Positions 1 to 64,000 of a stretch of DNA of 64,000 bases are shown here, piece by piece. This DNA is from Amycolatopsis granulosa (GTDB lineage Bacteria; Actinomycetota; Actinomycetes; Mycobacteriales; Pseudonocardiaceae): positions 2,294,001 through 2,358,000 of the forward strand of contig NZ_JAANOV010000001.1 in the NCBI RefSeq assembly GCF_011758745.1, read 5' to 3'. Numbering within the stretch: the first letter of the stretch is position 1; each line of letters opens with the position of its first letter. Under the pieces are notes generated by a model. That model was not told where the DNA came from. It did no database searches and saw only the letters and a program-made list of their open reading frames with translations. Made by a program: the position numbers and the translations under genes.

Positions 1-1341
1 CCGCCGCCCCTCCGGCAGGTTCTCCCCCGCGCACCGCGCCATCACCGGCGGGTCGGCGAGCATGATCTCGGCACGGTTGTCCTCCGCCCGCAGCACGACG
101 GCCTTGAAGGTGTCCCCGGCGCGGCCGGCGAGCATCCAGGCTTCGACCTGGTCCAGGCATGCCTTTTCGACGCGCGCCGCGAGCAGGTCCGACGCGTTCA
201 TCAGTCCCGGCAGGGCGGGCAGTGCCTCGCGCGCCCACGCCGGAACCGGCTCCCCGGCGGACACCGCCAGGCAGATTTCGGCGGCGAACCGGTCGGCCAG
301 CCGCCGGATCGGGGCGGTGACGTGCGCGTACGGGGCGCCGATGCCGGCGTGTGCGACCGTCTCGGGCAGTTCGCCGTCGAAGGCGGTGTACCCGGCACCG
401 CGCAGCAGCCGGGTGGTGTCGGTGTACAGGGCCATCGACTCCGGTTGCGCCGGGTCGAGTCCGGCCAGCAGTTCGGCCACACTCGTGCCGGCGGGCCAGT
501 CGATGCCGAGCGCGCGGGCCGAACCACGCAGCCAGAGCAGCGTCTGCGCGTCCGGATCCGGCAGGGTGCGCAGCAGGCCGATCCGGGCGTCGATCATCAT
601 CCGCGCCGCGGCCATCCCGGTGAGCAGGGAGATCTCCGCGTTCCAGGCTTCCAGCCTGGTGCGGGGCCGCATGCCCAGCACCCACTCGCCCCCGTTCGCG
701 CCGATGGCCCGGTCCGGCAGCTGCGGTTCCACCGCGCCCCGGCGGACCGCCAGCTCGCGGCGCAGCGTGCCCAGCTCCGGCAGGGCGGCGATCGACGGGT
801 GCGGGGCAGCCGGGTCCTCGGTCGCGTAGTCGAGCTGCTCGGTGGAGCGGACCAGGGCGCGGCGCACGTTCGCCTGCGTGAGCTCGCCGTCCCGGTCCAG
901 CTCCAGCGTCCACAGCACGGCGGGACGTGCCTCGCCGGGCAGCAGGCTCGCGGCACCTTCGGACAGCACGGGCGGGTGCAACGGCACCGTGCCGTCCGGG
1001 AGGTAGAGGGTCTGCCCGCGGCGACGCGCCTCGCGGTCGATCGGGCCGCCCGGCGTCACGAACGCGGCCAGGTCGGCGATCGCGTAGTGCACCCGGAAGC
1101 CACCCGCCCGCCGCTCGATCAGAATGGCCTGGTCGAGGTCCTTCGCGCCCGGCGGATCCAGCGTGACCAGGGGCAGGTCCGTCGCGTCGGCGCGACCGGC
1201 GGCGAACTCGGACGGGTCCATGACCATGCTCTCGGCCTCGGCGAGCACGGCCGGGTCGAAGTCCTCCGGCAGCTCGAACTCGGCGCGCAGCCGGGCGAAG
1301 CCGCCGTCCGCCGAGTTCGTGCCGGTCACGACGTGGGACAC
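1..1341 (-). CDS. RNB-domain exoribonuclease (RNase II/R family), 3' end outside the window
   Basis: Leftward frame of 447 codons that stays open to the window edge, so the C-terminus is missing. It encodes an RNB catalytic domain that degrades RNA 3' to 5'. The metal-binding Asp cluster is visible as LDPPGAKDLDQA (D62, D68, D70), with Gln at position 71 where E. coli RNase II has a fourth Asp; further family blocks are HYAIADLAAF, RRGQTLYLPDGTVPL and APIRRLADRF. There is no obvious N-terminal cold-shock domain, which fits the short actinobacterial type. The GTG at 1341 is preferred because a TAGGGT -10 element lies exactly 6 bases upstream, predicting a leaderless message; the GTG at 1329 is the alternative. 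The gene is divergent from the ATPase gene at 1466. Confidence 0.85.
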   Translation of the reverse strand, partial: MSHVVTGTNSADGGFARLRAEFELPEDFDPAVLAEAESMVMDPSEFAAGRADATDLPLVTLDPPGAKDLDQAILIERRAGGFRVHYAIADLAAFVTPGGPIDREARRRGQTLYLPDGTVPLHPPVLSEGAASLLPGEARPAVLWTLELDRDGELTQANVRRALVRSTEQLDYATEDPAAPHPSIAALPELGTLRRELAVRRGAVEPQLPDRAIGANGGEWVLGMRPRTRLEAWNAEISLLTGMAAARMMIDARIGLLRTLPDPDAQTLLWLRGSARALGIDWPAGTSVAELLAGLDPAQPESMALYTDTTRLLRGAGYTAFDGELPETVAHAGIGAPYAHVTAPIRRLADRFAAEICLAVSAGEPVPAWAREALPALPGLMNASDLLAARVEKACLDQVEAWMLAGRAGDTFKAVVLRAEDNRAEIMLADPPVMARCAGENLPEGRR

Positions 1342-1347
1342 CCCCCA

Positions 1348-1353
1348 ACCCTA
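1348..1353 (-). promoter_or_regulatory. Predicted -10 element of a leaderless promoter for the RNB ribonuclease
   Basis: TAGGGT read on the minus strand, followed by a 6-base spacer and then the GTG at 1341. No convincing -35 is seen. Confidence 0.45.
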
Positions 1354-1403
1354 ACCCGGTACGCGCGCATCGGTCGCCCGATCGTGCTTGCGCCGGATGG
1401 GTG

Positions 1404-1442
1404 TATCTTGCCCGCACACTGACGAAAACCGATATCGTTTTC
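1404..1442 (+). promoter_or_regulatory. Promoter and inverted-repeat operator ahead of the CooC-like ATPase gene
   Basis: TATCTT at 1404-1409 can serve as a -10 element with transcription starting near 1415. Just downstream, 1424-1442 is an inverted repeat with 6-base arms, GAAAAC and GTTTTC, separated by 7 bases that contain GATATC. On the minus strand the left part reads TGAAAACGAT, which resembles the actinobacterial Zur consensus half (TGAAAAC-G-...). A repressor bound here would sit on the start of the transcript. The regulator's identity is inference; the repeat is plainly visible. Confidence 0.4.
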
Positions 1443-1465
1443 ATCAACGGAAGGGTGCGCACACT

Positions 1466-2428
1466 GTGAAAGTCGCCTTCGTCGGCAAGGGCGGCAGCGG
1501 GAAGACCACGCTGACCTCGCTGTTCGCCGGGTACCTCGCCGGTTCCGGCTGCCCGGTCCTGGCCATCGACGCCGACATCAACCAGCACCTGGCCGTGGCA
1601 CTGGGCGCGTCCGCCGAGGAGGCGGCCGCGCTGCCGGCGCTCGGCGAGCACCTCACCCTGATCAAGGACTGGCTGCGCGGCGACAACCCGCGGATCACCG
1701 GCGCCGGCGCGATGATCAAGACGACTCCGCCCGGCCGGGGCTCACGACTGCTGCGGCCGTTCGAGGACAACCCGGTCTTCGCGGCCTGCTTCCGGGACGT
1801 CGCCGGCGTCCGGCTGGGCGTCACCGGCCGGTTCTCCGAGGACGACCTGGGCGTCGCCTGCTACCACTCCAAGGTCGGCGCGGCCGAGCTGCTGCTGAAC
1901 CACCTGGTCGACGACGCCGGCGAGTACGTCGTGATGGACATGACGGCGGGCGCCGACGCGTTCGCCTCCGGCCTGTTCACCCGGTTCGACGTGACGTTCC
2001 TGGTGTGCGAGCCGACCCGGCGCAGCGTCGGCGTGTACCGGCAGTACGCCGAGTACGCGCGCGACTTCGGGGTGCGGCTCGCCGTCGTCGGGAACAAGGT
2101 CACCGACGACGAGGACGTCGAGTTCCTGCGTGCGGAGCTGGGCACCGATCTGCTGTGCTGGCTGACCGGGTCGGCGCACGTGCGGGCCGCCGAACGCGGC
2201 CGGGCACGGCCGATCGCGGCGCTGGAGCCGCACAACCTGGACGCACTGGCCACGCTCCGGTCCACTGTGGATTCCACGCAGCGGGACTGGGCGAAGTTCC
2301 ACCGCCAGGCGGTCGAGTTCCACCTGCGCAACGCCCGGTCGTGGGGCAACGAGCGCACGGGCGAGGACCTGGCCGCACAGGTGGACCCCGAATTCGTGCC
2401 CGGCCCGCCCGCGCTGGCCGGGGCCTAG
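1466..2428 (+). CDS. ParA/MinD superfamily P-loop ATPase, CooC-like
   Basis: 320 aa. It opens with a deviant Walker A, GKGGSGKTT (residues 7-15), followed by the AIDADIN block typical of the SIMIBI ATPases (MinD, ParA, NifH, CooC). CooC proteins use ATP to insert metal (nickel) into carbon monoxide dehydrogenase, but no such enzyme is encoded here, so the client is unknown. The GTG at 1466 has GGAAGG 11 bases upstream and starts exactly at the P-loop strand; longer in-frame extensions would run through the operator. The next gene starts 20 bases downstream with its own strong ribosome site, so the two are probably co-transcribed. The upstream inverted repeat hints at metal-dependent control. 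The ATPase family is certain; the CooC-type role is inference. Confidence 0.75.
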   Translation: MKVAFVGKGGSGKTTLTSLFAGYLAGSGCPVLAIDADINQHLAVALGASAEEAAALPALGEHLTLIKDWLRGDNPRITGAGAMIKTTPPGRGSRLLRPFEDNPVFAACFRDVAGVRLGVTGRFSEDDLGVACYHSKVGAAELLLNHLVDDAGEYVVMDMTAGADAFASGLFTRFDVTFLVCEPTRRSVGVYRQYAEYARDFGVRLAVVGNKVTDDEDVEFLRAELGTDLLCWLTGSAHVRAAERGRARPIAALEPHNLDALATLRSTVDSTQRDWAKFHRQAVEFHLRNARSWGNERTGEDLAAQVDPEFVPGPPALAGA

Positions 2429-2448
2429 TGGAAACCGGAAGGAGCACG

Positions 2449-2841
2449 ATGTCCCTCGATGTACCCGCCGACCTGCTCGCCCGCGCCGAATCGGGTGCCG
2501 TGACCGATGACGAGTTCGTCGCCTGCGTGCGCGACTCGCTGCCCTACGCGTGGCAGGTCGTCAGCCAGGTGGCCGCCGACCTCGCGGCCGGCACCGCCGG
2601 CTTCGCCGGCCACGCGACCCCGCCGCCGAGTGAGCAGGAGCGCGGCCAGCTGCTGCGGGCGCTGGCGTCCGACGCCATCCGCGGCGGGCTGGAGCGGCAC
2701 TTCGGCATGAAACTGGCCTTCCAGAACTGCCACCGCGTCGCGGCGTTCCGTCCGGCGGCAGTGGACAGCGACGACTACCGGGAGTTCATCTCACCGGCCG
2801 GTCAGCTGCGCAACCAGAGCCCCGAGCTGCGCGACTGCTGA
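2449..2841 (+). CDS. Small conserved-looking protein of unknown function, partner of the CooC-like ATPase
   Basis: 130 aa, soluble and mostly helical, with no signal peptide or membrane segment. It is not recognised. The start ATG at 2449 is set by the ribosome site GGAAGGAG, 6 bases away. A single Cys-containing motif, FQNCHRVAAF, lies near residue 90, and the chain ends in Cys (ELRDC); these could bind metal, but that is speculation. It lies directly behind the P-loop ATPase gene and ahead of a strong terminator, so the two form a bicistronic unit. The short spacing suggests that the two proteins act together, for example ATPase with client or adaptor. Confidence 0.65.
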   Translation: MSLDVPADLLARAESGAVTDDEFVACVRDSLPYAWQVVSQVAADLAAGTAGFAGHATPPPSEQERGQLLRALASDAIRGGLERHFGMKLAFQNCHRVAAFRPAAVDSDDYREFISPAGQLRNQSPELRDC

Positions 2842-2854
2842 ACGGGTCGAAGCG

Positions 2855-2880
2855 GCCCCGGACCGGACCCGGTCCGGGGC
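2855..2880. terminator. Bidirectional intrinsic terminator
   Basis: A 12-bp perfect stem, GCCCCGGACCGG / CCGGTCCGGGGC, with a tiny loop and followed by TCTTCTCATTT on the plus strand. It separates the converging genes that end at 2841 and 2886. Confidence 0.75.
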
Positions 2881-2885
2881 TCTTC

Positions 2886-3083
2886 TCATTTCCACCTGGC
2901 GTCTTCCTCATCGGCCTTGCGGGTCCGCTCGCGCGCGATCTCGAGCGCCCGTTTCGCCGTCGCCTCGTCGGGATAGGGGCCGAGGAGGTCGATGGACCGC
3001 GACCGCTCGAGGTGTTCCACCTCGCCGGTGCGGGTGTTGTAGTACCAGCCCTGGTCCGGGTTCGGGTCCGTGTCTTTCGCCAT
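2886..3083 (-). CDS. Small SPOR-like protein of unknown function
   Basis: 65 aa, highly charged and soluble. The N-terminal part, QGWYYNTRTGEVEH, looks like a WW-type strand pair. The middle GPYPDEATAKRALE resembles the repeat of SPOR domains, which bind peptidoglycan glycans, but the protein holds only about half of such a domain. Similar short proteins occur widely in actinomycetes. It lies 39 bases beyond the last gene of the T4SS-like operon, in the same orientation, so it may be its last member or a separate housekeeping gene. Function unknown. Confidence 0.6.
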   Translation of the reverse strand: MAKDTDPNPDQGWYYNTRTGEVEHLERSRSIDLLGPYPDEATAKRALEIARERTRKADEEDARWK

Positions 3084-3122
3084 GCCCCGAGCTTCGCACC
3101 CGGCGCGGACCCGCGCCAGCGG

Positions 3123-4097
3123 TCAGGGGCGGTAGCGGTACGGCAGCTCCGTCGGCCGGCCGGTCGGGCCGAAGTCCTGCTCCGGCTGGTCCTCCTCGAA
3201 CCAGTCCCGGTTCGCCCTCGCGGGCGCCGCCGGCTCCGCATCGGCCGTGCGGCCGCCCAGGGGGATACCGGCCGCCGGAGTGGGCTGGGGCTGCGGCGGC
3301 AACGGCTCGGTGAACCGAGGCCGCTCCTCCACCGGCTCCATCGTGCGCCACGCCTGCGGGTCCGTGACCGGCCGCGTATCCGGCTGCGCGGTCGCCGGCG
3401 TGGGTAGCGCCGCACCCGGCTCGGACACCGGCGCCCAGCCGCTCTCCCGCGCCGGCCTGGCGCCCGCTTCGGGCGGCGTTCGCGGTGCCGCCAGCTTCTT
3501 CGGCGGCTCCGGCAGCGGCGGCACCTCGGGCGACGGCGTGGTCGGCGTGGTCCGCCACACCGGAGCCGGCGGGATGATCATCGGCGCGGCCCGCGGCGCT
3601 TCCGGGGCCGGGGCGGCGGCCCGCGGTTCGCGGCGGGACTGGCCGCGTGGCGGGATCGGGTCCAGGCACGGCACCAGGACCGTGGTGTTCTCCGGCTCCT
3701 CGACCTTCCGCCCGCTGCGCTCGCGGTAGATCATGTCGCCGTCGCCGTCGATCTCGACCAGGTAGCCGACCTCCGCGAGCTGCTCTTCGTCCAGGTTGAC
3801 GAGCTTTTCGTAGCGCGACGGCACGGTGCGGTACACCGGCCACGACAACGACCGGTGCTGCTGGTGGAACTGCGCCAGCAGACCGGCCATCTGCTGCTGC
3901 CACGGCAACGACATCGACTCGGCCAGCGACCGCGGCAGCACGACGTAACCCTCGTCCACGCCGGGCAGCGTCTGCGACAGGTAGTCGGCCAGCGGAGTGC
4001 TGGACGCCGGCGGCCCCGAACGCGGCGGGGGCGGCGGGGCACCGAACAGATCGCCCAGCTGCGCCGGCTTCTTGCGCTTACCGAACTTCTTCGCCAC
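3123..4097 (-). CDS. Proline-rich cytoplasmic protein at the end of the T4SS-like operon
   Basis: 324 aa. The N-terminus is basic (AKKFGKRKK) and followed by a Pro stretch. A folded part at about residues 35-130 includes WQQQMAGLLAQFHQQHR, and from residue 140 to the end the chain is Pro/Ala/Glu-rich and probably disordered. There is no signal peptide or membrane segment. The GTG at 4097 is fixed by a near-perfect Shine-Dalgarno, GGAGGTGAT. It follows the wall-hydrolase gene by 13 bases, so it belongs to the operon. I do not recognise the family; low-complexity tails of this type often serve as scaffolds or recruit partners at membrane machines. Confidence 0.6.
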   Translation of the reverse strand: MAKKFGKRKKPAQLGDLFGAPPPPPRSGPPASSTPLADYLSQTLPGVDEGYVVLPRSLAESMSLPWQQQMAGLLAQFHQQHRSLSWPVYRTVPSRYEKLVNLDEEQLAEVGYLVEIDGDGDMIYRERSGRKVEEPENTTVLVPCLDPIPPRGQSRREPRAAAPAPEAPRAAPMIIPPAPVWRTTPTTPSPEVPPLPEPPKKLAAPRTPPEAGARPARESGWAPVSEPGAALPTPATAQPDTRPVTDPQAWRTMEPVEERPRFTEPLPPQPQPTPAAGIPLGGRTADAEPAAPARANRDWFEEDQPEQDFGPTGRPTELPYRYRP

Positions 4098-4110
4098 CGG
4101 GAATCACCTC

Positions 4111-5109
4111 CTACACACCGGGCCGGACTGCCTGCGGCACGAGTTCGTCTTCGGTCCAGGAAACCTTCCGGATGTGCACCGGCACACCGTCCTGCTGCGC
4201 CTCCACGATCTTCCCGTCGCCAAGGTACATCGCGACGTGGTGAATGGTCGCCGGGTTCGAGGTGTCGTAGGCCCAGAACAGCAGGTCACCGGGCTGGGCG
4301 TCCCGCACCGGGAGCATCGCGCCGTTGTGGTACTGGTCGCGCGACACCCGGCTGAGCGTGATGCCCGCCGCCTCGTACGCCCGCAGCATCAGACCGGAGC
4401 AGTCGTAGGCGTTCGGGCCCGTCGCGCCCCACACGTAGGGTTTGCCCTGCTCCCCCAGCGCGAACTGGATGGCGGCCGACGCGGCGTTGTTCGGCGGCAG
4501 CACCAGGCCCGCGCTCTGCCCGCAGCCGACCATGTCCGCGACCTGCCCGAGGTTTTCCACCAGGTGGGCGGCCATCTGCTCCCACTTGTGGTACCGGTCC
4601 GGGAAGGCCGAACGCTCGACGTCCTGCGCCGAGGCGCCGGGACGCTGCTTGTCCCAGTCCGGCACGGCGAGCAGCACGTCGTAGAACTTGTTGATCTGGT
4701 ACGGAATGTCCTGCAGCTGCGCGACCGTGCCCCAGCCCATCGACGGCCGCATCTGGAAGATGCCCAGCGAGTCGCGGTCGCCGTAGTTCAGGTTGTGCAT
4801 GCCCGACTCGGTCATCCCGGCCTGGATCGCGATCTGCCAGGCACGCGGGGACAGGCCACGCTGCTTGCCGATCTCGATGATCTGCCCGACGATGAACTGC
4901 TGGTCGCCGGTGAGCCGCGCGGCTTGCGCGGCACCCTGGTCGCCACCCGGCACGCTCGGCCCGATCGCGGCATCGCAGCTGACGTTGCGGTAGGCGGCCT
5001 GCATCTGGGCCTGCTGCTGGTCGGTCACGACCTTGCTGAGCACCCCGACGGTCGCCACCCCGGCGAACAGGACGGCGGCCAGGCCGCCGGCGAGGACACC
5101 GATCCGCAT
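4111..5109 (-). CDS. Secreted lysozyme-like plus NlpC/P60 wall hydrolase (VirB1-like)
   Basis: 332 aa. The N-terminus is a membrane anchor or signal (GVLAGGLAAVLFAGVATVGVL). A lysozyme-like region around residues 70-150 carries the motif YGDRDSLGIFQMRPS common to actinobacterial muramidase-type domains, with Glu in MTESGMH as the candidate catalytic acid. An NlpC/P60 peptidase domain follows from about residue 215, with Cys in YDCSGL and His in IHHVAMYLGDG. The pair of activities would open peptidoglycan locally, the job of VirB1 in type IV secretion. The start at 5109 lies 3 bases after the stop of the VirB8-like gene, so translation is probably coupled. Confidence 0.82.
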   Translation of the reverse strand: MRIGVLAGGLAAVLFAGVATVGVLSKVVTDQQQAQMQAAYRNVSCDAAIGPSVPGGDQGAAQAARLTGDQQFIVGQIIEIGKQRGLSPRAWQIAIQAGMTESGMHNLNYGDRDSLGIFQMRPSMGWGTVAQLQDIPYQINKFYDVLLAVPDWDKQRPGASAQDVERSAFPDRYHKWEQMAAHLVENLGQVADMVGCGQSAGLVLPPNNAASAAIQFALGEQGKPYVWGATGPNAYDCSGLMLRAYEAAGITLSRVSRDQYHNGAMLPVRDAQPGDLLFWAYDTSNPATIHHVAMYLGDGKIVEAQQDGVPVHIRKVSWTEDELVPQAVRPGV

Positions 5110-5112
5110 GGG

Positions 5113-5709
5113 TCAGCTCGCCTGGTCGAAGCCGGTGACGAGCCAGCCGGCCGGGGTCTTCGCGACGGTGATCGACAGCCTCGGGCCGTCGGTGGGGACG
5201 AGCACCTCGACGGAACTGGTGTAGGACTTGGTGACCGTCGGTTCGCCGGTCACCCGGGTGGCCGGGACGTTCGCCGGGTCCACTGTGGACATCTCCGGCA
5301 GGTACTCCGCCGTCGTGAGTGGACGCAGGCCGTCCAGCCACTGGGCGTTGGTGATCCCGGCCGGGTGCGTGGACCACGCGGTGGCCCACTGCCTGGCGAC
5401 CTGCAGCGCCGCCGGGTCCGGCGCGGCGGGCGTCGGCTGCAGCAGGGGCGCGGTGAGCCGGGTCGGCAGGGGTGTCGACGTGGCACCGCTCGGTGGCCGT
5501 GTCGTGGTGCCGTCGGCACCCTGCACGCGGACCGGGGCCGGCCCGGGACGGCCGGGATGGCCCAGCAGCTGCGGCACCACGATGCCGATCGCGACGATCA
5601 GCACGATGACCGCGACGGCGCTGCCGACGAGGTGGGCGGGCGAGCGCAGCGGGAAACCCCAGATGCGGCGGTAGACGGCGGCGCGGCCGCGGTTGGTCCG
5701 GATCGGCAT
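5113..5709 (-). CDS. VirB8/TcpC-like single-pass membrane protein
   Basis: 198 aa: a basic cytoplasmic head, one membrane helix at about residues 26-50, a Pro/Thr-rich linker, then a roughly 100-residue domain from ARQWATAW to the end, with the alternating strand pattern and final GWLVTGFDQ seen in NTF2-like folds. That architecture matches TcpC and VirB8, inner-membrane scaffolds of conjugation machines. The gene lies between the VirB6-like and wall-hydrolase genes with 3-5 base gaps. GGTGAGG precedes the ATG. The family assignment rests on architecture and context more than on sequence motifs. Confidence 0.65.
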   Translation of the reverse strand: MPIRTNRGRAAVYRRIWGFPLRSPAHLVGSAVAVIVLIVAIGIVVPQLLGHPGRPGPAPVRVQGADGTTTRPPSGATSTPLPTRLTAPLLQPTPAAPDPAALQVARQWATAWSTHPAGITNAQWLDGLRPLTTAEYLPEMSTVDPANVPATRVTGEPTVTKSYTSSVEVLVPTDGPRLSITVAKTPAGWLVTGFDQAS

Positions 5710-5714
5710 CTACC

Positions 5715-7775
5715 TCACCGCACGATCCGGTCGGTGTCCCGGAGATCCTCGCGCACCTCGAGCCCGCGCGAGGGCCGGTACAGCACGTGAACCGGCTTGC
5801 CGCCGACGAGTTCCCGCCCGGCGCGGCGTGGTTCCGGCCGCTGCGCGGGGGTGGCGGACACGCCCGGCCGCGAAATGCGCGACGGGATGACCACCGGGTC
5901 GGGTTCGTCCCAGCCCCGGTCGTAGACCGGCGAGGTGTCCACGCGGCGGCTCGGCGGCTGCGCGACCGGCGGCATCCAGCCGTCGGCGCGGCGCGTGGTG
6001 CCCGGCGGCGCCGAGTAGACGAACGCGTCCGGATCGGCGCCCTGCGGGACGTAGCCGGCGTGGGCGGGCTGGTTGCCACCGCCCGAAGGCAGTCCACGGC
6101 GGGTCCGGGCGGGCAGCGCGGGGCCACCACCCGGCCACGGCGCGCCGGACCAGGCAGCCGCCGGGCGGGCGGCCATCGCACCCGCGCCGTCGAGCCGCTG
6201 CGCGGTGGCGAACACGGTCGCCTCGGGACGCCCGCGACCGGCCGACCCGGTCGGGCTGGCCACCTCGCTCTCCTCGCCCTCGCGCACGCTGTCCCAGAAC
6301 TCGTCCTGCGGCGTCGGCCCCTGCTTCTTGCGGAACCGGCTGAACAGCCCCCCGCTCGGCGCCGGAATGGACGACCCGACCATGCCGACCGACATCTCGA
6401 CCATCTGCCACAGGCGGCGCACCGGCCGCCCGACGAGGAAGAGCAGCACCGTCACCAGACCCGCCATGACCATCTGGGTGAGAATCGACAGCGAATTCCC
6501 CGCAGCGAAGATCGCCTGCAACAGCAGGGCGTGCACACCGGCGAGCACCGAGAGGACGAGCAGGTTGAACCCGACCGCGCCGATCAACCGGGCGACTCGG
6601 CGCAGGATGTCGTGGTGCAGGAGCGCGACGAGCCCGATCAGCGGAGCGGTCAGCACGAACAACCGGATCAGCACCTGGGCCAGGAGCACGGAAGCCTTGG
6701 CCAGCAACTGGAACAGGGCGTAGACCAGGCTCTGGCCCAGCGCGAGGAATCCCGAACCAGTCCGGCTGCCACCTTCACCCGTGAAGTACTGGGTGGCGGG
6801 ACCGAGCTGAGTGGAAATGTTCTTGTAGGCGGCCTTCTTCCCGTCCACCACGCCCTGGTTGGCATCATCGCCGTTGCGGATCTGGTCCCATGTGAAGGCT
6901 TGCGCGTCGAGCAGCGGGCGCCCGAACTGCTGCGCCTGCGAGGAATCCGGGGCGCCGAATTCGCCCCGCAACCAGTTGCTGTAGATCACCTGGTTGTACA
7001 GGTCGGTCGGCAGAATCTCACGCACGATACGGTCGCCGGAGTTGTCCACGAATCCGGCCTGGATGTTCGTGCTCGTTTGCACGATGGCCCGGTCGATGGG
7101 ATCGAAGTACTGCAGCATGGCCATCGACGAGGCCGCGAGCCAGACGGCCCCAAGGGCGTAGAGCCCGCGTTTGCTCACGGCCGACAGATCACCCCGCCAG
7201 ATGTTGCGGAACATCATGATGGCGAGCACCAGCGCGAACAGGCCGAACAGCTGGGCGTAGATGTTGTTGTAAACCTTTTCCGCACCCGACTTGACGGCGT
7301 TGTAGATGGGGTTGAGGAGCCCGCCTTCCATCACGGTGTAGTGCAGCGAGTTGGTCGCTCCGACGATGTTCTTGCCGATGTTGAACAGCTGGTTGCCGGC
7401 CCAGGTGTCAATGGTCGTGTTCGGGCTGGTGATTCCGGACAACGGGCCGCAGTCGGTCTGGTAGACGTACCAGACGGTGCCCGCATAGCTGTAGTCGAGG
7501 TAACCACTGCCGTTCTCGCCATGACGCGCCGGCGGGTCCAGCGCGCCCACCAGCCCGGAACCGGGCCGCTCCGGATTCGGTGCGTCGCCGCAGGCTGCGG
7601 CTGACGCGGAGGGCGCCAGGACGGTCGTCTGGAAGGCCATCACCAGGACTACTCCCAGCACGGCCGTCCAGCGGGGTGGTCTCTTGCGGCGGCTGCCGCG
7701 GTTCTTCAGACCCCTGCGGAGCGCGTGCCAGCACCCGGCCAGGGCGAGCACGCTCAGGACCGTCACGAGCGTCAT
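5715..7775 (-). CDS. Polytopic membrane protein, VirB6/TrbL-like
   Basis: 686 aa. An N-terminal helix (VLSVLALAGCWHALR) is followed by a second segment ending in a signal-like ATTVLAPSASAAACG region. A long exported stretch comes next, then at about residues 220-520 five or more hydrophobic helices (FGLFALVLAIMMF, LLAQVLIRLFVLTAPL, LLFLVGRPVRRLW). The remaining 150 residues are a disordered Pro/Arg-rich tail. In T4SS, VirB6 and TrbL proteins form the inner-membrane channel. The start ATG at 7775 overlaps the VirB4 stop as ATGA, which fixes it and implies coupled translation in a roughly 1:1 ratio. Confidence 0.75.
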   Translation of the reverse strand: MTLVTVLSVLALAGCWHALRRGLKNRGSRRKRPPRWTAVLGVVLVMAFQTTVLAPSASAAACGDAPNPERPGSGLVGALDPPARHGENGSGYLDYSYAGTVWYVYQTDCGPLSGITSPNTTIDTWAGNQLFNIGKNIVGATNSLHYTVMEGGLLNPIYNAVKSGAEKVYNNIYAQLFGLFALVLAIMMFRNIWRGDLSAVSKRGLYALGAVWLAASSMAMLQYFDPIDRAIVQTSTNIQAGFVDNSGDRIVREILPTDLYNQVIYSNWLRGEFGAPDSSQAQQFGRPLLDAQAFTWDQIRNGDDANQGVVDGKKAAYKNISTQLGPATQYFTGEGGSRTGSGFLALGQSLVYALFQLLAKASVLLAQVLIRLFVLTAPLIGLVALLHHDILRRVARLIGAVGFNLLVLSVLAGVHALLLQAIFAAGNSLSILTQMVMAGLVTVLLFLVGRPVRRLWQMVEMSVGMVGSSIPAPSGGLFSRFRKKQGPTPQDEFWDSVREGEESEVASPTGSAGRGRPEATVFATAQRLDGAGAMAARPAAAWSGAPWPGGGPALPARTRRGLPSGGGNQPAHAGYVPQGADPDAFVYSAPPGTTRRADGWMPPVAQPPSRRVDTSPVYDRGWDEPDPVVIPSRISRPGVSATPAQRPEPRRAGRELVGGKPVHVLYRPSRGLEVREDLRDTDRIVR

Positions 7776-10651
7776 GCGGCGTCCCAGCCGCCGCGGTTTC
7801 CGGCACCCGCCCGCTCGCCCGCGCCGGGCACGTCCTCGGCGAGGATCTGCTCCTCCGTGAGCCCCACCTCGCGCTCGGCGGCCAGCTCGAGGTCCGGTTC
7901 CAGCTCGTCCTCGGGTGGCGGCGCCGGGACGTGCTGGTCCTCGACGGCGGGCTCGGACTCGCGGGCCCGCGAGTCGGCCGGCAGGGCGTCCTTCGAACCC
8001 GGCGTCGTGTCCAGGGCGGCGCGCAGGTGGGCCAGGTGCGGGCCGGAGAAGTCCACGCGGATGCGCTCCACTCCGCCGGCGCCGTCGCCGAAGATGAACT
8101 GCCGCGGCTCGCGGTCGCGCTCCAGGCCGCGCTGCGCGCCGGGCCGCCGGCCCAGCGAGGCGACCACCTGCTCGTACCCCACGCCGACCGGCACCTTCAG
8201 CAGCCGCAGCGCGTCGGCCTGTGCCTCGTCGTCGTCGAGGCGCCCGACGAACACCGAGTCGAGCAGTGCGACGAACCCCTGGATCTTCAGGAAGTCCGCC
8301 GGGATCTGCGAGGACAGCAGCACACGGACGTTCCACTTCCGCGAGTCACGCGCGAACCGGTTCATCAGCACGCGCCCGGTCGGGACCTCGGACAGGAAGA
8401 ACGCCTCGTCGATCCACACGCCCTTGCGCAGGTCCTTCGGCTTCTCGTACACCGACCGCTGCGTCAGCCACGCGGCCAGGTTCAGCATCTCCACGCCGAG
8501 CGCCTCGGCGTCGGTCCAGTGCTCGCGGCCCACGCCGTCCTTCGGCAGCGTCAGGCCGGCCATCGTGAGCACCGTCAGCCGGTCGTCGCGCGTCTCCGAG
8601 TACGGGTCGGCGTCGCTCTCCGGGATCAGCAGCGACATGCGCTCACGCATCTCGTCGAGGAAGTCCGCGACCACCACCGCGTGCTCGTGGTGCTCGCTGG
8701 AGTCCCGCCGCAGCGCATCGATCACCTGGCCGGGGTCGGCGTCGTACCGGCCGCCGACCGCGCGCACCGCCCGCAGCAGCACGATCCGGCTCTGCGGCAT
8801 GCGCGCGACCTCGTAGGGCAGCACGCCGGTGAGCACGTCGAGCACCAGCCGCCGCCGGGTCGCGCCCGCCAGCGCACGCTCACGCCGCCACGCCCGCTCC
8901 GGGTCGTCCTCGTCCATGAAGTGCTCGAGCAGCGGTTCGGCCACCACCCGGTACGGGTTGAGGATGCCGGGCTGCGCGTTCAGCAGGTTGATCGGCCGCG
9001 CGTAGGGCCGGATCTCGGGCAGGTCGCACAACCGGGACAGCGGACCGGACGGGTCGAGCAGGGTCCAGTGCGCCCCGGCCCGCAACGTCTTGTAGACGAT
9101 GCCGCCGCCGAGGAACGACTTGCCGCCGCCGAGCCCGGCGACCATCGCGGTCAGACCGGATCCGTCGCGGATCTCCTGCGCCATCCACGGGTCCCACGCC
9201 ACCGGGCGCCGCGTGGCGGTGCAGGTCTCGCCGAGCAGGATGCCGCGCCGGTCACCGACCTCCGCGGTCGCCGTGGGCACCGCGGCCGCGGCCCACACCA
9301 CGGAACCGCGGCGCATGTAGGCCGCCGAGGACAGCGGCTCGCCCGGGATGAACTCCCGCGCCAGCGCGTACTGCGCCTCCGGGTGCTCGATCGCGATCTT
9401 CGGCTTGTACAGGTCCAGCAGCTGCTGGGCCAGCCGCAGCGCCTCGCGCTCGCTCTCGCCGGACACCGCCAGCCGCCACCACGACCGCACCCGCGTGGCC
9501 AGCGCGGTGAAGCCCGAGGTCATCTCGTCGTCGATCTCCAGCACCCGGCCGGCCTGGCGCGCCAGCGACTGCGGCGGCTCCAGCTCGTGCTCGTCGGTGT
9601 AGTGCTTGACCTGCGAGCGCACCTTGTTCATCTGGCGTTGCAGCTCGCCGGCCACCTCCTCGGGGCGGCGCACGTAGATGCGCGCCGACCACTCCACCGA
9701 GGCGGGCAACCGGTCGGCGTGCTGCACCCACGGGTCGTCGACCTCGGGGATCTGCAGGCCGTGCATCTGGCCGACGGTGAGCACCGCGAGGTGACGCTGC
9801 ACGCCCGCGTTGGAGCCGGTGCGCCCCCGCACGGTGAGCGTCGGCGCGTACGGCTCGGCGTGGAAGTCCGCCGCGTCGGTGAAGCTGGCCAGGTCCTCCG
9901 GCTCCCACGCCGCACCGGGCACGGCGGGCAGGTGCCGGGGCGCGGGCAGGCCCAGCGAGCACGAGCGGTGCATCAGCCAGGACATCTCCTCGGCGTGCAC
10001 CGGGCGGCCCTCCAGGCCGGACGAGCCGATCACCTGGTCCAGGTGCTCGACCTCGGAGTCCAGCGCGGCCAGCTCGGCGTCGACCGCCTCGGGCAGGATG
10101 CGGCGCAGCAACGGGGCGGCCCGCTCGACCGCCCGGTCGACCGCGCGCCGGGTCTGCACCTGGACGCCGAGGTAAACCTCCTTCTCCGCCATCGACCGGC
10201 CGAGCAGCTGCTGCTGCTCGCCGATCAGGTAGTCGTCGAAGGACAGCGCGCCGGGCACGTCCGGTGGGCGGCGGACGGCGTTGTGGACGTGCGCCTCGGC
10301 CCACATCCGGATCGGGTAGGGCCGGGTGGTGACGCGCAGGTGCAGCCACCGGCCTTGCAGTTCGGCGTACTGACCGGCGATCGCGGCGATCAGGTCACGC
10401 CGTTGCGAGTCGGAGCGGAACGACCAGCGCTGCGGCGCCAGCCGGTACCAGGCGTACACCTCGTTCCCGGTGCGCACCAGGTGCCCGTCGATGGTGCGCA
10501 GCGCGATGGACGGGGTGTAGCTCGGTATCGCCTGCTCACCGGGCAGCCGGCGGCCCTGCTTGCCGGGCGCGCGGCCCGGCTGCGGCGACCACTGGGTGGC
10601 CCCGCCCGGGTCCGGCTTCCCGGCCTTCCGGCGTCCGCCGCTTCCGAACAA
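7772..10651 (-). CDS. VirB4-family T4SS ATPase
   Basis: 959 aa. The N-terminal half matches the TraC/VirB4 N-domain layout. The ATPase half has Walker A GLGGGKSF (near residue 507) and a Walker B-like GVWIDEAFFL (near 747), then a C-terminal IPADFL/VFVGRL stretch. VirB4 ATPases energise assembly and transport in conjugation and secretion systems and work on the cytoplasmic face. The start is a TTG at 10651 preceded by GGTAGGAGG, an almost ideal ribosome site 7 bases away. No second ATPase (VirD4-type coupling protein or VirB11) is encoded nearby. The acidic C-terminal tail (about 60 residues, rich in Glu/Asp) is not a feature of the core family. Confidence 0.88.
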   Translation of the reverse strand: MFGSGGRRKAGKPDPGGATQWSPQPGRAPGKQGRRLPGEQAIPSYTPSIALRTIDGHLVRTGNEVYAWYRLAPQRWSFRSDSQRRDLIAAIAGQYAELQGRWLHLRVTTRPYPIRMWAEAHVHNAVRRPPDVPGALSFDDYLIGEQQQLLGRSMAEKEVYLGVQVQTRRAVDRAVERAAPLLRRILPEAVDAELAALDSEVEHLDQVIGSSGLEGRPVHAEEMSWLMHRSCSLGLPAPRHLPAVPGAAWEPEDLASFTDAADFHAEPYAPTLTVRGRTGSNAGVQRHLAVLTVGQMHGLQIPEVDDPWVQHADRLPASVEWSARIYVRRPEEVAGELQRQMNKVRSQVKHYTDEHELEPPQSLARQAGRVLEIDDEMTSGFTALATRVRSWWRLAVSGESEREALRLAQQLLDLYKPKIAIEHPEAQYALAREFIPGEPLSSAAYMRRGSVVWAAAAVPTATAEVGDRRGILLGETCTATRRPVAWDPWMAQEIRDGSGLTAMVAGLGGGKSFLGGGIVYKTLRAGAHWTLLDPSGPLSRLCDLPEIRPYARPINLLNAQPGILNPYRVVAEPLLEHFMDEDDPERAWRRERALAGATRRRLVLDVLTGVLPYEVARMPQSRIVLLRAVRAVGGRYDADPGQVIDALRRDSSEHHEHAVVVADFLDEMRERMSLLIPESDADPYSETRDDRLTVLTMAGLTLPKDGVGREHWTDAEALGVEMLNLAAWLTQRSVYEKPKDLRKGVWIDEAFFLSEVPTGRVLMNRFARDSRKWNVRVLLSSQIPADFLKIQGFVALLDSVFVGRLDDDEAQADALRLLKVPVGVGYEQVVASLGRRPGAQRGLERDREPRQFIFGDGAGGVERIRVDFSGPHLAHLRAALDTTPGSKDALPADSRARESEPAVEDQHVPAPPPEDELEPDLELAAEREVGLTEEQILAEDVPGAGERAGAGNRGGWDAA

Positions 10652-10661
10652 CCTCTACCTC

Positions 10662-11117
10662 CTACCGTGGCGCCGGAGGGCGTGCGCCACGCGGTCGTGC
10701 TGTCTGGTGGTGAGGATGGGCCCCCGCCGCGGCGGGGTGCCGTTTGTGCTTGGGCAGCGGCCGCTGGTTCCGCACGCGGATCTTCGTGGCCGTGACCGCA
10801 CCGCCCGCCCCGGAGGTCTGCTCGCGGGGCGTTTGCAGTTCGCGCAGCCACATGGTCAGGACGGCACCGAGCGGACGCTCGTGACTGATCTTGGCGGTGA
10901 TCATCCGGGTGATCAAGATCGTCAGGACGAAGGCCCACGCGGTGGAGAAGAAGCCGAACCCGAAGCCGAGCTGCCGCTCCACCGCGAGGACGAGGAGGAA
11001 CACCGGGATGCCGACGCCCCACGCCACGTAGCGGGCCCGCCAGGGGAACGTCGCCTTCGGCGGCCCGAGCCAGACCGCGTCGACCCGGTAGACCTCGTCA
11101 TCGGTTCGAATCCGCAC
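10662..11117 (-). CDS. PrgI-like membrane protein of the T4SS-like operon
   Basis: 151 aa. Two closely spaced hydrophobic helices (YVAWGVGIPVFLLVLAV and FFSTAWAFVLTILITRMI) lie at about residues 30-75, with a basic cytoplasmic tail. This is the layout of PrgI/VirB3 proteins, which sit directly upstream of virB4 in Gram-positive conjugation operons, as here (10-base gap). The GTG at 11117 follows GGGATAA. The last 60 residues (KHKRHPAAAG and onward) are low complexity. Confidence 0.65.
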   Translation of the reverse strand: MRIRTDDEVYRVDAVWLGPPKATFPWRARYVAWGVGIPVFLLVLAVERQLGFGFGFFSTAWAFVLTILITRMITAKISHERPLGAVLTMWLRELQTPREQTSGAGGAVTATKIRVRNQRPLPKHKRHPAAAGAHPHHQTARPRGARPPAPR

Positions 11118-11135
11118 GCGTGTTATCCCGCGCCG

Positions 11136-11402
11136 TCAGCTGGTGAACAAGCCGGCGATCCACTGGCCGACGTTGACGCCGAGCCCGCTCACCGCGAGGC
11201 CGACGATCGCGAGCGCGATCACCACACCGGCGAGGCGGCGCATGACGCCGGCGTTGTCGCCTTTGCCGCCGCCGAGCCAGAGCAGCAGCAACGCGACGGA
11301 GAGCAGGACCAGGGGGATGATGTTGTCCAGCAGCCACTGCTGAACCCCTCGGGTCCTGATCTCCTGCTGCGCCAGGTGCTGCACAACTGTCATCATGGTC
11401 AT
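11136..11402 (-). CDS. Small two-helix membrane protein, first gene of the T4SS-like operon (VirB2-like)
   Basis: 88 aa with two strongly hydrophobic helices (IIPLVLLSVALLLLWLGG and LAGVVIALAIVGLAVSG) joined by a short basic loop, and no cleavable signal. The size, topology and position ahead of PrgI/VirB4 are those of VirB2/TrbC pilin-like subunits or Gram-positive counterparts. GGGAG, 6 bases before the ATG at 11402, supports the longest start; ATGs at 11396 and 11393 are alternatives. The PrgI-like gene follows after 18 bases. Confidence 0.6.
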   Translation of the reverse strand: MTMMTVVQHLAQQEIRTRGVQQWLLDNIIPLVLLSVALLLLWLGGGKGDNAGVMRRLAGVVIALAIVGLAVSGLGVNVGQWIAGLFTS

Positions 11403-11501
11403 CGCGTACTCCCAGGTGCGAGGAGTGTGGGTGTCGGGTGGGTCAGCGCGGGCGGGCCCACGAGGTCGGAAAGTTCGTCCGGTCTGTCTAGCCCATCATG
11501 G

Positions 11502-11518
11502 CGTCACGAGCTGTGACG
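11502..11518. repeat. Inverted repeat upstream of the T4SS-like operon
   Basis: Perfect 6-5-6 palindrome, CGTCAC-gagct-GTGACG, 100 bases upstream of the first gene of the operon. It is a plausible regulator site; the regulator is unknown. Confidence 0.45.
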
Positions 11519-11847
11519 GTCAAAGCGCTCACTGTCGAACGGCAGTCCATTCACACCAGGCACAGTACGGCCACTTCCACTGAACTCGTCGCCCTCCATC
11601 ATCGTGGCAACACCGCTCAGGGTTAACCCCCTGCACCCGGATTTCCTAGTGTGGGCATGGACTCACTCACAGGCGCAATCTCGGCTCACTCTGGGTGTGC
11701 GGTATCGCTGGTCGATGGCGCGGGGAACAGTGTGGCATGACCCGTTCGGCCGCATCGCATGTACCCGGGCGTGACGGCCCCTCCGGGCGAGTCGATCATC
11801 CGATCCGGCGAACGCGATCACGGAGCGCCCCGGTGGCTCGGCCGGGT

Positions 11848-11864
11848 GATCACGAAGCGTGATC
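11848..11864. repeat. Inverted repeat GATCACG-aag-CGTGATC
   Basis: Perfect 7-3-7 palindrome in gene-free DNA. A partial direct copy (GATCACGGAGCG) lies about 34 bases to the left, near 11815, so the site may be part of a cluster of binding sites. No assigned regulator. Confidence 0.4.
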
Positions 11865-12269
11865 GGTAAGCACTTTCGGCTGAACTCTGGTGTAAGCGCT
11901 CGCCCGGTCGGCCCGAGGTGCGCAGCTCGCTCGCGGTGCGGCGCAAACGCTTTCGCGCCGGCGGGCGGGCGCGGTTGCCCCCTCGCCGCACCGCGTGGAT
12001 CAGGTGCGCCAGGACGCGGACACGCCGCGGCCGGATCTCGGGGACGCGCGACGGCTCCTCGAGCCCACGCGCGGGGGTCGACGTCGCCGGCGGTGGACGA
12101 GACCACGTCCGCGCTCACCCGGCCCACGGCGGCGGACCGGCTCGCGAACCGGATTCGTGCGGGCAGCGGCGCCCGCACCCGGCGGCACCGGTCAGTGCAG
12201 CCGGGCGCCGGCGCGCACCTCGCCGTGGTCCACGAGCCGAACCGCGGAGCCGGGAACCCCGGGGATCGG

Positions 12270-12664
12270 GGCGGACGAGTTGGCCTGTAAGCCGGATCCT
12301 GTCCCGCGGCCGGAGCCGCGGTGGCGGCCATCCATCTAGGCCCGCCGTCGCCGACGGGCTCGAGCGGCCTACCCGCAGGCATCGGACGGGCCGCCCTCGA
12401 TCGCCTGCGCAGGCACCTTCCGGCGCCCTCTTGGCCTTGCTCCGGGTGGGGTTTACCGAGCCACCCCGGTCACCCGGGGTGCTGGTGGTCTCTTACACCA
12501 CCGTTTCACCCTTACCCCGATCCTGCCGGACCGGGGCGGTCTGTTTTCTGTGGCACTGTCCCGCGGGTCGCCCCGGGTTGCGGTTAGCAACCACCCTGCC
12601 CTGCGGAGTCCGGACTTTCCTCGAGGGAGTGACCCTCGCGGCCGCCCGGCCAACTCGTCCGCCC
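12270..12664 (-). ncRNA. rnpB: RNase P RNA (class A)
   Basis: Catalytic RNA that trims the 5' leader of tRNA precursors. On the minus strand all the hallmark blocks occur in order: GAGGAAAGTCCGGAC near the 5' end, CCACAGAAAACAG, AGGGTGAAACGGTGG followed by GTAAGAGACCACC, CTAGATGGATGG, and CCGGCTTACAGGCC at the 3' end. The ends pair as P1: the 5' strand (12648-12661) and the 3' strand (12273-12286) share the 14-base complement around GGACGAGTTGGCC. A TACCCT -10 element (12669-12674) fits a start near 12664. The exact ends are estimates to within a few bases. Confidence 0.95.
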
Positions 12665-12788
12665 ATCCAGGGTAACCGTTCCCACGGCGTGGACGTCGGT
12701 TGCCCCTCCTGCTGCCCACCGCTTTACTCGGAATCCGATCGCGCGACCGTCGACGCACAATTCCCGACACCATTTTCGTGGAGCATTC

Positions 12789-13934
12789 ATGCCCTCATTT
12801 CCCCCGCCCGGTCCGCGTGAACCGCTGAAATTCGCCTATTGGGTACCGAACGTCAGCGGCGGGCTCGTCACGAGCCGGATCGAGCAACGCACCGACTGGA
12901 GTTACGACTACAACCGCGAGCTCGCCGTGCTCGCGGAGAACAACGGCTTCGACTACGCGCTCACCCAGGTCCGCTACACGGCCAGCTACGGCGCCGCCTA
13001 CCAGCACGAGTCCACCGGGTTCAGCCTGGCGCTGCTGCTGGCGACCCAACGGCTGAAGGTGATCGCGGCCGTCCACCCCGGACTGTGGCACCCGGGTGTA
13101 CTGGCGAAGTTCGTGGCGAGCGCCGACGTGCTGTCCGGCGGCCGCGCCGCGGTCAACGTGGTCAGCGGCTGGTTCAAGGACGAGTTCACCGGCCTCGGTG
13201 AACCCTGGCTCGAACACGACGAGCGGTACCGCCGGAGCGAGGAGTTCATCCGCGTCCTCAAGGAACTGTGGACGGCCGACTCGGCCGAGTTCCGCGGTGA
13301 CTTCTACCGGATCCACGACTTCGACATCAAGCCGAAACCGGTGGCCGGAGCGGACCGCCCGCACCCGGAGGTGTTCCAGGGCGGCAACTCGACCGCGGCC
13401 CGCAAGCTGGCCGGGCGCGTGTCGGACTGGTACTTCAGCAACGGCAAGGACTTCGACGGGTTCAGCGAGCAGGTCGCGGAGGTCCGCGGGTACGCGGCGG
13501 AGAACGACCACCACGTCCGCTTCGGGCTCAACGGGTTCGTCATCGCCCGTGACACCGAGGCCGAGGCCCGCGAGGTACTGCGGGAGATCGTGGACAAGGC
13601 CGACGTGGCGGCCGTGAAGGGCTTCTCCTCGGCGGTCCAGCAGGCCGGAAGGTCCACATCGGACGGCAAGGGCATGTGGGCGGACTCGGAGTTCGCCGAT
13701 CTGGTCCAGTACAACGACGGCTTCCGCACCGGGCTGATCGGCACGCCCGAGCAGATCGCCCGGCGGGCGATCGAGTACAAGCGGCGCGGGGCGAACCTGC
13801 TGCTGCTCGGTTTCCTGCACTACCACGAGGACGTGGAGTACTTCGGCCGTCACGTCCTGCCCATCGTCCGCGAGCTCGAGCAGGAGTTCGACACCACCGC
13901 CGCCACCGCCGAGCCCGTGGGGAGCCCCGCATGA
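12789..13934 (+). CDS. sfnG: Dimethylsulfone monooxygenase (FMNH2-dependent)
   Basis: 381 aa, flavin-dependent luciferase-like TIM barrel. SfnG oxidises dimethylsulfone to methanesulfinate with reduced FMN supplied by a separate reductase, freeing sulfur for growth. Recognisable blocks are KFAYWVPNVSGGLVTSRIE at the N-terminus, SGGRAAVNVVSGWFKDEF near residue 125 and FQGGNSTAARKLA near 198. The length is close to the Pseudomonas enzyme, with a short C-terminal extension. GGAG lies 6 bases before the ATG. The stop overlaps the next start as ATGA, so it is coupled to the acyl-CoA-dehydrogenase-like gene. No flavin reductase or sulfonate monooxygenase is in the window. Confidence 0.85.
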   Translation: MPSFPPPGPREPLKFAYWVPNVSGGLVTSRIEQRTDWSYDYNRELAVLAENNGFDYALTQVRYTASYGAAYQHESTGFSLALLLATQRLKVIAAVHPGLWHPGVLAKFVASADVLSGGRAAVNVVSGWFKDEFTGLGEPWLEHDERYRRSEEFIRVLKELWTADSAEFRGDFYRIHDFDIKPKPVAGADRPHPEVFQGGNSTAARKLAGRVSDWYFSNGKDFDGFSEQVAEVRGYAAENDHHVRFGLNGFVIARDTEAEAREVLREIVDKADVAAVKGFSSAVQQAGRSTSDGKGMWADSEFADLVQYNDGFRTGLIGTPEQIARRAIEYKRRGANLLLLGFLHYHEDVEYFGRHVLPIVRELEQEFDTTAATAEPVGSPA

Positions 13935-15118
13935 CCACCATCGGAACCGACTGGCTCGTGCGGGCGCGCGAGGTCGCCGCGCAGCTGGCGGTCGACGCCG
14001 TCCAGCGCGACCACGAGGGCCGCACCCCCACCGCCGAGGTCCAGCTGCTCAAGGACAACGGCCTGGTCACCCTGCTCGGCCCGGTCGAGCACGGCGGCGG
14101 CGGACAGACCTGGGAGACCGCCTACCGGGTGATCCGTGAGATCGCGAAGGCGGACGGCTCGATCGGCCAGCTGCTCGGCTACCACTACCTGTGGGCCTGG
14201 GCGGTGCGGCTGGTCGGCACCGACGCGCAGATCGCCGCCGTCGAGGAGCTGTACACGCGCGGCAACCTGTTCTTCGGCGGCGCGGTCAACCCGCGCGACT
14301 CCGACCTGCGGATCAGCGAGGACGGTGACGACCTGGTCTTTCGCGGGCACAAGTCGTTCTCCACCGGCAGCCGGGTGTCGGACCTGACCGTGCTGGAGGG
14401 GGTGCTCGACGGCACCGGCGAGCACATCTTCGCGATCGTGCCGTCGAACCAACCGGGAATCGTGTTCCACGACGACTGGGACAACATCGGGCAGCGGCTC
14501 ACCGAATCGGGCAGCGTGACCATTTCCGGCGTGCGCGTGCCGTGGCCGGACGCCGCCGGATACGTGGACCGGAAATTCCGGCCGCTGGTCTACAACACGC
14601 TGAACGTGCCGGCCATCCAGCTGGTGTTCACCAATTTCTACCTCGGCATCGCGCAGGGCGCGCTGGAATCGACGCTGGCCTACACGCGGGAACGGACCCG
14701 CGCCTGGCCCTACGGTGGCGACGACAAGGAGTCCGCGACCGACGAGTGGTACGTGCTCGAGGGTTACGGCGACCTGCAGGCCAAGCTGTGGGCGGCGGAG
14801 GCCCTGGTGGAACGCGCGGGTGCGGCGATCTCGCCGATCCTGCACGCGCCGCGGGAGGAAGTCACGCCACAGGCGCGCGGCGAGGTCGCGGTGCTGATCG
14901 CCGCGGCCAAGCAGCGGATCGTCGAGACCGGCCTGGAGATCGGCACGCGGATCTTCGAGCTCACCGGAGCGCGGGCGAGCGCGTCGAAGTACGGGCTGGA
15001 CCGGTTCTGGCGGAACCTGCGGACCCACTCCCTGCACGACCCGTTGCCCTACAAGAAACGGGAGGTCGGGGACTACGCCGTGAACGGCCGCCACCCGGAG
15101 CCGACCTGGTACACCTAG
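13931..15118 (+). CDS. Acyl-CoA-dehydrogenase-fold flavin monooxygenase, SfnC/DszC-like
   Basis: 395 aa, acyl-CoA dehydrogenase fold. The middle strand domain includes RGHKSFSTGSRVSD, and the C-terminal helical part has ELTGARASASKYGLDRFWRNLRTHSLHDP, the form shared by DszC, SfnC and related flavin monooxygenases that act on organosulfur compounds rather than CoA esters. The catalytic Glu of true dehydrogenases is not evident. It is translationally coupled to sfnG (ATGA at 13931), so it probably uses FMNH2 to oxidise a sulfur compound in the same pathway, perhaps dimethylsulfide or sulfoxide upstream of SfnG. The precise substrate is inference. Confidence 0.8.
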   Translation: MTTIGTDWLVRAREVAAQLAVDAVQRDHEGRTPTAEVQLLKDNGLVTLLGPVEHGGGGQTWETAYRVIREIAKADGSIGQLLGYHYLWAWAVRLVGTDAQIAAVEELYTRGNLFFGGAVNPRDSDLRISEDGDDLVFRGHKSFSTGSRVSDLTVLEGVLDGTGEHIFAIVPSNQPGIVFHDDWDNIGQRLTESGSVTISGVRVPWPDAAGYVDRKFRPLVYNTLNVPAIQLVFTNFYLGIAQGALESTLAYTRERTRAWPYGGDDKESATDEWYVLEGYGDLQAKLWAAEALVERAGAAISPILHAPREEVTPQARGEVAVLIAAAKQRIVETGLEIGTRIFELTGARASASKYGLDRFWRNLRTHSLHDPLPYKKREVGDYAVNGRHPEPTWYT

Positions 15119-15131
15119 CCACCGGTTGCCC

Positions 15132-15174
15132 GCGGGCCACCCTCGCCGCCGGACAGGGCGCGGGGGTGGCCCGC
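15132..15174 (+). terminator. Intrinsic terminator after the sfn pair
   Basis: 11-bp perfect stem, GCGGGCCACCC (15132-15142) with GGGTGGCCCGC (15164-15174). There is no T-run, as is usual in high-GC actinomycetes. Confidence 0.6.
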
Positions 15175-15247
15175 ACCGTCCCGCACCGTTCCTGGGCGTC
15201 ACCGGCCGCCGGTTCGCCGTCCGGGGCGGGCACGCCGGGACGGTCGC

Positions 15248-15253
15248 TAACGT
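15248..15253 (+). promoter_or_regulatory. Predicted -10 element of a leaderless promoter for the SLC13/ArsB-like transporter
   Basis: TAACGT, then 6 bases, then the ATG at 15260. Confidence 0.4.
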
Positions 15254-15259
15254 GGAGAC

Positions 15260-16483
15260 ATGGTCGCGGCGGTCGGGAGCCTGGGTGCGCTCGCGGCCGT
15301 TCTCGGGTTCGCCATGGCCCGGCCGCGCGGCTGGCCGGAAGCGGTGGCCGCGGTACCGGCCGCACTCGTCGTCCTCGCGCTCGGTCTGGTGCCGCTCCGG
15401 GAGGCGGGTGCCCGGATCGCGACCTTGGCGCCGACGCTCGGGTTCCTCGCGGCGATCCTGGTTCTCGCCGACCTGGCCGCCCGCGAGGGTGTCTTCCGCT
15501 GGCTCGGCGCCCGGCTGGCCGGCGCCTGCCGCGGCCGATCGCGCCTGCTGCTCGCCCTGACCTTCGCCGCGGCGGCCGGCACCACGGCGATCCTCAGCCT
15601 CGACGCCACGGTCGTGCTGCTGACTCCGGTGGTCCTCGCGACCGCGCAGACACTCGGCCTGCCGCCGAAACCGCACCTCTGCGCCTGCGCCCACCTCGCG
15701 AACTCGGCGTCCACGCTGCTGCCCGTCTCCAACCTGACGAACCTGCTGGCCTTCGCCGCCTCCGGGCTCACCTTCACCGGGTTCGCCGCGCTGATGGCGC
15801 TGCCGTGGCTGGTCACCCTCGCCGTGGAACTGGCGGTCTTCCTGTGGTTCTTCCGGCGCGACCTGACCGGGCACGCCCGCGCCCCGGAGCCCGGCCCGCC
15901 GGCGCCGGTGTTCACGCTCGTCGTCCTCGCGCTGACGCTCGCCGGGTTCGGCGCCGGGCCGCTGATCGGACTGGCACCCGGCTGGGTCGCCGCGATCGCC
16001 GCCGCCGTCCTGGCCGTGCGCGCGCTGCTGCGGCGCGAAACCGGCCCGCGGCAGCTGGTGGCCGCGGCGAACCCGCCACTCGTGCTGTTCGTGGCCGGGC
16101 TCGCGGTCGTGGTGCAGGCCGTGTCCGACCACGTGCTCGGCGGCCCGCTGCGGGCGCTGCTGCCGGCCACCACCGGGCTGCCCGAACTGCTGCTCACCGC
16201 GTTCGTCGCGGCAGCGCTGGCGAACCTCGTCAACAACCTGCCCGCCACGCTGATCCTGCTGTCCGCGATCGGGCCGCACCCGGCGCCCGGGGTGCTGCTC
16301 GCCGTCCTGCTCGGGGTGAACATCGGCCCGAACGCCACCTACATCGGTTCGCTGGCGACGCTGCTGTGGCGACGGGTCCTCGGCCGGGACGCACCCGGTC
16401 TCGGCGAGTTCACCCGGCTCGGCCTGGCGACGGTCCCGGCCGGTCTGACGGCCGCGACCGTCGCGCTGTGGCTCGTGCTCTAG
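15260..16483 (+). CDS. SLC13/ArsB-type ion permease
   Basis: 407 aa with 10-12 hydrophobic helices. The two halves each carry a re-entrant-type segment: HLANSASTLLPVSNLTNLLAF (about residues 144-164, of which SNLTN is the hallmark) and LVNNLPATLILLSAIG (about 320-335), with GVNIGPNATYIGSLATLLW following. This is the inverted-repeat signature of the IT superfamily (ArsB, NhaD, DASS), which moves anions such as arsenite, sulfate or dicarboxylates, or Na+/H+. The substrate cannot be told from sequence; no arsenic genes adjoin, and the neighbouring sfn genes make a sulfur anion possible. Its TAG stop shares the CTAG at 16480-16483 with the converging gene. Confidence 0.8.
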   Translation: MVAAVGSLGALAAVLGFAMARPRGWPEAVAAVPAALVVLALGLVPLREAGARIATLAPTLGFLAAILVLADLAAREGVFRWLGARLAGACRGRSRLLLALTFAAAAGTTAILSLDATVVLLTPVVLATAQTLGLPPKPHLCACAHLANSASTLLPVSNLTNLLAFAASGLTFTGFAALMALPWLVTLAVELAVFLWFFRRDLTGHARAPEPGPPAPVFTLVVLALTLAGFGAGPLIGLAPGWVAAIAAAVLAVRALLRRETGPRQLVAAANPPLVLFVAGLAVVVQAVSDHVLGGPLRALLPATTGLPELLLTAFVAAALANLVNNLPATLILLSAIGPHPAPGVLLAVLLGVNIGPNATYIGSLATLLWRRVLGRDAPGLGEFTRLGLATVPAGLTAATVALWLVL

Positions 16484-17559
16484 CCCAGGTGGGAGATGTC
16501 GTTGACCAGCCGGACCGAGGCGTTGCCGTCCGGGTAGAACTCGACGATCGACAGCGACGCGAGGTCCAGGTGCAGCCGGAACAGCAGCGACGGCCCGGCG
16601 TCCAGCCCGAGGCGCAGCAGGGACTTGATCGGCGTGACGTGGCTGACCACCACGATCGTCCGCCCGCCGTGGGTCTCGACCAGCTCGTCCCGCGCGCGGC
16701 GCACCCTCCGGTGCACCTCGTCGAAGCTCTCCCCGCCGGGCGCCGGCACGGACGAGTCGCGCAGCCACCGGCCGTGCAGCACGGGGTCGCGCTCGGCGGC
16801 CTCGGCGAACGTCAGACCCTCCCACTCGCCGAAGTCGGTCTCCAGCAGACCGGGATCGGTCGCCACGCGCGCGCCGAGCGCGTCGGCGACGGCCTGGGCG
16901 GTCTGCCTGGTGCGGGTCAGCGGGGAGGCCACGACGGCGGTGTCCGCGCCGAGATCCGGCATCGCGGCGAGGCGTTTCGCGGCGGCCGCCGCCTGCTGCA
17001 GGCCCTGTTCGGTGAGCGGCACGTCGCCACGGCCGGAGTAGCGGCGGTCCACCGACATCGCGGTCTGCCCGTGCCGCAGCAACATCATCCGCGTGGGCGT
17101 GCCCTGCGCGCCGGTCCACTTCTGCGGGGTGGTGCGCTCGGTGGCGGTGCTGCTGCCGGCCTGGGTGTCCATGGCCTCGTTCGCGAGCCGGTCGGCGTGT
17201 GCGTTCTGGGCGCGCGGGATCCACTCGTAGGTCACGCCCGCGAACCCGGCGGCGAGCTCGCGCGCCTGCCCGGCGAGCTCGCGCAGCGCCTCGTGCTTGA
17301 TCTTCCAGCGGCCGGACATCTGCTCGACCACCAGCTTGGAGTCCATCCGCACGGCCACCTCGGTGGCACCGAGCCCGGCCGCGGCCCGCAGCCCGGCGAT
17401 CAGGCCGGAGTACTCGGCGACGTTGTTCGTCGCCACACCCAGGCCCTCCCGCCGCTCGGCCAGCACCTCGCCGGTGGCCGCGTCGCGGACCACTGCGCCG
17501 TACCCGGCCGGGCCGGGGTTGCCGCGCGAGCCGCCGTCGGCCTCGACGACGACCTTCAC
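16480..17559 (-). CDS. Bifunctional RNase H / CobC-type acid phosphatase
   Basis: 359 aa. Residues 1-135 form a type I RNase H domain (EADGGSRGNPGPAGYG at the start, MDSKLVVEQMSG, RAQNAHADRLANEA), which cuts RNA in RNA-DNA hybrids. Residues 165-359 form a histidine phosphatase domain (LLRHGQTAMSVDRRYSG, with His and Arg of RHG, and later VVVSHVTPIKSLL). In mycobacteria the orthologue (Rv2228c) has both activities, and the phosphatase half can act as the alpha-ribazole phosphatase CobC in B12 synthesis, consistent with cobD nearby. The GTG at 17559 overlaps the upstream stop as GTGA. This is a genuine gene fusion. Confidence 0.9.
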   Translation of the reverse strand: MKVVVEADGGSRGNPGPAGYGAVVRDAATGEVLAERREGLGVATNNVAEYSGLIAGLRAAAGLGATEVAVRMDSKLVVEQMSGRWKIKHEALRELAGQARELAAGFAGVTYEWIPRAQNAHADRLANEAMDTQAGSSTATERTTPQKWTGAQGTPTRMMLLRHGQTAMSVDRRYSGRGDVPLTEQGLQQAAAAAKRLAAMPDLGADTAVVASPLTRTRQTAQAVADALGARVATDPGLLETDFGEWEGLTFAEAAERDPVLHGRWLRDSSVPAPGGESFDEVHRRVRRARDELVETHGGRTIVVVSHVTPIKSLLRLGLDAGPSLLFRLHLDLASLSIVEFYPDGNASVRLVNDISHLG

Positions 17560-18293
17560 AGGCCCGACTCCACGGTGCGCACCAGGATCGCGCCGCAGTT
17601 CTCGCACTGCACGACCTCGTCCTCGGGCGCGGCCTTGATCTCGGCCACCGTGTTGCGGTCGAACTCCATGTTGCACGCCAGGCACCGGCGCTGCCGGACC
17701 AGCGCGGCGCCGATGCCCTTGTGCGCGCGGACCCGCTCGTACAGCTTCAGCAGGCCCTCTGGGAACCGCGGCACCAGCTTGGCGCGGTCCTCCTCGCGGC
17801 GGGCCTTCGTGGTGTCCAGGTCGGCGAGCGTCTCGTCGCGGCGGCCCCGCACGTCGGCCAGTGCCTGCTCGGTCTTGTCCACCTCGGCGCCGGTGCGCTG
17901 CACGTCCAGGGTCAGGGCCTCGCGGCGCTCCATCAGCTCCAGCAGGTCGTCCTCGAGCGCGCTCTGGCGGCGGGCCAGGGTCTCCAGTTCGTGCTGCAGG
18001 TCGGTGACCTGCTTGGCGTTGACGGTGCCGCCGTCGATCAGTTTGCGATCGCGGTCCTCGCGGGCGCGCACCGACTCGATCTCCTTCTCCTGGCGCGCGA
18101 TCTCGCGGTCCAGGTCCGAGGCCGCGGTCTCGTGGCGGATCGCGGTGTCCCGCAGCTCGCGGAGGGTCTTCTCGATGCCCTCGATCTCGGCGGTCTCGGG
18201 CATGGTGCGGCGGCGGTGCTCGACCCGGGACAGCTCGGCATCCACTTTCGCGAGCTCGAGCAGCTGACGCTGGACGGCCGGCTCTGCCTTCAC
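17556..18293 (-). CDS. Coiled-coil protein with C-terminal C4 zinc ribbon
   Basis: 245 aa. Residues 1-175 are an uninterrupted coiled-coil hairpin rich in Glu, Arg and Leu, and the C-terminus is a zinc ribbon with pairs CLAC and CENC (residues about 203-235). Homologues (Rv2229c in M. tuberculosis) are encoded next to the RNase H fusion throughout actinobacteria and are suspected RNA- or ribosome-binding factors. The GTG start at 18293 lies 15 bases after the Nif3 stop, and the 3' end overlaps the RNase H gene, so the three form one operon. Molecular function not established here. Confidence 0.85.
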   Translation of the reverse strand: MKAEPAVQRQLLELAKVDAELSRVEHRRRTMPETAEIEGIEKTLRELRDTAIRHETAASDLDREIARQEKEIESVRAREDRDRKLIDGGTVNAKQVTDLQHELETLARRQSALEDDLLELMERREALTLDVQRTGAEVDKTEQALADVRGRRDETLADLDTTKARREEDRAKLVPRFPEGLLKLYERVRAHKGIGAALVRQRRCLACNMEFDRNTVAEIKAAPEDEVVQCENCGAILVRTVESGL

Positions 18294-18308
18294 TGGTACT
18301 CCCTCGGT

Positions 18309-19115
18309 TCACCCACGGATGGTCCACGGATCGGTTCGGCGCGTGGACACGTGAACGTTGACGTTACCCGCAAACGCCGCGCGCAGGACGGCCGAGGCTT
18401 GGCCGCACCACGGCCACTCGCTCGCCCAGTGGGTCAGGCCGACCAGCGCGGGCGCGCCGGGGCCGGTCTCCAGGTGCTCACCGGCCGGGTGGTGACGCAG
18501 GTCGGCGGTGACGTAGGCGTCCACGCCGGCTTCGGCAGCGGCGGCGAGGAAACCGTCGCCGGCCCCGCCGGACACCGCCACCGTCCTAATCGGACGATCC
18601 GGGTCGCCGGCGCCGAGCACGCCCGGTTCGGTCCGTGGCAGGGCGGCGGCGACCCGGCGCACGAACGCCGCGAAGGGCTCCGCCCCGGGCAGCTCACCGA
18701 TCCGGCCCAGGCCGGTGGTGCCGTCCGGGTGCGGGTCGAGCGGGCGGAGCACCCGCAGGCCGATCGCCTCGGCGAGCGCGTCGGAGACGCCGGGGTTCGC
18801 CGAGTCGGCGTTGGTGTGCGCGCAGTACAGGGCGACACCGGCGCGGATGAGGCGGTGCACCAAGCGGCCCTTCGGCGTGTCGGCGGGCACGCCGTGCACG
18901 CCGCGCAGCAGCAGCGGGTGGTGCGCGACGACCAGCTGGACGCCGGTCTCGATCGCCTCGTCGACGGTCGCGGCCACCGGGTCGACGCAGACCAGCACGT
19001 CCGTGACCGGCTCGGCCGGGTCTCCGCAGACCAGGCCGACGGCGTCCCAGCTCTCCGCGAGCGCGGGCGGGTAGGCGTCCTCCAGGGCGGCGATCACTTC
19101 GGCGAGCACGGGCAT
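18309..19115 (-). CDS. Nif3-like dinuclear metal-centre protein
   Basis: 268 aa, NIF3/GTP cyclohydrolase I type 2 family. The metal ligands appear as [11 protein letters not shown] (His-His pair near residue 68), CAHTNAD (near 100), and the C-terminal [12 protein letters not shown], whose His and Glu complete the two-metal site. Homologues form toroidal hexamers and bind two divalent ions; the physiological reaction is unsettled. First gene of the leftward Nif3, zinc-ribbon, RNase H operon, divergent from the phosphatase gene with 40 bases between starts. ATG chosen at 19115, as homologues begin with an [13 protein letters not shown] helix. Confidence 0.88.
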
Positions 19116-19142
19116 GGGGCGATCTTCGCACGCGCGGTGGGG

Positions 19143-19148
19143 CACACT
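19143..19148 (+). promoter_or_regulatory. Predicted -10 element of a leaderless promoter for the tyrosine phosphatase gene
   Basis: CACACT, then 7 bases, then the GTG at 19156. The same CACACT hexamer appears before the DUF3224 gene. Confidence 0.3.
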
Positions 19149-19155
19149 GCGGGGT

Positions 19156-19629
19156 GTGACCGAGCCGAGCCTGCACATCTGCTTCGTCTGTTCCGGCAAC
19201 ATCTGCCGCTCCCCGATGGCGGCGATCGTCGTCCGGGAGCACCTCCGGCGGGCCGGGCTGGCCGACCGCGTGCGGGTCACCAGCGCGGGAACCGGGCCGT
19301 GGCACGTCGGCGAACCGGCCGACCCGCGCGCCCGGGACACGCTGCGCGCGAACGGCTACTCCGCCAAGCACGTCGCCGCGCAGGTGGACGGTGACCACCT
19401 CGCCGCCGACCTCCTGCTCGCCGCCGACCAGGGCCACCTGCGCACGCTGCGGCGGATGGTGGACGACCCGGACCGCGTGCGCCTGCTGCGCTCGTTCGAC
19501 CCGTCCGCCCCGGACGGGGCGGAGGTCCCGGACCCGTACTACGGCGGCGACGACGGGTTCCCCGAGGTGCTGGTGATGATCGAGCGCACCGTGCCGGGGC
19601 TGCTCGACTGGGTGAAGGCCCGGTTGTGA
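19156..19629 (+). CDS. ptpA: Low-molecular-weight protein tyrosine phosphatase
   Basis: 157 aa, full length for the family. The P-loop CSGNICRS (residues 12-19: nucleophile C12, R18) is at the N-terminus, and the general-acid loop DPYYGG is near residue 125. It removes phosphate from tyrosine residues of proteins. The mycobacterial counterpart PtpA (Rv2234) sits in the same order relative to SURF1 and CobD; there it is secreted into host cells, a role not expected in a soil organism. The GTG at 19156 puts the P-loop at the usual distance from the N-terminus. The adjacent tyrosine kinase gene (ptkA) found in mycobacteria is absent. Confidence 0.9.
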
Positions 19630-19660
19630 CCGTGTCCGTGCGCCGCCCGCCGCACCCGGA

Positions 19661-19666
19661 TACCGT
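19661..19666 (+). promoter_or_regulatory. Predicted -10 element for a leaderless leader peptide ahead of the fructosamine kinase
   Basis: TACCGT, then 7 bases, then the ATG at 19674 of the short upstream frame. Confidence 0.4.
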
Positions 19667-19673
19667 GTCGGAC

Positions 19674-19703
19674 ATGCCGACGCGGGTACAGCGACAGCCA
19701 TGA
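19674..19703 (+). CDS. Nine-residue leader peptide overlapping the fructosamine kinase start (tentative)
   Basis: ATG at 19674 encodes MPTRVQRQP and stops at TGA 19701-19703, which overlaps the kinase ATG (19700) as ATGA. A TACCGT -10 element 7 bases before this ATG predicts that the message begins at it. The kinase start has no Shine-Dalgarno of its own, so ribosomes that load on the leaderless leader could reach the kinase by termination-reinitiation. Confidence 0.4.
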   Translation: MPTRVQRQP

Positions 19704-20560
19704 GCGCGCGGGAAGCCGTGGAACGGCTGCTGGGAGTCGAGGTCACCGGGGTGCGCCGCAGCGGCGGGGCCGTGTGCCTGGTCACCGCCGCGGGACGTGG
19801 TGTGCTGGTCGCCAAGGAAGGCGCCGGACCGGGTGCGACCGACGCCGAGGCCGCGGGGCTGCGGTGGCTCGGCGAGTACGGCGACGTCCCGGTCCCCGAG
19901 GTCCACGCGCACGACGGCGAATGGATCGTGATGGCCTACGTCCCGCCGACCTACCCGGAGGCCGCGGCGGCGGAGGAGTTCGGGCGCGGCCTGGCGCGGC
20001 TGCACCTGCGGGGCGCAGACGCTTACGGGTCGCCGCCGCCGGGCGGGCCCGCCGACGCGTGGATGGGCCTGGCGCCGATGCGCAACGAGCCGGGCGAGGA
20101 CTGGGCGTCGTTCTACGCCGCGCAGCGGGTGCTGCCCTACGTGCGGATGTGCGTGGACCAGGGCCTGTACGACACCGAGCAGGCCGCGGTGTTCGAGCGG
20201 TTGTGCGCGCGGTTGCCGGAGCTGGGCGGGCCGCCGGAGCCGCCGTCCCGCATCCACGGCGACGCGTGGAGCGGAAACGTGCACTGGGCGCAGGGCGCGG
20301 TGTGGCTGATCGACCCGGCGGCGCACGGCGGGCACCGCGAGGCGGACCTGGCCATGCTGCAGCTGTTCGGGACGCCCCTGCTGAGTCACATCCTCGGCGC
20401 GTACGAGGAGGCGGCGAAGGACCTGGACGCCCCGCTCGCCGAGGGGTGGCGGGAGCGGGTGGAGCTGCACCAGCTGTTCCCGCTGCTGATGCACGCCGCC
20501 GTGTTCGGCGCCGGTTACGCCCGGCAGGCCCTGCGCGCGGCGCGGGCGGCCCTCGGCTGA
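19700..20560 (+). CDS. Fructosamine kinase family protein
   Basis: 286 aa, APH-like kinase fold. Visible motifs are the catalytic loop RIHGDAWSGNVHW (near residue 192; Asp as base and Asn for Mg) and the LIDPAAHGGHREADLAML segment that follows it (DPA replaces the DFG). Fructosamine-3-kinases phosphorylate sugars attached to protein amines or free ketosamines so that the glycation adduct breaks down, a protein-repair activity. The gene sits between ptpA and SURF1, a position where mycobacteria have nothing comparable as far as I recall. The start is set by the ATGA overlap with the short leader frame. Confidence 0.82.
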   Translation: MSAREAVERLLGVEVTGVRRSGGAVCLVTAAGRGVLVAKEGAGPGATDAEAAGLRWLGEYGDVPVPEVHAHDGEWIVMAYVPPTYPEAAAAEEFGRGLARLHLRGADAYGSPPPGGPADAWMGLAPMRNEPGEDWASFYAAQRVLPYVRMCVDQGLYDTEQAAVFERLCARLPELGGPPEPPSRIHGDAWSGNVHWAQGAVWLIDPAAHGGHREADLAMLQLFGTPLLSHILGAYEEAAKDLDAPLAEGWRERVELHQLFPLLMHAAVFGAGYARQALRAARAALG

Positions 20561-20669
20561 CGCGGCACGGCCGTGACCTGCGGCACGCGCGGGAGTCCGG
20601 GTCGGGCCGCACCCCCCGGTGCACTCACGCACTGGGCGTACCTCCCACACCCACCCCACCCGCCACGGC

Positions 20670-20675
20670 TACCGT
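20670..20675 (+). promoter_or_regulatory. Predicted -10 element of a leaderless promoter for the SURF1 gene
   Basis: TACCGT, then 6 bases, then the GTG at 20682. Confidence 0.45.
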
Positions 20676-20681
20676 AGGGGT

Positions 20682-21554
20682 GTGCGGCTGAAGTTCCTCC
20701 TCAGGCCGAGCTGGCTCGCCCTCGTGGTGGGTGTGCTCGCGTTCGCGTTCGCCTGCTTCACGCTGCTCTCGCCGTGGCAGTTCTCCCGCAACGACCAGCG
20801 CGAGGCGCAGAACAAGGCCATCGAAGCCTCGCTCACCGCCGAGCCGCGCCCGCTGGACGACGTCCTGCCGCCCGGCGCCACCCCGGACAGCCGCACCGAG
20901 TGGACCCGCGTGTCGATCACCGGCACGTACCTGCCCGAGCACGAGGTCGTGGCGCGGTTGCGGACCGTGCAGGGCCAGCCCGCCTTCGAGGTGCTCACCC
21001 CCTTCCGCACCGCGGACGGGCAGGTCGTGCTCGTCGACCGGGGCTACCTGCCGCCCGACTCGCGCACCGAGGTGCCGCCGTACGCGGCGCCGCCGGCCGG
21101 TCCGGTGACGGTCGTGGCACGGATCCGGCAGGACGAGACCGACCCGAAGAACCGGGACGCCTTCGCCGACGCGTCCACCCGCGGCAAGCTCCAGAGCTAC
21201 GTCGTGGACAGCCGCGTGGTGGCCCGGGCGAGCGGTCTGGACATTCGCGCGGGCTACTTCCAGCTCGACTCGGACCAGCCCGGCGTGCTCAACCCGCTGC
21301 CGCTGCCGCAGACCGACGCCGGGCCGTTCTTCTCCTACGCGCTGCAGTGGATCGCGTTCGGGATCATGGCCATCGCCGGGCTGGTGTACTTCACCGTCCG
21401 CGAGATGAAGCCCGGTGGCGTGCTCAACGAGATGGCCGGGAAACGCAAGCGCAAGTCGGTCGCGGAGATCCTGGCCGAGGACGAGGCCGAGCACGCAGCC
21501 GCCGCAGACCGGGAAGACGCAGACCGGGAAGAGCAGCCAGCACAGCGGAACTGA
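20682..21554 (+). CDS. SURF1-family cytochrome oxidase assembly protein
   Basis: 290 aa. Two membrane helices flank an exported domain: LALVVGVLAFAFACFTLL (residues about 9-28) and ALQWIAFGIMAIAGLVYFTVR (about 218-238). Family blocks are LGQWQ-like SPWQFSRNDQ after the first helix, VSITGTYLPEHEV and QVVLVDRGYLPP. SURF1 helps insert haem a into subunit I of aa3 oxidase. The C-terminal 45 residues are a charged tail ending in a duplicated AAADREDADREE stretch (a near-direct DNA repeat at about 21508-21535). The last 131 bases overlap the converging cobD on the other strand. GTG 20682 is preferred because of the leaderless promoter. Confidence 0.88.
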   Translation: MRLKFLLRPSWLALVVGVLAFAFACFTLLSPWQFSRNDQREAQNKAIEASLTAEPRPLDDVLPPGATPDSRTEWTRVSITGTYLPEHEVVARLRTVQGQPAFEVLTPFRTADGQVVLVDRGYLPPDSRTEVPPYAAPPAGPVTVVARIRQDETDPKNRDAFADASTRGKLQSYVVDSRVVARASGLDIRAGYFQLDSDQPGVLNPLPLPQTDAGPFFSYALQWIAFGIMAIAGLVYFTVREMKPGGVLNEMAGKRKRKSVAEILAEDEAEHAAAADREDADREEQPAQRN

Positions 21555-22437
21555 CCCCGGCCAGCCACCCGGCCACCCGGGACAGCTCGACCGCGCGGGT
21601 CACGTGGCCGGCATCGGGGTTCCGGCCGTCGCCCAGCACCGGGAGTTCCTCGACGCCGTGCGGGTAGACCGTGCGGCCGCCGAGGCGGATCTCCAGCGCA
21701 CCGGCGAACGCGGCCGCCATGCGGCCCGTGGTGGGGCTCGGGTGAGCCGCGGTGTCGCGCCGCCACGCACGCCACGCCCCGGCCGCCGAACCACCCACCA
21801 CCGGTGCGCCGGCCACCGTCAACGCGGCCGCGAACCGGGCCGGCAGCAGGTTGACCAGGTCGTCCAGACGCCGGGCCGACCGCCCGGCCGGCCGGGTCGG
21901 GTCGTTCACCGTGCGCAGCACCGAGGCGGTGCGCGCGGCGAGCAGGCCGGGCATCCCGGCCACCGCACCCCAGAACAGCGGCCCGACGACCGCGTCCGCG
22001 GTGTGCTGGGCGACCGACTCCACCGCCGCCCGGGACAGGCCCACGACGTTCAGCCCGTCGGTCTGCCTGCTGTCCAGTTCGGCGAGTTTCTCCCGGGCCG
22101 CGTCCAGCCGGCCTTCTTCGAGGTCGCGGGCCAGTTCGGTGCCGTCCGCGGCGAGCCCGGCGCCACCGAGGACCGCCCAGGTCACGACCGCGGTGCCCAG
22201 TGCCTGCAGGACCGGGCGGCCCCGCACCGACCGTTCGGCGAGCAGCCCGGCCAGCACGGCCGAACCGGCCAGCCCGCCGGTCAAGGCGATCCCGGCGGAG
22301 CGGTGCGGGGGCAGCCGGGTGCCGAGGTCGCGGACGGCGCGGGTGAAGGCGGTGACCGGCCGTCCGCGCTTCGGCTCGCCGATCACCCCGTCCGCCGCCG
22401 CCCCCAGCAGCAGGCCGATCGCCCGTGCGGCACTCAC
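21424..22437 (-). CDS. cobD: Adenosylcobinamide-phosphate synthase CobD/CbiB
   Basis: 337 aa, membrane enzyme that attaches aminopropanol (phosphate) to adenosylcobyric acid in B12 synthesis. Family features: GEPKRGRPVTAF near residue 20, SRQTDGLN near 122, AAVESVAQHTADAVVGPLFWGAVAG near 135 and VNDPTRPAGRSARRLDDLVN near 180. Hydrophobic helices are scattered through. The normal core ends near residue 310; the remaining 27 residues are Arg/Pro-rich and read from DNA that also encodes the SURF1 tail, so the extension may be a by-product of a lost stop codon. GTG start with GGGAG upstream. Confidence 0.88.
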   Translation of the reverse strand: MSAARAIGLLLGAAADGVIGEPKRGRPVTAFTRAVRDLGTRLPPHRSAGIALTGGLAGSAVLAGLLAERSVRGRPVLQALGTAVVTWAVLGGAGLAADGTELARDLEEGRLDAAREKLAELDSRQTDGLNVVGLSRAAVESVAQHTADAVVGPLFWGAVAGMPGLLAARTASVLRTVNDPTRPAGRSARRLDDLVNLLPARFAAALTVAGAPVVGGSAAGAWRAWRRDTAAHPSPTTGRMAAAFAGALEIRLGGRTVYPHGVEELPVLGDGRNPDAGHVTRAVELSRVAGWLAGVSSAVLAALPGLRLPGLRRLRARPRPRPGSPRPTCACVSRPSR

Positions 22438-22473
22438 GTCGTCGCTCCCCGGAGGTCGAAGTCCGCGGGCAGA

Positions 22474-23166
22474 CTACTGGAACTGCTGGGCGACCTCATC
22501 CCGCGCCTGGACCATGATGCCGCGCATCGCCTGTTCGGCCAGCTCCGCGTCGCCCGTGTCGATCGCGTGCGCGACCTCCAGGTGCAGGGCGACGGCCGCG
22601 GGCTGCGGTTCCGGCGGCATCAGGCCGTGCTCGGTCCGCCCGGTGAGCACCTCCGCGACCACCGCGGACAGCTGCCCGAACATCGGGTTCCCGGACGCCG
22701 CGAGCACCAGGTGGTGGAAGGCGATGTCGTGCCGGAGGAAGGTGGTCAGGTCCCGCGCGTGCGCGGTGGCCTCCAGCCGGGCGCCCAGGGCGCGCAGCCG
22801 TCCGCGGTCCTCGGGGCTCGCCCGGAGCGCGGCGAACCGCGCGGCGCTCGGCTCGACCGCCCAGCGCAGCTCCATGAGGTTGCGCAGCGCCACCGCCCGG
22901 TGATCGCCGTCCAGTTGCCAGCGGATCAACCGGGGGTCGTAGTGGTTCCAGTCGGCGCAGTCCCGCACGGTGATGCCGACGCGGCGCTTGCTGGTGGTCA
23001 GGCGCATCGCCTCCAGCGCGCGCACCACCTCCCGGGCGACGGTGCGGGAAGCTCCGTAGCGCTGCTGCAGCTCCTCCAGCCGCAGTACCGAGCCCGGCGG
23101 CAGCTGCCCGCAGGCGATCGCGGTCCCCACCGCGTCGAGCATGCGCTCGTGCATTCCCTCGGCCAC
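22474..23166 (-). CDS. gntR: GntR-family (FadR/FCD type) regulator of the gluconate genes
   Basis: 230 aa. Winged-helix DNA-binding domain at residues 8-75 (LRLEELQQRYGASRTVAREVVRALEAM is the recognition helix region) and an FCD ligand domain with the metal-site His in HDIAFHHLVLAASGN and LEVAHAIDTGD. These proteins are usually repressors released by a sugar acid. It is divergent from the gluconokinase gene, and two palindromic sites lie in the 99-base gap. A TAACGT -10 element 7 bases before the GTG at 23166 suggests a leaderless message; the ATG at 23154 is an alternative start. Confidence 0.85.
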   Translation of the reverse strand: MAEGMHERMLDAVGTAIACGQLPPGSVLRLEELQQRYGASRTVAREVVRALEAMRLTTSKRRVGITVRDCADWNHYDPRLIRWQLDGDHRAVALRNLMELRWAVEPSAARFAALRASPEDRGRLRALGARLEATAHARDLTTFLRHDIAFHHLVLAASGNPMFGQLSAVVAEVLTGRTEHGLMPPEPQPAAVALHLEVAHAIDTGDAELAEQAMRGIMVQARDEVAQQFQ

Positions 23167-23194
23167 GACGGTGACGTTATACCTCTGACTCGAT

Positions 23195-23229
23195 TAAGTA
23201 TTACTTATGAGCAAATTAAGTAGTACCTT
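23195..23229. promoter_or_regulatory. Tandem palindromic operators of the gluconate regulator
   Basis: Site 1, 23195-23207: perfect palindrome TAAGTA-T-TACTTA. Site 2, 23217-23229: TAAGTA-G-TACCTT, the same with one mismatch. Centres are 22 bases apart, two DNA turns, so two dimers would bind on the same face. Site 2 covers TACCTT (23224-23229), a likely -10 element of the kinase promoter, and site 1 lies over its -35 region. Both are much more AT-rich than the surroundings. Confidence 0.75.
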
Positions 23230-23265
23230 TGCGGTGCAGTGATCAAACGTGGGAAGGTCGGCGAG

Positions 23266-23763
23266 ATGACGGTCATCGTCGTGATGGGGGTAGCCGGGTC
23301 GGGCAAGACCACGGTGGGCGCGACGCTGGCCGAGCGCCTGGGCGTCGAGTACGCCGAAGCGGACACGTTCCACCCACCGGCGAACATCGAGAAGATGTCG
23401 TCCGGCCATCCGCTCACCGACGACGACCGGTGGCCGTGGTTGCGGGCGATCGCGGCGTGGATCTCCGCGCACCAGCGGTCCGGCGGTGTGGTGTCGTCGT
23501 CCGCGCTCAAGCGCTGTTACCGGGACGTGCTGCGGACCGGCGGGGACGTGTGGTTCCTGCACCTGGACGGCCCGCCGGACGTGCTGGCGGAGCGGATGCG
23601 CGGACGCCACGGGCACTTCATGCCGGTGTCGCTGCTGGACTCCCAGCTCGCCGACCTCGAACCCCTCGGCACGGACGAGCGCGGGATGGTCGCCGACATC
23701 CGGGAATCCCCCGCGGCGATCGTCGACCGGGCGGTCACCGAGATGGCCAAGGAGCAGCCGTGA
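23266..23763 (+). CDS. gntK: Gluconokinase
   Basis: 165 aa, the usual length for bacterial GntK. P-loop GVAGSGKTT at residues 8-16, then EADTFHPPANIEKMSSG (substrate site) and PLTDDDRWPWL. It phosphorylates gluconate to 6-phosphogluconate, feeding the pentose phosphate pathway. ATG 23266 is chosen because the family begins just before the first strand and GGGAAGG lies 11 bases upstream; a GTG at 23239 would add nine residues. The stop overlaps the permease start (GTGA at 23760), so kinase and uptake are coupled. Confidence 0.92.
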   Translation: MTVIVVMGVAGSGKTTVGATLAERLGVEYAEADTFHPPANIEKMSSGHPLTDDDRWPWLRAIAAWISAHQRSGGVVSSSALKRCYRDVLRTGGDVWFLHLDGPPDVLAERMRGRHGHFMPVSLLDSQLADLEPLGTDERGMVADIRESPAAIVDRAVTEMAKEQP

Positions 23764-25133
23764 GCACCCTCGCCGCCGCATGGACGGGGCACGACACCCG
23801 CCTGGTCGTCGCGACCCTGATCGGCATCGCCGTGATCGTGGCGCTGATCAGCAAGGCCCGCGTGCACGCCTTCCTGTCCCTGATCGTCGGGTCGGTGGTG
23901 GTCGGCCTGCTGGCCGGCCTGCCGGTCGACAAAGTGATCAAGAGCTTTTCCGCCGGAGTCGGCTCGACGGTCGCCTCGGTCGGCCTGCTGATCGCACTCG
24001 GCGCCATGCTGGGCAAGCTGCTCGCCGATTCCGGAGGCGCCGAACAGATCGTCGACACGATCCTGTCCCGCACCTCGCCGCGGGCGCTGCCGTGGGCGAT
24101 GACCCTGGTCGCCGCGCTGATCGGGCTGCCGATGTTCTTCGAGATCGGCCTGGTCATGCTGATCCCGGTGGTGCTGCTGGTCGCCAAGCGCAGCGACCGG
24201 CCGCTGATGCTGGTCGGCGTCCCCGCGCTGGCCGGGTTGTCGGTGCTGCACGGTCTGGTCCCACCGCACCCAGGCCCGCTGGCCGCGGCCGCCGCCCTGA
24301 ACGCCAACGTCGGGATCGTCCTCGGGTTCGGCCTGCTGGTCGCCATCCCGACGGTGATCATCGCCGGACCGCTGTTCGCCAGGCTCGCCGCCCGGTGGGT
24401 GCCCGCGGCGACCGCGCCGGAACACCTGGTGCCGGCGCGCGGCGGCAGCGAGGACGAGCAGCGCCGGCCGGGCTTCGGCGCCACCCTGGCGACGGTGCTG
24501 CTGCCGGTGGCCCTGATGCTCGCCAAGGCGATCGCGGACATCGTCGCCGGCAGCTCGAACCCGGCGCGCCGGGTGCTCGACTTCGTCGGCGATCCGCTGA
24601 TCGCGTTGCTCGCGGCCGTGCTGCTGGGCATGGTCACGCTGGGCCGGGCCGCCGGGTTCACCCGCGACCGGCTGGCGTCGACGGTCAGCGGGTCGCTCGG
24701 CCCGGTCGCCGGGATCGTCCTGATCGTCGCGGCGGGCGGCGGGTTCAAGCAGATCCTGGTGGATGCGGGGGTCGGCAACGTCGTCACGCAGCTCGCCACC
24801 GGGGCGCACATCCCCGCACTGCTGCTCGGCTGGCTGGCCGCGGTGCTGATCCGCCTCGCGACCGGGTCGGCGACGGTGGCGACGGTCTCCGCGGCCGGGC
24901 TGGTGTCCGGCCTGGCGGCCACGATGCCGCCCACCGCGGCCGCGCTGCTGGTGCTCGCGATCGGCTCCGGGTCGCTGTTCTTCTCACACGTCAACGACGC
25001 CGGGTTCTGGCTGGTGAAGGAGTACTTCGGGCTGTCCGTGGGCCAGACCGTCCGGAGCTGGTCGATCATGGAGACGGTGATCTCCGTGGTCGCGATCGCG
25101 ATCATCCTGCCGCTGGGCGCGCTGCTGGCGTAG
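23760..25133 (+). CDS. gntP: GntP-family gluconate permease
   Basis: 457 aa with 12 or more hydrophobic helices. Family blocks include LGKLLADSGGAEQI near residue 85, GLPMFFEIGLVMLIPVV near 122, LVPPHPGPLAAA near 166, and GSGSLFFSHVNDAGFWLVKEY near 400. GntP carriers import gluconate with protons. The GTG start overlaps the gntK stop. A strong hairpin terminator follows 6 bases after the stop. Confidence 0.92.
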   Translation: MSTLAAAWTGHDTRLVVATLIGIAVIVALISKARVHAFLSLIVGSVVVGLLAGLPVDKVIKSFSAGVGSTVASVGLLIALGAMLGKLLADSGGAEQIVDTILSRTSPRALPWAMTLVAALIGLPMFFEIGLVMLIPVVLLVAKRSDRPLMLVGVPALAGLSVLHGLVPPHPGPLAAAAALNANVGIVLGFGLLVAIPTVIIAGPLFARLAARWVPAATAPEHLVPARGGSEDEQRRPGFGATLATVLLPVALMLAKAIADIVAGSSNPARRVLDFVGDPLIALLAAVLLGMVTLGRAAGFTRDRLASTVSGSLGPVAGIVLIVAAGGGFKQILVDAGVGNVVTQLATGAHIPALLLGWLAAVLIRLATGSATVATVSAAGLVSGLAATMPPTAAALLVLAIGSGSLFFSHVNDAGFWLVKEYFGLSVGQTVRSWSIMETVISVVAIAIILPLGALLA

Positions 25134-25139
25134 CGGCCG

Positions 25140-25179
25140 GTGTTCCGGGCCTCCGGCGCGTGCCGGCGGCCCGGAACAC
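25140..25179. terminator. Bidirectional terminator between gntP and nudC
   Basis: 12-bp perfect stem, GTGTTCCGGGCC (25140-25151) with GGCCCGGAACAC (25168-25179), and inner pairing CCGGC/GCCGG. It serves both converging units; the stop of nudC is at 25181. Confidence 0.8.
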
Positions 25180-25180
25180 G

Positions 25181-26188
25181 TCAGCCCCGCTCGGCGTACG
25201 CCCAGGCTTCCAGCATCACCCGGGCGATCGAGGCGTTGCCCGGCAGGATCAGTTCGCTCGCCCCGTCCAGGACGCGCACCGGACGGCCCCCGGCTTCGAA
25301 GGCCGCTCGCACATCGGCGCGCGGCACCCACATCGCGGTCTCGATCTCGCCGTCCGCGGGCACCAGCGGGCGCGCCGGGTCGGCCCTGGCGGTGAACCCG
25401 AGCATGATCGACCGCGGGAACGGCCACGGCTGGCTGCCCAGGTACCGCACGTCGTGGACGTCGGCGCCGACCTCCTCGCGGATCTCCCGCGCGCAGCAGT
25501 CTTCGAGTGACTCGCCGGCCTCGACGAACCCGGCCAGCACGGAGAACCGCCCGGGCGGCCACACCGGCTGCCGCGCCAGCAGCACGTGCTCGCCGTTGAC
25601 GCCCTCCTCGTCGTGCACCAGGCAGATGACCGCCGGATCGGTGCGCGGGTACTCCTCGCGACCGCACGACTCGCACTTCGACGCCCAGCCGAACTGCACC
25701 AGGTGCGTCGGGCTGCCGTCACGCACGCAGAACCGCGCCTGCCGGTGCCACAAGCGCAGCGCCTGCGCCGTGGTGAACAGCCCCGCCGCGGTGTCGTCGA
25801 GCTGATCGCCGTGCGCCCGCAGGGTCACCCACAGCTCGCCGTCGACGCGGGGCACCTCCTCGGGCACGCCCCAGCTGCCCGGCTGCTGCACGATCTCCGG
25901 TTCGCCCTCCGGCTCACCGGGCAGCGACCAGTGGTCGACGCCCTGCCATTCGCCGAGGAACACCGCGTCAGCCGGCGGTTCCTCACCGTAGGCCAGTGCT
26001 TTGCGGGTGGCCAGGACCCGCTCCCCCTCGCGCACCGGCGTGCGCAACTGCTTGTCCAGCAGCATCACCTGCGCGTCCGCCCAGCGGGTGCGCAGGCGCT
26101 CCGGGTTGGTCCGCAACATCTCCTGGCGGTCCACTGTGGACCGCGAGAGCGTCGGGACGCGGCCCAGCGTGAACGGTGCGACGGTCAC
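25181..26188 (-). CDS. nudC: NudC-type NAD+ diphosphatase / RNA decapping Nudix hydrolase
   Basis: 335 aa. The Nudix box GFVEAGESLEDCCAREIREE (near residues 217-236) and the NudC-specific SQPWPFPRS motif that selects NAD(H) are both present. It splits NADH/NAD+ to NMN and AMP and can remove NAD caps from RNA. The zinc ribbon is unusual: the second pair is CESC, but the first, normally FCxxCG, reads FCVRDG, so one ligand is Asp. The GTG start overlaps the M16 stop by 4 bases, although the next conserved gene in mycobacteria is the K+ channel, which here lies 12 kb away. Confidence 0.9.
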   Translation of the reverse strand: MTVAPFTLGRVPTLSRSTVDRQEMLRTNPERLRTRWADAQVMLLDKQLRTPVREGERVLATRKALAYGEEPPADAVFLGEWQGVDHWSLPGEPEGEPEIVQQPGSWGVPEEVPRVDGELWVTLRAHGDQLDDTAAGLFTTAQALRLWHRQARFCVRDGSPTHLVQFGWASKCESCGREEYPRTDPAVICLVHDEEGVNGEHVLLARQPVWPPGRFSVLAGFVEAGESLEDCCAREIREEVGADVHDVRYLGSQPWPFPRSIMLGFTARADPARPLVPADGEIETAMWVPRADVRAAFEAGGRPVRVLDGASELILPGNASIARVMLEAWAYAERG

Positions 26189-27567
26189 TGGCCCGGCTCC
26201 CCCACGGCGACCCCGCCCAGCGCGGTCAGCTGCGGCGCGAGCGTGTCGGCGTCACCCACCACGACCCCGGTGAACCGGGCCGGGGCGAAGAAGTCGAGCG
26301 CGGCCTGCGCGACCTCCTCCACCGTGACCTCGGCGACCCGCCGCGGGTGCTCGGCCAGCCACTCCGCACCCAGGCCCGCCGCGGTCAGCGCGGCGAGCTG
26401 GCTCGCCAGCCCGGCCTGCGACGAGGTCGCGGTCAGCAGCGAGCCGATCGCGTACTGGCGCACCGACTCCACCTCCTCGGCCGTCGGCGGCACGACCGCG
26501 AGCCGGCCCAGCTCGTAGCGGGTCTCCAGCAGCGCGGCCGCGGTGACCTCGTTCGCCGTGTCCGCGTCCACACCCACCGTCGCGGTGGTGCCGGTGAACT
26601 CGAAGCCGGAGTGGGCGCTGTAGGTGTAGCCCTTGTCCTCGCGGATGTTCTCCACCAGCCGGGAGGAGAAGTACCCGCCGTAGGTCAGGTTCGCCAGCTG
26701 GAGCGCGGGGTAGCGCGGATCGGTGCGCGGCAGCGACTGCGCGATGAGCCGGATCTGCGACTGCACCGCCCCGGCCCTGGGCACCAGCAGCAGGTCGCCA
26801 CCGGTCACCTCGGGCAGCCCGGGCATCGCGGCCGCCGGACGGTCCGACGCCCAGCCGGACAAGGCGCGCTCGACGTCCCCGGCGATCCGCTCCGGGTCGA
26901 CGTCGCCGACGATGACGAGCACGGAACCACGCGGCAGCACGGACGCTGCGTGCAGTGTGCGCACCGCCTCCGGCGTCACCTGCTCGACGTCGGACGCCTG
27001 CGGCATCTCGCGGGTCGCCGGGTGGTCGCCGTAGACGTGCCGGAGCAGCGCCTCGCGCGCGATCACCCGCGGCTGGGTGCGGGACACGGCCAGCCGCTCG
27101 ACCAGCCGGGCCGACTCCCGCGCCACCTCGTCGTCCACATAGGACGCGCTGGTGAGCGCGTCGGCGAGCACGTCCAGCAGCGTCGGCAGGCCGGTCGCCA
27201 GTCCGTTGCCGGAAATGGTGAGCCGCTCCGGGTCGACCACGGTGTTCAGCTCGCCGCCGATCAACGCCAGTTCGGTGTCGATCTCGACGCGGTCCCGCCG
27301 GGTGGTGCCGGTGAGCATGGTCTCGGCGAGCACTTCGGCGGTGGCCGCGTGCAGCGGCTCGGCACCGCCGAACGGGATCCGCAGGCGCAGCTCGACCAGC
27401 GGCACGGTCGGCTTGCGCACCGCGAGCAGGCGCAAACCGCTGGCCAGCACGGTGTCCACGTGCGCGAGGTCGGCGGCGGCGATCTGCGCGCCGAGTTCCG
27501 GGACCGGGCGCGGGCCGCCGGCCGTGCGGCCGATCTCCTCGGCGCTGCGGTGTCCGACGGTCGTCAC
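26185..27567 (-). CDS. M16 peptidase-family protein lacking the zinc-binding motif (partner subunit)
   Basis: 460 aa, two M16 half-domains. Where active members have HxxEH, this protein reads PLHAATAEVLAETM, so it cannot bind the catalytic zinc. It keeps the C-terminal substrate-binding block YGGYFSSRLVENIREDKGYTYS (near residue 315). Bacterial and mitochondrial M16B enzymes often consist of one active and one inactive subunit. The GTG at 27567 overlaps the active partner's stop (GTGA), implying coupled synthesis of a heterodimer, and its own stop overlaps the nudC start. Confidence 0.88.
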   Translation of the reverse strand: MTTVGHRSAEEIGRTAGGPRPVPELGAQIAAADLAHVDTVLASGLRLLAVRKPTVPLVELRLRIPFGGAEPLHAATAEVLAETMLTGTTRRDRVEIDTELALIGGELNTVVDPERLTISGNGLATGLPTLLDVLADALTSASYVDDEVARESARLVERLAVSRTQPRVIAREALLRHVYGDHPATREMPQASDVEQVTPEAVRTLHAASVLPRGSVLVIVGDVDPERIAGDVERALSGWASDRPAAAMPGLPEVTGGDLLLVPRAGAVQSQIRLIAQSLPRTDPRYPALQLANLTYGGYFSSRLVENIREDKGYTYSAHSGFEFTGTTATVGVDADTANEVTAAALLETRYELGRLAVVPPTAEEVESVRQYAIGSLLTATSSQAGLASQLAALTAAGLGAEWLAEHPRRVAEVTVEEVAQAALDFFAPARFTGVVVGDADTLAPQLTALGGVAVGEPGQ

Positions 27568-28850
27568 TTCGCTCCCCCTTCGGGCTCGACGAGCAGGACG
27601 GCGCGCGAGTCGGGCCGCAGCGCCTTCGCCGCGGCGGCCACGTCCGCACCGGTGACCGCGGCGATCCGGTCCGGCAGCTGGTGCACCAGGGACGGGTCGC
27701 CGTAGAGCAGTTCGAACGCGCCGAGCGACAACGTCCGGGACATCAGCCGGTCGTGCTCGGCGTGCAGGCTCGCGCTCCACCGCGCGGTCACCTTGGCCAG
27801 TTCCCGCGCGTCCGGCGGCGTGGCCGCCAGCTTCTCCAGTTCCTCGTCGATCGCGGTCAGCACCCGCTCGGCCGTCACGTCCGGCGAGTGGATCGCGGTG
27901 ATCGAGAACGTGTCCGGGTCGCGCGCCTCGAACGGCCCGAACAGGCCGGCGCCCGCGCCGATGTCGGTGACCAGCGGCTCCCGGTGCACCAGCCGCTGCT
28001 GGAGGCGGGAGCCGTCGCCGTCGGTCAGCACACCGGCCAGGACCAGGTTGGCGAGGTAGGCGTCCAGCTCGCCGACGGGGTCCGGCATCCGGTAGCCGAC
28101 GGCCAGCGCGGGCAGCGGCGCGTGCGGATCGGTGTGGTGCCCGCGGACCTCGCCGGACGGCGGCGGCTCGGCGAACGAGCGCTTGGGCGGCACCGGGCGG
28201 TGCGGCACGTCGCCGAAGTGCTTGCCGATCAGCTCGCGCGCCCGGTCCGGGTCGAAGTCGCCGGCGACGGTGAGCACGGCGTTGACCGGCGAGTAGTAGG
28301 TGTCGAAGAACGCGGCGCAGTCGTCCAGGCTCGCCTGCTCCAGGTCGGTGAAGTCGCCGTAGCCGTTGTGCGCGTTGGGGAACGTCCGGTACAGCACCGG
28401 GGGCAGGAGGATCCACGGGAACCCGCCGTAGGGCCGGTTCAGCACGTTGAGGCGGATCTCCTCCTTGACCACGTCGATCTGGTTGGCCAGGTTCTCCCGC
28501 GTCAGCTTGGGCGCGCGCATGCGGTCGGCCTCGAGGAACAGCGCGCGCTCCAGCGCCGCCGAGGGCAGGACCTCGTAGTAGTCGGTGTAGTCCGGGTGGG
28601 TCGACCCGTTGAAGGTGCCGCCGCTGGACTGCACGATCTTGAAGTGCGCGAGCTTCTCCAGGCTCTCGCTGCCCTGGAACATCAGGTGCTCGAACAGGTG
28701 GGCGAACCCGGTGCGCCCTTCCGGCTCGGAGCGGAAGCCGACGTCGTAGTGCACGGCGACGCCGACCACCGGAGCGGTCGGATCCGGCGCGAGCACCACG
28801 CGCAAGCCGTTGTCCAGGGTGAACCGGGAGGTCCGGGAAGTCTCCGCCAT
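27564..28850 (-). CDS. M16 zinc metallopeptidase, catalytic subunit
   Basis: 428 aa. The inverted zinc motif HLFEH occurs in GFAHLFEHLMFQGS (near residue 51), with the third ligand Glu in QIDVVKEEIRLN about 76 residues later. M16B proteases cut peptides inside a clamshell made of four half-domains, so with the downstream inactive homologue this forms a complete enzyme. There is no signal peptide, so it is cytoplasmic. A TAAGGT -10 element lies 7 bases before the ATG at 28850, predicting a leaderless message for the M16-M16-nudC operon. Confidence 0.9.
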   Translation of the reverse strand: MAETSRTSRFTLDNGLRVVLAPDPTAPVVGVAVHYDVGFRSEPEGRTGFAHLFEHLMFQGSESLEKLAHFKIVQSSGGTFNGSTHPDYTDYYEVLPSAALERALFLEADRMRAPKLTRENLANQIDVVKEEIRLNVLNRPYGGFPWILLPPVLYRTFPNAHNGYGDFTDLEQASLDDCAAFFDTYYSPVNAVLTVAGDFDPDRARELIGKHFGDVPHRPVPPKRSFAEPPPSGEVRGHHTDPHAPLPALAVGYRMPDPVGELDAYLANLVLAGVLTDGDGSRLQQRLVHREPLVTDIGAGAGLFGPFEARDPDTFSITAIHSPDVTAERVLTAIDEELEKLAATPPDARELAKVTARWSASLHAEHDRLMSRTLSLGAFELLYGDPSLVHQLPDRIAAVTGADVAAAAKALRPDSRAVLLVEPEGGAK

Positions 28851-28857
28851 GCGACCC

Positions 28858-28863
28858 ACCTTA
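28858..28863 (-). promoter_or_regulatory. Predicted -10 element of a leaderless promoter for the M16 operon
   Basis: TAAGGT on the minus strand, then 7 bases, then the ATG at 28850. Confidence 0.45.
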
Positions 28864-28965
28864 CGGCCATCGCGCGGGCCGGCCCGGCGGCGGTCCCGGG
28901 CGGCGACGTGGTGTTCACCGAGCGCGAACGCCACCCCGGGCGCGCGAGACAGCCGGTGCCGGACG

Positions 28966-29838
28966 TCAGCCGGGCGGGGCGAAGCCGCGCGGCGGCCCGG
29001 CCTCATCCGCCTCACCCGCCTCGGCCGGTGGCACGGCGACCGGCGCCGGGGCGAGCGGCGCTTGCGGCGGGGCGGGCGACCAGCCCACCCCGGCCTGGTC
29101 GCCCGTGCGGCGGCGCCGTTCCGCGAGCACCGCCTGCAGATAGGCCCACGGCGGCACGCCCCAGGGCAGTGGCGCGCCGATGCGGGTCGCGACGTCGTGC
29201 ACCAGCTCGTGCCCCAGGGGTTCCCGGGCCCGGTCGCTCAGCTCGCCGTACCGCGAAAGGTACTGGCGGGCCGCCAGCGCCAGGTCGTCGGTGAGCGCGG
29301 TCAGGTCCAGCTGGGCGGCCCACCCGGCCAGCGCGGGCGGCATCTCGATGGCCGGCGCCACCGGCTGCGCGGCGCGCTGCCGGATGACGACCGTCCCCGC
29401 CAGGTAGTCGCCCACCCGCTTGGACCGCGGCGAGGACAGCGACACGAACAACGCCACCGCGCTCCACAGCAGCACCGGTCCGAAGTCGACGATCACACCG
29501 GCCAGGGCACGGGTCAGGGCGTGGCGGAAGCGGACCGGGCCGCCGTCGTCCCGCACCACGCGCAGCCCCATCGCCATCTTGCCGAGGGTGCGGCCGCGGG
29601 TGAGCGTTTCGAACAGCACCGGGTACCCGATCCGCACCAGCACGAAGAACCCCAGCGCCAGCGCGCCCAGCAACGCCTCGTCGTGCGTCCCCGCCAGCAG
29701 GAGGACAACGGCGAAGATCAGGAGCGCGGCGGCCTGGATCGCCACATCGAGCGCGAACGCCGCGGCCCTGCTGGCGAGCTGCGCGACCGGCAGCTCCAGC
29801 ACGACGGCCTCGCCGGTCACCAAGCCGGGTTCTGTCAC
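28966..29838 (-). CDS. RDD-family membrane protein
   Basis: 290 aa. The RDD domain at residues 15-155 has three hydrophobic helices, with the Arg in LASRAAAFALDVAI, the two Asp in LDVAIQ and VIVDFGPV, and the TRGRTLGKMAMGLRVV loop. A soluble C-terminal part of about 110 residues ends in a Pro/Ala-rich tail. RDD proteins are of unknown general function; some bind or move ions. It is divergent from spoIIM, with 23 bases between the start codons, the same pairing as Rv3695/Rv3694c. Confidence 0.85.
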   Translation of the reverse strand: MTEPGLVTGEAVVLELPVAQLASRAAAFALDVAIQAAALLIFAVVLLLAGTHDEALLGALALGFFVLVRIGYPVLFETLTRGRTLGKMAMGLRVVRDDGGPVRFRHALTRALAGVIVDFGPVLLWSAVALFVSLSSPRSKRVGDYLAGTVVIRQRAAQPVAPAIEMPPALAGWAAQLDLTALTDDLALAARQYLSRYGELSDRAREPLGHELVHDVATRIGAPLPWGVPPWAYLQAVLAERRRRTGDQAGVGWSPAPPQAPLAPAPVAVPPAEAGEADEAGPPRGFAPPG

Positions 29839-29844
29839 CCGGTC

Positions 29845-29854
29845 ACTGTAATCT
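29845..29854. promoter_or_regulatory. Overlapping divergent -10 elements for the RDD and SpoIIM genes
   Basis: Minus strand: TACAGT (29850-29845), 6 bases before the RDD GTG at 29838. Plus strand: TAATCT (29849-29854), 7 bases before the SpoIIM ATG at 29862. The hexamers share two base pairs, so the two promoters should exclude each other, and both messages would be leaderless. Confidence 0.55.
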
Positions 29855-29861
29855 GCCCCCC

Positions 29862-30866
29862 ATGGACGTGGACCTGTTCGTCGCGGCCCACCGCGCCGAA
29901 TGGGCCCGGCTGGACCGGCTGCTCGCCGCGCGCAGGCTGAGCGGCCCGGAGGCCGACGAGCTGGTCACGCTCTACCAGCGGGCGGCGACCCACCTGTCGG
30001 TGGTGCGCTCCGCCGCCCCGGACCCGGCGCTGCTGTCGTGGCTGTCGGCACTGGTCGCGCGCGCCCGCTCGGCCGTCACCGGCGCGCACACGCCGGCCTG
30101 GCGCGAGGCCGGGCTGTTCTTCGCGCAGCGGTTCCCCGCCGCCGTCTACACGAGCGTCCGGTGGTGGTTGCCGGCCGCGGTGGTGTCGATCCTGCTGGGC
30201 GGCCTGATCGGCGCGTGGATCGCGGGCGACCCGCAGGTGCGGGCGAGCCTCGCGACGCCGGAGGACATCCGCGCGCTCACCGAGCCGGGCGGGCAGTTCG
30301 AGAGCTACTACTCGGCCAACCCGGCCGCCTCGTTCGCCGCGCGGGTGTGGACGAACAACGCGTGGGTCGCGGCCATGTGCCTGTTCTTCGGGGTGCTGCT
30401 GGGCGTCCCGGTGCTGATCGCGTTGTGGCAGAACGTGGTCAACGTCGGCGTGTCCGCCGGGTTCATGGCCGCCGCCGGGCGGCTGGACGTGTTCTTCGGG
30501 CTGATCACCCCGCACGGGCTGCTGGAACTGACCGCGGTGTTCGTCGCCGCCGGCACGGGCCTCCGTCTCGGGTGGACGGTCCTCGCCCCGGGGACGCGAT
30601 CCCGTGCGGCGGCGCTGGCGCAGGAAGGCCGGGCAGCCGCGGGCATGGCGCTCGGGCTGGCGTGCGTGCTGCTCGTGTCCGGTGTCATCGAGGCGTTCGT
30701 GACGCCGTCCGGCCTGCCGACGTGGGCCCGGATCGTGATCGGGCTGGCCGCGGAGGTGCTGTTCCTGCTGTACGTGTTCGTGCTGGGGCGGCGGGCCGTG
30801 CGGGCCGGGGTCACCGGGGACGTGGCGTCCCGGCACGCCGGTGACCTGCTGCCCGAGGCCGGCTGA
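29862..30866 (+). CDS. SpoIIM-family (stage II sporulation protein M) membrane protein
   Basis: 334 aa. A soluble helical N-terminus (residues 1-105) is followed by five or six membrane helices (AAVVSILLGGLIGAWIA, AAMCLFFGVLLGVPVLIALW, AAAGMALGLACVLLVSGVIEAF and others). Conserved elements are NNAWVAAMCLFFG and FGLITPHGLLELTAVFVAAG. In Bacillus SpoIIM is part of the engulfment complex; actinobacterial relatives accompany RDD, DUF58 and MoxR genes in non-endospore formers, with an unknown envelope role. Confidence 0.85.
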   Translation: MDVDLFVAAHRAEWARLDRLLAARRLSGPEADELVTLYQRAATHLSVVRSAAPDPALLSWLSALVARARSAVTGAHTPAWREAGLFFAQRFPAAVYTSVRWWLPAAVVSILLGGLIGAWIAGDPQVRASLATPEDIRALTEPGGQFESYYSANPAASFAARVWTNNAWVAAMCLFFGVLLGVPVLIALWQNVVNVGVSAGFMAAAGRLDVFFGLITPHGLLELTAVFVAAGTGLRLGWTVLAPGTRSRAAALAQEGRAAAGMALGLACVLLVSGVIEAFVTPSGLPTWARIVIGLAAEVLFLLYVFVLGRRAVRAGVTGDVASRHAGDLLPEAG

Positions 30867-30900
30867 CACGCCGTTGCCCGGAATCGCCGGCGCCACGACT

Positions 30901-30906
30901 TAGGGT
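30901..30906 (+). promoter_or_regulatory. Predicted -10 element of a leaderless promoter for the toxin-antitoxin pair
   Basis: TAGGGT, then 7 bases, then the ATG at 30914. GGAGGGC between them could also act as a ribosome site. Confidence 0.4.
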
Positions 30907-30913
30907 GGAGGGC

Positions 30914-31126
30914 ATGCGGCTGGAGCTTTCCGATGACACGTACGCGCTGGTGACCGCCCTGGCCGAGCAGGCGGACCAGTCCGTGGGCGACTGGGTGCGG
31001 GCCGCCGTCGGGCGGGAGGCCTACCGGCAACTGTGCGAGCAGCAGGCGCGGTGGAACGCCGAGCACCCCGAACAGGTGCGGGCCGCCGCGGACGACTGGC
31101 GTGCCCGTGGCTCCTCGGCCGCGTAG
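30914..31126 (+). CDS. Ribbon-helix-helix-type antitoxin (MazE-like)
   Basis: 70 aa. The start MRLELSDDTYALVTALAEQ followed by SVGDWVRAAV is the strand-helix-helix pattern of RHH DNA-binding antitoxins; the C-terminal acidic and Trp-containing helix (QQARWNAEHPEQ) would wrap the toxin. Such antitoxins neutralise the partner and repress the operon. It overlaps the MazF-like gene by 26 bases. A GTG at 30905 would add three residues. Confidence 0.65.
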   Translation: MRLELSDDTYALVTALAEQADQSVGDWVRAAVGREAYRQLCEQQARWNAEHPEQVRAAADDWRARGSSAA

Positions 31127-31400
31127 GGGCGAGATCTGGGCCGTCTCCCCCGGATCGCGGCGGGTGCTGGTCTTCTCCGGCAACATGCTCAACGACATCG
31201 ACGACGAGCACGTCGTGACCATGGAGGTCATCGAGCACCCGGTGCCGCTCAGCGTGGCCACCGGCGGTGGTGGATGGGTGCGCTACACGTGGCTGGACCA
31301 CGTGCCCAAGGAGTCGCTGACGCGTCAGCTCGGCGAGGTGCCGGAGGAGCTGATGCAGCGCCTGAGCACCCGGTTGTTCATGGTGATCGCGACGGACTGA
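31101..31400 (+). CDS. MazF/PemK-like endoribonuclease toxin
   Basis: 99 aa. The N-terminal RRGEIWAVSPGSRRVLVFSGN is the MazF fold opening (R-x-GEIW, then the second strand with Ser), and VTMEVIEHPVPLS plus the ending STRLFMVIATD fit the remaining barrel. MazF enzymes cut mRNA at short sequence motifs and arrest growth. The canonical basic residue in the first loop and a Thr/Ser active residue are plausible but not certain. The GTG at 31101 lies inside the antitoxin gene, a typical TA arrangement. Confidence 0.65.
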   Translation: MPVAPRPRRGEIWAVSPGSRRVLVFSGNMLNDIDDEHVVTMEVIEHPVPLSVATGGGGWVRYTWLDHVPKESLTRQLGEVPEELMQRLSTRLFMVIATD

Positions 31401-31414
31401 CCGCGGCCCGTGCG

Positions 31415-32710
31415 CTACAGGCGGCCGGCGGCCTTCAGGGCCAGGTAGGTGTCGGCCAGCGCGGGCGCCAGCCGGTCCGGCACCGCGTCCACCACCGTGA
31501 CCCCGCGCTGCGCGAGCAGGCTCGTGACGCGCCGGCGCTCGGCCAGCGTCCGTTCGGCGGCGGCCGCGTCGTAGACGGCTTCCGCGTCTCCGCGGGAGCG
31601 GGCCATCGCGGTGACGCCGGGGTCCGCCACGCCGGCCACCACCAGCTGGTGCCGGGCCACCACGGATGGCAGCACCGGCAACAGGCCCTCCTCCAGCGGT
31701 GCCGCGTCCAGCCCGGTCAGCAACACCACCAGCGACCGGCGGCGGGCGCGGCGGAGCACCTCGGCCACCATGCCCCGCGCGTCGGTCTCCACCAGGCTCG
31801 CCTCGAGCGGCGCCATCGCGGTCACCAGCCCCGGCAGCAGCTCACCGGCCGCGAGCCCGCGGACGTCCGCCCGCACCCGGCGGTCGTAGGCCAGGAAGTC
31901 GACCCGATCGCCCGCCCGGGACGCGAGCACCGCCAGCAGCAGTGCGGCGTCCATTGACGCGTCCAGCCGCGGCACGTCGCCCACCCGGCCCGCCGCCGTC
32001 CGGCCGGTGTCCAGCACCACCAGCACCCGGCGGTCCCGCTCCGGCCGCCACGTCCGCACCATCACGTCCGCGGCGCGCGCCGTGGCGCGCCAGTCGATGG
32101 AGCGCACGTCGTCGCCGATCACGTACTCGCGCAGCGAGTCGAACTCGGTGCCCTCGCCACGCACCAGCGCCGCCTGCCGCCCGTCCAGCTGTTGCAGCCG
32201 GGTCAGCCGCGACGGCAGGTGCTTGCGGCTGGTGAACGGCGGCAGCACCCGCAGGGTCCCCGGCACGCGGTGCGACCCCTGCCGGCCGGCCAGCCCGAGC
32301 GGTCCGAGCGCCCGCACCGTCACCCGGTGCGCCGTCCGGTCCCCGCGGCGCACCGGCCGCAGCCGGACCACCACCGGCCGCCGGTCCCCCGGCGGTACCG
32401 CGATGCGGAACCGGTCCCCTTCCGTCCCGGCGCTCGGCGGCCACGCGTCCCGCAGCACCCCGCGCAGCGGCCGCTTTCCCGGGTTGGTCACCCACAACGT
32501 CACTTCGGCCGTCTCACCGAGGCGGACGACCGCCGGCCCGGACCGCGCGAAGGTCAGCCCCCGCACCGGGGCCGCGAGCAGCACGTCCACCGCGACCGCG
32601 ACGGCGAGCACACCGAGCACCAGGAGCACGCCCGTCCACGACGGCAGCCCCATCGCCACCGGGACGACGCCGACGAGCGCCAGGAGCCCGACCTTGCCGG
32701 TGATCGCCAT
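31415..32710 (-). CDS. DUF58-domain membrane protein
   Basis: 431 aa. Two N-terminal helices (LLALVGVVPVAMGLPSW and VLLVLGVLAVAVAVDVLL) are followed by an immunoglobulin-like part and then the DUF58/vWA-like region with the hallmark EFDSLREYVIGDDVRSIDWRATAR-type block near residue 190 and VLVVLDTGRT. These proteins are always encoded next to a MoxR ATPase, which is thought to act as a chaperone for them or for a metal-dependent partner. The ATG at 32710 lies 1 base after the MoxR stop. Confidence 0.88.
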   Translation of the reverse strand: MAITGKVGLLALVGVVPVAMGLPSWTGVLLVLGVLAVAVAVDVLLAAPVRGLTFARSGPAVVRLGETAEVTLWVTNPGKRPLRGVLRDAWPPSAGTEGDRFRIAVPPGDRRPVVVRLRPVRRGDRTAHRVTVRALGPLGLAGRQGSHRVPGTLRVLPPFTSRKHLPSRLTRLQQLDGRQAALVRGEGTEFDSLREYVIGDDVRSIDWRATARAADVMVRTWRPERDRRVLVVLDTGRTAAGRVGDVPRLDASMDAALLLAVLASRAGDRVDFLAYDRRVRADVRGLAAGELLPGLVTAMAPLEASLVETDARGMVAEVLRRARRRSLVVLLTGLDAAPLEEGLLPVLPSVVARHQLVVAGVADPGVTAMARSRGDAEAVYDAAAAERTLAERRRVTSLLAQRGVTVVDAVPDRLAPALADTYLALKAAGRL

Positions 32711-32711
32711 G

Positions 32712-33676
<965 letters not shown>

Positions 33677-33680
<4 letters not shown>

Positions 33681-34795
33681 CTGATCTCCCTCTCGATGCG
33701 GTCCAGCTCGTCGGCGAGGCGGACCAGTCCGGCCTCGTCACCCGGCGCCGGGCCGTACAGCAGCTCCTCGACCGCCACGCCGGGCCGTCCGGTGCGGGCC
33801 GCGACCGCGGCGACCACCGCCCCCGCTTCCGCCGCCGGGCCGAGCCCGAGCAGCGGCCGCATCCGGCCCAGGGCCGCCTGCCGCAGCGTATCCGCGGCGT
33901 GGCCGGCGGCACCCGCGCGCCGGTAGAGCCGGGCGCGGCCTTCGGTGGTTTCGGCGGCGCGGACGACGACCGGAAGCGGTTCGGTCACCACCGGCCCGAG
34001 CCGGCGGGCCCGCCACAGCGCGAACAGCACCACGGCGGCACCGAGCTGGATCGTGCCGAACACCCAGGGCCGCGGGACGAGGTCGGTGAACGAGCGGGCA
34101 CCGATCCCGCTCCCGGTGTCCGACGGCGACGGCAGGTACCAGACGAGCGTCGCGCTGCGGCCGAGCAGGCGCAGGGTGAGCGCCGCGTCACCCTCGTCGG
34201 CCAGGCGGTCGTTGGTCATCGGGGTGCCGTCACCGAGGATCGTGGTCGTGCCGCGGTCACCGGGCAGCTGGAGCAGCGTCCCGTCGTAACAGCCGCGGGC
34301 GCGGCCGTGCGCGGCGTAGGCGCGGCCACCGAGGACCACGTTCCCGGCGGCGACGGCGGCGGCGACGGTGCACGCGGGTTCCCGTACCGCCGGGCCGGGC
34401 TCGCCGGTGCCGGCCACCCCGGGCGCCAGGACGCTCAGCACGCGATCACCGGGGCCGATCAGCACCGCGTCCGCCGCGCGCGCCCGAAGCGCCGCGAGCT
34501 TCGCAGGGTCGACCAGGTCGGGACCGGTCACCAGCAGCGTGGCGTCGTCGCGCAACGCGGCTTCCGCGTCGGCGTAGGTGCGGGCGGTGACGATTCGCAC
34601 GCCCGCGCGGTCGAGCAGCCGCGCCAGCGCCCGCGAGCCCCCCGGGTCGGCCGAACCGGGGTCGAGCGCCCCGTGCTGCTGCCCCGCGGAGCCGAGCAAC
34701 ACCACGAGTGCACCGAGGACCACGATCACCGCGATCACCGCCGGCGCCCGCGCGGCCCGCCAGATGCGGCGCGCGTCCGGGGACACGCTGGTCAC
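33677..34795 (-). CDS. DUF4350-domain membrane protein
   Basis: 372 aa. One N-terminal helix (VIAVIVVLGALVVLLGSAG), an exported flavodoxin-like part with SADPGGSRALARLLDRAGV (the family hallmark), a second helix near residue 255 (GTIQLGAAVVLFALWRARRLG), and a cytoplasmic tail with LYRRAGAAGHAADTLR. Unknown function; always in the MoxR/DUF58 operon. GTG start overlaps the DUF4129 stop. Confidence 0.85.
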
Positions 34796-35424
34796 GCCGG
34801 CACCTCAGGACGCGCCCGGCGGACCTGGTCGTCGAGGTCGGCGAGGTCGCGGTACTCCCCGGGCGTGGCCGGCCGGCCGCCGTAGTGCACGGCGTCGAAC
34901 AGCTCCGCGCCCTGCCGCAGCGCGTCCCGCGCGGACGGCATCCGGTCACCGGCTGCCCGCGCGGCCTCGTCCGCGGTGCGCCCGGGCCGCTCGTCCAGCA
35001 CGCCGCGTTCCTCGAGCACCCGGACCACCGCGCGGAACCGGTCGCGCACGGCGGCGCCGAGGTCCCCGGCGGCGAACGCCCGCTCCGCCGCGTCCCGGTA
35101 GTCCTGTGCCGTGCGTGCGGACTCCGCGAACACCGCACCGGGCCGGCGGGCCGGGCGGGCGAGCGGACCGACCCGCAGCCGCACCACGACGACCACCAGC
35201 ACCACGACGGCGAGCAGGACGAGCACGCCGAACCCGCCGCCGGGCACGCTTCCCAGCGCGCCGAACAGGTCCGCGATGCGGTGCACGAGCCAGCCGATCG
35301 CCCGGTCGAACCAGTTCGGCTGTGCCTGCGCGTAGACCGGGTCGGACAGCTCGGCCCGCGCGGCGCGGCGTGCGTCGTCGGCGTCGATGACGACCGGGAC
35401 GTCGGCGAGCCACGCGGCGATCAA
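34792..35424 (-). CDS. DUF4129-domain membrane protein
   Basis: 210 aa. One long helix (FGVLVLLAVVVLVVVVVRL, near residues 64-84), with the cytoplasmic DUF4129 region after it (YRDAAERAFAAGDLGAAVRDRFRAVVRVLEERGVL, then RTADEAAR and GAELFDAVHYGGRP). The start is TTG at 35424 in a TTGA overlap with the preceding gene. It works with the DUF4350, MoxR and DUF58 proteins in an undefined envelope function. Confidence 0.85.
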   Translation of the reverse strand: MIAAWLADVPVVIDADDARRAARAELSDPVYAQAQPNWFDRAIGWLVHRIADLFGALGSVPGGGFGVLVLLAVVVLVVVVVRLRVGPLARPARRPGAVFAESARTAQDYRDAAERAFAAGDLGAAVRDRFRAVVRVLEERGVLDERPGRTADEAARAAGDRMPSARDALRQGAELFDAVHYGGRPATPGEYRDLADLDDQVRRARPEVPA

Positions 35425-36419
35425 GCCGTGCCCGCCGCCCGCGCCAGCTGGAGGTCCATGCCCTCCTTGCGCATCCGCTGGTCGATGTAGAGCAGGGCGG
35501 TCGTGTTCGCCGCGAACGGCTGCACGATCGTCAGCGCGATCACCTGTCCCAGCGCGACGACCAGCAGGCCGCCCCAGCCGGCCGGGACCTCACCGGTGAT
35601 CGTGCCGCCCGCCAGCAGCCGGAACGGGATGTCGATCAGGTACTGGAGCACCGTCGCGATCAGGCCGGCCAGCAGCAGGATGCCGAAGCACCGCCACCAC
35701 GAACCGGACACCAGCTGCCGGGAGCGGCTCAGCGACTCGCCGACCCGCCCACGCTCCAGCACGAGCGCGGGCGTGGTCAGGCCGAGCAGCGTGAACAGCC
35801 AGATACCGGGAATCAGGCACAGCACCGACCCGAAGCCGACCGCCAGCGAGTACACGATCGTCGCGCCGAGCAGCGGGAGGAACCGCGGACGCGCCTCGGC
35901 CATCGCCTCGGCGAAGGTCACCGGCCTGCCCAGCACGGCCTTGCCGATCACCACGGTCAGGAACCCGGACAGGAAGGTCTGCGTGAGCACCGTGATGATC
36001 AACGCGATCCCGGTCACCAGCCCGGTGTCGCCGAGCGCCTTGAGCGCCGCGTTCTGGACCTGCTGGTCGGTGGCCGCGGGGCCGAGGTTCTGCAACGCCG
36101 ACACGTCCGGCAACAGGTACCGGCTGGCCAGCAGCTGCAGCACCGCGGCGACGACCGCGACGACAGCCGAGGAGCCGAACACCAGCCCCGGGTGGCGGCG
36201 CATGGTGGCGATCGCACCGTCCAGGATCTCGCTGACCGACAACGGGCGCAGCGGGATCACCCCCGGCTTGCCGTAGCCGGGCGGCGGACCCCAGCCGTAC
36301 TGCTGGTAGGGCGCTCCCGGCGGCGGCGGGGCGGGCGGGATCGGGCCTCCGGCGGGAGGCGTGGCGTCGTCGGGCCGGTCCTTCGGATCGGGTCCGGCCC
36401 AGCCGCCGGTGTCGCTCAT
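35421..36419 (-). CDS. Polytopic membrane protein heading the MoxR/DUF58 operon
   Basis: 332 aa. A Pro/Gly-rich cytoplasmic head (PPPGAPYQQYGWGPPPGYG) is followed by VIPLRPLSVSEILDGAIATMRRHP, the entry block of a large actinobacterial family, and six hydrophobic helices. The C-terminus, YIDQRMRKEGMDLQLARAA, is typical of the family. Function unknown; the Rv3690-type position in the operon is conserved. ATG 36419 is chosen for GGAGAAGA 5 bases upstream; an in-frame GTG at 36437 is less likely. Confidence 0.8.
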   Translation of the reverse strand: MSDTGGWAGPDPKDRPDDATPPAGGPIPPAPPPPGAPYQQYGWGPPPGYGKPGVIPLRPLSVSEILDGAIATMRRHPGLVFGSSAVVAVVAAVLQLLASRYLLPDVSALQNLGPAATDQQVQNAALKALGDTGLVTGIALIITVLTQTFLSGFLTVVIGKAVLGRPVTFAEAMAEARPRFLPLLGATIVYSLAVGFGSVLCLIPGIWLFTLLGLTTPALVLERGRVGESLSRSRQLVSGSWWRCFGILLLAGLIATVLQYLIDIPFRLLAGGTITGEVPAGWGGLLVVALGQVIALTIVQPFAANTTALLYIDQRMRKEGMDLQLARAAGTA

Positions 36420-36543
36420 CGGGTCTTCTCCACTCACTGCGGATCGGTTCGCCGCCCACTCTCGCAGAGCGGTCCGGTACCGGCCACGGGTGGCACGCGG
36501 CCGCCGCCGAGTCGTGATCTCCCGGACCGGTCCGGGCGCTGAC

Positions 36544-36549
36544 TATGCT
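36544..36549 (+). promoter_or_regulatory. Predicted -10 element of a leaderless promoter for the zinc peptidase
   Basis: TATGCT, then 8 bases, then the ATG at 36558. Confidence 0.4.
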
Positions 36550-36557
36550 GGCGCGCG

Positions 36558-37535
36558 ATGACGCCTCCGCCGCAGCGCCCCCGGGAACCGTTGCCGCCGC
36601 CCTCCTCGGCGCCGCGGCACCGGGCACGTCGGCGTTCCACACGGCCGGTCACCGCCTTCGCGCTGAGCGCCGTGGCGGTGCTGCTCGCGGGCCTGGTGGT
36701 CTTCGTCGCGGTCCGCGCCGGGTCGGGCCCGTCCCCCACCACCACCGCCGCGCCGCCGGCCACCGCGGTCAGCGGCGGCAACGCGGCGGGCGCGGCCACC
36801 AGTGCCCCGGAGGGCGAGAAGATCCTCGCGCTGGCGGACCACCCGATCCTGCAGAACCCGGACGACGGGCTCCGGAACCTGGCGTGTGAGCTGCCCGGCT
36901 GGCGCAGCGACCAGTCCTCGGCCGAAGCCTTCTTCACCGCGGCCGACGAGTGCCTCAACGAGGCGTGGGGCGACTTCCTCCGGCAGCACCACCTGCCGTT
37001 CACCCCGCCCGCCCTGCACTTCCCCACCGGCACCCACTTCACCACCGCGTGCGGCACGATCGCGGTCAGCGTGGCGACCGCGGCCTACTACTGCGACGAC
37101 AACCTCTACGTCCCCTTCCGCGGCCTGCAAACCGATCAGTACGGCGACAACCCGGGCGTGTACCTGGCGCTGTTCGCGCACGAGTACGGCCACCACGTGC
37201 AGGAGGTGGCCGGGATCATGGACGCGGTGTGGCAGCAGATCTACGCCGTCGGGCAGAACACGCCGGCCGGGCTGGAGCTGTCCCGGCGCAAGGAGCTGCA
37301 GGCCCAATGCTTCTCCGGGATGTTCCTCGGCGCCGTCGTCGGCCAAGGTGGTGCGGTGACCCGGGACGTGTACGCGAAGGCGTGGCGGGACCAGGACAGC
37401 CGCGGCGACAACACCTCGGGCAGCAACGACCACGGCACCAACGCGCACTACGCGCAGTGGTGGCGCACCGGCGCCCAGTTCAACCGCATCGCGAAGTGCA
37501 ACACCTTCGCCGCGCCCGCCTCCGCGGTCAGCTGA
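36558..37535 (+). CDS. Neutral zinc metallopeptidase (YpfJ type), membrane-anchored
   Basis: 325 aa. A basic Pro-rich N-terminus, one membrane helix (AFALSAVAVLLAGLVVFVAV, about residues 34-53), a Thr/Ala linker, then the peptidase domain outside the cell. The zinc motif is HEYGHH in FAHEYGHHVQEVAG near residue 213, with ELQAQCFSGMFLGAV later providing the third ligand. Four Cys in the exported part may form disulfides. Substrate unknown. The last 8 bases overlap the converging gene. Confidence 0.88.
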   Translation: MTPPPQRPREPLPPPSSAPRHRARRRSTRPVTAFALSAVAVLLAGLVVFVAVRAGSGPSPTTTAAPPATAVSGGNAAGAATSAPEGEKILALADHPILQNPDDGLRNLACELPGWRSDQSSAEAFFTAADECLNEAWGDFLRQHHLPFTPPALHFPTGTHFTTACGTIAVSVATAAYYCDDNLYVPFRGLQTDQYGDNPGVYLALFAHEYGHHVQEVAGIMDAVWQQIYAVGQNTPAGLELSRRKELQAQCFSGMFLGAVVGQGGAVTRDVYAKAWRDQDSRGDNTSGSNDHGTNAHYAQWWRTGAQFNRIAKCNTFAAPASAVS

Positions 37536-37986
37536 CGCTGGCCACCGCGTCCCGGCGCGGGCCGCGGCGCACCAGGAACGCGTAGGTTCCCCCGCCGAGG
37601 CAGCTCAGCGCGAGCAGCGCGAGCCCGACCGGGCGGCGCCCGCCGTCGTGACCGGTCACGACGTCGGCCAGGTGGACCTGGATGTCGTGGGTGTCACCGT
37701 CCCCGGCGGAGGCCGGCACGGTGACGTCGACGCGGTCGTTCGGGTCGTGTCCGCACGCGTCCAGCGTCCCGGTGCGGTTCCGGCCGTCCAGGGTGATCTC
37801 CACCGTCTCCTTCGGGTCCGCGGCCGAGCACTCGGCACCCGTCGTGACGGTGGCCTGCGCGACCGTGCCCTGCGCCGCGGACGCGGTGCCCAGCACGCCC
37901 GGGCCCGCCCACCACACAGCGGTCACGATGGCGATGCCGACGAGCACGGGGACGGCGACGGTGTTCCAGCGCAGCACGGCTCCCAT
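37528..37986 (-). CDS. Small exported protein with two membrane helices, unknown function
   Basis: 152 aa. N-terminal helix VAVPVLVGIAIVTAVWWAG, an exported beta-rich stretch of about 85 residues with two Cys (GAECSAAD and LDACGHD), then a C-terminal helix GLALLALSCLGGGTYAFLV and a basic tail. The layout is common among actinobacterial envelope proteins; no family recognised. ATG at 37986 with GGGAGC just upstream. Confidence 0.65.
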   Translation of the reverse strand: MGAVLRWNTVAVPVLVGIAIVTAVWWAGPGVLGTASAAQGTVAQATVTTGAECSAADPKETVEITLDGRNRTGTLDACGHDPNDRVDVTVPASAGDGDTHDIQVHLADVVTGHDGGRRPVGLALLALSCLGGGTYAFLVRRGPRRDAVASVS

Positions 37987-38038
37987 GCTCCCAGACGGCC
38001 GGTGGGATGCCCACCCGCCCGCGGGTGCGCCGAATCTC

Positions 38039-39109
38039 TCACTCGACCTGTTCTGCAGGGGTCACTTTCCGCACATACAGCAGCCGGTCGCCCGGCTCGA
38101 TGGCGTCCACCGCGGGCGAGTCCACCCGGTGGAGCTGCCCGCCGCGCACCACGCCGAGCACGATGTCCGGCAGGTGCCGGGGCGAGCCGCCCTCCTCGGA
38201 CTTCTCCGCGGGCCGCTCGGCGATCGCCAGCCCGGACTCCGGGGTCAGCAGGTCCTCGAACATGTCGACGACCACCGGCGTGGACGTGGCCATGCCGAGC
38301 AGCCGTCCCGCGGTCTCGCTGGAGACCACCACCTGGTTGGCGCCGGACTGCTTGAGCAGGTGGACGTTCTCCGCTTCGCGCACCGACACCACGATGTGCG
38401 CGTCCGGCGCCAGCTCACGCGCGGTGAGCGTGGCCAGCACCGCGGAATCGTCGCGATCGGCGGCGACGACGACCGCGCGTGCCCGCTGCACCGCCGCCAC
38501 CCGCAGCACGTCCGAGCGGGTGGCCGAGCCGTGCACCGTGACCAGGCCCATCGCGGCGGCCGCGTCCAGCGCCTGCTGGTCGGTGTCCACCACGACGATC
38601 TTGTTCGGCTCGACGGCCTCGTCGCCGAGCAGCGTCTTGACAGCGGACCGGCCCTTCGTCCCGAACCCGACGACCACCACGTGGTCCCGCACCCTGGACC
38701 TCCACTTCTGAATCCGGAACGCCTGCCGTGACCGTTCGGTCAGCACCTCGAGCGTGGTGCCGACCAGGACGATGAGGAACAGCACCCGCAGCGGCGTGAT
38801 CACCAGGACGTTGATCAGCCGGGCGGTGCTGGTCACCGGCGTGATGTCGCCGTAGCCGGTGGTCGAGAGCGAGACGGTCGCGTAGTAGAAGCAGTCCAGC
38901 AGCGACAGCCCGTCGTCGTTGACGTCGCGGTACCCGTCCCGGCCCAGGTACACCAGGAACACGGCGGCCACCAGCGCGATCAGCGCCCACAGAACCCGCC
39001 TGCCGATGGATCGGATGGGGCTGACCGCCGGCTCGGGCATCCGGACGACGCCGACGGGCGACGGGTCCGGTTCGTCCGCGACACGCACCCGCGGATCGTA
39101 AACGATCAT
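38039..39109 (-). CDS. Potassium channel protein with RCK (TrkA-N/TrkA-C) domains
   Basis: 356 aa. Two membrane helices flank the selectivity filter TTGYGDITP (near residue 85). The RCK Rossmann domain begins at VVVVGFGTKG (near 147) and binds a nucleotide; a TrkA-C domain closes the protein (about 270-350). It conducts K+ under control of the cytoplasmic ring. The ATG at 39109 overlaps the adnB stop as ATGA, so a channel is co-translated with a DNA-repair motor, an arrangement also known from M. tuberculosis (Rv3200c). Confidence 0.92.
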   Translation of the reverse strand: MIVYDPRVRVADEPDPSPVGVVRMPEPAVSPIRSIGRRVLWALIALVAAVFLVYLGRDGYRDVNDDGLSLLDCFYYATVSLSTTGYGDITPVTSTARLINVLVITPLRVLFLIVLVGTTLEVLTERSRQAFRIQKWRSRVRDHVVVVGFGTKGRSAVKTLLGDEAVEPNKIVVVDTDQQALDAAAAMGLVTVHGSATRSDVLRVAAVQRARAVVVAADRDDSAVLATLTARELAPDAHIVVSVREAENVHLLKQSGANQVVVSSETAGRLLGMATSTPVVVDMFEDLLTPESGLAIAERPAEKSEEGGSPRHLPDIVLGVVRGGQLHRVDSPAVDAIEPGDRLLYVRKVTPAEQVE

Positions 39110-42100
39110 CGTTCCCCCCGCCAGGGCTCCGGCACGCCGCGGAGCAGGTCCCGCAGGCCGTCGCCGTCCAGCAGGTCCACCGGGCGCACGGTGCGGTTGT
39201 CGCGCACGTAGTGGAAGGCGGCCCGCACCTTCTCCAGCGGGGTGCCGGACAACGACGCCCACGCCAGCCGGTAGGCCGCGAGCTGCACGGCGAGCGCCGC
39301 CATGCGGCTCTCCTCCGGTACCGCGCCGGTCTTCCAGTCCACCACGGTCCACCCGCCGTCCGGATCGGCGAACACCGCGTCCATCCGCCCGCGCACGGTC
39401 ACCCCGTCCACCTCGGTCGAGAACGGCACCTCGACCTCGTGCGGGGTGCGCAGGGCCCAGTCGCCGCGGTCGAAGGCGTCCCGCAGCGCGTCCAGCTCGT
39501 CGTCGCCTGCCTCGTCCGGGTCGGCGGCGCCGGGCAGCTCGTCGAGGTCGAACAGCCGGTCGCCGGCGAACCGGCGTTCCAGCCAGCCGTGGAACGCGGT
39601 GCCGCGGCGGGCGAAGGTGTTCGGCGGAACCGGCAGCGGCCGGCGCAGGCGGCGGGCCAGCGCGGCCGGGTCGGCGGCGAGCTCGACGAGCTGGCTCACC
39701 GACAGGTGGTCGGGCAGCGTGACCTGCTCCGGGGTACCGGCGCGGCTGGCGTACTCGGCGAGCAGCACGTCGGTGTCGGCGATCCAGCCGTCCGGGTCGT
39801 CGCTGTCGTCACTGTCATCACTGTCGTCGCTGTCGTCGGTCTCCTCGCCCTCGGCCAGTGCGGTGCGGACCAGGTCGGCGCCCTCGGCCACCGCGTCGCG
39901 CCGGCCGGTCAGCGGATCGGACGGCCACTGCGCCGACCGGCCCTGGCTGACCAGCGGGTTCTCCTCGTCCGCCGGCGGTTCCGCGGCCCACGTGGCGATC
40001 TTGCCGATCCCCTCGCGGGTGAGCTCGCCGACCTCCAGCAGGAAGTCCGAGGGCCCCTTGGGACGGGTGCTCGTCTCGTTCCACCAGTGCCCGGAGACGA
40101 GGAGGGTGCGCTCGGACCGGGTGAGCGCGACGTAGCAGAGCCGCCGTTCCTCGTCCGCCTCCCGCTCGGCGAAGTCCTGCTCGTGGATCTCGAACGCCTC
40201 GGTGATCTCCTTGCGGTCCATGCCGTCGGACACGCGCAGCTTCGGCAGGTCGGCCGAGTCACCGCGCAGCGCCGCGGGCAGCGACGTGACCGTGCGCAGC
40301 CAGGACGAGGACCGGCGCTTGTTGGGGAACACCTCGCGAGCCAGGTGCGGCACCGCGACGACCTCCCACTCCAGCCCCTTGGCCGAGTGGACCGTGAGCA
40401 CCTGCACCCGGTCCGGCAAGACCTCGACCTCACCGGGGGTGAGGCCGTCCTCCGCGTGCGCGGCCGTGGCCAGGTAGTCCACAAAGGACATCAAGGTGGC
40501 GTTCGGTGACGTCTCGGCGAAATCGGTGACCACGTCGGCGAAGGCGTCCAGGTGGGCACGGCGGGCGCTGCCGGGGCGGGCCTGGGCCTCGACGTCGAGC
40601 AGCAGCGTGCGCTCGACGTCGGCGACCAGCTCCGGCAGCGACTGGTCGAGGCGGCGGCGCAACGCGGCCAGCTCGTGGCCCAGCTCGCGGATCCGGCGGT
40701 AGCCCTCCGGCGAGTAACGCCGCGGGTCGCCCGGGTCGTCGATGGCGTCGATCAGGCCGGTCTGCTCGGCGCGCTCGGCGAACAGATCGTCCATTCCGGA
40801 CTCTTCGGTGGGTGGCGGTGCGGAGATCTCGTTGGCGCGCCGCCACAACGCGGCGAGGTCGGCGGCCGCCAGGCGCCAGCGGGCGCCGGTGAGCAGACGT
40901 GCCGCGGCGGTGCCGGCCAGCGGGTCGGCGAGCACGCGGAGGGTGGCGACGAGGTCGGCCACCTCGGGTTCGTCCAGCAGCCCGCCGAGGCCGACGACCT
41001 CCACCGGCAGGCCGCGGGCCCGCAGCTCGGCGGCGATCGGGGCCATGTCGGCGCGCCGCCGGACGAGGACCGCCGCGGTGGGCGGGGCGCCGTGTTCGGC
41101 CTGGTGGCCGAACCAGCGCTGGGCGAGCGCGCCGGCGACCCACTCGCGTTCGCTGCGGATGTCCGGCAGCAGGGCGACCTCGATGTCGGCCGCGGGCGCG
41201 TCGTCCCGGGCCCGCAACCGTTCCACGCCGAGGCCACGGGCACGCAGCGGTTCGGCGATGCCGTTGGCGAGCACCAGGACCTCGGCGGGGTTGCGGAAGC
41301 TGGTGAGCAGGCCGTACTCGTGGGCGGGCCGGAGACCGGCACGCGGGAAGTCGGTGGTGAAGCGGGGCAGGTTGGCCGCGCTGGCACCACGCCAGCCGTA
41401 GATGGCCTGCGCGGGGTCGCCGACCGCGGTGACCGGCATCGGCTCGTTCCCGGTGCCGCCGAACAGCGAGCGCAGCAGGATGCGCTGGGCGTGGCCGGTA
41501 TCCTGGTACTCGTCGAGCAGGACGGCGCCGTAGCGGGCGCGTTCGCCCTCGGCGACCTGCGGGTGACCGTCGGCCAGCGTCGCGGCGAGCGACATCTGGT
41601 CGGCGAAGTCGAGCGCGCCCTCCGCGCGTTTGCGGCGCTGGTACTCCTCGATGAGCGGGATGAGGGAGAGGCGGAAGGTCTGCGCCGCGATGATGTCGGT
41701 CAGACTCTTCGGCATCGCCGCGCGCTGGCCCTTGGCGCGCGGGGCGCGTTCGATGAGGTCGCACAACCAGCGCGTGTAGCCCGCGAGCTGCTCCTCGGTG
41801 ACCAGGTGCTCGCCGAGTTCGCCAGCGAGGGCCAGCAGCTGGGCCGTGACCGAGGCCGGTACGCGGTCGGTGTCCAGGTCTTCGTCCCAGGTGGACACCA
41901 CCCGGTGGGCGAGCTGCCAGGAACTGGTCTCGGACAGCAGGCGGACGCCGGGCTGCACGGGGAGGCGGAGGCCGTGTTCGGCCAGCAGGCGGCCGGCGTA
42001 GGCGTGGTAGGTGAGCACGGTCGGCTCCCCAGCGAGCACCGCGGCCCGGCGCGCGCCACCGGGGTCGAGGCGGTCGAGCAGACCGGACCCGGCGAGGCGG

Positions 42101-42363
42101 CGCAGGCGGGCGCGGACCCGGTCGGCGAGCTGGCGGGCGGCCTTGCGGGTGAACGTGAGGCCCAGGACGCGGTCCGGGGTGACGAACCCGTTGGCCACGA
42201 GCCACACCACCCGCGCGGCCATGGTTTCGGTCTTGCCGGCGCCCGCCCCGGCCACGACGAGCGCGGGCTCGATCGGCGCCGCGATGACCGCCGCCTGTTC
42301 CGGGGTCGGCGGGTGCAGGCCCAGCGCGTGCGCGACTTCGGCCGGGCTGGCGAGCTGCGTCAT
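39106..42363 (-). CDS. adnB: AdnB-type helicase-nuclease subunit
   Basis: 1085 aa. UvrD/PcrA-like helicase: Walker A GAGAGKT (near residue 40), motif II LLDEYQDT, motif IV GDPAQAIYGWRGA, motif VI CYVALTRSER. C-terminal RecB-type nuclease: GRMDAVFADPDGG then VVDWKTG and QLAAYRLAW. AdnAB resects double-strand breaks for recombination in actinomycetes. Between helicase and nuclease, an acidic linker is encoded by five 9-bp units (39796-39840). It starts 58 bases after the adnA stop and overlaps the K+ channel gene. Confidence 0.93.
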   Translation of the reverse strand: MTQLASPAEVAHALGLHPPTPEQAAVIAAPIEPALVVAGAGAGKTETMAARVVWLVANGFVTPDRVLGLTFTRKAARQLADRVRARLRRLAGSGLLDRLDPGGARRAAVLAGEPTVLTYHAYAGRLLAEHGLRLPVQPGVRLLSETSSWQLAHRVVSTWDEDLDTDRVPASVTAQLLALAGELGEHLVTEEQLAGYTRWLCDLIERAPRAKGQRAAMPKSLTDIIAAQTFRLSLIPLIEEYQRRKRAEGALDFADQMSLAATLADGHPQVAEGERARYGAVLLDEYQDTGHAQRILLRSLFGGTGNEPMPVTAVGDPAQAIYGWRGASAANLPRFTTDFPRAGLRPAHEYGLLTSFRNPAEVLVLANGIAEPLRARGLGVERLRARDDAPAADIEVALLPDIRSEREWVAGALAQRWFGHQAEHGAPPTAAVLVRRRADMAPIAAELRARGLPVEVVGLGGLLDEPEVADLVATLRVLADPLAGTAAARLLTGARWRLAAADLAALWRRANEISAPPPTEESGMDDLFAERAEQTGLIDAIDDPGDPRRYSPEGYRRIRELGHELAALRRRLDQSLPELVADVERTLLLDVEAQARPGSARRAHLDAFADVVTDFAETSPNATLMSFVDYLATAAHAEDGLTPGEVEVLPDRVQVLTVHSAKGLEWEVVAVPHLAREVFPNKRRSSSWLRTVTSLPAALRGDSADLPKLRVSDGMDRKEITEAFEIHEQDFAEREADEERRLCYVALTRSERTLLVSGHWWNETSTRPKGPSDFLLEVGELTREGIGKIATWAAEPPADEENPLVSQGRSAQWPSDPLTGRRDAVAEGADLVRTALAEGEETDDSDDSDDSDDSDDPDGWIADTDVLLAEYASRAGTPEQVTLPDHLSVSQLVELAADPAALARRLRRPLPVPPNTFARRGTAFHGWLERRFAGDRLFDLDELPGAADPDEAGDDELDALRDAFDRGDWALRTPHEVEVPFSTEVDGVTVRGRMDAVFADPDGGWTVVDWKTGAVPEESRMAALAVQLAAYRLAWASLSGTPLEKVRAAFHYVRDNRTVRPVDLLDGDGLRDLLRGVPEPWRGER
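39796..39840. repeat. Five 9-bp tandem repeats in adnB encoding DDS units
   Basis: Units of gtcgtcgct type (plus strand) encode repeated Asp-Asp-Ser in the linker between helicase and nuclease. Gain or loss of units keeps the frame, so length variation among strains would be tolerated. Confidence 0.7.
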
Positions 42364-42421
42364 CGGGTTTCTCCCCCGGCCCGTGCCGCGGGTGGCACGC
42401 TCCCGGCGGCGGCGGTGCCCG

Positions 42422-45400
42422 TCACGGCCCCGTCACCTGCCTGCCCTCCGGCCGCAACGGGCAGGTACCCTTCGCCGGGCACCGGTCGCAGTCCGGGTTT
42501 TCCGTGGCGTCGTACTCCGGCCCGGTGGCGGACGCCGCGACCTTCCGCACGAGCTCGAGCCACTCGCGGCCGCTCTCCTCGTCCAGCGCGGGCTGTTCCC
42601 GCACCGCCGCGCCCGTTCTGTTGTGGGACTTCGCCAGGTAGACGAGCTTCGCGCCACCGGGGCGCCGCGCGTCGCCGAAGGCCCCCAGCAGCACCGACAA
42701 CTGGTAGGCCGCCAGCTGCGGGTTGAGCTCCGCGTCCGCGGCGCTGACCACGGTCTTCCCGGTCTTCAGGTCGACGATCACCGGGCGGCCGTCGCGGTCG
42801 TGCTCGAGCCGGTCGACGCGGCCACGCAGCTTGACCAGCAGTCCGTCCGACCCCACCGGCAGCTCGACCTCGATGTCCTGCTCGATGCCCATCTGCCGCA
42901 ACTCGTGCCGGGACGTCGCCAGCCACGCCAGGAAGTTCCGCACCATCTGCTCGACCCGGTTCCGTTCCCGCCGCGAGAACCACGGCGCGCCCGCGTCGAC
43001 CCTCGCCCACGCCTCGTCCAGCGCCCGGCGCAGCCCCTCCTCATCCATGCCGCCCGCCGCGGCCTGCGCCAGCTCGTGCACGAGCGTGCCGGTGATCGCC
43101 GCGAGCTGGGCCGGGTCGCTGCCACCGTGCCGCTCGATCAGCCAGCGCAGCGGGCACTTCTTCAGAGTGTCCACAGTGGACGGAGAAATGCGCACCACGT
43201 CGCCGGTGGCGTAGAGCGGCGCGTCCGTCGACGGCTCGACCGTGCCGTACCACGAATCCGGGTGCGCGCCCGGTACCCCGGCCCGCGCCAGCCGCGCCAG
43301 CTGCCGCGCCGCCCTGGCCCGGCGCTCCGGCTCCACCGCCGGATCGCACACCGCCCGCCGCAGGTCACCGACCAGTTCGGCCAGCACCAGCGACCGCCCC
43401 GGCGGCTTGACCCGGGAGTCCAGCCCGGACTCGTCGGCGGAATTGGCCTCCAGGTCGTCGACGAACCGGGACGGCTGCTCGTCCTCCCCGATCACCGCGC
43501 TGACCAGCAACGTCCGCTTCGCCCGGGCGGCGGCGAGGTAGAACAGCCGCCGCTCCTCGGCCAGGATCGGCGCGGTGGCCGAGACGGTCTCCTCCTCCAG
43601 GCCGGACAGCAGGTCCACCAGCCGCTCGACCCCGAGCAGCGACCCGCGCAGCCGCAGGTCCGGCCAGCTGCCCTCCTGCACGTTCGCGACGGCCACCACC
43701 GTCCACTCGCGACCGGCGGCCCCGTGCGCGCTCAGCAGCGACACACCCGCACCACGCATCGCCACCGGCGCCAGGCTGTCACCAGCGATGTTCTGCGCGG
43801 ACAGGTAGTCCGCGAAGGCCGCCACGCTCGCCTTCGGCAGCCGGTCGACGTAGGTGCCCGCGGCGTGGAACAGGGCCACCACCGCGTCCAGATCACGGTC
43901 GGCCTGCGCACCGAGCGTGCCCCCGCGCGCGGACAGCCGGACCCACCGCTTCTGCAGCCCGCTGTCCCGCCACACGTCCCACAGCACCTGCTCGACACCG
44001 GCGCCCCGCTCGATGGCCGCGCGGGCCGTGGCGATCAGCCCGCCCACCCGGCGGATCGGTGCCGCCTCGGCCTCCGCGAGACCGCCGAGCTTGTCGTTGT
44101 CCCGCAACACTTCCACGAGCAGCTCGTCACTGGGCCGCTCGCCACCGCCGGCCAGTTCCAGCCGCCGCAGACCGCGGCGCATCCGCCGCAGCGCCAGCGG
44201 GTCCGCGCCGCCGAGCGGGGACGCCAGCAGCATCTCGGCGGTGTCGGCGTCGAGGAGGTCCGGATCACCGGCCACCCGCAGCACCGCGAGCAGCGGCCGG
44301 ACAGCAGGCTGGCGGGCCAGCGGCAGCTCCTCCGCGGCGGACGCGACCGGCACGCCGGCGGCGCGCATCGCGCGCTGCAACACGGGCAGCGACCGGCCCG
44401 GCGAGCGCACCAGCACGGCCATGTCCGACCACGGCACCCCGTCGATCAGGTGCGCGCGGCGCAGCTGATCGGCGACCCAGCTCGCCTCCGCGGACGGCGT
44501 CGGCAGCAGCCGTACCTTGACCTCTCCCGGCTCGGACCCGGGATCGACGGTGATCGCGCGGTGCCGGCCGGCGCCCGGCAGGGTGGCGCCGAGCTTCCGC
44601 ACCGCCTCGTGCACGGCCAGGCTCATCCGGTGCGTGCGGGTCAGTGTCACGGTGCGCCCGCCGTCGGCGTCGGCGCGGGTCAGCAGGTTGGGATCGGCGC
44701 CGCGGAAGGAAAAAATCGCCTGATCCGGGTCGCCGGCCACGACGAAGTCCTCGGCCGCCGTGCCGAGCAGCCGCAGCAGCCGGAACTGCAGGTGATCCAG
44801 GTGCTGGGCGTCGTCGACGAACACGTGCCGGATCCGCGCCTGCTCCCGCGCCAGCAGATCCGGATCGCCTTCCAGCTCGACGAGCGCGCTCGCGACCAGC
44901 TCGGCGGCGTCCAGGGCCGGTGAACCGGGCGCGCCCAGCGCGTTGCCGCCCGCGCCCTGCAACACGGTGACCTCTTCGTACTGGCGCCAGAAGAGGCCGG
45001 CGGCGACCCACTCCGGACGGTCCTTGCGGCGGCCGAGCTTGACCAGGTCCTCCGGGCCCAGGCCGCGCTCGGCGGCACGCAGCAGCAGGTCCCGCAGCTC
45101 CTCGGCGAAACCCGGTACGGCCAGCGCGGGACGCAGCTGCTCGGGCCAGTTATCCGCGCCGTGCGCGAGGTCGCCGGCCAGCAGATCGCGGACCACCACG
45201 TCCTGCTCCGGGCTGGACAACAGCCGCGGCGCCGGCACGTCCTGCAACCCGGCCTGCAGGCGCAGCAGCGAGAACGCGTACGAGTGGACCGTCCGCACGA
45301 TCGGCTCGCGGATCGTGCGCGGCACCCCACCGCTCTCGCGGGCCGTGACGCGCCGCGTGATCTCGGCGCGCAGGGCGTTGGCGGCGCGGCGGGACGCGGT

Positions 45401-45637
45401 GAGCACCAGCAGGCTCTCCGGATCGGCGCCACCCTGGATGCGGGCCGCGGCCGCGCTGGTGATCAGGGTGGTCTTGCCGGTGCCCGGGCCGCCGAGGACC
45501 CGGACAAACCCGCGCGGCGCCGCCAGCACCGCCCGCGCCTCGCCGTCCCAGAGCTCGGGGCGCGGCTCGGTGACGGGCGGCCGAACCAGCCGCGCGCCCA
45601 CCCGGGACCGGGTGCCCTCTCCGCTCACGTCTGGCAT
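42422..45637 (-). CDS. adnA: AdnA-type helicase-nuclease subunit with Fe-S-type Cys set
   Basis: 1071 aa. Walker A GGPGTGKTT (near residue 50), motif II HVFVDDAQHLD, GDPDQAIFSFRGAD, and late YLAAARAKRTLL show a UvrD-like motor. The nuclease has GRVDRLEHDRDG, VIVDLKTGK and PQLAAYQLSVLLG. A Cys in TLKKCPLRWL plus the C-terminal CDRCPAKGTC give the C...CxxCx5C set of AddB-like Fe-S nucleases; adnB lacks it. ATG 45637 is taken as the start; a GTG three codons on is possible. Confidence 0.93.
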   Translation of the reverse strand: MPDVSGEGTRSRVGARLVRPPVTEPRPELWDGEARAVLAAPRGFVRVLGGPGTGKTTLITSAAAARIQGGADPESLLVLTASRRAANALRAEITRRVTARESGGVPRTIREPIVRTVHSYAFSLLRLQAGLQDVPAPRLLSSPEQDVVVRDLLAGDLAHGADNWPEQLRPALAVPGFAEELRDLLLRAAERGLGPEDLVKLGRRKDRPEWVAAGLFWRQYEEVTVLQGAGGNALGAPGSPALDAAELVASALVELEGDPDLLAREQARIRHVFVDDAQHLDHLQFRLLRLLGTAAEDFVVAGDPDQAIFSFRGADPNLLTRADADGGRTVTLTRTHRMSLAVHEAVRKLGATLPGAGRHRAITVDPGSEPGEVKVRLLPTPSAEASWVADQLRRAHLIDGVPWSDMAVLVRSPGRSLPVLQRAMRAAGVPVASAAEELPLARQPAVRPLLAVLRVAGDPDLLDADTAEMLLASPLGGADPLALRRMRRGLRRLELAGGGERPSDELLVEVLRDNDKLGGLAEAEAAPIRRVGGLIATARAAIERGAGVEQVLWDVWRDSGLQKRWVRLSARGGTLGAQADRDLDAVVALFHAAGTYVDRLPKASVAAFADYLSAQNIAGDSLAPVAMRGAGVSLLSAHGAAGREWTVVAVANVQEGSWPDLRLRGSLLGVERLVDLLSGLEEETVSATAPILAEERRLFYLAAARAKRTLLVSAVIGEDEQPSRFVDDLEANSADESGLDSRVKPPGRSLVLAELVGDLRRAVCDPAVEPERRARAARQLARLARAGVPGAHPDSWYGTVEPSTDAPLYATGDVVRISPSTVDTLKKCPLRWLIERHGGSDPAQLAAITGTLVHELAQAAAGGMDEEGLRRALDEAWARVDAGAPWFSRRERNRVEQMVRNFLAWLATSRHELRQMGIEQDIEVELPVGSDGLLVKLRGRVDRLEHDRDGRPVIVDLKTGKTVVSAADAELNPQLAAYQLSVLLGAFGDARRPGGAKLVYLAKSHNRTGAAVREQPALDEESGREWLELVRKVAASATGPEYDATENPDCDRCPAKGTCPLRPEGRQVTGP

Positions 45638-45684
45638 GGAATCACGACGGACCGACAGAACCACGCACCGGCACACCCTGGCGG

Positions 45685-45690
45685 TAGTTT
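45685..45690 (+). promoter_or_regulatory. Predicted -10 element of a leaderless promoter for the ATL gene
   Basis: TAGTTT, then 6 bases, then the GTG at 45697. Confidence 0.45.
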
Positions 45691-45696
45691 GGTCAC

Positions 45697-45984
45697 GTGG
45701 ACGAGGAGCTGCACGAGCGGGTGCGCGAGGTGATCGCCACCGTGCCGCCGGGGAAGGTCGCCACCTACGGCGACATCGCGGCCGTCGCCGGAGCCCCGTC
45801 GCCGCGGATGATCGGCCGCGTCCTGTCCGAGGACGGCGCCGACCTGCCGTGGCACCGGATCCTGCGCGCCAACGGCACGCCCGCGCCACACCTGGTGCAC
45901 CGGCAGCTGGAGCTGCTGCGGGCCGAGGGCGTGCTGGCGGACGGGCAGAAGGTGGACCTGCGCACCTACCGCTGGCGCCCCTAG
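45697..45984 (+). CDS. Alkyltransferase-like protein (ATL), MGMT fold without the acceptor Cys
   Basis: 95 aa. The MGMT DNA-binding domain is complete (KVATYGDIAAVAGAPSPRMIGRVL, with the Arg finger in the second helix), but the PCHR motif of methyltransferases reads PWHRI, so it cannot accept an alkyl group. ATLs bind O6-alkylguanine and hand it to nucleotide excision repair. Same position as Rv3204 beside adnA. The 3' end overlaps the converging uroporphyrinogen-III synthase gene by 4 bases. Confidence 0.9.
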   Translation: MDEELHERVREVIATVPPGKVATYGDIAAVAGAPSPRMIGRVLSEDGADLPWHRILRANGTPAPHLVHRQLELLRAEGVLADGQKVDLRTYRWRP

Positions 45985-46805
45985 CCCGCCCCGCCGGCCG
46001 ACGAGCCCAGTTCCGCCACCAGCAGCTTGACCAGCGCACCGAGCCGCTGCCGTTCGGGTTGCCGCGTCGGGATGCCCGCCTCGGTGAACGGTGCCGCGGT
46101 CACCGGGCCGACGCACGCGCACACCACGTCCCCGCGCAGCGCGCGCACCAGCTCGTCGTAGCTGCCGCGCTCGCGGGCCAGCCGCAGCAGGTTCGCGCCG
46201 GCCGGGGCGCTGGTGAACGCCACTGCCCGCACCTCGCCGCCGAGCACGCCGTCCAGCAGTTCGTGCGCCGGGCGCAGGTCGGCGGGCCACTCCCACCGGT
46301 ACGGCTGCACCTCGGTCACCCGCGCCCCGGCGCCGCGCAGCGGCTCGGTGTGTTCCGGCAGCGGCGAGCCGTGCAGCTGGACCGCCAGCCGCGCACCGGT
46401 CACCCCGGCGGCCAGGATGTGCCGGAACAGCTCGCGGTTGCTCTCGCCCGGCGCGGCCCACTCCTCGGTCAGGCCCATCCCGCGCACCGCACCCGCGCCT
46501 TTCGGTCCGCGGACGAAGATCCGGGCCCGGCCCAGCGACGCGAGCAGCTCCTCGCGCAGCCCCCAGCCCTCGGCCGCCTCGATCCAGCCGCGGAACCCGG
46601 CGCCGGTGGTCACCGCGAGGAGGTCCAGTGGCTCGGCGAGGACCTCCTGGGTGGCCGCGCGCAGCCGGTCATCGCCGGACAGCGGCACGATGTGGATCAA
46701 CGGCGCGTGCCGCACGGCCGCTCCGTGCCGTTCCAGCGCCGCGATGAACTCCCCGGCCCGCCGCTCCGCGGTCACCCCGATCGTGACGCCACTGAGCTCA
46801 CCCAT
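45981..46805 (-). CDS. Uroporphyrinogen-III synthase, copy 1 (no DNA-binding domain)
   Basis: 274 aa, HemD fold of two interleaved domains that closes the tetrapyrrole ring with inversion of ring D. Recognisable blocks: VTTGAGFRGWIEAAEGWGL (near 66), ARLAVQLHGSPLPEHTEPLR, AVAFTSAPAGANLLRLAR, and CVGPVTAAPFTEAGIPTRQPERQRLGALVKLL at the end. It is closely similar to the N-terminal domain of the second copy at 50755-51867. ATG 46805 is chosen; a GTG at 46814 is in frame. It overlaps the WYL regulator gene by 8 bases. Confidence 0.88.
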   Translation of the reverse strand: MGELSGVTIGVTAERRAGEFIAALERHGAAVRHAPLIHIVPLSGDDRLRAATQEVLAEPLDLLAVTTGAGFRGWIEAAEGWGLREELLASLGRARIFVRGPKGAGAVRGMGLTEEWAAPGESNRELFRHILAAGVTGARLAVQLHGSPLPEHTEPLRGAGARVTEVQPYRWEWPADLRPAHELLDGVLGGEVRAVAFTSAPAGANLLRLARERGSYDELVRALRGDVVCACVGPVTAAPFTEAGIPTRQPERQRLGALVKLLVAELGSSAGGAG

Positions 46806-47763
46806 AGATCGCACCCATCCTGCCGACGGCCGCCGCCACCTGGTCGCGCAGGTCCGCCGGCTCGAGCACCTGCAGCTCGGGTCCGAACCGCAGCAGCTCG
46901 CCGAGCGCGGGCGCGCCCGGTTCGACCGGCAACTCCACGCGCAACCACCCGTCCTCGTCCGGGGTTCCGCGGCACTCGCGCAGGGCGCGGGCGCCGACCG
47001 CCCCGAGGTAGAACGGTACGAGGTCCCGGCCCAGCGGGGACAGCCGCACCACGGCGACGCGCGGGTACATCCGCCGCTCGAACTGCTCGGACCACTCCCG
47101 CCAGTACCCGGTGAGGTCGAAGTCCGCCGGGCGCTCGAACACCGCTCCGGGTTCCACCGAGAGGATGCGGGACACCCGGTAGGTACGGGTCACCCCCGCG
47201 CAGCGGGCGGCGAGGTACCAGTTCCCGGCCTTCAGGATCAGCCCGAGCGGCTCCAGCACGCGGTTCGTCTCGCTGTGGTCCCACCGCTGGTAGCGCACGG
47301 ACACCCGCCGCGAATCCCACACCGCCTGCGCCACCCCGGCCAGCAGCGGCAGGCTTTCGATGCCGCGGAACCAGCCGGGCACGTCGAGCACGAACCGCTC
47401 GGCGACCTTCCCCGCGCGGCTGCGCAGTTCCTCCGGCAGCGCGGCGTACAGCTTGAGCTGCGCCGCGGTCAGCACCGTGCCCAGGCCCAGCTCCGCGGCC
47501 GCGTCCGGCAGCCCGGCCAGCGGGAGCGACTGGGCCTCCTCCCCGGTCAGGCCGGTCAGGCGGGTGCGGTAGCCGTCGAGCAGCCGGTAGCCGCCGGCCC
47601 GGCCGCGCTCGGCGTAGACCGGCACACCGGCGGCCGACAGCGACTCGATGTCCCGGTACACGGTCCGCACCGACACCTCGAGCTCCGCGGCCAGCTCCTC
47701 GGCGGTCATCCGGCCGCGGCTCTGCAACAGCAGCAGCACCGACAGCAACCTGCTCGCACGCAT
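46798..47763 (-). CDS. WYL-domain transcriptional regulator
   Basis: 321 aa. N-terminal helix-turn-helix (MTAEELAAELEVSVRTVYRDIESLSAAGVP, of HTH_11 type, residues 19-48), then a WYL domain (AGNWYLAARCAGVTRTYRVSRI, near 190-215) and a WCX C-terminal part. WYL proteins sense ligands or nucleic acids and often repress a divergent neighbour. A perfect 21-bp palindrome lies between it and the divergent DUF3224 gene. An AATACT -10 element 6 bases before the ATG at 47763 suggests a leaderless message. Confidence 0.88.
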   Translation of the reverse strand: MRASRLLSVLLLLQSRGRMTAEELAAELEVSVRTVYRDIESLSAAGVPVYAERGRAGGYRLLDGYRTRLTGLTGEEAQSLPLAGLPDAAAELGLGTVLTAAQLKLYAALPEELRSRAGKVAERFVLDVPGWFRGIESLPLLAGVAQAVWDSRRVSVRYQRWDHSETNRVLEPLGLILKAGNWYLAARCAGVTRTYRVSRILSVEPGAVFERPADFDLTGYWREWSEQFERRMYPRVAVVRLSPLGRDLVPFYLGAVGARALRECRGTPDEDGWLRVELPVEPGAPALGELLRFGPELQVLEPADLRDQVAAAVGRMGAIYG

Positions 47764-47783
47764 GGGTCCAGTATTCCGCGGAA

Positions 47784-47804
47784 ACCTGACAGGAGATGTC
47801 AGGT
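47784..47804. promoter_or_regulatory. Perfect palindromic operator between the WYL regulator and the DUF3224 gene
   Basis: ACCTGACA-ggaga-TGTCAGGT, 8-5-8 with no mismatch. It lies at about -21 to -41 relative to the predicted leaderless start of the DUF3224 gene and just upstream of the regulator's own -10 (AATACT, 47775-47770). CACACT (47813-47818), 6 bases before ATG 47825, would be the DUF3224 -10. Confidence 0.8.
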
Positions 47805-47824
47805 CGAGGTCGCACACTGGGGAC

Positions 47825-48217
47825 ATGACGAACACTTTCACCATGCGCAGCTGGGACGAGAAGGTCGTGAGCGGCCCGGAGGACGGCCCGCGGTACGCCC
47901 ACGCGCACGCCACCTTCGCCTATTCGGGTGTCATCGAGGGCGAGTCGGCGTGCGACTACCTGCTGTACTACCCGGGCGAGGGCTACACCGGCAGCACGCA
48001 GACCGCGCCGGGGTTCGAACGGATCGAGGGCACCGTGGACGGCCGGAAGGGCAGCTTCGTGATCCGGCACGAGGTGGCCTACGGCGCCGAGGGCATCCGG
48101 GGCACGTTCACCGTGGTCGAGGGCTCGGGCACCGGCGAGCTGGCCGGGATCACCGGCGGCGGCACGATCGGCGGGGCGAGCGAAACCGTGTCCTACACCT
48201 TCGACCACCGGTTGTGA
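47825..48217 (+). CDS. DUF3224 (allene oxide cyclase-barrel-like) protein
   Basis: 130 aa, all beta. It has YSGVIEGESACDYLLYY in the second strand pair, GRKGSFVIRHE in the middle and GSGTGELAGITGGGTIGG near the end, the pattern of DUF3224. Function unknown; members are small cytoplasmic barrels commonly paired with a WYL or HTH regulator, as here. The stop TGA overlaps the ATG of the next gene by one base. Confidence 0.85.
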   Translation: MTNTFTMRSWDEKVVSGPEDGPRYAHAHATFAYSGVIEGESACDYLLYYPGEGYTGSTQTAPGFERIEGTVDGRKGSFVIRHEVAYGAEGIRGTFTVVEGSGTGELAGITGGGTIGGASETVSYTFDHRL

Positions 48218-49338
48218 TGCTCGAGGTCGATCGCGAGCAGGTGCTCGCCCACCGGATCGCGGCGCAGGGACTGCACCGCGAGGTGGCGGACGCGGCCGCG
48301 CTGGCCGTGTTCGACCTCGGCCTGCAGAGCACGCAGCGCGACACCGCGGCGATCTCCCTCGCGGCGCGCCTGCCCGGCCCGGTCACCGAGGAGTCCTTCG
48401 CGGAGGATCCGCGGTTCGTGCTGGCCTGGACCCACCGCGGGGCGCCGCACTTCCACCGCGCGACCGAGATCGGGCAGGTCACCGCCGCGCTGGTCCCCCT
48501 CGGCGAGGACGACGCGATGGCGCGGATGGGCTGGCAGCGCAAGCAGGTCGAGGCGGCCGGGACGAGCGCCACCGACGCCCTGTTCACCGCGGCGAAGGCG
48601 ATCCGCAAGGTCGTCACGCGCACGATGACCAAGGGCGCGGTGAGCGAGGCGGTCACCAGGATCATCCCGGACGGGTTGTCCTACTGGTGCCGCGGCTGCC
48701 AGGCCACCCACATCCTGGAGCAGCTCATGCGGCTCGCCGCGATCCACGGCGGCGTACGGCTGGAGGCCGGCGCCCAGCCCGCGACGCTGGCGCCGCTGAC
48801 CGGCCGTCCGCGGATGCGCACCACCCCGGATCCGGCGGCCGCGACCGCGGTCGTGCGCGACTACCTGCGGTTGCACGGCCCGGCCACGCCGTCCGAGGCC
48901 GCCGACTTCGTCGGCACGAAGGTGACGGTGGCACGGCGGATGTGGCCGGACGACCTGGTCGAGGTGCGCGTGGCGGGCCGCACCGCGTACCTCCCGGAGT
49001 CCGATGTGGACGCGCTGGCCGATCCGCCGGAGCCGGACCTGGTGCGGTTGCTGCCACCGTGGGACCCGTTCCTCCAGTCGCGGGACCGGGCCCTGCTGGT
49101 GCCGGACCGGGCGCGGCAGAAGGAGGTCTGGCGGATCCTCGGCAACCCGGGTGCGCTGCTCGTCGGTGGCGAGGTGGCCGGCGTGTGGCGGAGCAAGGGC
49201 AGCGGCCGGAAGCGGCTGGACTTCACGATCACCGCGTTCGATCCGCTGCCGCCCGCGGCCCGCGCGGCGGCGGAAGCCGAAGCCGAACGCGTCGCGGCGA
49301 CCCGTGGCTTCGCCGATCTGCGGGTCACCTGGTCCTAG
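48217..49338 (+). CDS. Winged-helix protein of the AlkZ/YcaQ (HTH_42) DNA glycosylase-like family
   Basis: 373 aa. HTH_42 architecture: an N-terminal helical part with FDLGLQSTQRDTAAISLAAR (where AlkZ has the catalytic QxQ-like element; here Q37 and Q40), a middle LAWTHRGAPHFH strand, and a C-terminal winged helix with RLLPPWDPFLQSRDR and GEVAGVWRSKGSGRKRLDFTI. AlkZ glycosylases unhook interstrand crosslinks; many paralogues have other or unknown substrates. Coupled to the DUF3224 gene and under the same WYL operator. Confidence 0.75.
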   Translation: MLEVDREQVLAHRIAAQGLHREVADAAALAVFDLGLQSTQRDTAAISLAARLPGPVTEESFAEDPRFVLAWTHRGAPHFHRATEIGQVTAALVPLGEDDAMARMGWQRKQVEAAGTSATDALFTAAKAIRKVVTRTMTKGAVSEAVTRIIPDGLSYWCRGCQATHILEQLMRLAAIHGGVRLEAGAQPATLAPLTGRPRMRTTPDPAAATAVVRDYLRLHGPATPSEAADFVGTKVTVARRMWPDDLVEVRVAGRTAYLPESDVDALADPPEPDLVRLLPPWDPFLQSRDRALLVPDRARQKEVWRILGNPGALLVGGEVAGVWRSKGSGRKRLDFTITAFDPLPPAARAAAEAEAERVAATRGFADLRVTWS

Positions 49339-49368
49339 CCTGGGTTCTCAGCCACCGTCGAAACCCGC

Positions 49369-49755
49369 CTAGCTCGGGTCGGCGATCTGGATGAGGTTGC
49401 CGCAGGTGTCGTCGAAGACGGCGGTGGTCACCGGGCCCATCTGGGTGGGCTCCTGGGTGAACCGGACACCCAGCGCGCGCAGCCGCTCGTACTCGGCGCG
49501 CACGTCGGGCACGGCGAACATGGTGAACGGGATGCCGTCGGCGACGAGCGCGTCCCGGAACGGCTTCACCGCCGGGTGGCCGCTCGGTTCGAGCAGCAGT
49601 TCGGTGCCGTCCGGATCGTCGGGGGACACCACGGTGAGCCAGCGGGCCCCGCCCGCGGGCAGGTCGTGCTTCGGCACGAAACCCAGCACCTCGGTGTAGA
49701 ACCGCAGGGCCTTCTCCTGGTCGTCGACGAACACGCTCATCACGGTGATCCTCAT
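49369..49755 (-). CDS. VOC (glyoxalase/bleomycin-resistance fold) protein
   Basis: 128 aa. betaalphabetabetabeta repeats: ITVMSVFVDDQEKALRFYTEVLGF at the start, ELLLEPSGHPAVKPFRD in the middle, and TAVFDDTCGNLIQIADPS at the end. Without a clear complete metal triad, the reaction is unknown; it could be a ligand-binding or resistance protein. The ATG at 49755 overlaps the ArsR regulator stop (ATGA), so the two are translated together from the promoter at 50040-50069. Confidence 0.85.
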   Translation of the reverse strand: MRITVMSVFVDDQEKALRFYTEVLGFVPKHDLPAGGARWLTVVSPDDPDGTELLLEPSGHPAVKPFRDALVADGIPFTMFAVPDVRAEYERLRALGVRFTQEPTQMGPVTTAVFDDTCGNLIQIADPS

Positions 49756-50033
49756 GTCTGTCCCCTCGCCCGGAGCCACCGCTCGACGATCGGTTCGAGC
49801 GGCGCCGTGTTGATGTAGTGGAACTTGTACCGGCCCTCGCGCCTGATCTCCACCAGTCCGGCGGCCTCCAGCACGTCGAGGTGCTGCGAGACCGCCTGCC
49901 GCGACGACGTGAGCCCGTGGTTGGTCGCCAGCCGGCTGCAGATCTCGAAGAGCGTCTGTCCATCCCGGACGGTCAGTTCGTCGAGGATCGTCCGCCGCGT
50001 GGGATCGGCCAGGGCCTTGAAGACGTCACCCAC
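49752..50033 (-). CDS. ArsR-family winged-helix regulator
   Basis: 93 aa. FKALADPTRRTILDELT opens the family, and the recognition helix is SSRQAVSQHLDVLEAAGLVEI; the wing follows (REGRYKFHYINTAPL). It has no Cys pair like the metal sensors, so the signal is probably not arsenite but an organic ligand or redox state. GTG 50033 is taken because the promoter puts transcription start on it; another GTG precedes it. It represses its own operon with the VOC gene, judged from the palindrome over the promoter. Confidence 0.85.
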   Translation of the reverse strand: MGDVFKALADPTRRTILDELTVRDGQTLFEICSRLATNHGLTSSRQAVSQHLDVLEAAGLVEIRREGRYKFHYINTAPLEPIVERWLRARGQT

Positions 50034-50039
50034 CACGTC

Positions 50040-50069
50040 ACGGTAGGCAAGTCGCCACTTGCCTGTCAA
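50040..50069 (-). promoter_or_regulatory. Promoter and operator of the ArsR-VOC operon
   Basis: Minus strand: -35 TTGACA (50069-50064), 18-base spacer, -10 TACCGT (50045-50040), then 6 bases to GTG 50033, so a leaderless start. The spacer is almost wholly a perfect palindrome AGGCAAGT-CGCC-ACTTGCCT at 50045-50064. A dimer bound there blocks polymerase. The -35 TTGACA also contains the TGA stop of the chelatase gene. Confidence 0.8.
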
Positions 50070-50758
50070 CCCGGCGCTTCTCCGGCGGCGAGCGTGAGCT
50101 GACGCTGCGCCTGCCGGTAGCGGGCCAGCACCAGCTCCACCACGTCCGGGTGCACGCCCAGCGGATTCGCCACCACGTCGGCGCCGGCCTCGGCCACCCT
50201 GCGCTGGAACAGGCCCGGCGCCAGCAGCCACGACGCGATCGCCACCCGACGCCCGCGTGCCCGCGCGACGGCGTCGGTGATCGCCGGCCGCGCGGTGGCC
50301 GCGTAACCGACCCGCACGGAGGTGCCCAGCAGCGCGCCCAGCCGGTCCGCCGCGACCCTGACTTCCGCGAGCGCACGCACGTCGCTGGACCCGGCCGCGG
50401 CCAGCACGACCGCGTCACCGGCGCGGTAGCCCGCCCGCTCCAGCCGCTCCCGCAGCACGCCGATCAGTTCCGGTGCCGGGCCGAACGGTTCGGCCGCGAC
50501 GGCGTTGCGGTGCCGGCTCGCCGCGATCTGCGCCGGGATGTCCGTGCGCACGTGGTAGCCGGACGCGAGGAACACCGGGACGACGACCGCCTGGTAGCCG
50601 CGCACGGTGCCGAGGACGGTGGCGAGGCCGGGTTGCCGGACGTCGGCGTAGGCCACGCGCACCGGCACCGGCGTCGCGGCCCGCACCCGGTCCGCCAGTT
50701 GCTCGATCACCCGCGCTCCCCGCGGGTCGCGGGTGCCGTGGGCCGCCAGCACGATCAT
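50066..50758 (-). CDS. Sirohydrochlorin chelatase (CbiX/SirB type)
   Basis: 230 aa. Two chelatase repeats: AAHGTRDPRG (His near residue 7) in the first half, then VVVPVFLASGYHVRTDI with the second His; the second half repeats AAAGSSDVRALAEV and IASWLLAPGLF. CbiX/SirB enzymes insert Fe or Co into sirohydrochlorin; behind nirBD the metal is probably iron, giving siroheme for NirB. ATG 50758 overlaps the HemD-HTH stop as ATGA. Last gene of the nitrate operon; its stop lies in the ArsR promoter. Confidence 0.82.
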   Translation of the reverse strand: MIVLAAHGTRDPRGARVIEQLADRVRAATPVPVRVAYADVRQPGLATVLGTVRGYQAVVVPVFLASGYHVRTDIPAQIAASRHRNAVAAEPFGPAPELIGVLRERLERAGYRAGDAVVLAAAGSSDVRALAEVRVAADRLGALLGTSVRVGYAATARPAITDAVARARGRRVAIASWLLAPGLFQRRVAEAGADVVANPLGVHPDVVELVLARYRQAQRQLTLAAGEAPG

Positions 50759-51867
50759 CGTTCCACCGCCAGCCGGTAACCGCGTTTCACCACGGTCTGC
50801 ACGAGCCTCGCTTCCCCGAGCGACGTGCGCAGCCGCCCGACCGCGGTCTCCACCGCGTGTTCCGCACCGCCGCCGGGGAGCGCCGAGGCCAGCTCCCGGC
50901 GCGACACCACCCGGCCGGGTTCGCGGGCCAGCGCCCGCAGCACCGCCATCGGCGCGGGCGCCACCTCGCACAGCTGACCGTCCACAATGGCCGCCTGCCC
51001 GCGCAGCTCGATGCACCGGCCGGCGGCGCGCAGTTTCGGCGACCGCCCGGCCAGCGCCTGGGCCACCACCCTCACCAGCGCCCCGAGCCGCGCCCGCTCC
51101 GGCTGGACCGCCGGGATCCCGGCCGCGGCCAGCGGGGCGGCCGTGACCGGGCCGACGCACGCCACCAGCACCCGGTGCGTCAGCGCGTCCACCAGCCCGG
51201 CCAGCCGCCCGGTGCGCCTGGCCATCGCCAGCGTGCTCGCCGCCGCCGGTGCGCTGGTGAACGGCAGCGCATCGACCGAACCGTCCAGCACCGCGTCGAT
51301 CAACCGGTCCAGCGGCCCCGGATCAGCCGGCCCGACCCAGCGGTAGACCGGCACCTGGATGACCTCGGCACCGGCCTGCCGCAGGGACTCGGCGAAGTAC
51401 GGCAGCGGCTCGCCGTGCAGCTGAACCGCGATCCGCCGGCCCGCCACGCCGGACTCCAGCAGGTGCTGGAGCAGCTCGGCGCTGCTCTCCGACGCCGGCG
51501 CGTAGCTCTCCGACAGGCCGGCCGCCCGGATCGCGCCCCGGGCCTTCGGGCCGCGGGCCAGCAATGCCGCCGTGCCGAGCCGGCGGACGAGCTCCTCGGC
51601 CAGCCCCCATCCTTCGGCCGCCTCGACCCAGCCGCGGAAGCCGATCCCGGTGGTCGCCACGACCACGTCCACCGGTTCCGCCAGCAGCCGTTCGGTCGCG
51701 GCGCGCAGCTCGGTGTCGTCGGCGAGCGGCACGATCCGGATGGCCGGTCCGTACCGCACCGTCGCGCCCTTGCGCACCAGCAGCGCGCCGAGCTCGTCCG
51801 CGCGGCGGGCGGCGGTGATGCCGACCGCGAACCCGGTGAGCGGAAGGGTTCCGGAAGCCTCGATCAT
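50755..51867 (-). CDS. Uroporphyrinogen-III synthase fused to a winged-helix DNA-binding domain (copy 2)
   Basis: 370 aa. Residues 1-265: HemD domain with VATTGIGFRGWVEAAEGWGL, RIAVQLHGEPLPYFAESLR and CVGPVTAAPLAAAGIPAVQPERARLG. Residues 290-370: OmpR/PhoB-type winged helix (CEVAPAPMAVLRALAREPGRVVSRRELA, VGRLRTSLG, VVKRGYRLAVE). The fusion is common in actinobacteria next to nirBD and links siroheme supply to transcription control. Whether it binds DNA here is untested. It is an operon member, with ATGA overlaps on both sides. Confidence 0.92.
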   Translation of the reverse strand: MIEASGTLPLTGFAVGITAARRADELGALLVRKGATVRYGPAIRIVPLADDTELRAATERLLAEPVDVVVATTGIGFRGWVEAAEGWGLAEELVRRLGTAALLARGPKARGAIRAAGLSESYAPASESSAELLQHLLESGVAGRRIAVQLHGEPLPYFAESLRQAGAEVIQVPVYRWVGPADPGPLDRLIDAVLDGSVDALPFTSAPAAASTLAMARRTGRLAGLVDALTHRVLVACVGPVTAAPLAAAGIPAVQPERARLGALVRVVAQALAGRSPKLRAAGRCIELRGQAAIVDGQLCEVAPAPMAVLRALAREPGRVVSRRELASALPGGGAEHAVETAVGRLRTSLGEARLVQTVVKRGYRLAVER

Positions 51868-52214
51868 GCTTGGAGGTACACCACGCCCTCGGTCACCCGC
51901 ACCGGGTAGGTGCGCACGGCCACCGTCTCGTCGTCCAGGCAGTGCCCGGTGGCCAGCTCGAACCGGTGCTTCAGCATGGGCGACGCGACGTGCGGCACGC
52001 CCCGGACGTCACCGATGATCCCCCGCGACAGCACGGCGGCCCGGGTGAACGGGTCTACATTGGACAGGGCGTGCACCTCGCCGGTCGCCGTGCGGAAGAT
52101 CGCCACCTGCCTGCCGTCGGGCAGCAGGGCGGCCACGCCGCGGCCGGGAACGAGCCGGTCGACCGGGCAGATCTTCAGGGCGCTCGTCGTGTGCTTCTGC
52201 GCCAGCGCGGTCAT
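51864..52214 (-). CDS. nirD: Nitrite reductase small subunit (Rieske-like NirD)
   Basis: 116 aa, ISP-like fold. VPGRGVAALLPDGRQVAIFR and VHALSNVDPFTRAAVLSRGIIGD match NirD; the Rieske Cys/His ligands are absent, as expected for NirD, which is structural or substrate-channelling. C-terminus MLKHRFELATGHCLDD. ATGA overlaps with nirB and the HemD fusion. Confidence 0.93.
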   Translation of the reverse strand: MTALAQKHTTSALKICPVDRLVPGRGVAALLPDGRQVAIFRTATGEVHALSNVDPFTRAAVLSRGIIGDVRGVPHVASPMLKHRFELATGHCLDDETVAVRTYPVRVTEGVVYLQA

Positions 52215-54754
52215 CGCGGCACCACCTCCGGGACACCCAGCAGGACGGGCACTTTCTGCTCGCGTTCCGCGCGGAACGAGATCGTCGGGTCGGGCACGCC
52301 CGGCGCGTTGACGAACGAGGCGAACCGGGCGAGCATCTCCGGGTCCTCCAGCACCCCGCGCCACTCGTCGGCGTAGTTCGCCACGTGCTTGGCCATCGCG
52401 GCCTCCAGCTCGGCGCAGATCCCGAGCGCATCGTCGACGACCACCGCCCGCAGGTGGTCCAGCCCCCCGTCCATCTCCTCGATCCACGGTGCCGTGCGCT
52501 GCAGCCGGTCGGCGGTGCGGACGTAGAACATCAGGAACCGGTCGAGGTACCTGATCAGCGTGCCCCGGTCCAGGTCGGACGCCAGCAGCCCGGCGTGCCG
52601 CGGCAGCGCGCCGCCGTTGCCGCCGACGTAGAGGTTCCACCCCTTCTCGGTGGCGATCACGCCGAAGTCCTTGCCGCGGGCCTCGGCGCACTCCCGGGCG
52701 CAGCCCGAGACGCCGGCCTTGAGCTTGTGCGGTGAGCGCAGGCCCCGGTAACGCAGCTCCAGTTCGACCGCCAGGCCGACGCTGTCCTGCACGCCATAGC
52801 GGCACCAGGTGGACCCGACACACGATTTCACGGTGCGCAGCGACTTGCCGTAGGCGTGCCCGGACTCCATCCCGGCGTCCACCAGCCGCTTCCAGATGAG
52901 CGGCAGCTGGTCCACCGTCGCGCCGAACAGGTCGATGCGCTGCCCGCCGGTGATCTTGGTGTAGAGCCCGAAGTCCTCGGCGACCTCGGCGATCACCTTC
53001 AGCTTCGCCGGCGTGATCTCCCCGCCGGGTATCCGCGGCACGACCGAATAGGTGCCGTTGCGCTGCAGGTTCGCCAGGAAGTGGTCGTTGGTGTCCTGCA
53101 GCGCGGCCTGCTCGCCGGCCAGCACGTGGCCGCCGGTGCGGTCGGTCGTGTCGAGCGTGGCGAGGATCGAGGCGACGGCCGGTTTGCAGATCTCGCAGCC
53201 GGTGCCGGTGCCGTGCCGGGCGATCAGCTCGCCGAACGTGGTGAGCCGGGTGGCACGGATGATCTGGAACAGCTCCTGCCGGGAGTGGGTGAAGTGCTCG
53301 CACAGCGCCGTCGACTGCTCGACCCCGCAGGCCTCCAGCACCTTCGCCAGCATCGGCACGCACGACCCGCAGGTGGTGCCGGCCTTGGTGCAGCCCTTGA
53401 TCTTCGCGACGCTGTCGCAATCCCCGTGCACGATCGCCTCGGTGATCGCGCCCTTGCTGACCGCGTTGCACGAGCAGACCTGCGCGTCCCCCGGCAGCGC
53501 CTCCACACCCACCGCGCCCGAGGTGCCCTCGGGGGCGAGCATCGCCGCCGGGTCCGCCGGCAGCGGGCTGCCGACCAGCGGGCGGAGCAGGGCGTAGGCG
53601 CTCGCGTCACCGACCAGGACACCGCCCAGCAGGAGCCGCCGGCCGTGCTCGTCCGATTCGGACACCACGAGCTTCTTGTAGTACCCGCCCACGGCGTCGG
53701 ACAGCACGACCTCGGCCGAGCCCTCGGCCGTGGCGTGCGCATCACCGAAGCTGGCGACGTCCACACCCATCAGCTTGAGCTTGGTGGACAGGTCCGCGCC
53801 GGGGAACTGACCGGACCGGCCGAGCAGCCGCGCGGCGACGATCTCGGCCATCGTGTAGCCGGGGGCGACGAGCCCGTAGCACCGGCCCTCGACCGCGGCG
53901 CACTCGCCGACCGCCCAGATGTCCGGATCGCTGGTGCGGCACGAGGAGTCGGTGACGATCCCGCCGCGCTCGCCGACCTCCAGGCCGGACGAGCGGGCCA
54001 GCTCGTCGCGGGGCCGGACACCGGCGGAGAACACGACCAGGTCGAGGTCCAGCTCGGTGCCGTTGGTGAGGGTGGTGACGAGCCGGTCGCCGTCCGGCTC
54101 GATCCGCTCCGCCGATGTTCCGGTGTGGACGGTCAGGTCGAGGTCGGTGACCAGCTTGCGCAGCAGCCGTCCGCCGCCGTCGTCGACCTGGATCGGCATC
54201 AGCCGCGGCGCCATCTCGACCACGTGCGGGGACAGGCCCATGTCCCGCAGCGCCTTGGCCGCCTCCAGCCCGAGCAAGCCACCGCCGACGACCATCGCGG
54301 CCGCGCGGCCGCGCCGGGTCGCCTTCGCCCGCTCCACCGCGGCGCGGATCGCGTCCAGGTCCTCGATCGTGCGGTAGACGAAGCAGCCCGGCAGGTCGTG
54401 CCCGGCCACCGGCGGCACGAACGGACGCGACCCGGTGGCCAGCACCAGCGCGTCGTAGGGCTGCACGTGCCCGGCCGCCGTGGTGACCTGCTTCGCGGCG
54501 CGGTCCACCGCGGTCACCGGGTCACCGAGCCGCAGCTCGACCAGGTCGTCGCCCGCGTAGTCCGAGCCGGGCAGGGTGATCGCCTGAGCGTCCCACCCGT
54601 CCACGTACGAGGTCAGGGCGACCCGGTCGTAGGCCGGGCGCGGCTCCTCGGCGAGCACGACCACCCGCCAGGTGCCCGCGCTGTCCTCGTCCCGCAGTGC
54701 CGCCACCAGGCGGTGGCTCACCATGCCGTTGCCGACGACGACGAGTGTGCGCAT
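52211..54754 (-). CDS. nirB: NADH-dependent assimilatory nitrite reductase large subunit
   Basis: 847 aa. N-terminal FAD/NAD part (VVVGNGMVSHRL; LVLATGSRPFVPP; AMVVGGGLLGLEAAK; VVFSAGVRPRDELA), a BFD-like [2Fe-2S] region (CSCNAVSKG, CTKAGTTCGSC near residue 430-470), and C-terminal siroheme-[4Fe-4S] nitrite reductase halves with CVGSTWCRYG and GCARECAEARGKD. It reduces nitrite to ammonium with six electrons. ATG 54754 follows AGGAGG by 8 bases; a GTG precedes it directly. Confidence 0.95.
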   Translation of the reverse strand: MRTLVVVGNGMVSHRLVAALRDEDSAGTWRVVVLAEEPRPAYDRVALTSYVDGWDAQAITLPGSDYAGDDLVELRLGDPVTAVDRAAKQVTTAAGHVQPYDALVLATGSRPFVPPVAGHDLPGCFVYRTIEDLDAIRAAVERAKATRRGRAAAMVVGGGLLGLEAAKALRDMGLSPHVVEMAPRLMPIQVDDGGGRLLRKLVTDLDLTVHTGTSAERIEPDGDRLVTTLTNGTELDLDLVVFSAGVRPRDELARSSGLEVGERGGIVTDSSCRTSDPDIWAVGECAAVEGRCYGLVAPGYTMAEIVAARLLGRSGQFPGADLSTKLKLMGVDVASFGDAHATAEGSAEVVLSDAVGGYYKKLVVSESDEHGRRLLLGGVLVGDASAYALLRPLVGSPLPADPAAMLAPEGTSGAVGVEALPGDAQVCSCNAVSKGAITEAIVHGDCDSVAKIKGCTKAGTTCGSCVPMLAKVLEACGVEQSTALCEHFTHSRQELFQIIRATRLTTFGELIARHGTGTGCEICKPAVASILATLDTTDRTGGHVLAGEQAALQDTNDHFLANLQRNGTYSVVPRIPGGEITPAKLKVIAEVAEDFGLYTKITGGQRIDLFGATVDQLPLIWKRLVDAGMESGHAYGKSLRTVKSCVGSTWCRYGVQDSVGLAVELELRYRGLRSPHKLKAGVSGCARECAEARGKDFGVIATEKGWNLYVGGNGGALPRHAGLLASDLDRGTLIRYLDRFLMFYVRTADRLQRTAPWIEEMDGGLDHLRAVVVDDALGICAELEAAMAKHVANYADEWRGVLEDPEMLARFASFVNAPGVPDPTISFRAEREQKVPVLLGVPEVVPR

Positions 54755-54777
54755 CACCGAAACCTCCTGCTCGCTCG

Positions 54778-56139
54778 TCAGACCCGCGCGCCGGCCAGCG
54801 CCAGCCCGCGCTCGCTCACCGGGGCGTCCGACTTGCGGAGGTAGACCGCCCAGGTGAGCAGGAAGCAGATCCCGTAGAAGACGAGGAACCCGGCGAACGC
54901 CGGCACCCCGCTCCCGGTGTCCAGGAACGACTGGCGGAACGCCAGGTTGATGAACAAGCCGCCGAGCGCGCCGATCGCACCGGCCAGGCCGATCAACGCA
55001 CCGGAGCGCTTGCGGGCCGTGCGCATCTCGGCGGCCTCGTCGGCACCGGCCGCGATGGCCGCCTCGGCCTTGGTGCGGAAGATCGCCGGGATGCTCTTGT
55101 AGGTCGAACCGTTGCCGACCCCGGCCAGCACGAACAACACGATGAACGCGGTGGTGAACAGCGCCAGTGACCCGGTGTTCGACGCGACGATGAGGATCAC
55201 GGTCAGCACCGCCATACCGGCGAACGTGGCGAAGGTGACCCGCATGCCGCCCACCCGGTCCGCCAGCCGGCCGCCCGCCGGGCGGGCGACCGACCCGAGC
55301 AGCGGGCCGAGGAAGGTCACCGCGGCGGCCTGCAGCGGGGTGCGGCCGAACTGGTTCTGCAGCACCAGGCCGAACGCGAAGCTGTAGCCGATGAACGAGC
55401 CGAACGTGCCGATGTAGAGGACCGACATCACCCAGGTGTGGGCGTCGCCGATGATCTCGCGCATCGCCTTCGTGTCACCGCGGACCGCGGCGATGTTGTC
55501 CATGAACAGGGCCGCGCACAACGCGGCCAGCACGATCAGCGGGACGTAGACGGCGAGGACGATCCGCGGCGCACCGGTGCCGGTGGTGGCGATGACCAGC
55601 AGTCCGAGCAGCTGGATCACGGCCACACCCAGGTTGCCACCACCGGCGTTCAGGCCCAGCGCCATGCCCTTGGCCCGCTCCGGGAAGAAGGCGTTGATGT
55701 TGGTCATCGAGGACGCGAAGTTGCCGCCGCCGACCCCGCCGAGGGCCGCGACGAGCAGGAACGCCCACAGCGGGGTGCCCGGCTCCATCACGATCGCCGC
55801 ACCGATGCTCGGGATCAGCAGCAACAGCGCGCTCACGATCGTCCAGTTGCGACCGCCGAGCCACGCCACCGCCCAGCTGTAGGGCAGCCGCGCGAGTGCG
55901 CCGACCAGGGTCGGGGTGGAGGTCAGCAGGAACTTGTCGGCCGCGGAGAACCCGTAGCGCGGGTCCATGAACAGGACCATGACCGACCACAGTGTCCAGA
56001 TGGAGAAGCCGATGTGCTCGGCGAAGACCGAGAACCACAGGTTGCGGTGGGCGATCCGCTTGCCGGTGGCCGCCCAGAACGCCGCGTTCTCCGGCTCCCA
56101 GTGGTCGATCCAGTGCTTGCGCGGCTTGGTTGTCGTCAT
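54778..56139 (-). CDS. narK: Nitrate/nitrite MFS transporter
   Basis: 453 aa, 12 helices. Nitrate-signature glycine stretches GGVGGGNFASSMTNINAFFP (near residue 135) and AGGGNLGVAVIQLLG (near 162) identify the NNP family. The N-terminus carries the HWEPENAAFW block seen in NarK-type proteins fused to NirB operons. It imports nitrate for NasA and may export nitrite. It sits between the FAD protein and nirB, with 10- and 23-base gaps. Confidence 0.93.
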   Translation of the reverse strand: MTTTKPRKHWIDHWEPENAAFWAATGKRIAHRNLWFSVFAEHIGFSIWTLWSVMVLFMDPRYGFSAADKFLLTSTPTLVGALARLPYSWAVAWLGGRNWTIVSALLLLIPSIGAAIVMEPGTPLWAFLLVAALGGVGGGNFASSMTNINAFFPERAKGMALGLNAGGGNLGVAVIQLLGLLVIATTGTGAPRIVLAVYVPLIVLAALCAALFMDNIAAVRGDTKAMREIIGDAHTWVMSVLYIGTFGSFIGYSFAFGLVLQNQFGRTPLQAAAVTFLGPLLGSVARPAGGRLADRVGGMRVTFATFAGMAVLTVILIVASNTGSLALFTTAFIVLFVLAGVGNGSTYKSIPAIFRTKAEAAIAAGADEAAEMRTARKRSGALIGLAGAIGALGGLFINLAFRQSFLDTGSGVPAFAGFLVFYGICFLLTWAVYLRKSDAPVSERGLALAGARV

Positions 56140-56150
56140 GTGCACACTCC

Positions 56151-57589
56151 CTAGGCGGTGGTGGCCAGCCAGTCCGCGATGCCGCGGACGGCGTCGCGGC
56201 AGCTGCCGCATCCGGTGGTCGCTCTGGTGACGGAGGCGAGTTCGCCGACGTCGGTGGCTCCGGCGCGGAACGCCTCGACCAGGCGGCCCTTGGTCACCGA
56301 GTTGCACCGGCAGACGACGGTGGCCGCCGGGAGGTCGGCGGGGCTCGACGCGACGGTCGCCCCGCCCGGCAGCGCACGTCCGAGCAGGACGGCGAGCCGG
56401 TCTTCGGGAACCGGGACACCCCGGTCGAACAGGCGCGTGATGGTCGCGGCCGCGTCCGGCGCGCCCAGCAGGATCGCCCCGGCGACGCGTTCCGCGCGCA
56501 CGACCAGCTTCGCGTACCGGCCGCGGACGGGATCGGTGAGGCACACGACCTCGGCGTCCGGGTCGGCCGCGTCGGTGTGCACGTCGCCGAGGGCGGTGAG
56601 ATCGATGCCGCGGGCCTTGAGCTTGGTGACGACCCGGGTGCCGCGGTAGCGCGCCGCGACGTCGGTGCCGGTGAGCAGGCCGGCCAGTACCTTCGCCTGC
56701 TGCCAGGCCGGTTCGACCAGGCCGGGCACCGCACCCGCGTGCTGCGCGCAGTCGCCGATCGCGTGGATGCGGCCGTCACTGGTGCGCAACGCGTCGTCGA
56801 CCACCACGCCCCGGTCGACCAGCAGGCCAGCTGCGGCGGCCAGTCCGGTCTCGGGTCGCACCCCGGTGCTGACCACGACCAGATCGGCGGGCACCTGGGT
56901 GCCGTCGTCGAGCTTGAGCCCGTCGCCGGGCAGGTACCGGGCCGCACCCGCGCCGATCCGGAAGCCGATGCCCAGCTCGCCCAGCGCGCGGGCGAGCACC
57001 CGTCCGGCGCCGGCGTCCAGCTGGCGTTCCATCACGTGCGCCGCCGGGTGCACGACGGTGACCAGGTTGCCGCGCCCGGCCAGGCCGCGGGCGGCCTCCA
57101 GGCCGAGCAGGCCGCCGCCGAGCACCGCGACCGGCGCGCCGGCCCGGGCCGCGGCCAGGATGCGGTCGCAGTCGTCCAGTGTGCGGAAGGTGGCCACGCC
57201 CGGCGCGGGCGTGCCGTCGTCGAGGGTCAGGCCCTCGACCGGCGGCAGCCAGGGCCTGCTGCCGGTGGCGAGCACCAGCGCGTCGTAGTCCACACCGGAC
57301 CCGTCGCTGAGCCGGATCCGGCGGGCGGCGCGGTCGAGGTGCTCGGCCGTGACCCCGGTGCGCAGATCGATGTCGTGCTGGGCGGCCCAGTCCCCGTCGT
57401 GCAGGCGGACCAGCTCCGGTCGCATCGTGCCGGCGACCACGGCCGAGAGCAGGACGCGGTTGTACGCCGCGTGCGGCTCCGCGCCGACCACGGTCAGCGC
57501 GACGCGGGTGCATTCCGGGTCGCGGGCCCGGATCTCGTCGGCGAGCCGGGCCCCGGCCATGCCGTAGCCCAGCACCACCACCTTGCGGG

Positions 57590-57593
<4 letters not shown>
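56151..57593 (-). CDS. NAD(P)H oxidoreductase with FAD and BFD [2Fe-2S] domains, electron donor of nitrate reductase
   Basis: 480 aa. It looks like the first half of NirB: VVVLGYGMAGARLADEIRARD, LVLATGSRPWLPPVEG, VAVLGGGLLGLEAARG, VVSTGVRPETGLA, and a C-terminal BFD domain with CRCNSVTKG and TTGCGSCRD. In assimilatory nitrate systems NasB-like proteins of this form pass electrons from NAD(P)H to NasA. ATG 57593 overlaps the nasA stop as ATGA, so the two are made together. Confidence 0.85.
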
Positions 57594-59665
<2,072 letters not shown>

Positions 59666-59693
59666 GCGCACCTCCTTCCGCCGTTCGGGACAG

Positions 59694-59746
59694 ACGGTAG
59701 GAAGGCCGTGTTACCTGCGAACGCCGGAATGTTTCCGGCGGTTGAC
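59694..59746 (-). promoter_or_regulatory. nasA promoter with a GlnR-like box
   Basis: On the minus strand: -10 TACCGT at 59699-59694, giving a leader of about 22 bases with a Shine-Dalgarno. Upstream at 59746-59731 is GTCAA-CCGCCG-GAAAC, close to the GlnR pair gTnAc-n6-GAAAC, centred about 50 bases before the predicted start, where an activator would sit. GlnR activates nitrate-assimilation genes in actinomycetes under nitrogen limitation. The second a/b pair of a full site is not clear. Confidence 0.55.
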
Positions 59747-59791
59747 ATTGCTGCCGGAGTTCACGGGACGCCCGGTGAGAAGAGGCGCCCG

Positions 59792-60598
59792 CTACAGGAT
59801 TTCGCTGACCGCGGCCGCGGCGGCGCGCAGACCGTCCAGGGAGGCAGCGGTGGCGCGCGGGCTGAGCGCGTTGCCGGCCAGGCGGAACAGCACGGCGCGC
59901 AACAGGAGCTGGGGCCATTCCGGCAGGTGCGACCAGCGCTCGAGGAAGCCGGGCGCCGCGCCGCCCCAGGCGACCGCGTCCACGGCGACCACCGCGGCCC
60001 CCCACTCCGCGGGCCGGTGGAACGGGTCGAAGTCGACGATGCCCGGCGGGGCGTCTTCGTCGAAGAGGACGGCGCCGAACAGGTCGCCCGGCACGACCTG
60101 GTCCGGCAGCCGCACGGGTCTTCGCGCCACCGCGAGCACCTCGAACCAGCGGCCACCCTTGGCCTCGTCGACCGGCACGGCGGCCTCGCCCCAGGCGATG
60201 CGGTCGGCCAGCGCGTCCGGGTCGGTCCTGGCCGCGAGGTGTTTCGGGCGGGGCAGGCCGTGCAGGGCGTGGGCGAGCTTGAGCGCGGCGAGCATGGTCT
60301 CGTCGTGCCGGTGCTCCGGCGTGCCGGGCAGGTAGCGCCGGGCCGACCACCCGGCGACGATCCAGCGCCCGTCCCGGGAGCGCAGCGGGCGGGCGATGCG
60401 CAGGTCCGGCACGTCCAGGTGGTGCAGGGTGTCCGCCAGCCAGGCCGTCCCCGGCCGGTCCCGCACCAGGGTCAGCACCGCGTCGCCGCAGCGGTACGCC
60501 CGGCCGCCCGGCAACGGCTGCGGGGCGGTGTGCTGGAGCCCGAACGCCAGGAGCACAGCCGCCGGCGGCGCCTGTGCTGCTCTCGGACCGGCACGCAC
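59792..60598 (-). CDS. TIGR02569-type conserved actinobacterial protein (kinase-like fold)
   Basis: 268 aa. It resembles aminoglycoside phosphotransferase-like proteins: WIVAGWSARRYLPGTPEHRHDE, LVKLAHALHGLPRPKHLAAR-type helix, and DQVVPGDLFGAVLFDEDAPPGIVDFDPFHRP, where GDLFG and DFDP stand for the catalytic and metal loops, although the catalytic HxD is altered (PGDLFG). Homologous to Rv3205c and, as there, next to moeZ. The GTG at 60598 is supported by a TAATCT -10 element exactly 6 bases upstream. Function unknown. Confidence 0.75.
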   Translation of the reverse strand: MRAGPRAAQAPPAAVLLAFGLQHTAPQPLPGGRAYRCGDAVLTLVRDRPGTAWLADTLHHLDVPDLRIARPLRSRDGRWIVAGWSARRYLPGTPEHRHDETMLAALKLAHALHGLPRPKHLAARTDPDALADRIAWGEAAVPVDEAKGGRWFEVLAVARRPVRLPDQVVPGDLFGAVLFDEDAPPGIVDFDPFHRPAEWGAAVVAVDAVAWGGAAPGFLERWSHLPEWPQLLLRAVLFRLAGNALSPRATAASLDGLRAAAAAVSEIL

Positions 60599-60604
60599 CG
60601 CCCG

Positions 60605-60610
60605 AGATTA
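60605..60610 (-). promoter_or_regulatory. Predicted -10 element of a leaderless promoter for the TIGR02569 gene
   Basis: TAATCT on the minus strand, then 6 bases, then GTG 60598. Confidence 0.5.
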
Positions 60611-60664
60611 CCGCGCCGCACCGACATTTCCGGGCTCCCGGCGCGGCCCGTCAGGGGGACGGAA

Positions 60665-60699
60665 AAGGGCCCGCCGCGGCGAAACCGCGACGGGCCCTT
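60665..60699 (-). terminator. Intrinsic terminator after moeZ
   Basis: Stem AAGGGCCCGcCGCGG with CCGCGaCGGGCCCTT around a cgaaa loop; 14 of 15 pairs match, and it is followed by TTCCG on the minus strand. Confidence 0.8.
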
Positions 60700-60711
60700 C
60701 CGGCAGGAGCG

Positions 60712-61890
60712 TCAGTACGTCGGCAGGCTCTTGTCGATCTGCGCGGCCCAGGCCAGCACGCCGCCACCGAGGTGGGTGGCGTCCTTGAACCCGGCCCGGT
60801 GCAGGGCGGCCAGCGCCTCCGCCGACCGGGCGCCGGACTTGCAGTGCAGCACGATCGGCTTGTCCTGCGGCAGCTCGGCCAGCGCCTCACCGGACAGGAT
60901 GCGGTCCTTCGGGATCAGCTTGGCGCCCTTGATGTTCACGATCTCGTACTCGTGCGGCTCGCGGACGTCGATCAGCTCGAAGTCCTCGCCCGCGTCGAAC
61001 TTGGCCTTCAGCTCGGCCGGGGTGATGGTGCTCCCCGACGCCGCCTGCTGCGCCTCGTCCGACACGACACCGCAGAACGCCTCGTAGTCGATCAGCTCGG
61101 TGATCTTCGGCGTCTCCGGGTCCTTGCGGATCTTGACCTCGCGGTAGCGCATCTCCAGCGCGTCGTAGCTGATCAGGCGGCCGAGCAGCGGCTCACCGAT
61201 ACCGGTGATCAGCTTGATCGCCTCGGTCACCATGATCGAGCCGATCGAGGCGCACAGCACGCCCAGCACGCCACCTTCGGCGCACGACGGGACCATGCCC
61301 GGGGGCGGCGGCTCCGGGTAGAGGTCGCGGTAGTTGAGGCCCTGGCCGTTGGGCGCGTCCTCCCAGAACACGCTGACCTGGCCCTCGAACCGGAAGATCG
61401 AGCCCCACACGTACGGCTTGCCCAGCAGCACCGCGGCGTCGTTGACCAGGTAGCGCGTCGCGAAGTTGTCCGTGCCGTCCAGGATCAGGTCGTACCCGCG
61501 GAAGACGTCCAGTGCGTTCGCCGTGGTCAGCTGCTCGGTGTGCAGGATGACGTCGACGAACGGGTTGATCTCGGCGATCGACTCCTTGGCCGAGACGGCC
61601 TTGGGCTTGCCGATGTCGGACTGGCCGTGGATGACCTGGCGCTGCAGGTTGGACTCGTCGACGACGTCGAAGTCGATGACCCCGAGCGTGCCGACACCGG
61701 CGGCGGCGAGGTAGAGCAGCGCCGGGCTGCCGAGACCGCCCGCGCCGATCACCAGGACCTTCGCGTTCTTCAGCCGCTTCTGCCCGTCCATCCCGACATC
61801 CGGGATGATCAGGTGCCGACTGTAGCGGGCCACCTCTTCCTTGGTGAGTTCGGCCGCCGGCTCCACGAGCGGCGGCAGCGTCCCTGCCAT
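60712..61890 (-). CDS. moeZ: Adenylyltransferase/sulfurtransferase MoeZ (ThiF plus rhodanese)
   Basis: 392 aa. The ThiF/MoeB domain (ATP site GAGGLGSPALLYLAAAGVG near 50; LILDGTDNFATR; SCAEGGVLGVLC) adenylates the C-terminal glycine of sulfur carriers; the rhodanese domain at residues 295-392 carries the active Cys loop CKSGARS. In actinomycetes MoeZ supplies sulfur for molybdopterin and other thio-compounds, including natural-product cofactors. The Mo cofactor it helps build is needed by NasA upstream, although the two operons are separate. TGGAGGACC precedes the ATG. Confidence 0.93.
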   Translation of the reverse strand: MAGTLPPLVEPAAELTKEEVARYSRHLIIPDVGMDGQKRLKNAKVLVIGAGGLGSPALLYLAAAGVGTLGVIDFDVVDESNLQRQVIHGQSDIGKPKAVSAKESIAEINPFVDVILHTEQLTTANALDVFRGYDLILDGTDNFATRYLVNDAAVLLGKPYVWGSIFRFEGQVSVFWEDAPNGQGLNYRDLYPEPPPPGMVPSCAEGGVLGVLCASIGSIMVTEAIKLITGIGEPLLGRLISYDALEMRYREVKIRKDPETPKITELIDYEAFCGVVSDEAQQAASGSTITPAELKAKFDAGEDFELIDVREPHEYEIVNIKGAKLIPKDRILSGEALAELPQDKPIVLHCKSGARSAEALAALHRAGFKDATHLGGGVLAWAAQIDKSLPTY

Positions 61891-61989
61891 CGGTCCTCCA
61901 AATCGCGCGGCTGTCGTTGTCGCTTCCCCCAGTATCCACAACACGCGGACCGACCGGACCCTTCCCGCCTCCCACCCTGCGGGACGGGC

Positions 61990-63093
61990 CTAGCCCGCGG
62001 GGGCGGTGTCGCCGAACTGGAGGACGGGCCAGGCGTTGGGCACGCAGGTTTTGCCGTCGGCCGGCACGGCCTTGGAGTTGTACTGGTCGACCGCGTTCAG
62101 CTGGGCCACGTAGTTGTTCGACACGCCGAAGGTCTGCTGCATCATCACCGGTGCCAGCGCGCCGTTCTCCTGGCAGCCCACGTGCGATTTGCCCAGCGCG
62201 TGGCCGACCTCGTGGTTGATCGCGTACTGCCGGTACAGGCCGAGGTCGGCGAACGCGAGCCCGCCGCGGACCCACCGGGCGAGGTTGATCACCACCCGGT
62301 GGTTGAACGTGCGGGAGTAGCACGAGGTCGGGAACGGGATGCTGAACCCGCACACATCCGGCCGCTTCGCTGTCTCGGGAGTGGTGAGGCTCACGCGGAA
62401 GTCGATGTCCCCGTAGTCCGCGCCGACCCGTTGCAGCCTGACCTTGCCGGTGCCGATCCAGCTGCGCACGTCGGACAGCGTCCGCTCGACCGCGCTGGCG
62501 AACGCGTCGTCACCCGCGTAGCTGGACGGGTCGATGCCGTTTTCCACCTCGATCGTGTAGTGGTAGATCTTCCCGCCGCTGCCCGCCTCCTTGCCGCTGA
62601 CGCCGTCGTTCGGGACCGGGACGACGTGGTAGGCCATGGCGGCGCTCCGCGTGAACTCACCGCCGGTGGGGAGCTCGGCGGTGGGGATGTTCAGGTCCCG
62701 CGGCGCGGCCGGTTGTTCCGCGAGTGCACCGTCACCACCCTGGCCGGCGCCACCGTTCTGCGACGCGCCCGTCTCGGTCGGGGCGGGTGCGGTGGCGGTG
62801 TTGAACGCCACGAGGACGGTGATCACGACGAGAACCGGGAGCGCGTAGACCCGCCAGCCGTAGGCGCCGACGAGACGGCCGACCCGGCCCTGGCGGCGCC
62901 GCGCCTTGCGAGCTTCCTCCGGGTCCTGTTCGAGCTGTGCCTGGGGCGGCCGCCACTGCGCCGCGAGCGGCTCGGCCTGCACCCGGCGGGCCCGCGGCCG
63001 GTACCGGTCCTCACTCAGGCGAACCGACGATCGATCCGACCGGGGCGCGTACTGCGTTCGCCGTTCATCGCCACGCTCGCTCGCCCGGTTCAC
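61990..63093 (-). CDS. DUF3152 secreted protein with a metzincin-like zinc motif
   Basis: 367 aa. A basic cytoplasmic head, one helix (YALPVLVVITVLVAF, near residue 83), a linker and a long exported domain. NHEVGHALGKSH near residue 300 is a full HExxHxxGxxH motif, and three Cys pairs (DVCGF/TSCYS/GCQ...CVP) suggest disulfides. This points to an exported zinc peptidase of unknown substrate. GTG 63093 has a CAATCT -10-like element 7 bases upstream. Same order as Rv3207c beside moeZ. Confidence 0.8.
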   Translation of the reverse strand: MNRASERGDERRTQYAPRSDRSSVRLSEDRYRPRARRVQAEPLAAQWRPPQAQLEQDPEEARKARRRQGRVGRLVGAYGWRVYALPVLVVITVLVAFNTATAPAPTETGASQNGGAGQGGDGALAEQPAAPRDLNIPTAELPTGGEFTRSAAMAYHVVPVPNDGVSGKEAGSGGKIYHYTIEVENGIDPSSYAGDDAFASAVERTLSDVRSWIGTGKVRLQRVGADYGDIDFRVSLTTPETAKRPDVCGFSIPFPTSCYSRTFNHRVVINLARWVRGGLAFADLGLYRQYAINHEVGHALGKSHVGCQENGALAPVMMQQTFGVSNNYVAQLNAVDQYNSKAVPADGKTCVPNAWPVLQFGDTAPAG

Positions 63094-63100
63094 GGCACCC

Positions 63101-63106
63101 AGATTG
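63101..63106 (-). promoter_or_regulatory. Predicted -10 element of a leaderless promoter for the DUF3152 gene
   Basis: CAATCT on the minus strand, then 7 bases, then GTG 63093. Confidence 0.35.
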
Positions 63107-63175
63107 CCACATGCGCAGAGTTACGCAACGCGCGACCAAGTCGTCACGCAGCGGGCTCGGCTTAACCCGAATGGG

Positions 63176-64000
63176 CTACCACGAACCGGCGGCGACGGCT
63201 TCCCACATACCCAGAACAGCCTTCGCTACGACAACCGGGCGTTCCATTTGTGCCACGTGACCGGTCCGCGGCAGCACGAGCAGCCGGGCCCGCGGGATCA
63301 CCTTCGCGGTCCGGGCGGCGCGGCGCACCGAGATCACCTTGTCCTCCGTGCCCCACACCACCAGCGTCGGCACGCGCACGTTCGGCGCGACCCGCCACAG
63401 CGACGCCGCACCACGCGCGAACCAGGTCCGGAAGATACCGAACGTGCTGCGCGACATCGCGACGTTCGCCCACGCCTGCTCGGCCCGCGCGGTGTGCTCC
63501 TCGACCAGCTCGGCCATCCGGTGCTCCGGGAACCCGTCCGGGTCGGCGAAGCACAGCTTGATGACCATCTTCGCCCGCTCGTACGCCGTGTAGGCGGCGA
63601 GCCTGCGGCGCGCTCTGCGGCCCACCAGCGGCAGGTAGGCCAGCGCCATCAGCGGATCGGACAGCCGGCGCGGATCCGGCCGCCGGTCCGGCATGGCCGG
63701 CGAGACCAGGGTGAGCGTCCGCACCAGGTCCGGGTGCCGGGCCGCCATCAGCAGCGCCACCGCGCCGCCCATCGAGTTGCCCAGCAGGTGCACCGGCCCC
63801 GTGCCCAGGCCCCGCACGAACCTGGCGAGCACCTCGGCGTGCGCGTCGAGGCTGAAGTCGAAGGCGCGTTCCGGCTCGGAGAACCCGAACCCGGGCAGGT
63901 CGATCGCCACTCCCCCGGCCACCGGCGCGAGCAGCGCGGCCAGGTCGGTCCAGTTCGTCGACGACCCGCCGAGCCCGTGCACGTAGACGGCGGTCTCGTC
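63176..64000 (-). CDS. Alpha/beta hydrolase, 5' end outside the window
   Basis: 275 codons visible, open at the right edge, so a longer N-terminus is missing. Residues read TAVYVHGLGGSSTNW (oxyanion loop HGLGG), GNSMGGAVALLMA with the nucleophile Ser, VVWGTEDKVIS (acid Asp region) and PRTGHVAQMERP (catalytic His). Typical size and motif set of lipase/esterase or epoxide hydrolase-like enzymes. A LipV-type hydrolase lies near the same genes in M. tuberculosis (Rv3203), though there beside adnA. Substrate unknown. Confidence 0.85.
   Translation of the reverse strand, partial: DETAVYVHGLGGSSTNWTDLAALLAPVAGGVAIDLPGFGFSEPERAFDFSLDAHAEVLARFVRGLGTGPVHLLGNSMGGAVALLMAARHPDLVRTLTLVSPAMPDRRPDPRRLSDPLMALAYLPLVGRRARRRLAAYTAYERAKMVIKLCFADPDGFPEHRMAELVEEHTARAEQAWANVAMSRSTFGIFRTWFARGAASLWRVAPNVRVPTLVVWGTEDKVISVRRAARTAKVIPRARLLVLPRTGHVAQMERPVVVAKAVLGMWEAVAAGSW

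Follow-up and report, generated by a model that had tools for sequence, protein, structure and literature searches.

A probable domesticated conjugation channel, fixed and vertically inherited in the chromosomes of Pseudonocardiaceae

Introduction

Actinobacteria are described as poor in type IV secretion systems (T4SSs) in the passages of a survey that deal with them (PMC3158045), and the pertinent section of another paper describes linear-plasmid conjugation in rhodococci as T4SS independent (PMC6852188). A known T4SS that lacks a pump is ComB of Helicobacter pylori, as set out in part of a further article (PMC12857230). Here we analyze a T4SS-like gene cluster in a stretch of 64,000 nucleotides of the Amycolatopsis granulosa genome (the window, to which all coordinates refer). 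Our literature search found no description of this machine among the matches listed. A preliminary description of the DNA had proposed that the cluster encodes a fixed chromosomal machine rather than a mobile element.

Results

The machine is encoded in the window by one leftward unit of eight genes downstream of rnpB (12272..12657, minus strand; Rfam RF00010, 283 bits), a conserved neighbor that lies outside the machine. The unit, which lies entirely on the minus strand, specifies VirB2-, PrgI/VirB3-, VirB4-, VirB6-, VirB8-, and VirB1-like proteins, a Pro-rich protein, and a 65-amino-acid (aa) protein, and its intergenic gaps of −4 to 39 bp confirmed the earlier claim of a tight leftward arrangement from the VirB2 gene to that of the Pro-rich protein. 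The unit is under purifying selection. A possible promoter, CTTTGACC ... CATGATG (11494..11525, minus strand), ends about 90 bp ahead of the first gene and is supported by recurrent upstream words: CTTTGACC occurs in 9/44 loci and CCATGATG in 11/44, whereas in shuffled sequences the most frequent word of all averaged 5.75.

The first gene encodes a VirB2/pilin-like protein of 88 aa with two membrane segments (11136..11402), assigned through HMM, conservation, and alignment evidence. Its loop GGGKGDNAGVMRR is strongly conserved within Pseudonocardiaceae; in alignments, the loop of the VirB2 counterparts differs on plasmids and in other families, and GGGKGDNAGVMRR was not found in plasmid pilins. 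The PrgI/VirB3-like membrane protein that follows (151 aa; 10662..11117) was recognized by HMM in the genus representatives, and its profile matches 10 of 11 plasmid loci with E values of 1.9e-17 or better. The VirB4/TcpF-like ATPase (959 aa; 7772..10651) matches AAA_10 (1.5e-18) and TcpF (1.3e-18), and the K/S of Walker A and the D/E of Walker B are invariant (44/44), so that the nucleotide-binding motifs are intact, as expected of a Gram-positive-type T4SS channel. It is the single VirB4 match in the A. granulosa genome, and a sequence search of the PDB with it returned no match. The start of the next gene, which encodes a VirB6-like polytopic membrane protein of 686 aa (5715..7775), overlaps the VirB4 stop; this protein resembles NCBIfam CD3337/EF1877 with an E value of 2.6e-4, below the cut-off, and its profile matches all 11 plasmid loci.

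The VirB8/TcpC-like bitopic protein (198 aa; 5113..5709) is, judging from its AlphaFold2 model, a predicted NTF2-like VirB8 wall protein, the model resembling TraM, 3ub1 (which we take to be TcpC), DotI, CagV, VirB8, and PrgL in structural comparisons. Against the TcpC-like profile of Streptosporangiaceae, Pseudonocardiaceae VirB8 reached a probability of just 3%, and the assignment relies on the structural comparison. The VirB1-like wall hydrolase (4111..5109) combines a muramidase-like part (residues 78 to 182 resemble muramidase 8b2e, E = 3e-6) with an NlpC/P60 domain (NLPC_P60, 4.4e-23), and its Glu101, Cys237, and His291, invariant in 43/43 sequences, are residues that we infer to be catalytic. 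Next comes a protein with a Pro-rich tail, a conserved domain of ~110 aa, and no membrane segment (3123..4097), present in 42/43 representatives. The profile of its domain matches the correspondingly placed gene of one linear plasmid from Streptomyces (E = 6e-12) and has no match in the loci of Micromonosporaceae (n = 14) and Streptosporangiaceae (n = 18); the domain also had no match among solved structures, and its own model is of low confidence (mean pLDDT, 62.8). The last gene, for the 65-aa protein (2886..3083), was found in 35/43 representatives and is separable from the unit; in several loci it lies farther away.

VirB4 was found in every one of 248 Pseudonocardiaceae genomes, covering 44/44 genera, with exactly one match in 233 of the 248, and the core five genes, those for the VirB2-, PrgI-, VirB6-, and VirB8-like proteins among them, were all recovered by six-frame HMM searches from 43/43 genus representatives. 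The fetched machine loci of 35 of these 43 representatives include rnpB, placing the gene set near rnpB across many genera. When the VirB4 tree was compared with that of RpoB, 14 of 27 splits were common to both (shuffles gave a mean of 0.2 and a maximum of 3) and there were zero conflicts at a support of 0.95, and the two proteins gave a Spearman correlation of 0.78, reached in none of 2,000 permutations, and a Pearson correlation of 0.52. The proposal of a fixed chromosomal machine was thus upheld by its occurrence, which is not patchy as an ICE remnant would predict, by the complete core, and by the congruence with RpoB. We concluded that in Pseudonocardiaceae this mating-channel set has become fixed, is passed on vertically, and rarely occurs in more than one copy.

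The preliminary description had also remarked on the lack of a coupling protein and a relaxase. Both observations held genome-wide in A. granulosa for the profiles searched, since neither PF12696 nor PF02534 (VirD4-type coupling proteins) nor PF08751 (TrwC relaxase) had a match; PF02534 matched in only 18 of 44 Pseudonocardiaceae genus representatives. A profile of the plasmid FtsK-type ATPase, whose nine full-length plasmid matches are the same nine loci from which it was built and so provide no independent control, matched nothing in 80 plus 43 Pseudonocardiaceae, 14 Micromonosporaceae, and 18 Streptosporangiaceae loci. Genome-wide searches of 24 genomes yielded no full-length ATPase of this type, the best matches being partial: of the 703 positions, 85 to 98 were matched in 23 genomes and 249 in the remaining one. 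The A. granulosa genome contains two short reading frames (271 and 307 aa) that are FtsK-like and may be element borne; when 18 Pseudonocardiaceae genomes were searched, five had such frames of about 270 to 310 aa. The surroundings contain no tRNA in the window or in the 60 kb to its left, the ten flanking genes scanned have metabolic and housekeeping functions, and no phage match was found. A CooC/ParA-like gene in the window, considered as a possible plasmid relic, is dissimilar to four plasmid ParA proteins and thus gives no sign of one.

The nearest mobile relatives found are systems of plasmids, and most of the plasmids fetched are linear; among the matches listed (60 records), their VirB4 proteins are 33 to 43% identical to that of the machine. 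The fetched plasmid loci have the chromosomal gene order (VirB2, PrgI, VirB4, VirB6, VirB8, and wall hydrolase), and the sequences indicate a common origin of the machine and plasmid conjugation systems. Of the 12 plasmid loci fetched, 10 have an annotated FtsK/SpoIIIE-domain gene next to the channel operon, and one has a VirD4-like gene. When FtsK and VirB4 records were paired, using 50 of 60 FtsK rows (the ten omitted were Prescottella rows, none of them in the VirB4 list), 15 listed VirB4 records had no FtsK nearby; of the two that were fetched, one had a VirD4-like gene and one had neither. The partner that the chromosome lacks relative to its plasmid relatives is mainly an FtsK/SpoIIIE-type ATPase and less a VirD4 protein. 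An unrelated ATPase (cell-division FtsK or EccC) could still act as a pump for the machine. The same comparison suggests that rhodococcal linear-plasmid conjugation does have a T4SS channel, situated beside an FtsK translocase.

Related machines were present in 150/150 genomes of Streptosporangiaceae sensu lato and in 96/101 Micromonosporaceae genomes. Where every gene was called, the loci of all three families agree in gene order, the PrgI and VirB2 counterparts of Streptosporangiaceae and most VirB2 counterparts of Micromonosporaceae being assigned by position only. The chromosomal seats differ: rnpB in 35/43 Pseudonocardiaceae loci, folP-folB-folK in 8/14 Micromonosporaceae loci, and ychF in view in 11/18 Streptosporangiaceae loci. 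Because a single clade of Pseudonocardiaceae and Micromonosporaceae VirB4 proteins was rejected (AU p = 0.0004), the simplest account is repeated domestication of a plasmid channel.

Discussion

We consider it probable that the machine is a domesticated conjugation channel, pump-less, plasmid related, and under selection, whatever its function. In this scenario, the chromosome would have acquired a plasmid channel, which would have shed its pump, and Pseudonocardiaceae and Micromonosporaceae, at the least, would have gone through this independently. The machine would span the thick wall with VirB4 as its sole motor and no export pump, and its substrate would travel inward or start from outside the membrane; the most plausible case is ComB-like capture of extracellular DNA followed by hand-over to the usual import channel. 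Such import is our leading guess at the function, though a tentative one. The ComB-type trait is present, in that no coupling protein was found and VirB4 was the only motor found with the machine, but competence systems are not usually kept as core by every genome. Amycolatopsis mycelia are directly transformable with DNA according to sections of two papers (PMC9033027, PMC6549336), a laboratory method that does not point to the machine. The widest version of the scenario, in which mycelial actinomycetes on at least two and possibly three occasions made an FtsK-coupled, largely linear plasmid channel into a pump-less core organelle that now imports extracellular DNA as part of the housekeeping of entire families (a Gram-positive ComB), strikes us as rather doubtful.

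Two other functions would use the same parts. The channel might serve export in two steps (Sec or Tat, followed by a VirB4-driven, Ptl-like passage through the wall) or only an adhesive pilus resembling Bartonella Trw. Precedents without VirD4 appear in part of the literature (PMC12857230), and the pilin-like VirB2, the wall hydrolase, and an additional conserved protein, the Pro-rich one, have all been kept; however, the genus representatives have no extra variable gene from VirB2 to the Pro-rich gene, a count made inside the unit that leaves room for a substrate gene nearby or elsewhere, and we regard export or adhesion as possible but somewhat unlikely. A shared conjugation port, acting in trans for actinomycete plasmids or integrative elements equipped with an FtsK/TraB translocase of their own, would fit the plasmid cousins, in which this channel is paired with an ATPase of FtsK type, and the two possibly element-borne frames of A. 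granulosa. Such frames are nevertheless confined to 5/18 genomes while the machine is universal, and host selection would need to maintain a port for parasites, which makes this reading improbable.

As to origin, a single ancient machine of the chromosome, handed down to all three families and later copied by plasmids, would explain the shared gene order and is accommodated by the uncertain root of the VirB4 tree, but the three distinct seats and the rejected Pseudonocardiaceae-Micromonosporaceae clade make it unlikely. The trees are compatible with the opposite direction of transfer, and plasmids may have acquired the operon from chromosomes. An ICE remnant, still decaying or mobile, would share the homology with plasmid systems; for Pseudonocardiaceae, the distribution (248/248) and the VirB4 and RpoB trees rule it out, and with the purifying selection, the lack of tRNAs in the window and the 60 kb to its left, and the ordinary functions of the ten flanking genes scanned, we give it almost no credence.

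A T4SS-type channel is core to three large filamentous actinomycete families, so its job is probably a basic one, apparently never assayed as far as the literature was searched. Since the gene set is compact and almost always single copy and the hosts have gene-transfer methods, one deletion could probe DNA uptake, secretion, adhesion, and conjugation together.

Among described systems, the MOBless T4SSs of Guglielmini et al. (2011) likewise have VirB4 without a relaxase at the locus, but the portion of that survey concerned (PMC3158045) reports few T4SSs in actinobacteria, whereas the machine here belongs to a family core. H. pylori ComB, in the account given in part of PMC12857230, is also chromosomal, with VirB4 as its only ATPase and no VirD4; it differs in its diderm host, in its VirB7 to VirB10 homologs, and in that DNA uptake has been shown for ComB and is conjectural for the machine. 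The Gram-positive conjugation channels (pCW3 Tcp, pIP501 Tra, pCF10 Prg, and Tn916) have parts in common with the machine, in that its VirB4 resembles TcpF, its VirB8 fold matches TraM, 3ub1, and PrgL, and its hydrolase likewise joins a muramidase-like part to NlpC/P60; unlike them, it is fixed in the chromosome, and searches found neither a TrwC relaxase nor a coupling protein. The T4SSs of actinomycete, mostly linear, plasmids (for example, those of Streptomyces sp. 891-h and Nonomuraea NBC_00507 and Rhodococcus NS1 pNSL1) in most fetched loci have an adjoining FtsK-type pump and are not beside rnpB, in contrast to the chromosomal loci examined, none of which has that pump, but their gene order is that of the chromosomal machine, and one fetched plasmid also carries the Pro-rich-domain gene, like the A. 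granulosa unit.

The unit is fixed in the Pseudonocardiaceae

The preliminary description had taken the leftward eight-gene unit at 2886-11402 (minus strand) for a fixed chromosomal machine, and its distribution bears this out. The machine is fixed in the Pseudonocardiaceae, with VirB4 present in 248 of 248 genomes and 44 of 44 genera, and in all 237 family genomes with completeness of at least 90% and contamination of at most 5%. VirB4 gave one match in the 5.62-Mb source genome; across the family, it gave one in 233 genomes and two or three in 15, some of these being split genes. The best 80 of the 295 confirmed relatives that bear names were 79-96% identical and carried Pseudonocardiaceae genus names, except for one named to class only and one to family only.

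When one representative of each of the 43 other genera was searched, VirB2, PrgI, VirB4, VirB6, and VirB8 were each found in 43, the hydrolase and the Pro-rich protein in 42 each, and the 65-aa protein in 35; the locus lacking the hydrolase (L175) has its VirB4 in two pieces and lies close to a contig end. The expectation that the gene set sits beside rnpB in many genera was also upheld, as rnpB lay within the fetched locus (up to 19.5 kb) in 35 of the 43 representatives, on the opposite strand in two of these. Across 81 loci, several of them interrupted by contig ends, rnpB was matched in 70 and VirB8 and the hydrolase in 76 each. The loci of the two most divergent genera (L173 and L174; VirB4 63-64% identical) had no rnpB within the fetched locus, and they pair together in the VirB4 and RpoB trees alike.

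Selection on the unit and its putative promoter

The VirB4 Walker A Lys and Ser and the Walker B Asp-Glu were invariant in 44 of 44 sequences (the 43 genus representatives plus the window), as were Glu101, Cys237, and His291 of the hydrolase, which we take to be its catalytic residues, in 43 of 43. When the unit genes were compared with those of three relatives, dN/dS was below 0.5 in 23 of 24 comparisons and 0.06-0.11 for VirB4. The sole exception (0.58) was the 65-aa gene against locus L009, in which locus gene matching did not find that gene, and the match behind this value is probably wrong. Judged from its sequences, the unit is under selection and “alive” in the family, not decayed. The 300 bp preceding the unit's first gene were compared over 44 loci: the most frequent 8-letter word recurred in 18 (mean maximum in letter shuffles, 5.75), and the window's own words CTTTGACC and CCATGATG occurred in 9 and 11 loci, respectively; such recurrence suggests a putative conserved promoter.

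The unit appears not to be a mobile element

The chromosome-like base composition that the preliminary description gave for the unit held up, and the tree comparison that it proposed for VirB4 came out in favor of a fixed machine. Composition matches the surroundings, and in a 30-genus sample VirB4 agreed with RpoB (Spearman 0.78, with 0 of 2,000 permutations as high; Pearson 0.52). The two trees shared 14 of 27 splits, against a mean of 0.2 and at most 3 in 500 label shuffles, and there was no conflict among the 13 VirB4 and 13 RpoB splits with support of at least 0.95. Profile searches of the source genome for a VirD4/TraG protein elsewhere found no match to TraG-D_C or T4SS-DNA_transf, and the TrwC relaxase profile had no match there either. 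Because T4SS-DNA_transf was present in only 18 of 44 genus representatives (absent from 26), VirD4 is not a constant partner of the machine. No tRNA was found in the window or in the 60 kb to its left, and the ten flanking genes scanned have metabolic or housekeeping functions. These sequence features do not point to a mobile element here.

Genes for a CooC/ParA-like ATPase and an SCO5389-family (KH_NucS_shadow) protein lie at 1463-2841, facing the unit at its 3′ end; they were matched in 33 and 4 of 81 loci, respectively, mainly in Amycolatopsis and Prauserella.

Related machines in two other families

A class-wide sample of 296 genomes from 106 genera gave VirB4 matches (E 1e-10) in 40 genomes and 22 genera, most of them from two families, identified through the names of the best protein matches: the Micromonosporaceae (Micromonospora) and the Streptosporangiaceae in a wide sense (Nocardiopsis, Thermobifida, Nonomuraea, Thermomonospora, and Streptosporangium). 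Queried with its own VirB4, the latter family had matches in all 150 genomes and all 62 genera searched. The Micromonosporaceae, queried with the VirB4 of the window, had them in 96 of 101 genomes (one match partial) and 40 of 42 genera. The five Micromonosporaceae genomes without a match (G684, G698, G714, G732, and G743), three of them from one genus, should help in tracing the machine's function. Among the genomes listed without a VirB4 match, 20 came from a further family of the order that holds the Pseudonocardiaceae, taken to be the Mycobacteriaceae.

Profiles built from the Pseudonocardiaceae found, in 14 Micromonosporaceae loci, VirB4 and VirB6 in 14 each, PrgI, VirB8, and the hydrolase in 13 each, and VirB2 in 2; in 18 Streptosporangiaceae loci, they found VirB4 in 18, VirB6 in 17, the hydrolase in 14, VirB8 in 6, and VirB2 and PrgI in none. 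Counterparts without a profile match were assigned only by position and likeness within the family. The order VirB2, PrgI, VirB4, VirB6, VirB8, hydrolase was kept in every locus with calls for the full set (11 of 14 and 9 of 18, respectively); the remaining loci run into contig ends, contain inserted genes, or have genes that escaped calling. The seats are not the same: folP-folB-folK marks that of 8 of 14 Micromonosporaceae loci, and ychF is visible at 11 of the 18 loci from Streptosporangiaceae. The Streptosporangiaceae have a protein with a very long tail at the PrgI position and an extra VirB8 of the TcpC family (E 8e-10 in L111). In L111-L114 (Nocardiopsis type by inferred name), extra genes, among them those for a kinase and a DUF6891 protein, interrupt the gene set of the machine. 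A Streptomyces-like chromosomal locus (L126 and L127; name inferred) with a distant VirB4 is a different T4SS; L126 carries VirD4 (TraG-D_C, 2.8e-33), an M23 + NlpC + SLT hydrolase, and a DUF4913 protein.

Plasmid relatives keep an FtsK-type pump

VirB4 relatives were also present in 94 plasmid records, all below 60% identity; 10 of 12 fetched plasmids are linear by record. An FtsK/SpoIIIE-domain gene was annotated within about 8 kb in 10 of the 12 loci, a VirD4-like gene in one, and neither in one. Among the best 60 plasmid records, position lists placed an FtsK-family gene within 7 kb of VirB4 in 37, and adding the fetched annotation raised those with one nearby to 45. A profile was built from nine of these plasmid FtsK proteins, whose own rows are therefore no independent control; the two other plasmid loci tested gave one weak match. 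It matched none of 80 + 43 Pseudonocardiaceae, 14 Micromonosporaceae, and 18 Streptosporangiaceae loci and nothing in the window or its left flank. Genome-wide, 24 genomes of these families gave partial matches only. In 23, the best covered 85-98 of the profile's 703 positions, and most of these lay in frames of 580-1,800 residues, which we read as cell division FtsK; in the other genome, the best spanned 249 positions of a 476-residue frame. The plasmid relatives keep the pump; the chromosomal loci examined are without it.

In a 92-sequence VirB4 tree, each chromosomal family formed one clade (support 1.0), with plasmid clades between the Pseudonocardiaceae and the Micromonosporaceae. A single group of these two families was rejected (AU p 0.0004; 37 sequences, mixture model), evidence that is good but not final, as the group was picked after the first tree had been seen and the program warned of long branches. 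Given this rejection and the three different seats, the simplest account would be repeated capture of the channel with loss of the pump. The Pro-rich domain lies 3′ of the hydrolase on 1 of 11 plasmid loci, a Streptomyces linear plasmid (E 6e-12), and was found in 0 of 14 Micromonosporaceae and 0 of 18 Streptosporangiaceae loci; it may therefore be an old component of that plasmid lineage.

A possible role in DNA import

For Micromonospora lupini, a genome paper records a single virB4, grouped with unknown genes (PMC4182475). A survey from 2011 looked for actinobacterial ICEs by seeking VirB4 jointly with relaxase and coupling protein (PMC3218068), and a second 2011 survey found T4SSs to be few in actinobacteria (PMC3158045). 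Among the matches listed in the open literature on VirB4, T4SSs, and the families concerned, we found no description of the machine.

A T4SS channel that lacks a coupling protein is not expected to send out cytosolic substrates by the usual one-step route. Our tentative preference, circumstantially supported and short of probable, is that the machine would import DNA across the thick wall. We prefer import because the wall-crossing parts are kept and the export pump alone is missing, because the unit itself contains no variable cargo gene in the genus representatives' loci, and because Amycolatopsis mycelia can be transformed directly with DNA, according to passages in two reports (PMC9033027, PMC6549336).

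Transfer of pVAPN and pNSL1 is called relaxase and T4SS independent in a passage of a review (PMC6852188), whereas on pNSL1 (NC_010850.1, 16759-23798) a VirB4 relative and an FtsK/TraB-type gene lie about 2.2 kb apart. Among T4SSs known to work without a coupling protein, Ptl exports proteins already beyond the inner membrane, pilus making has been proposed for Bartonella Trw, and ComB, which the machine may resemble, imports DNA (PMC12857230).
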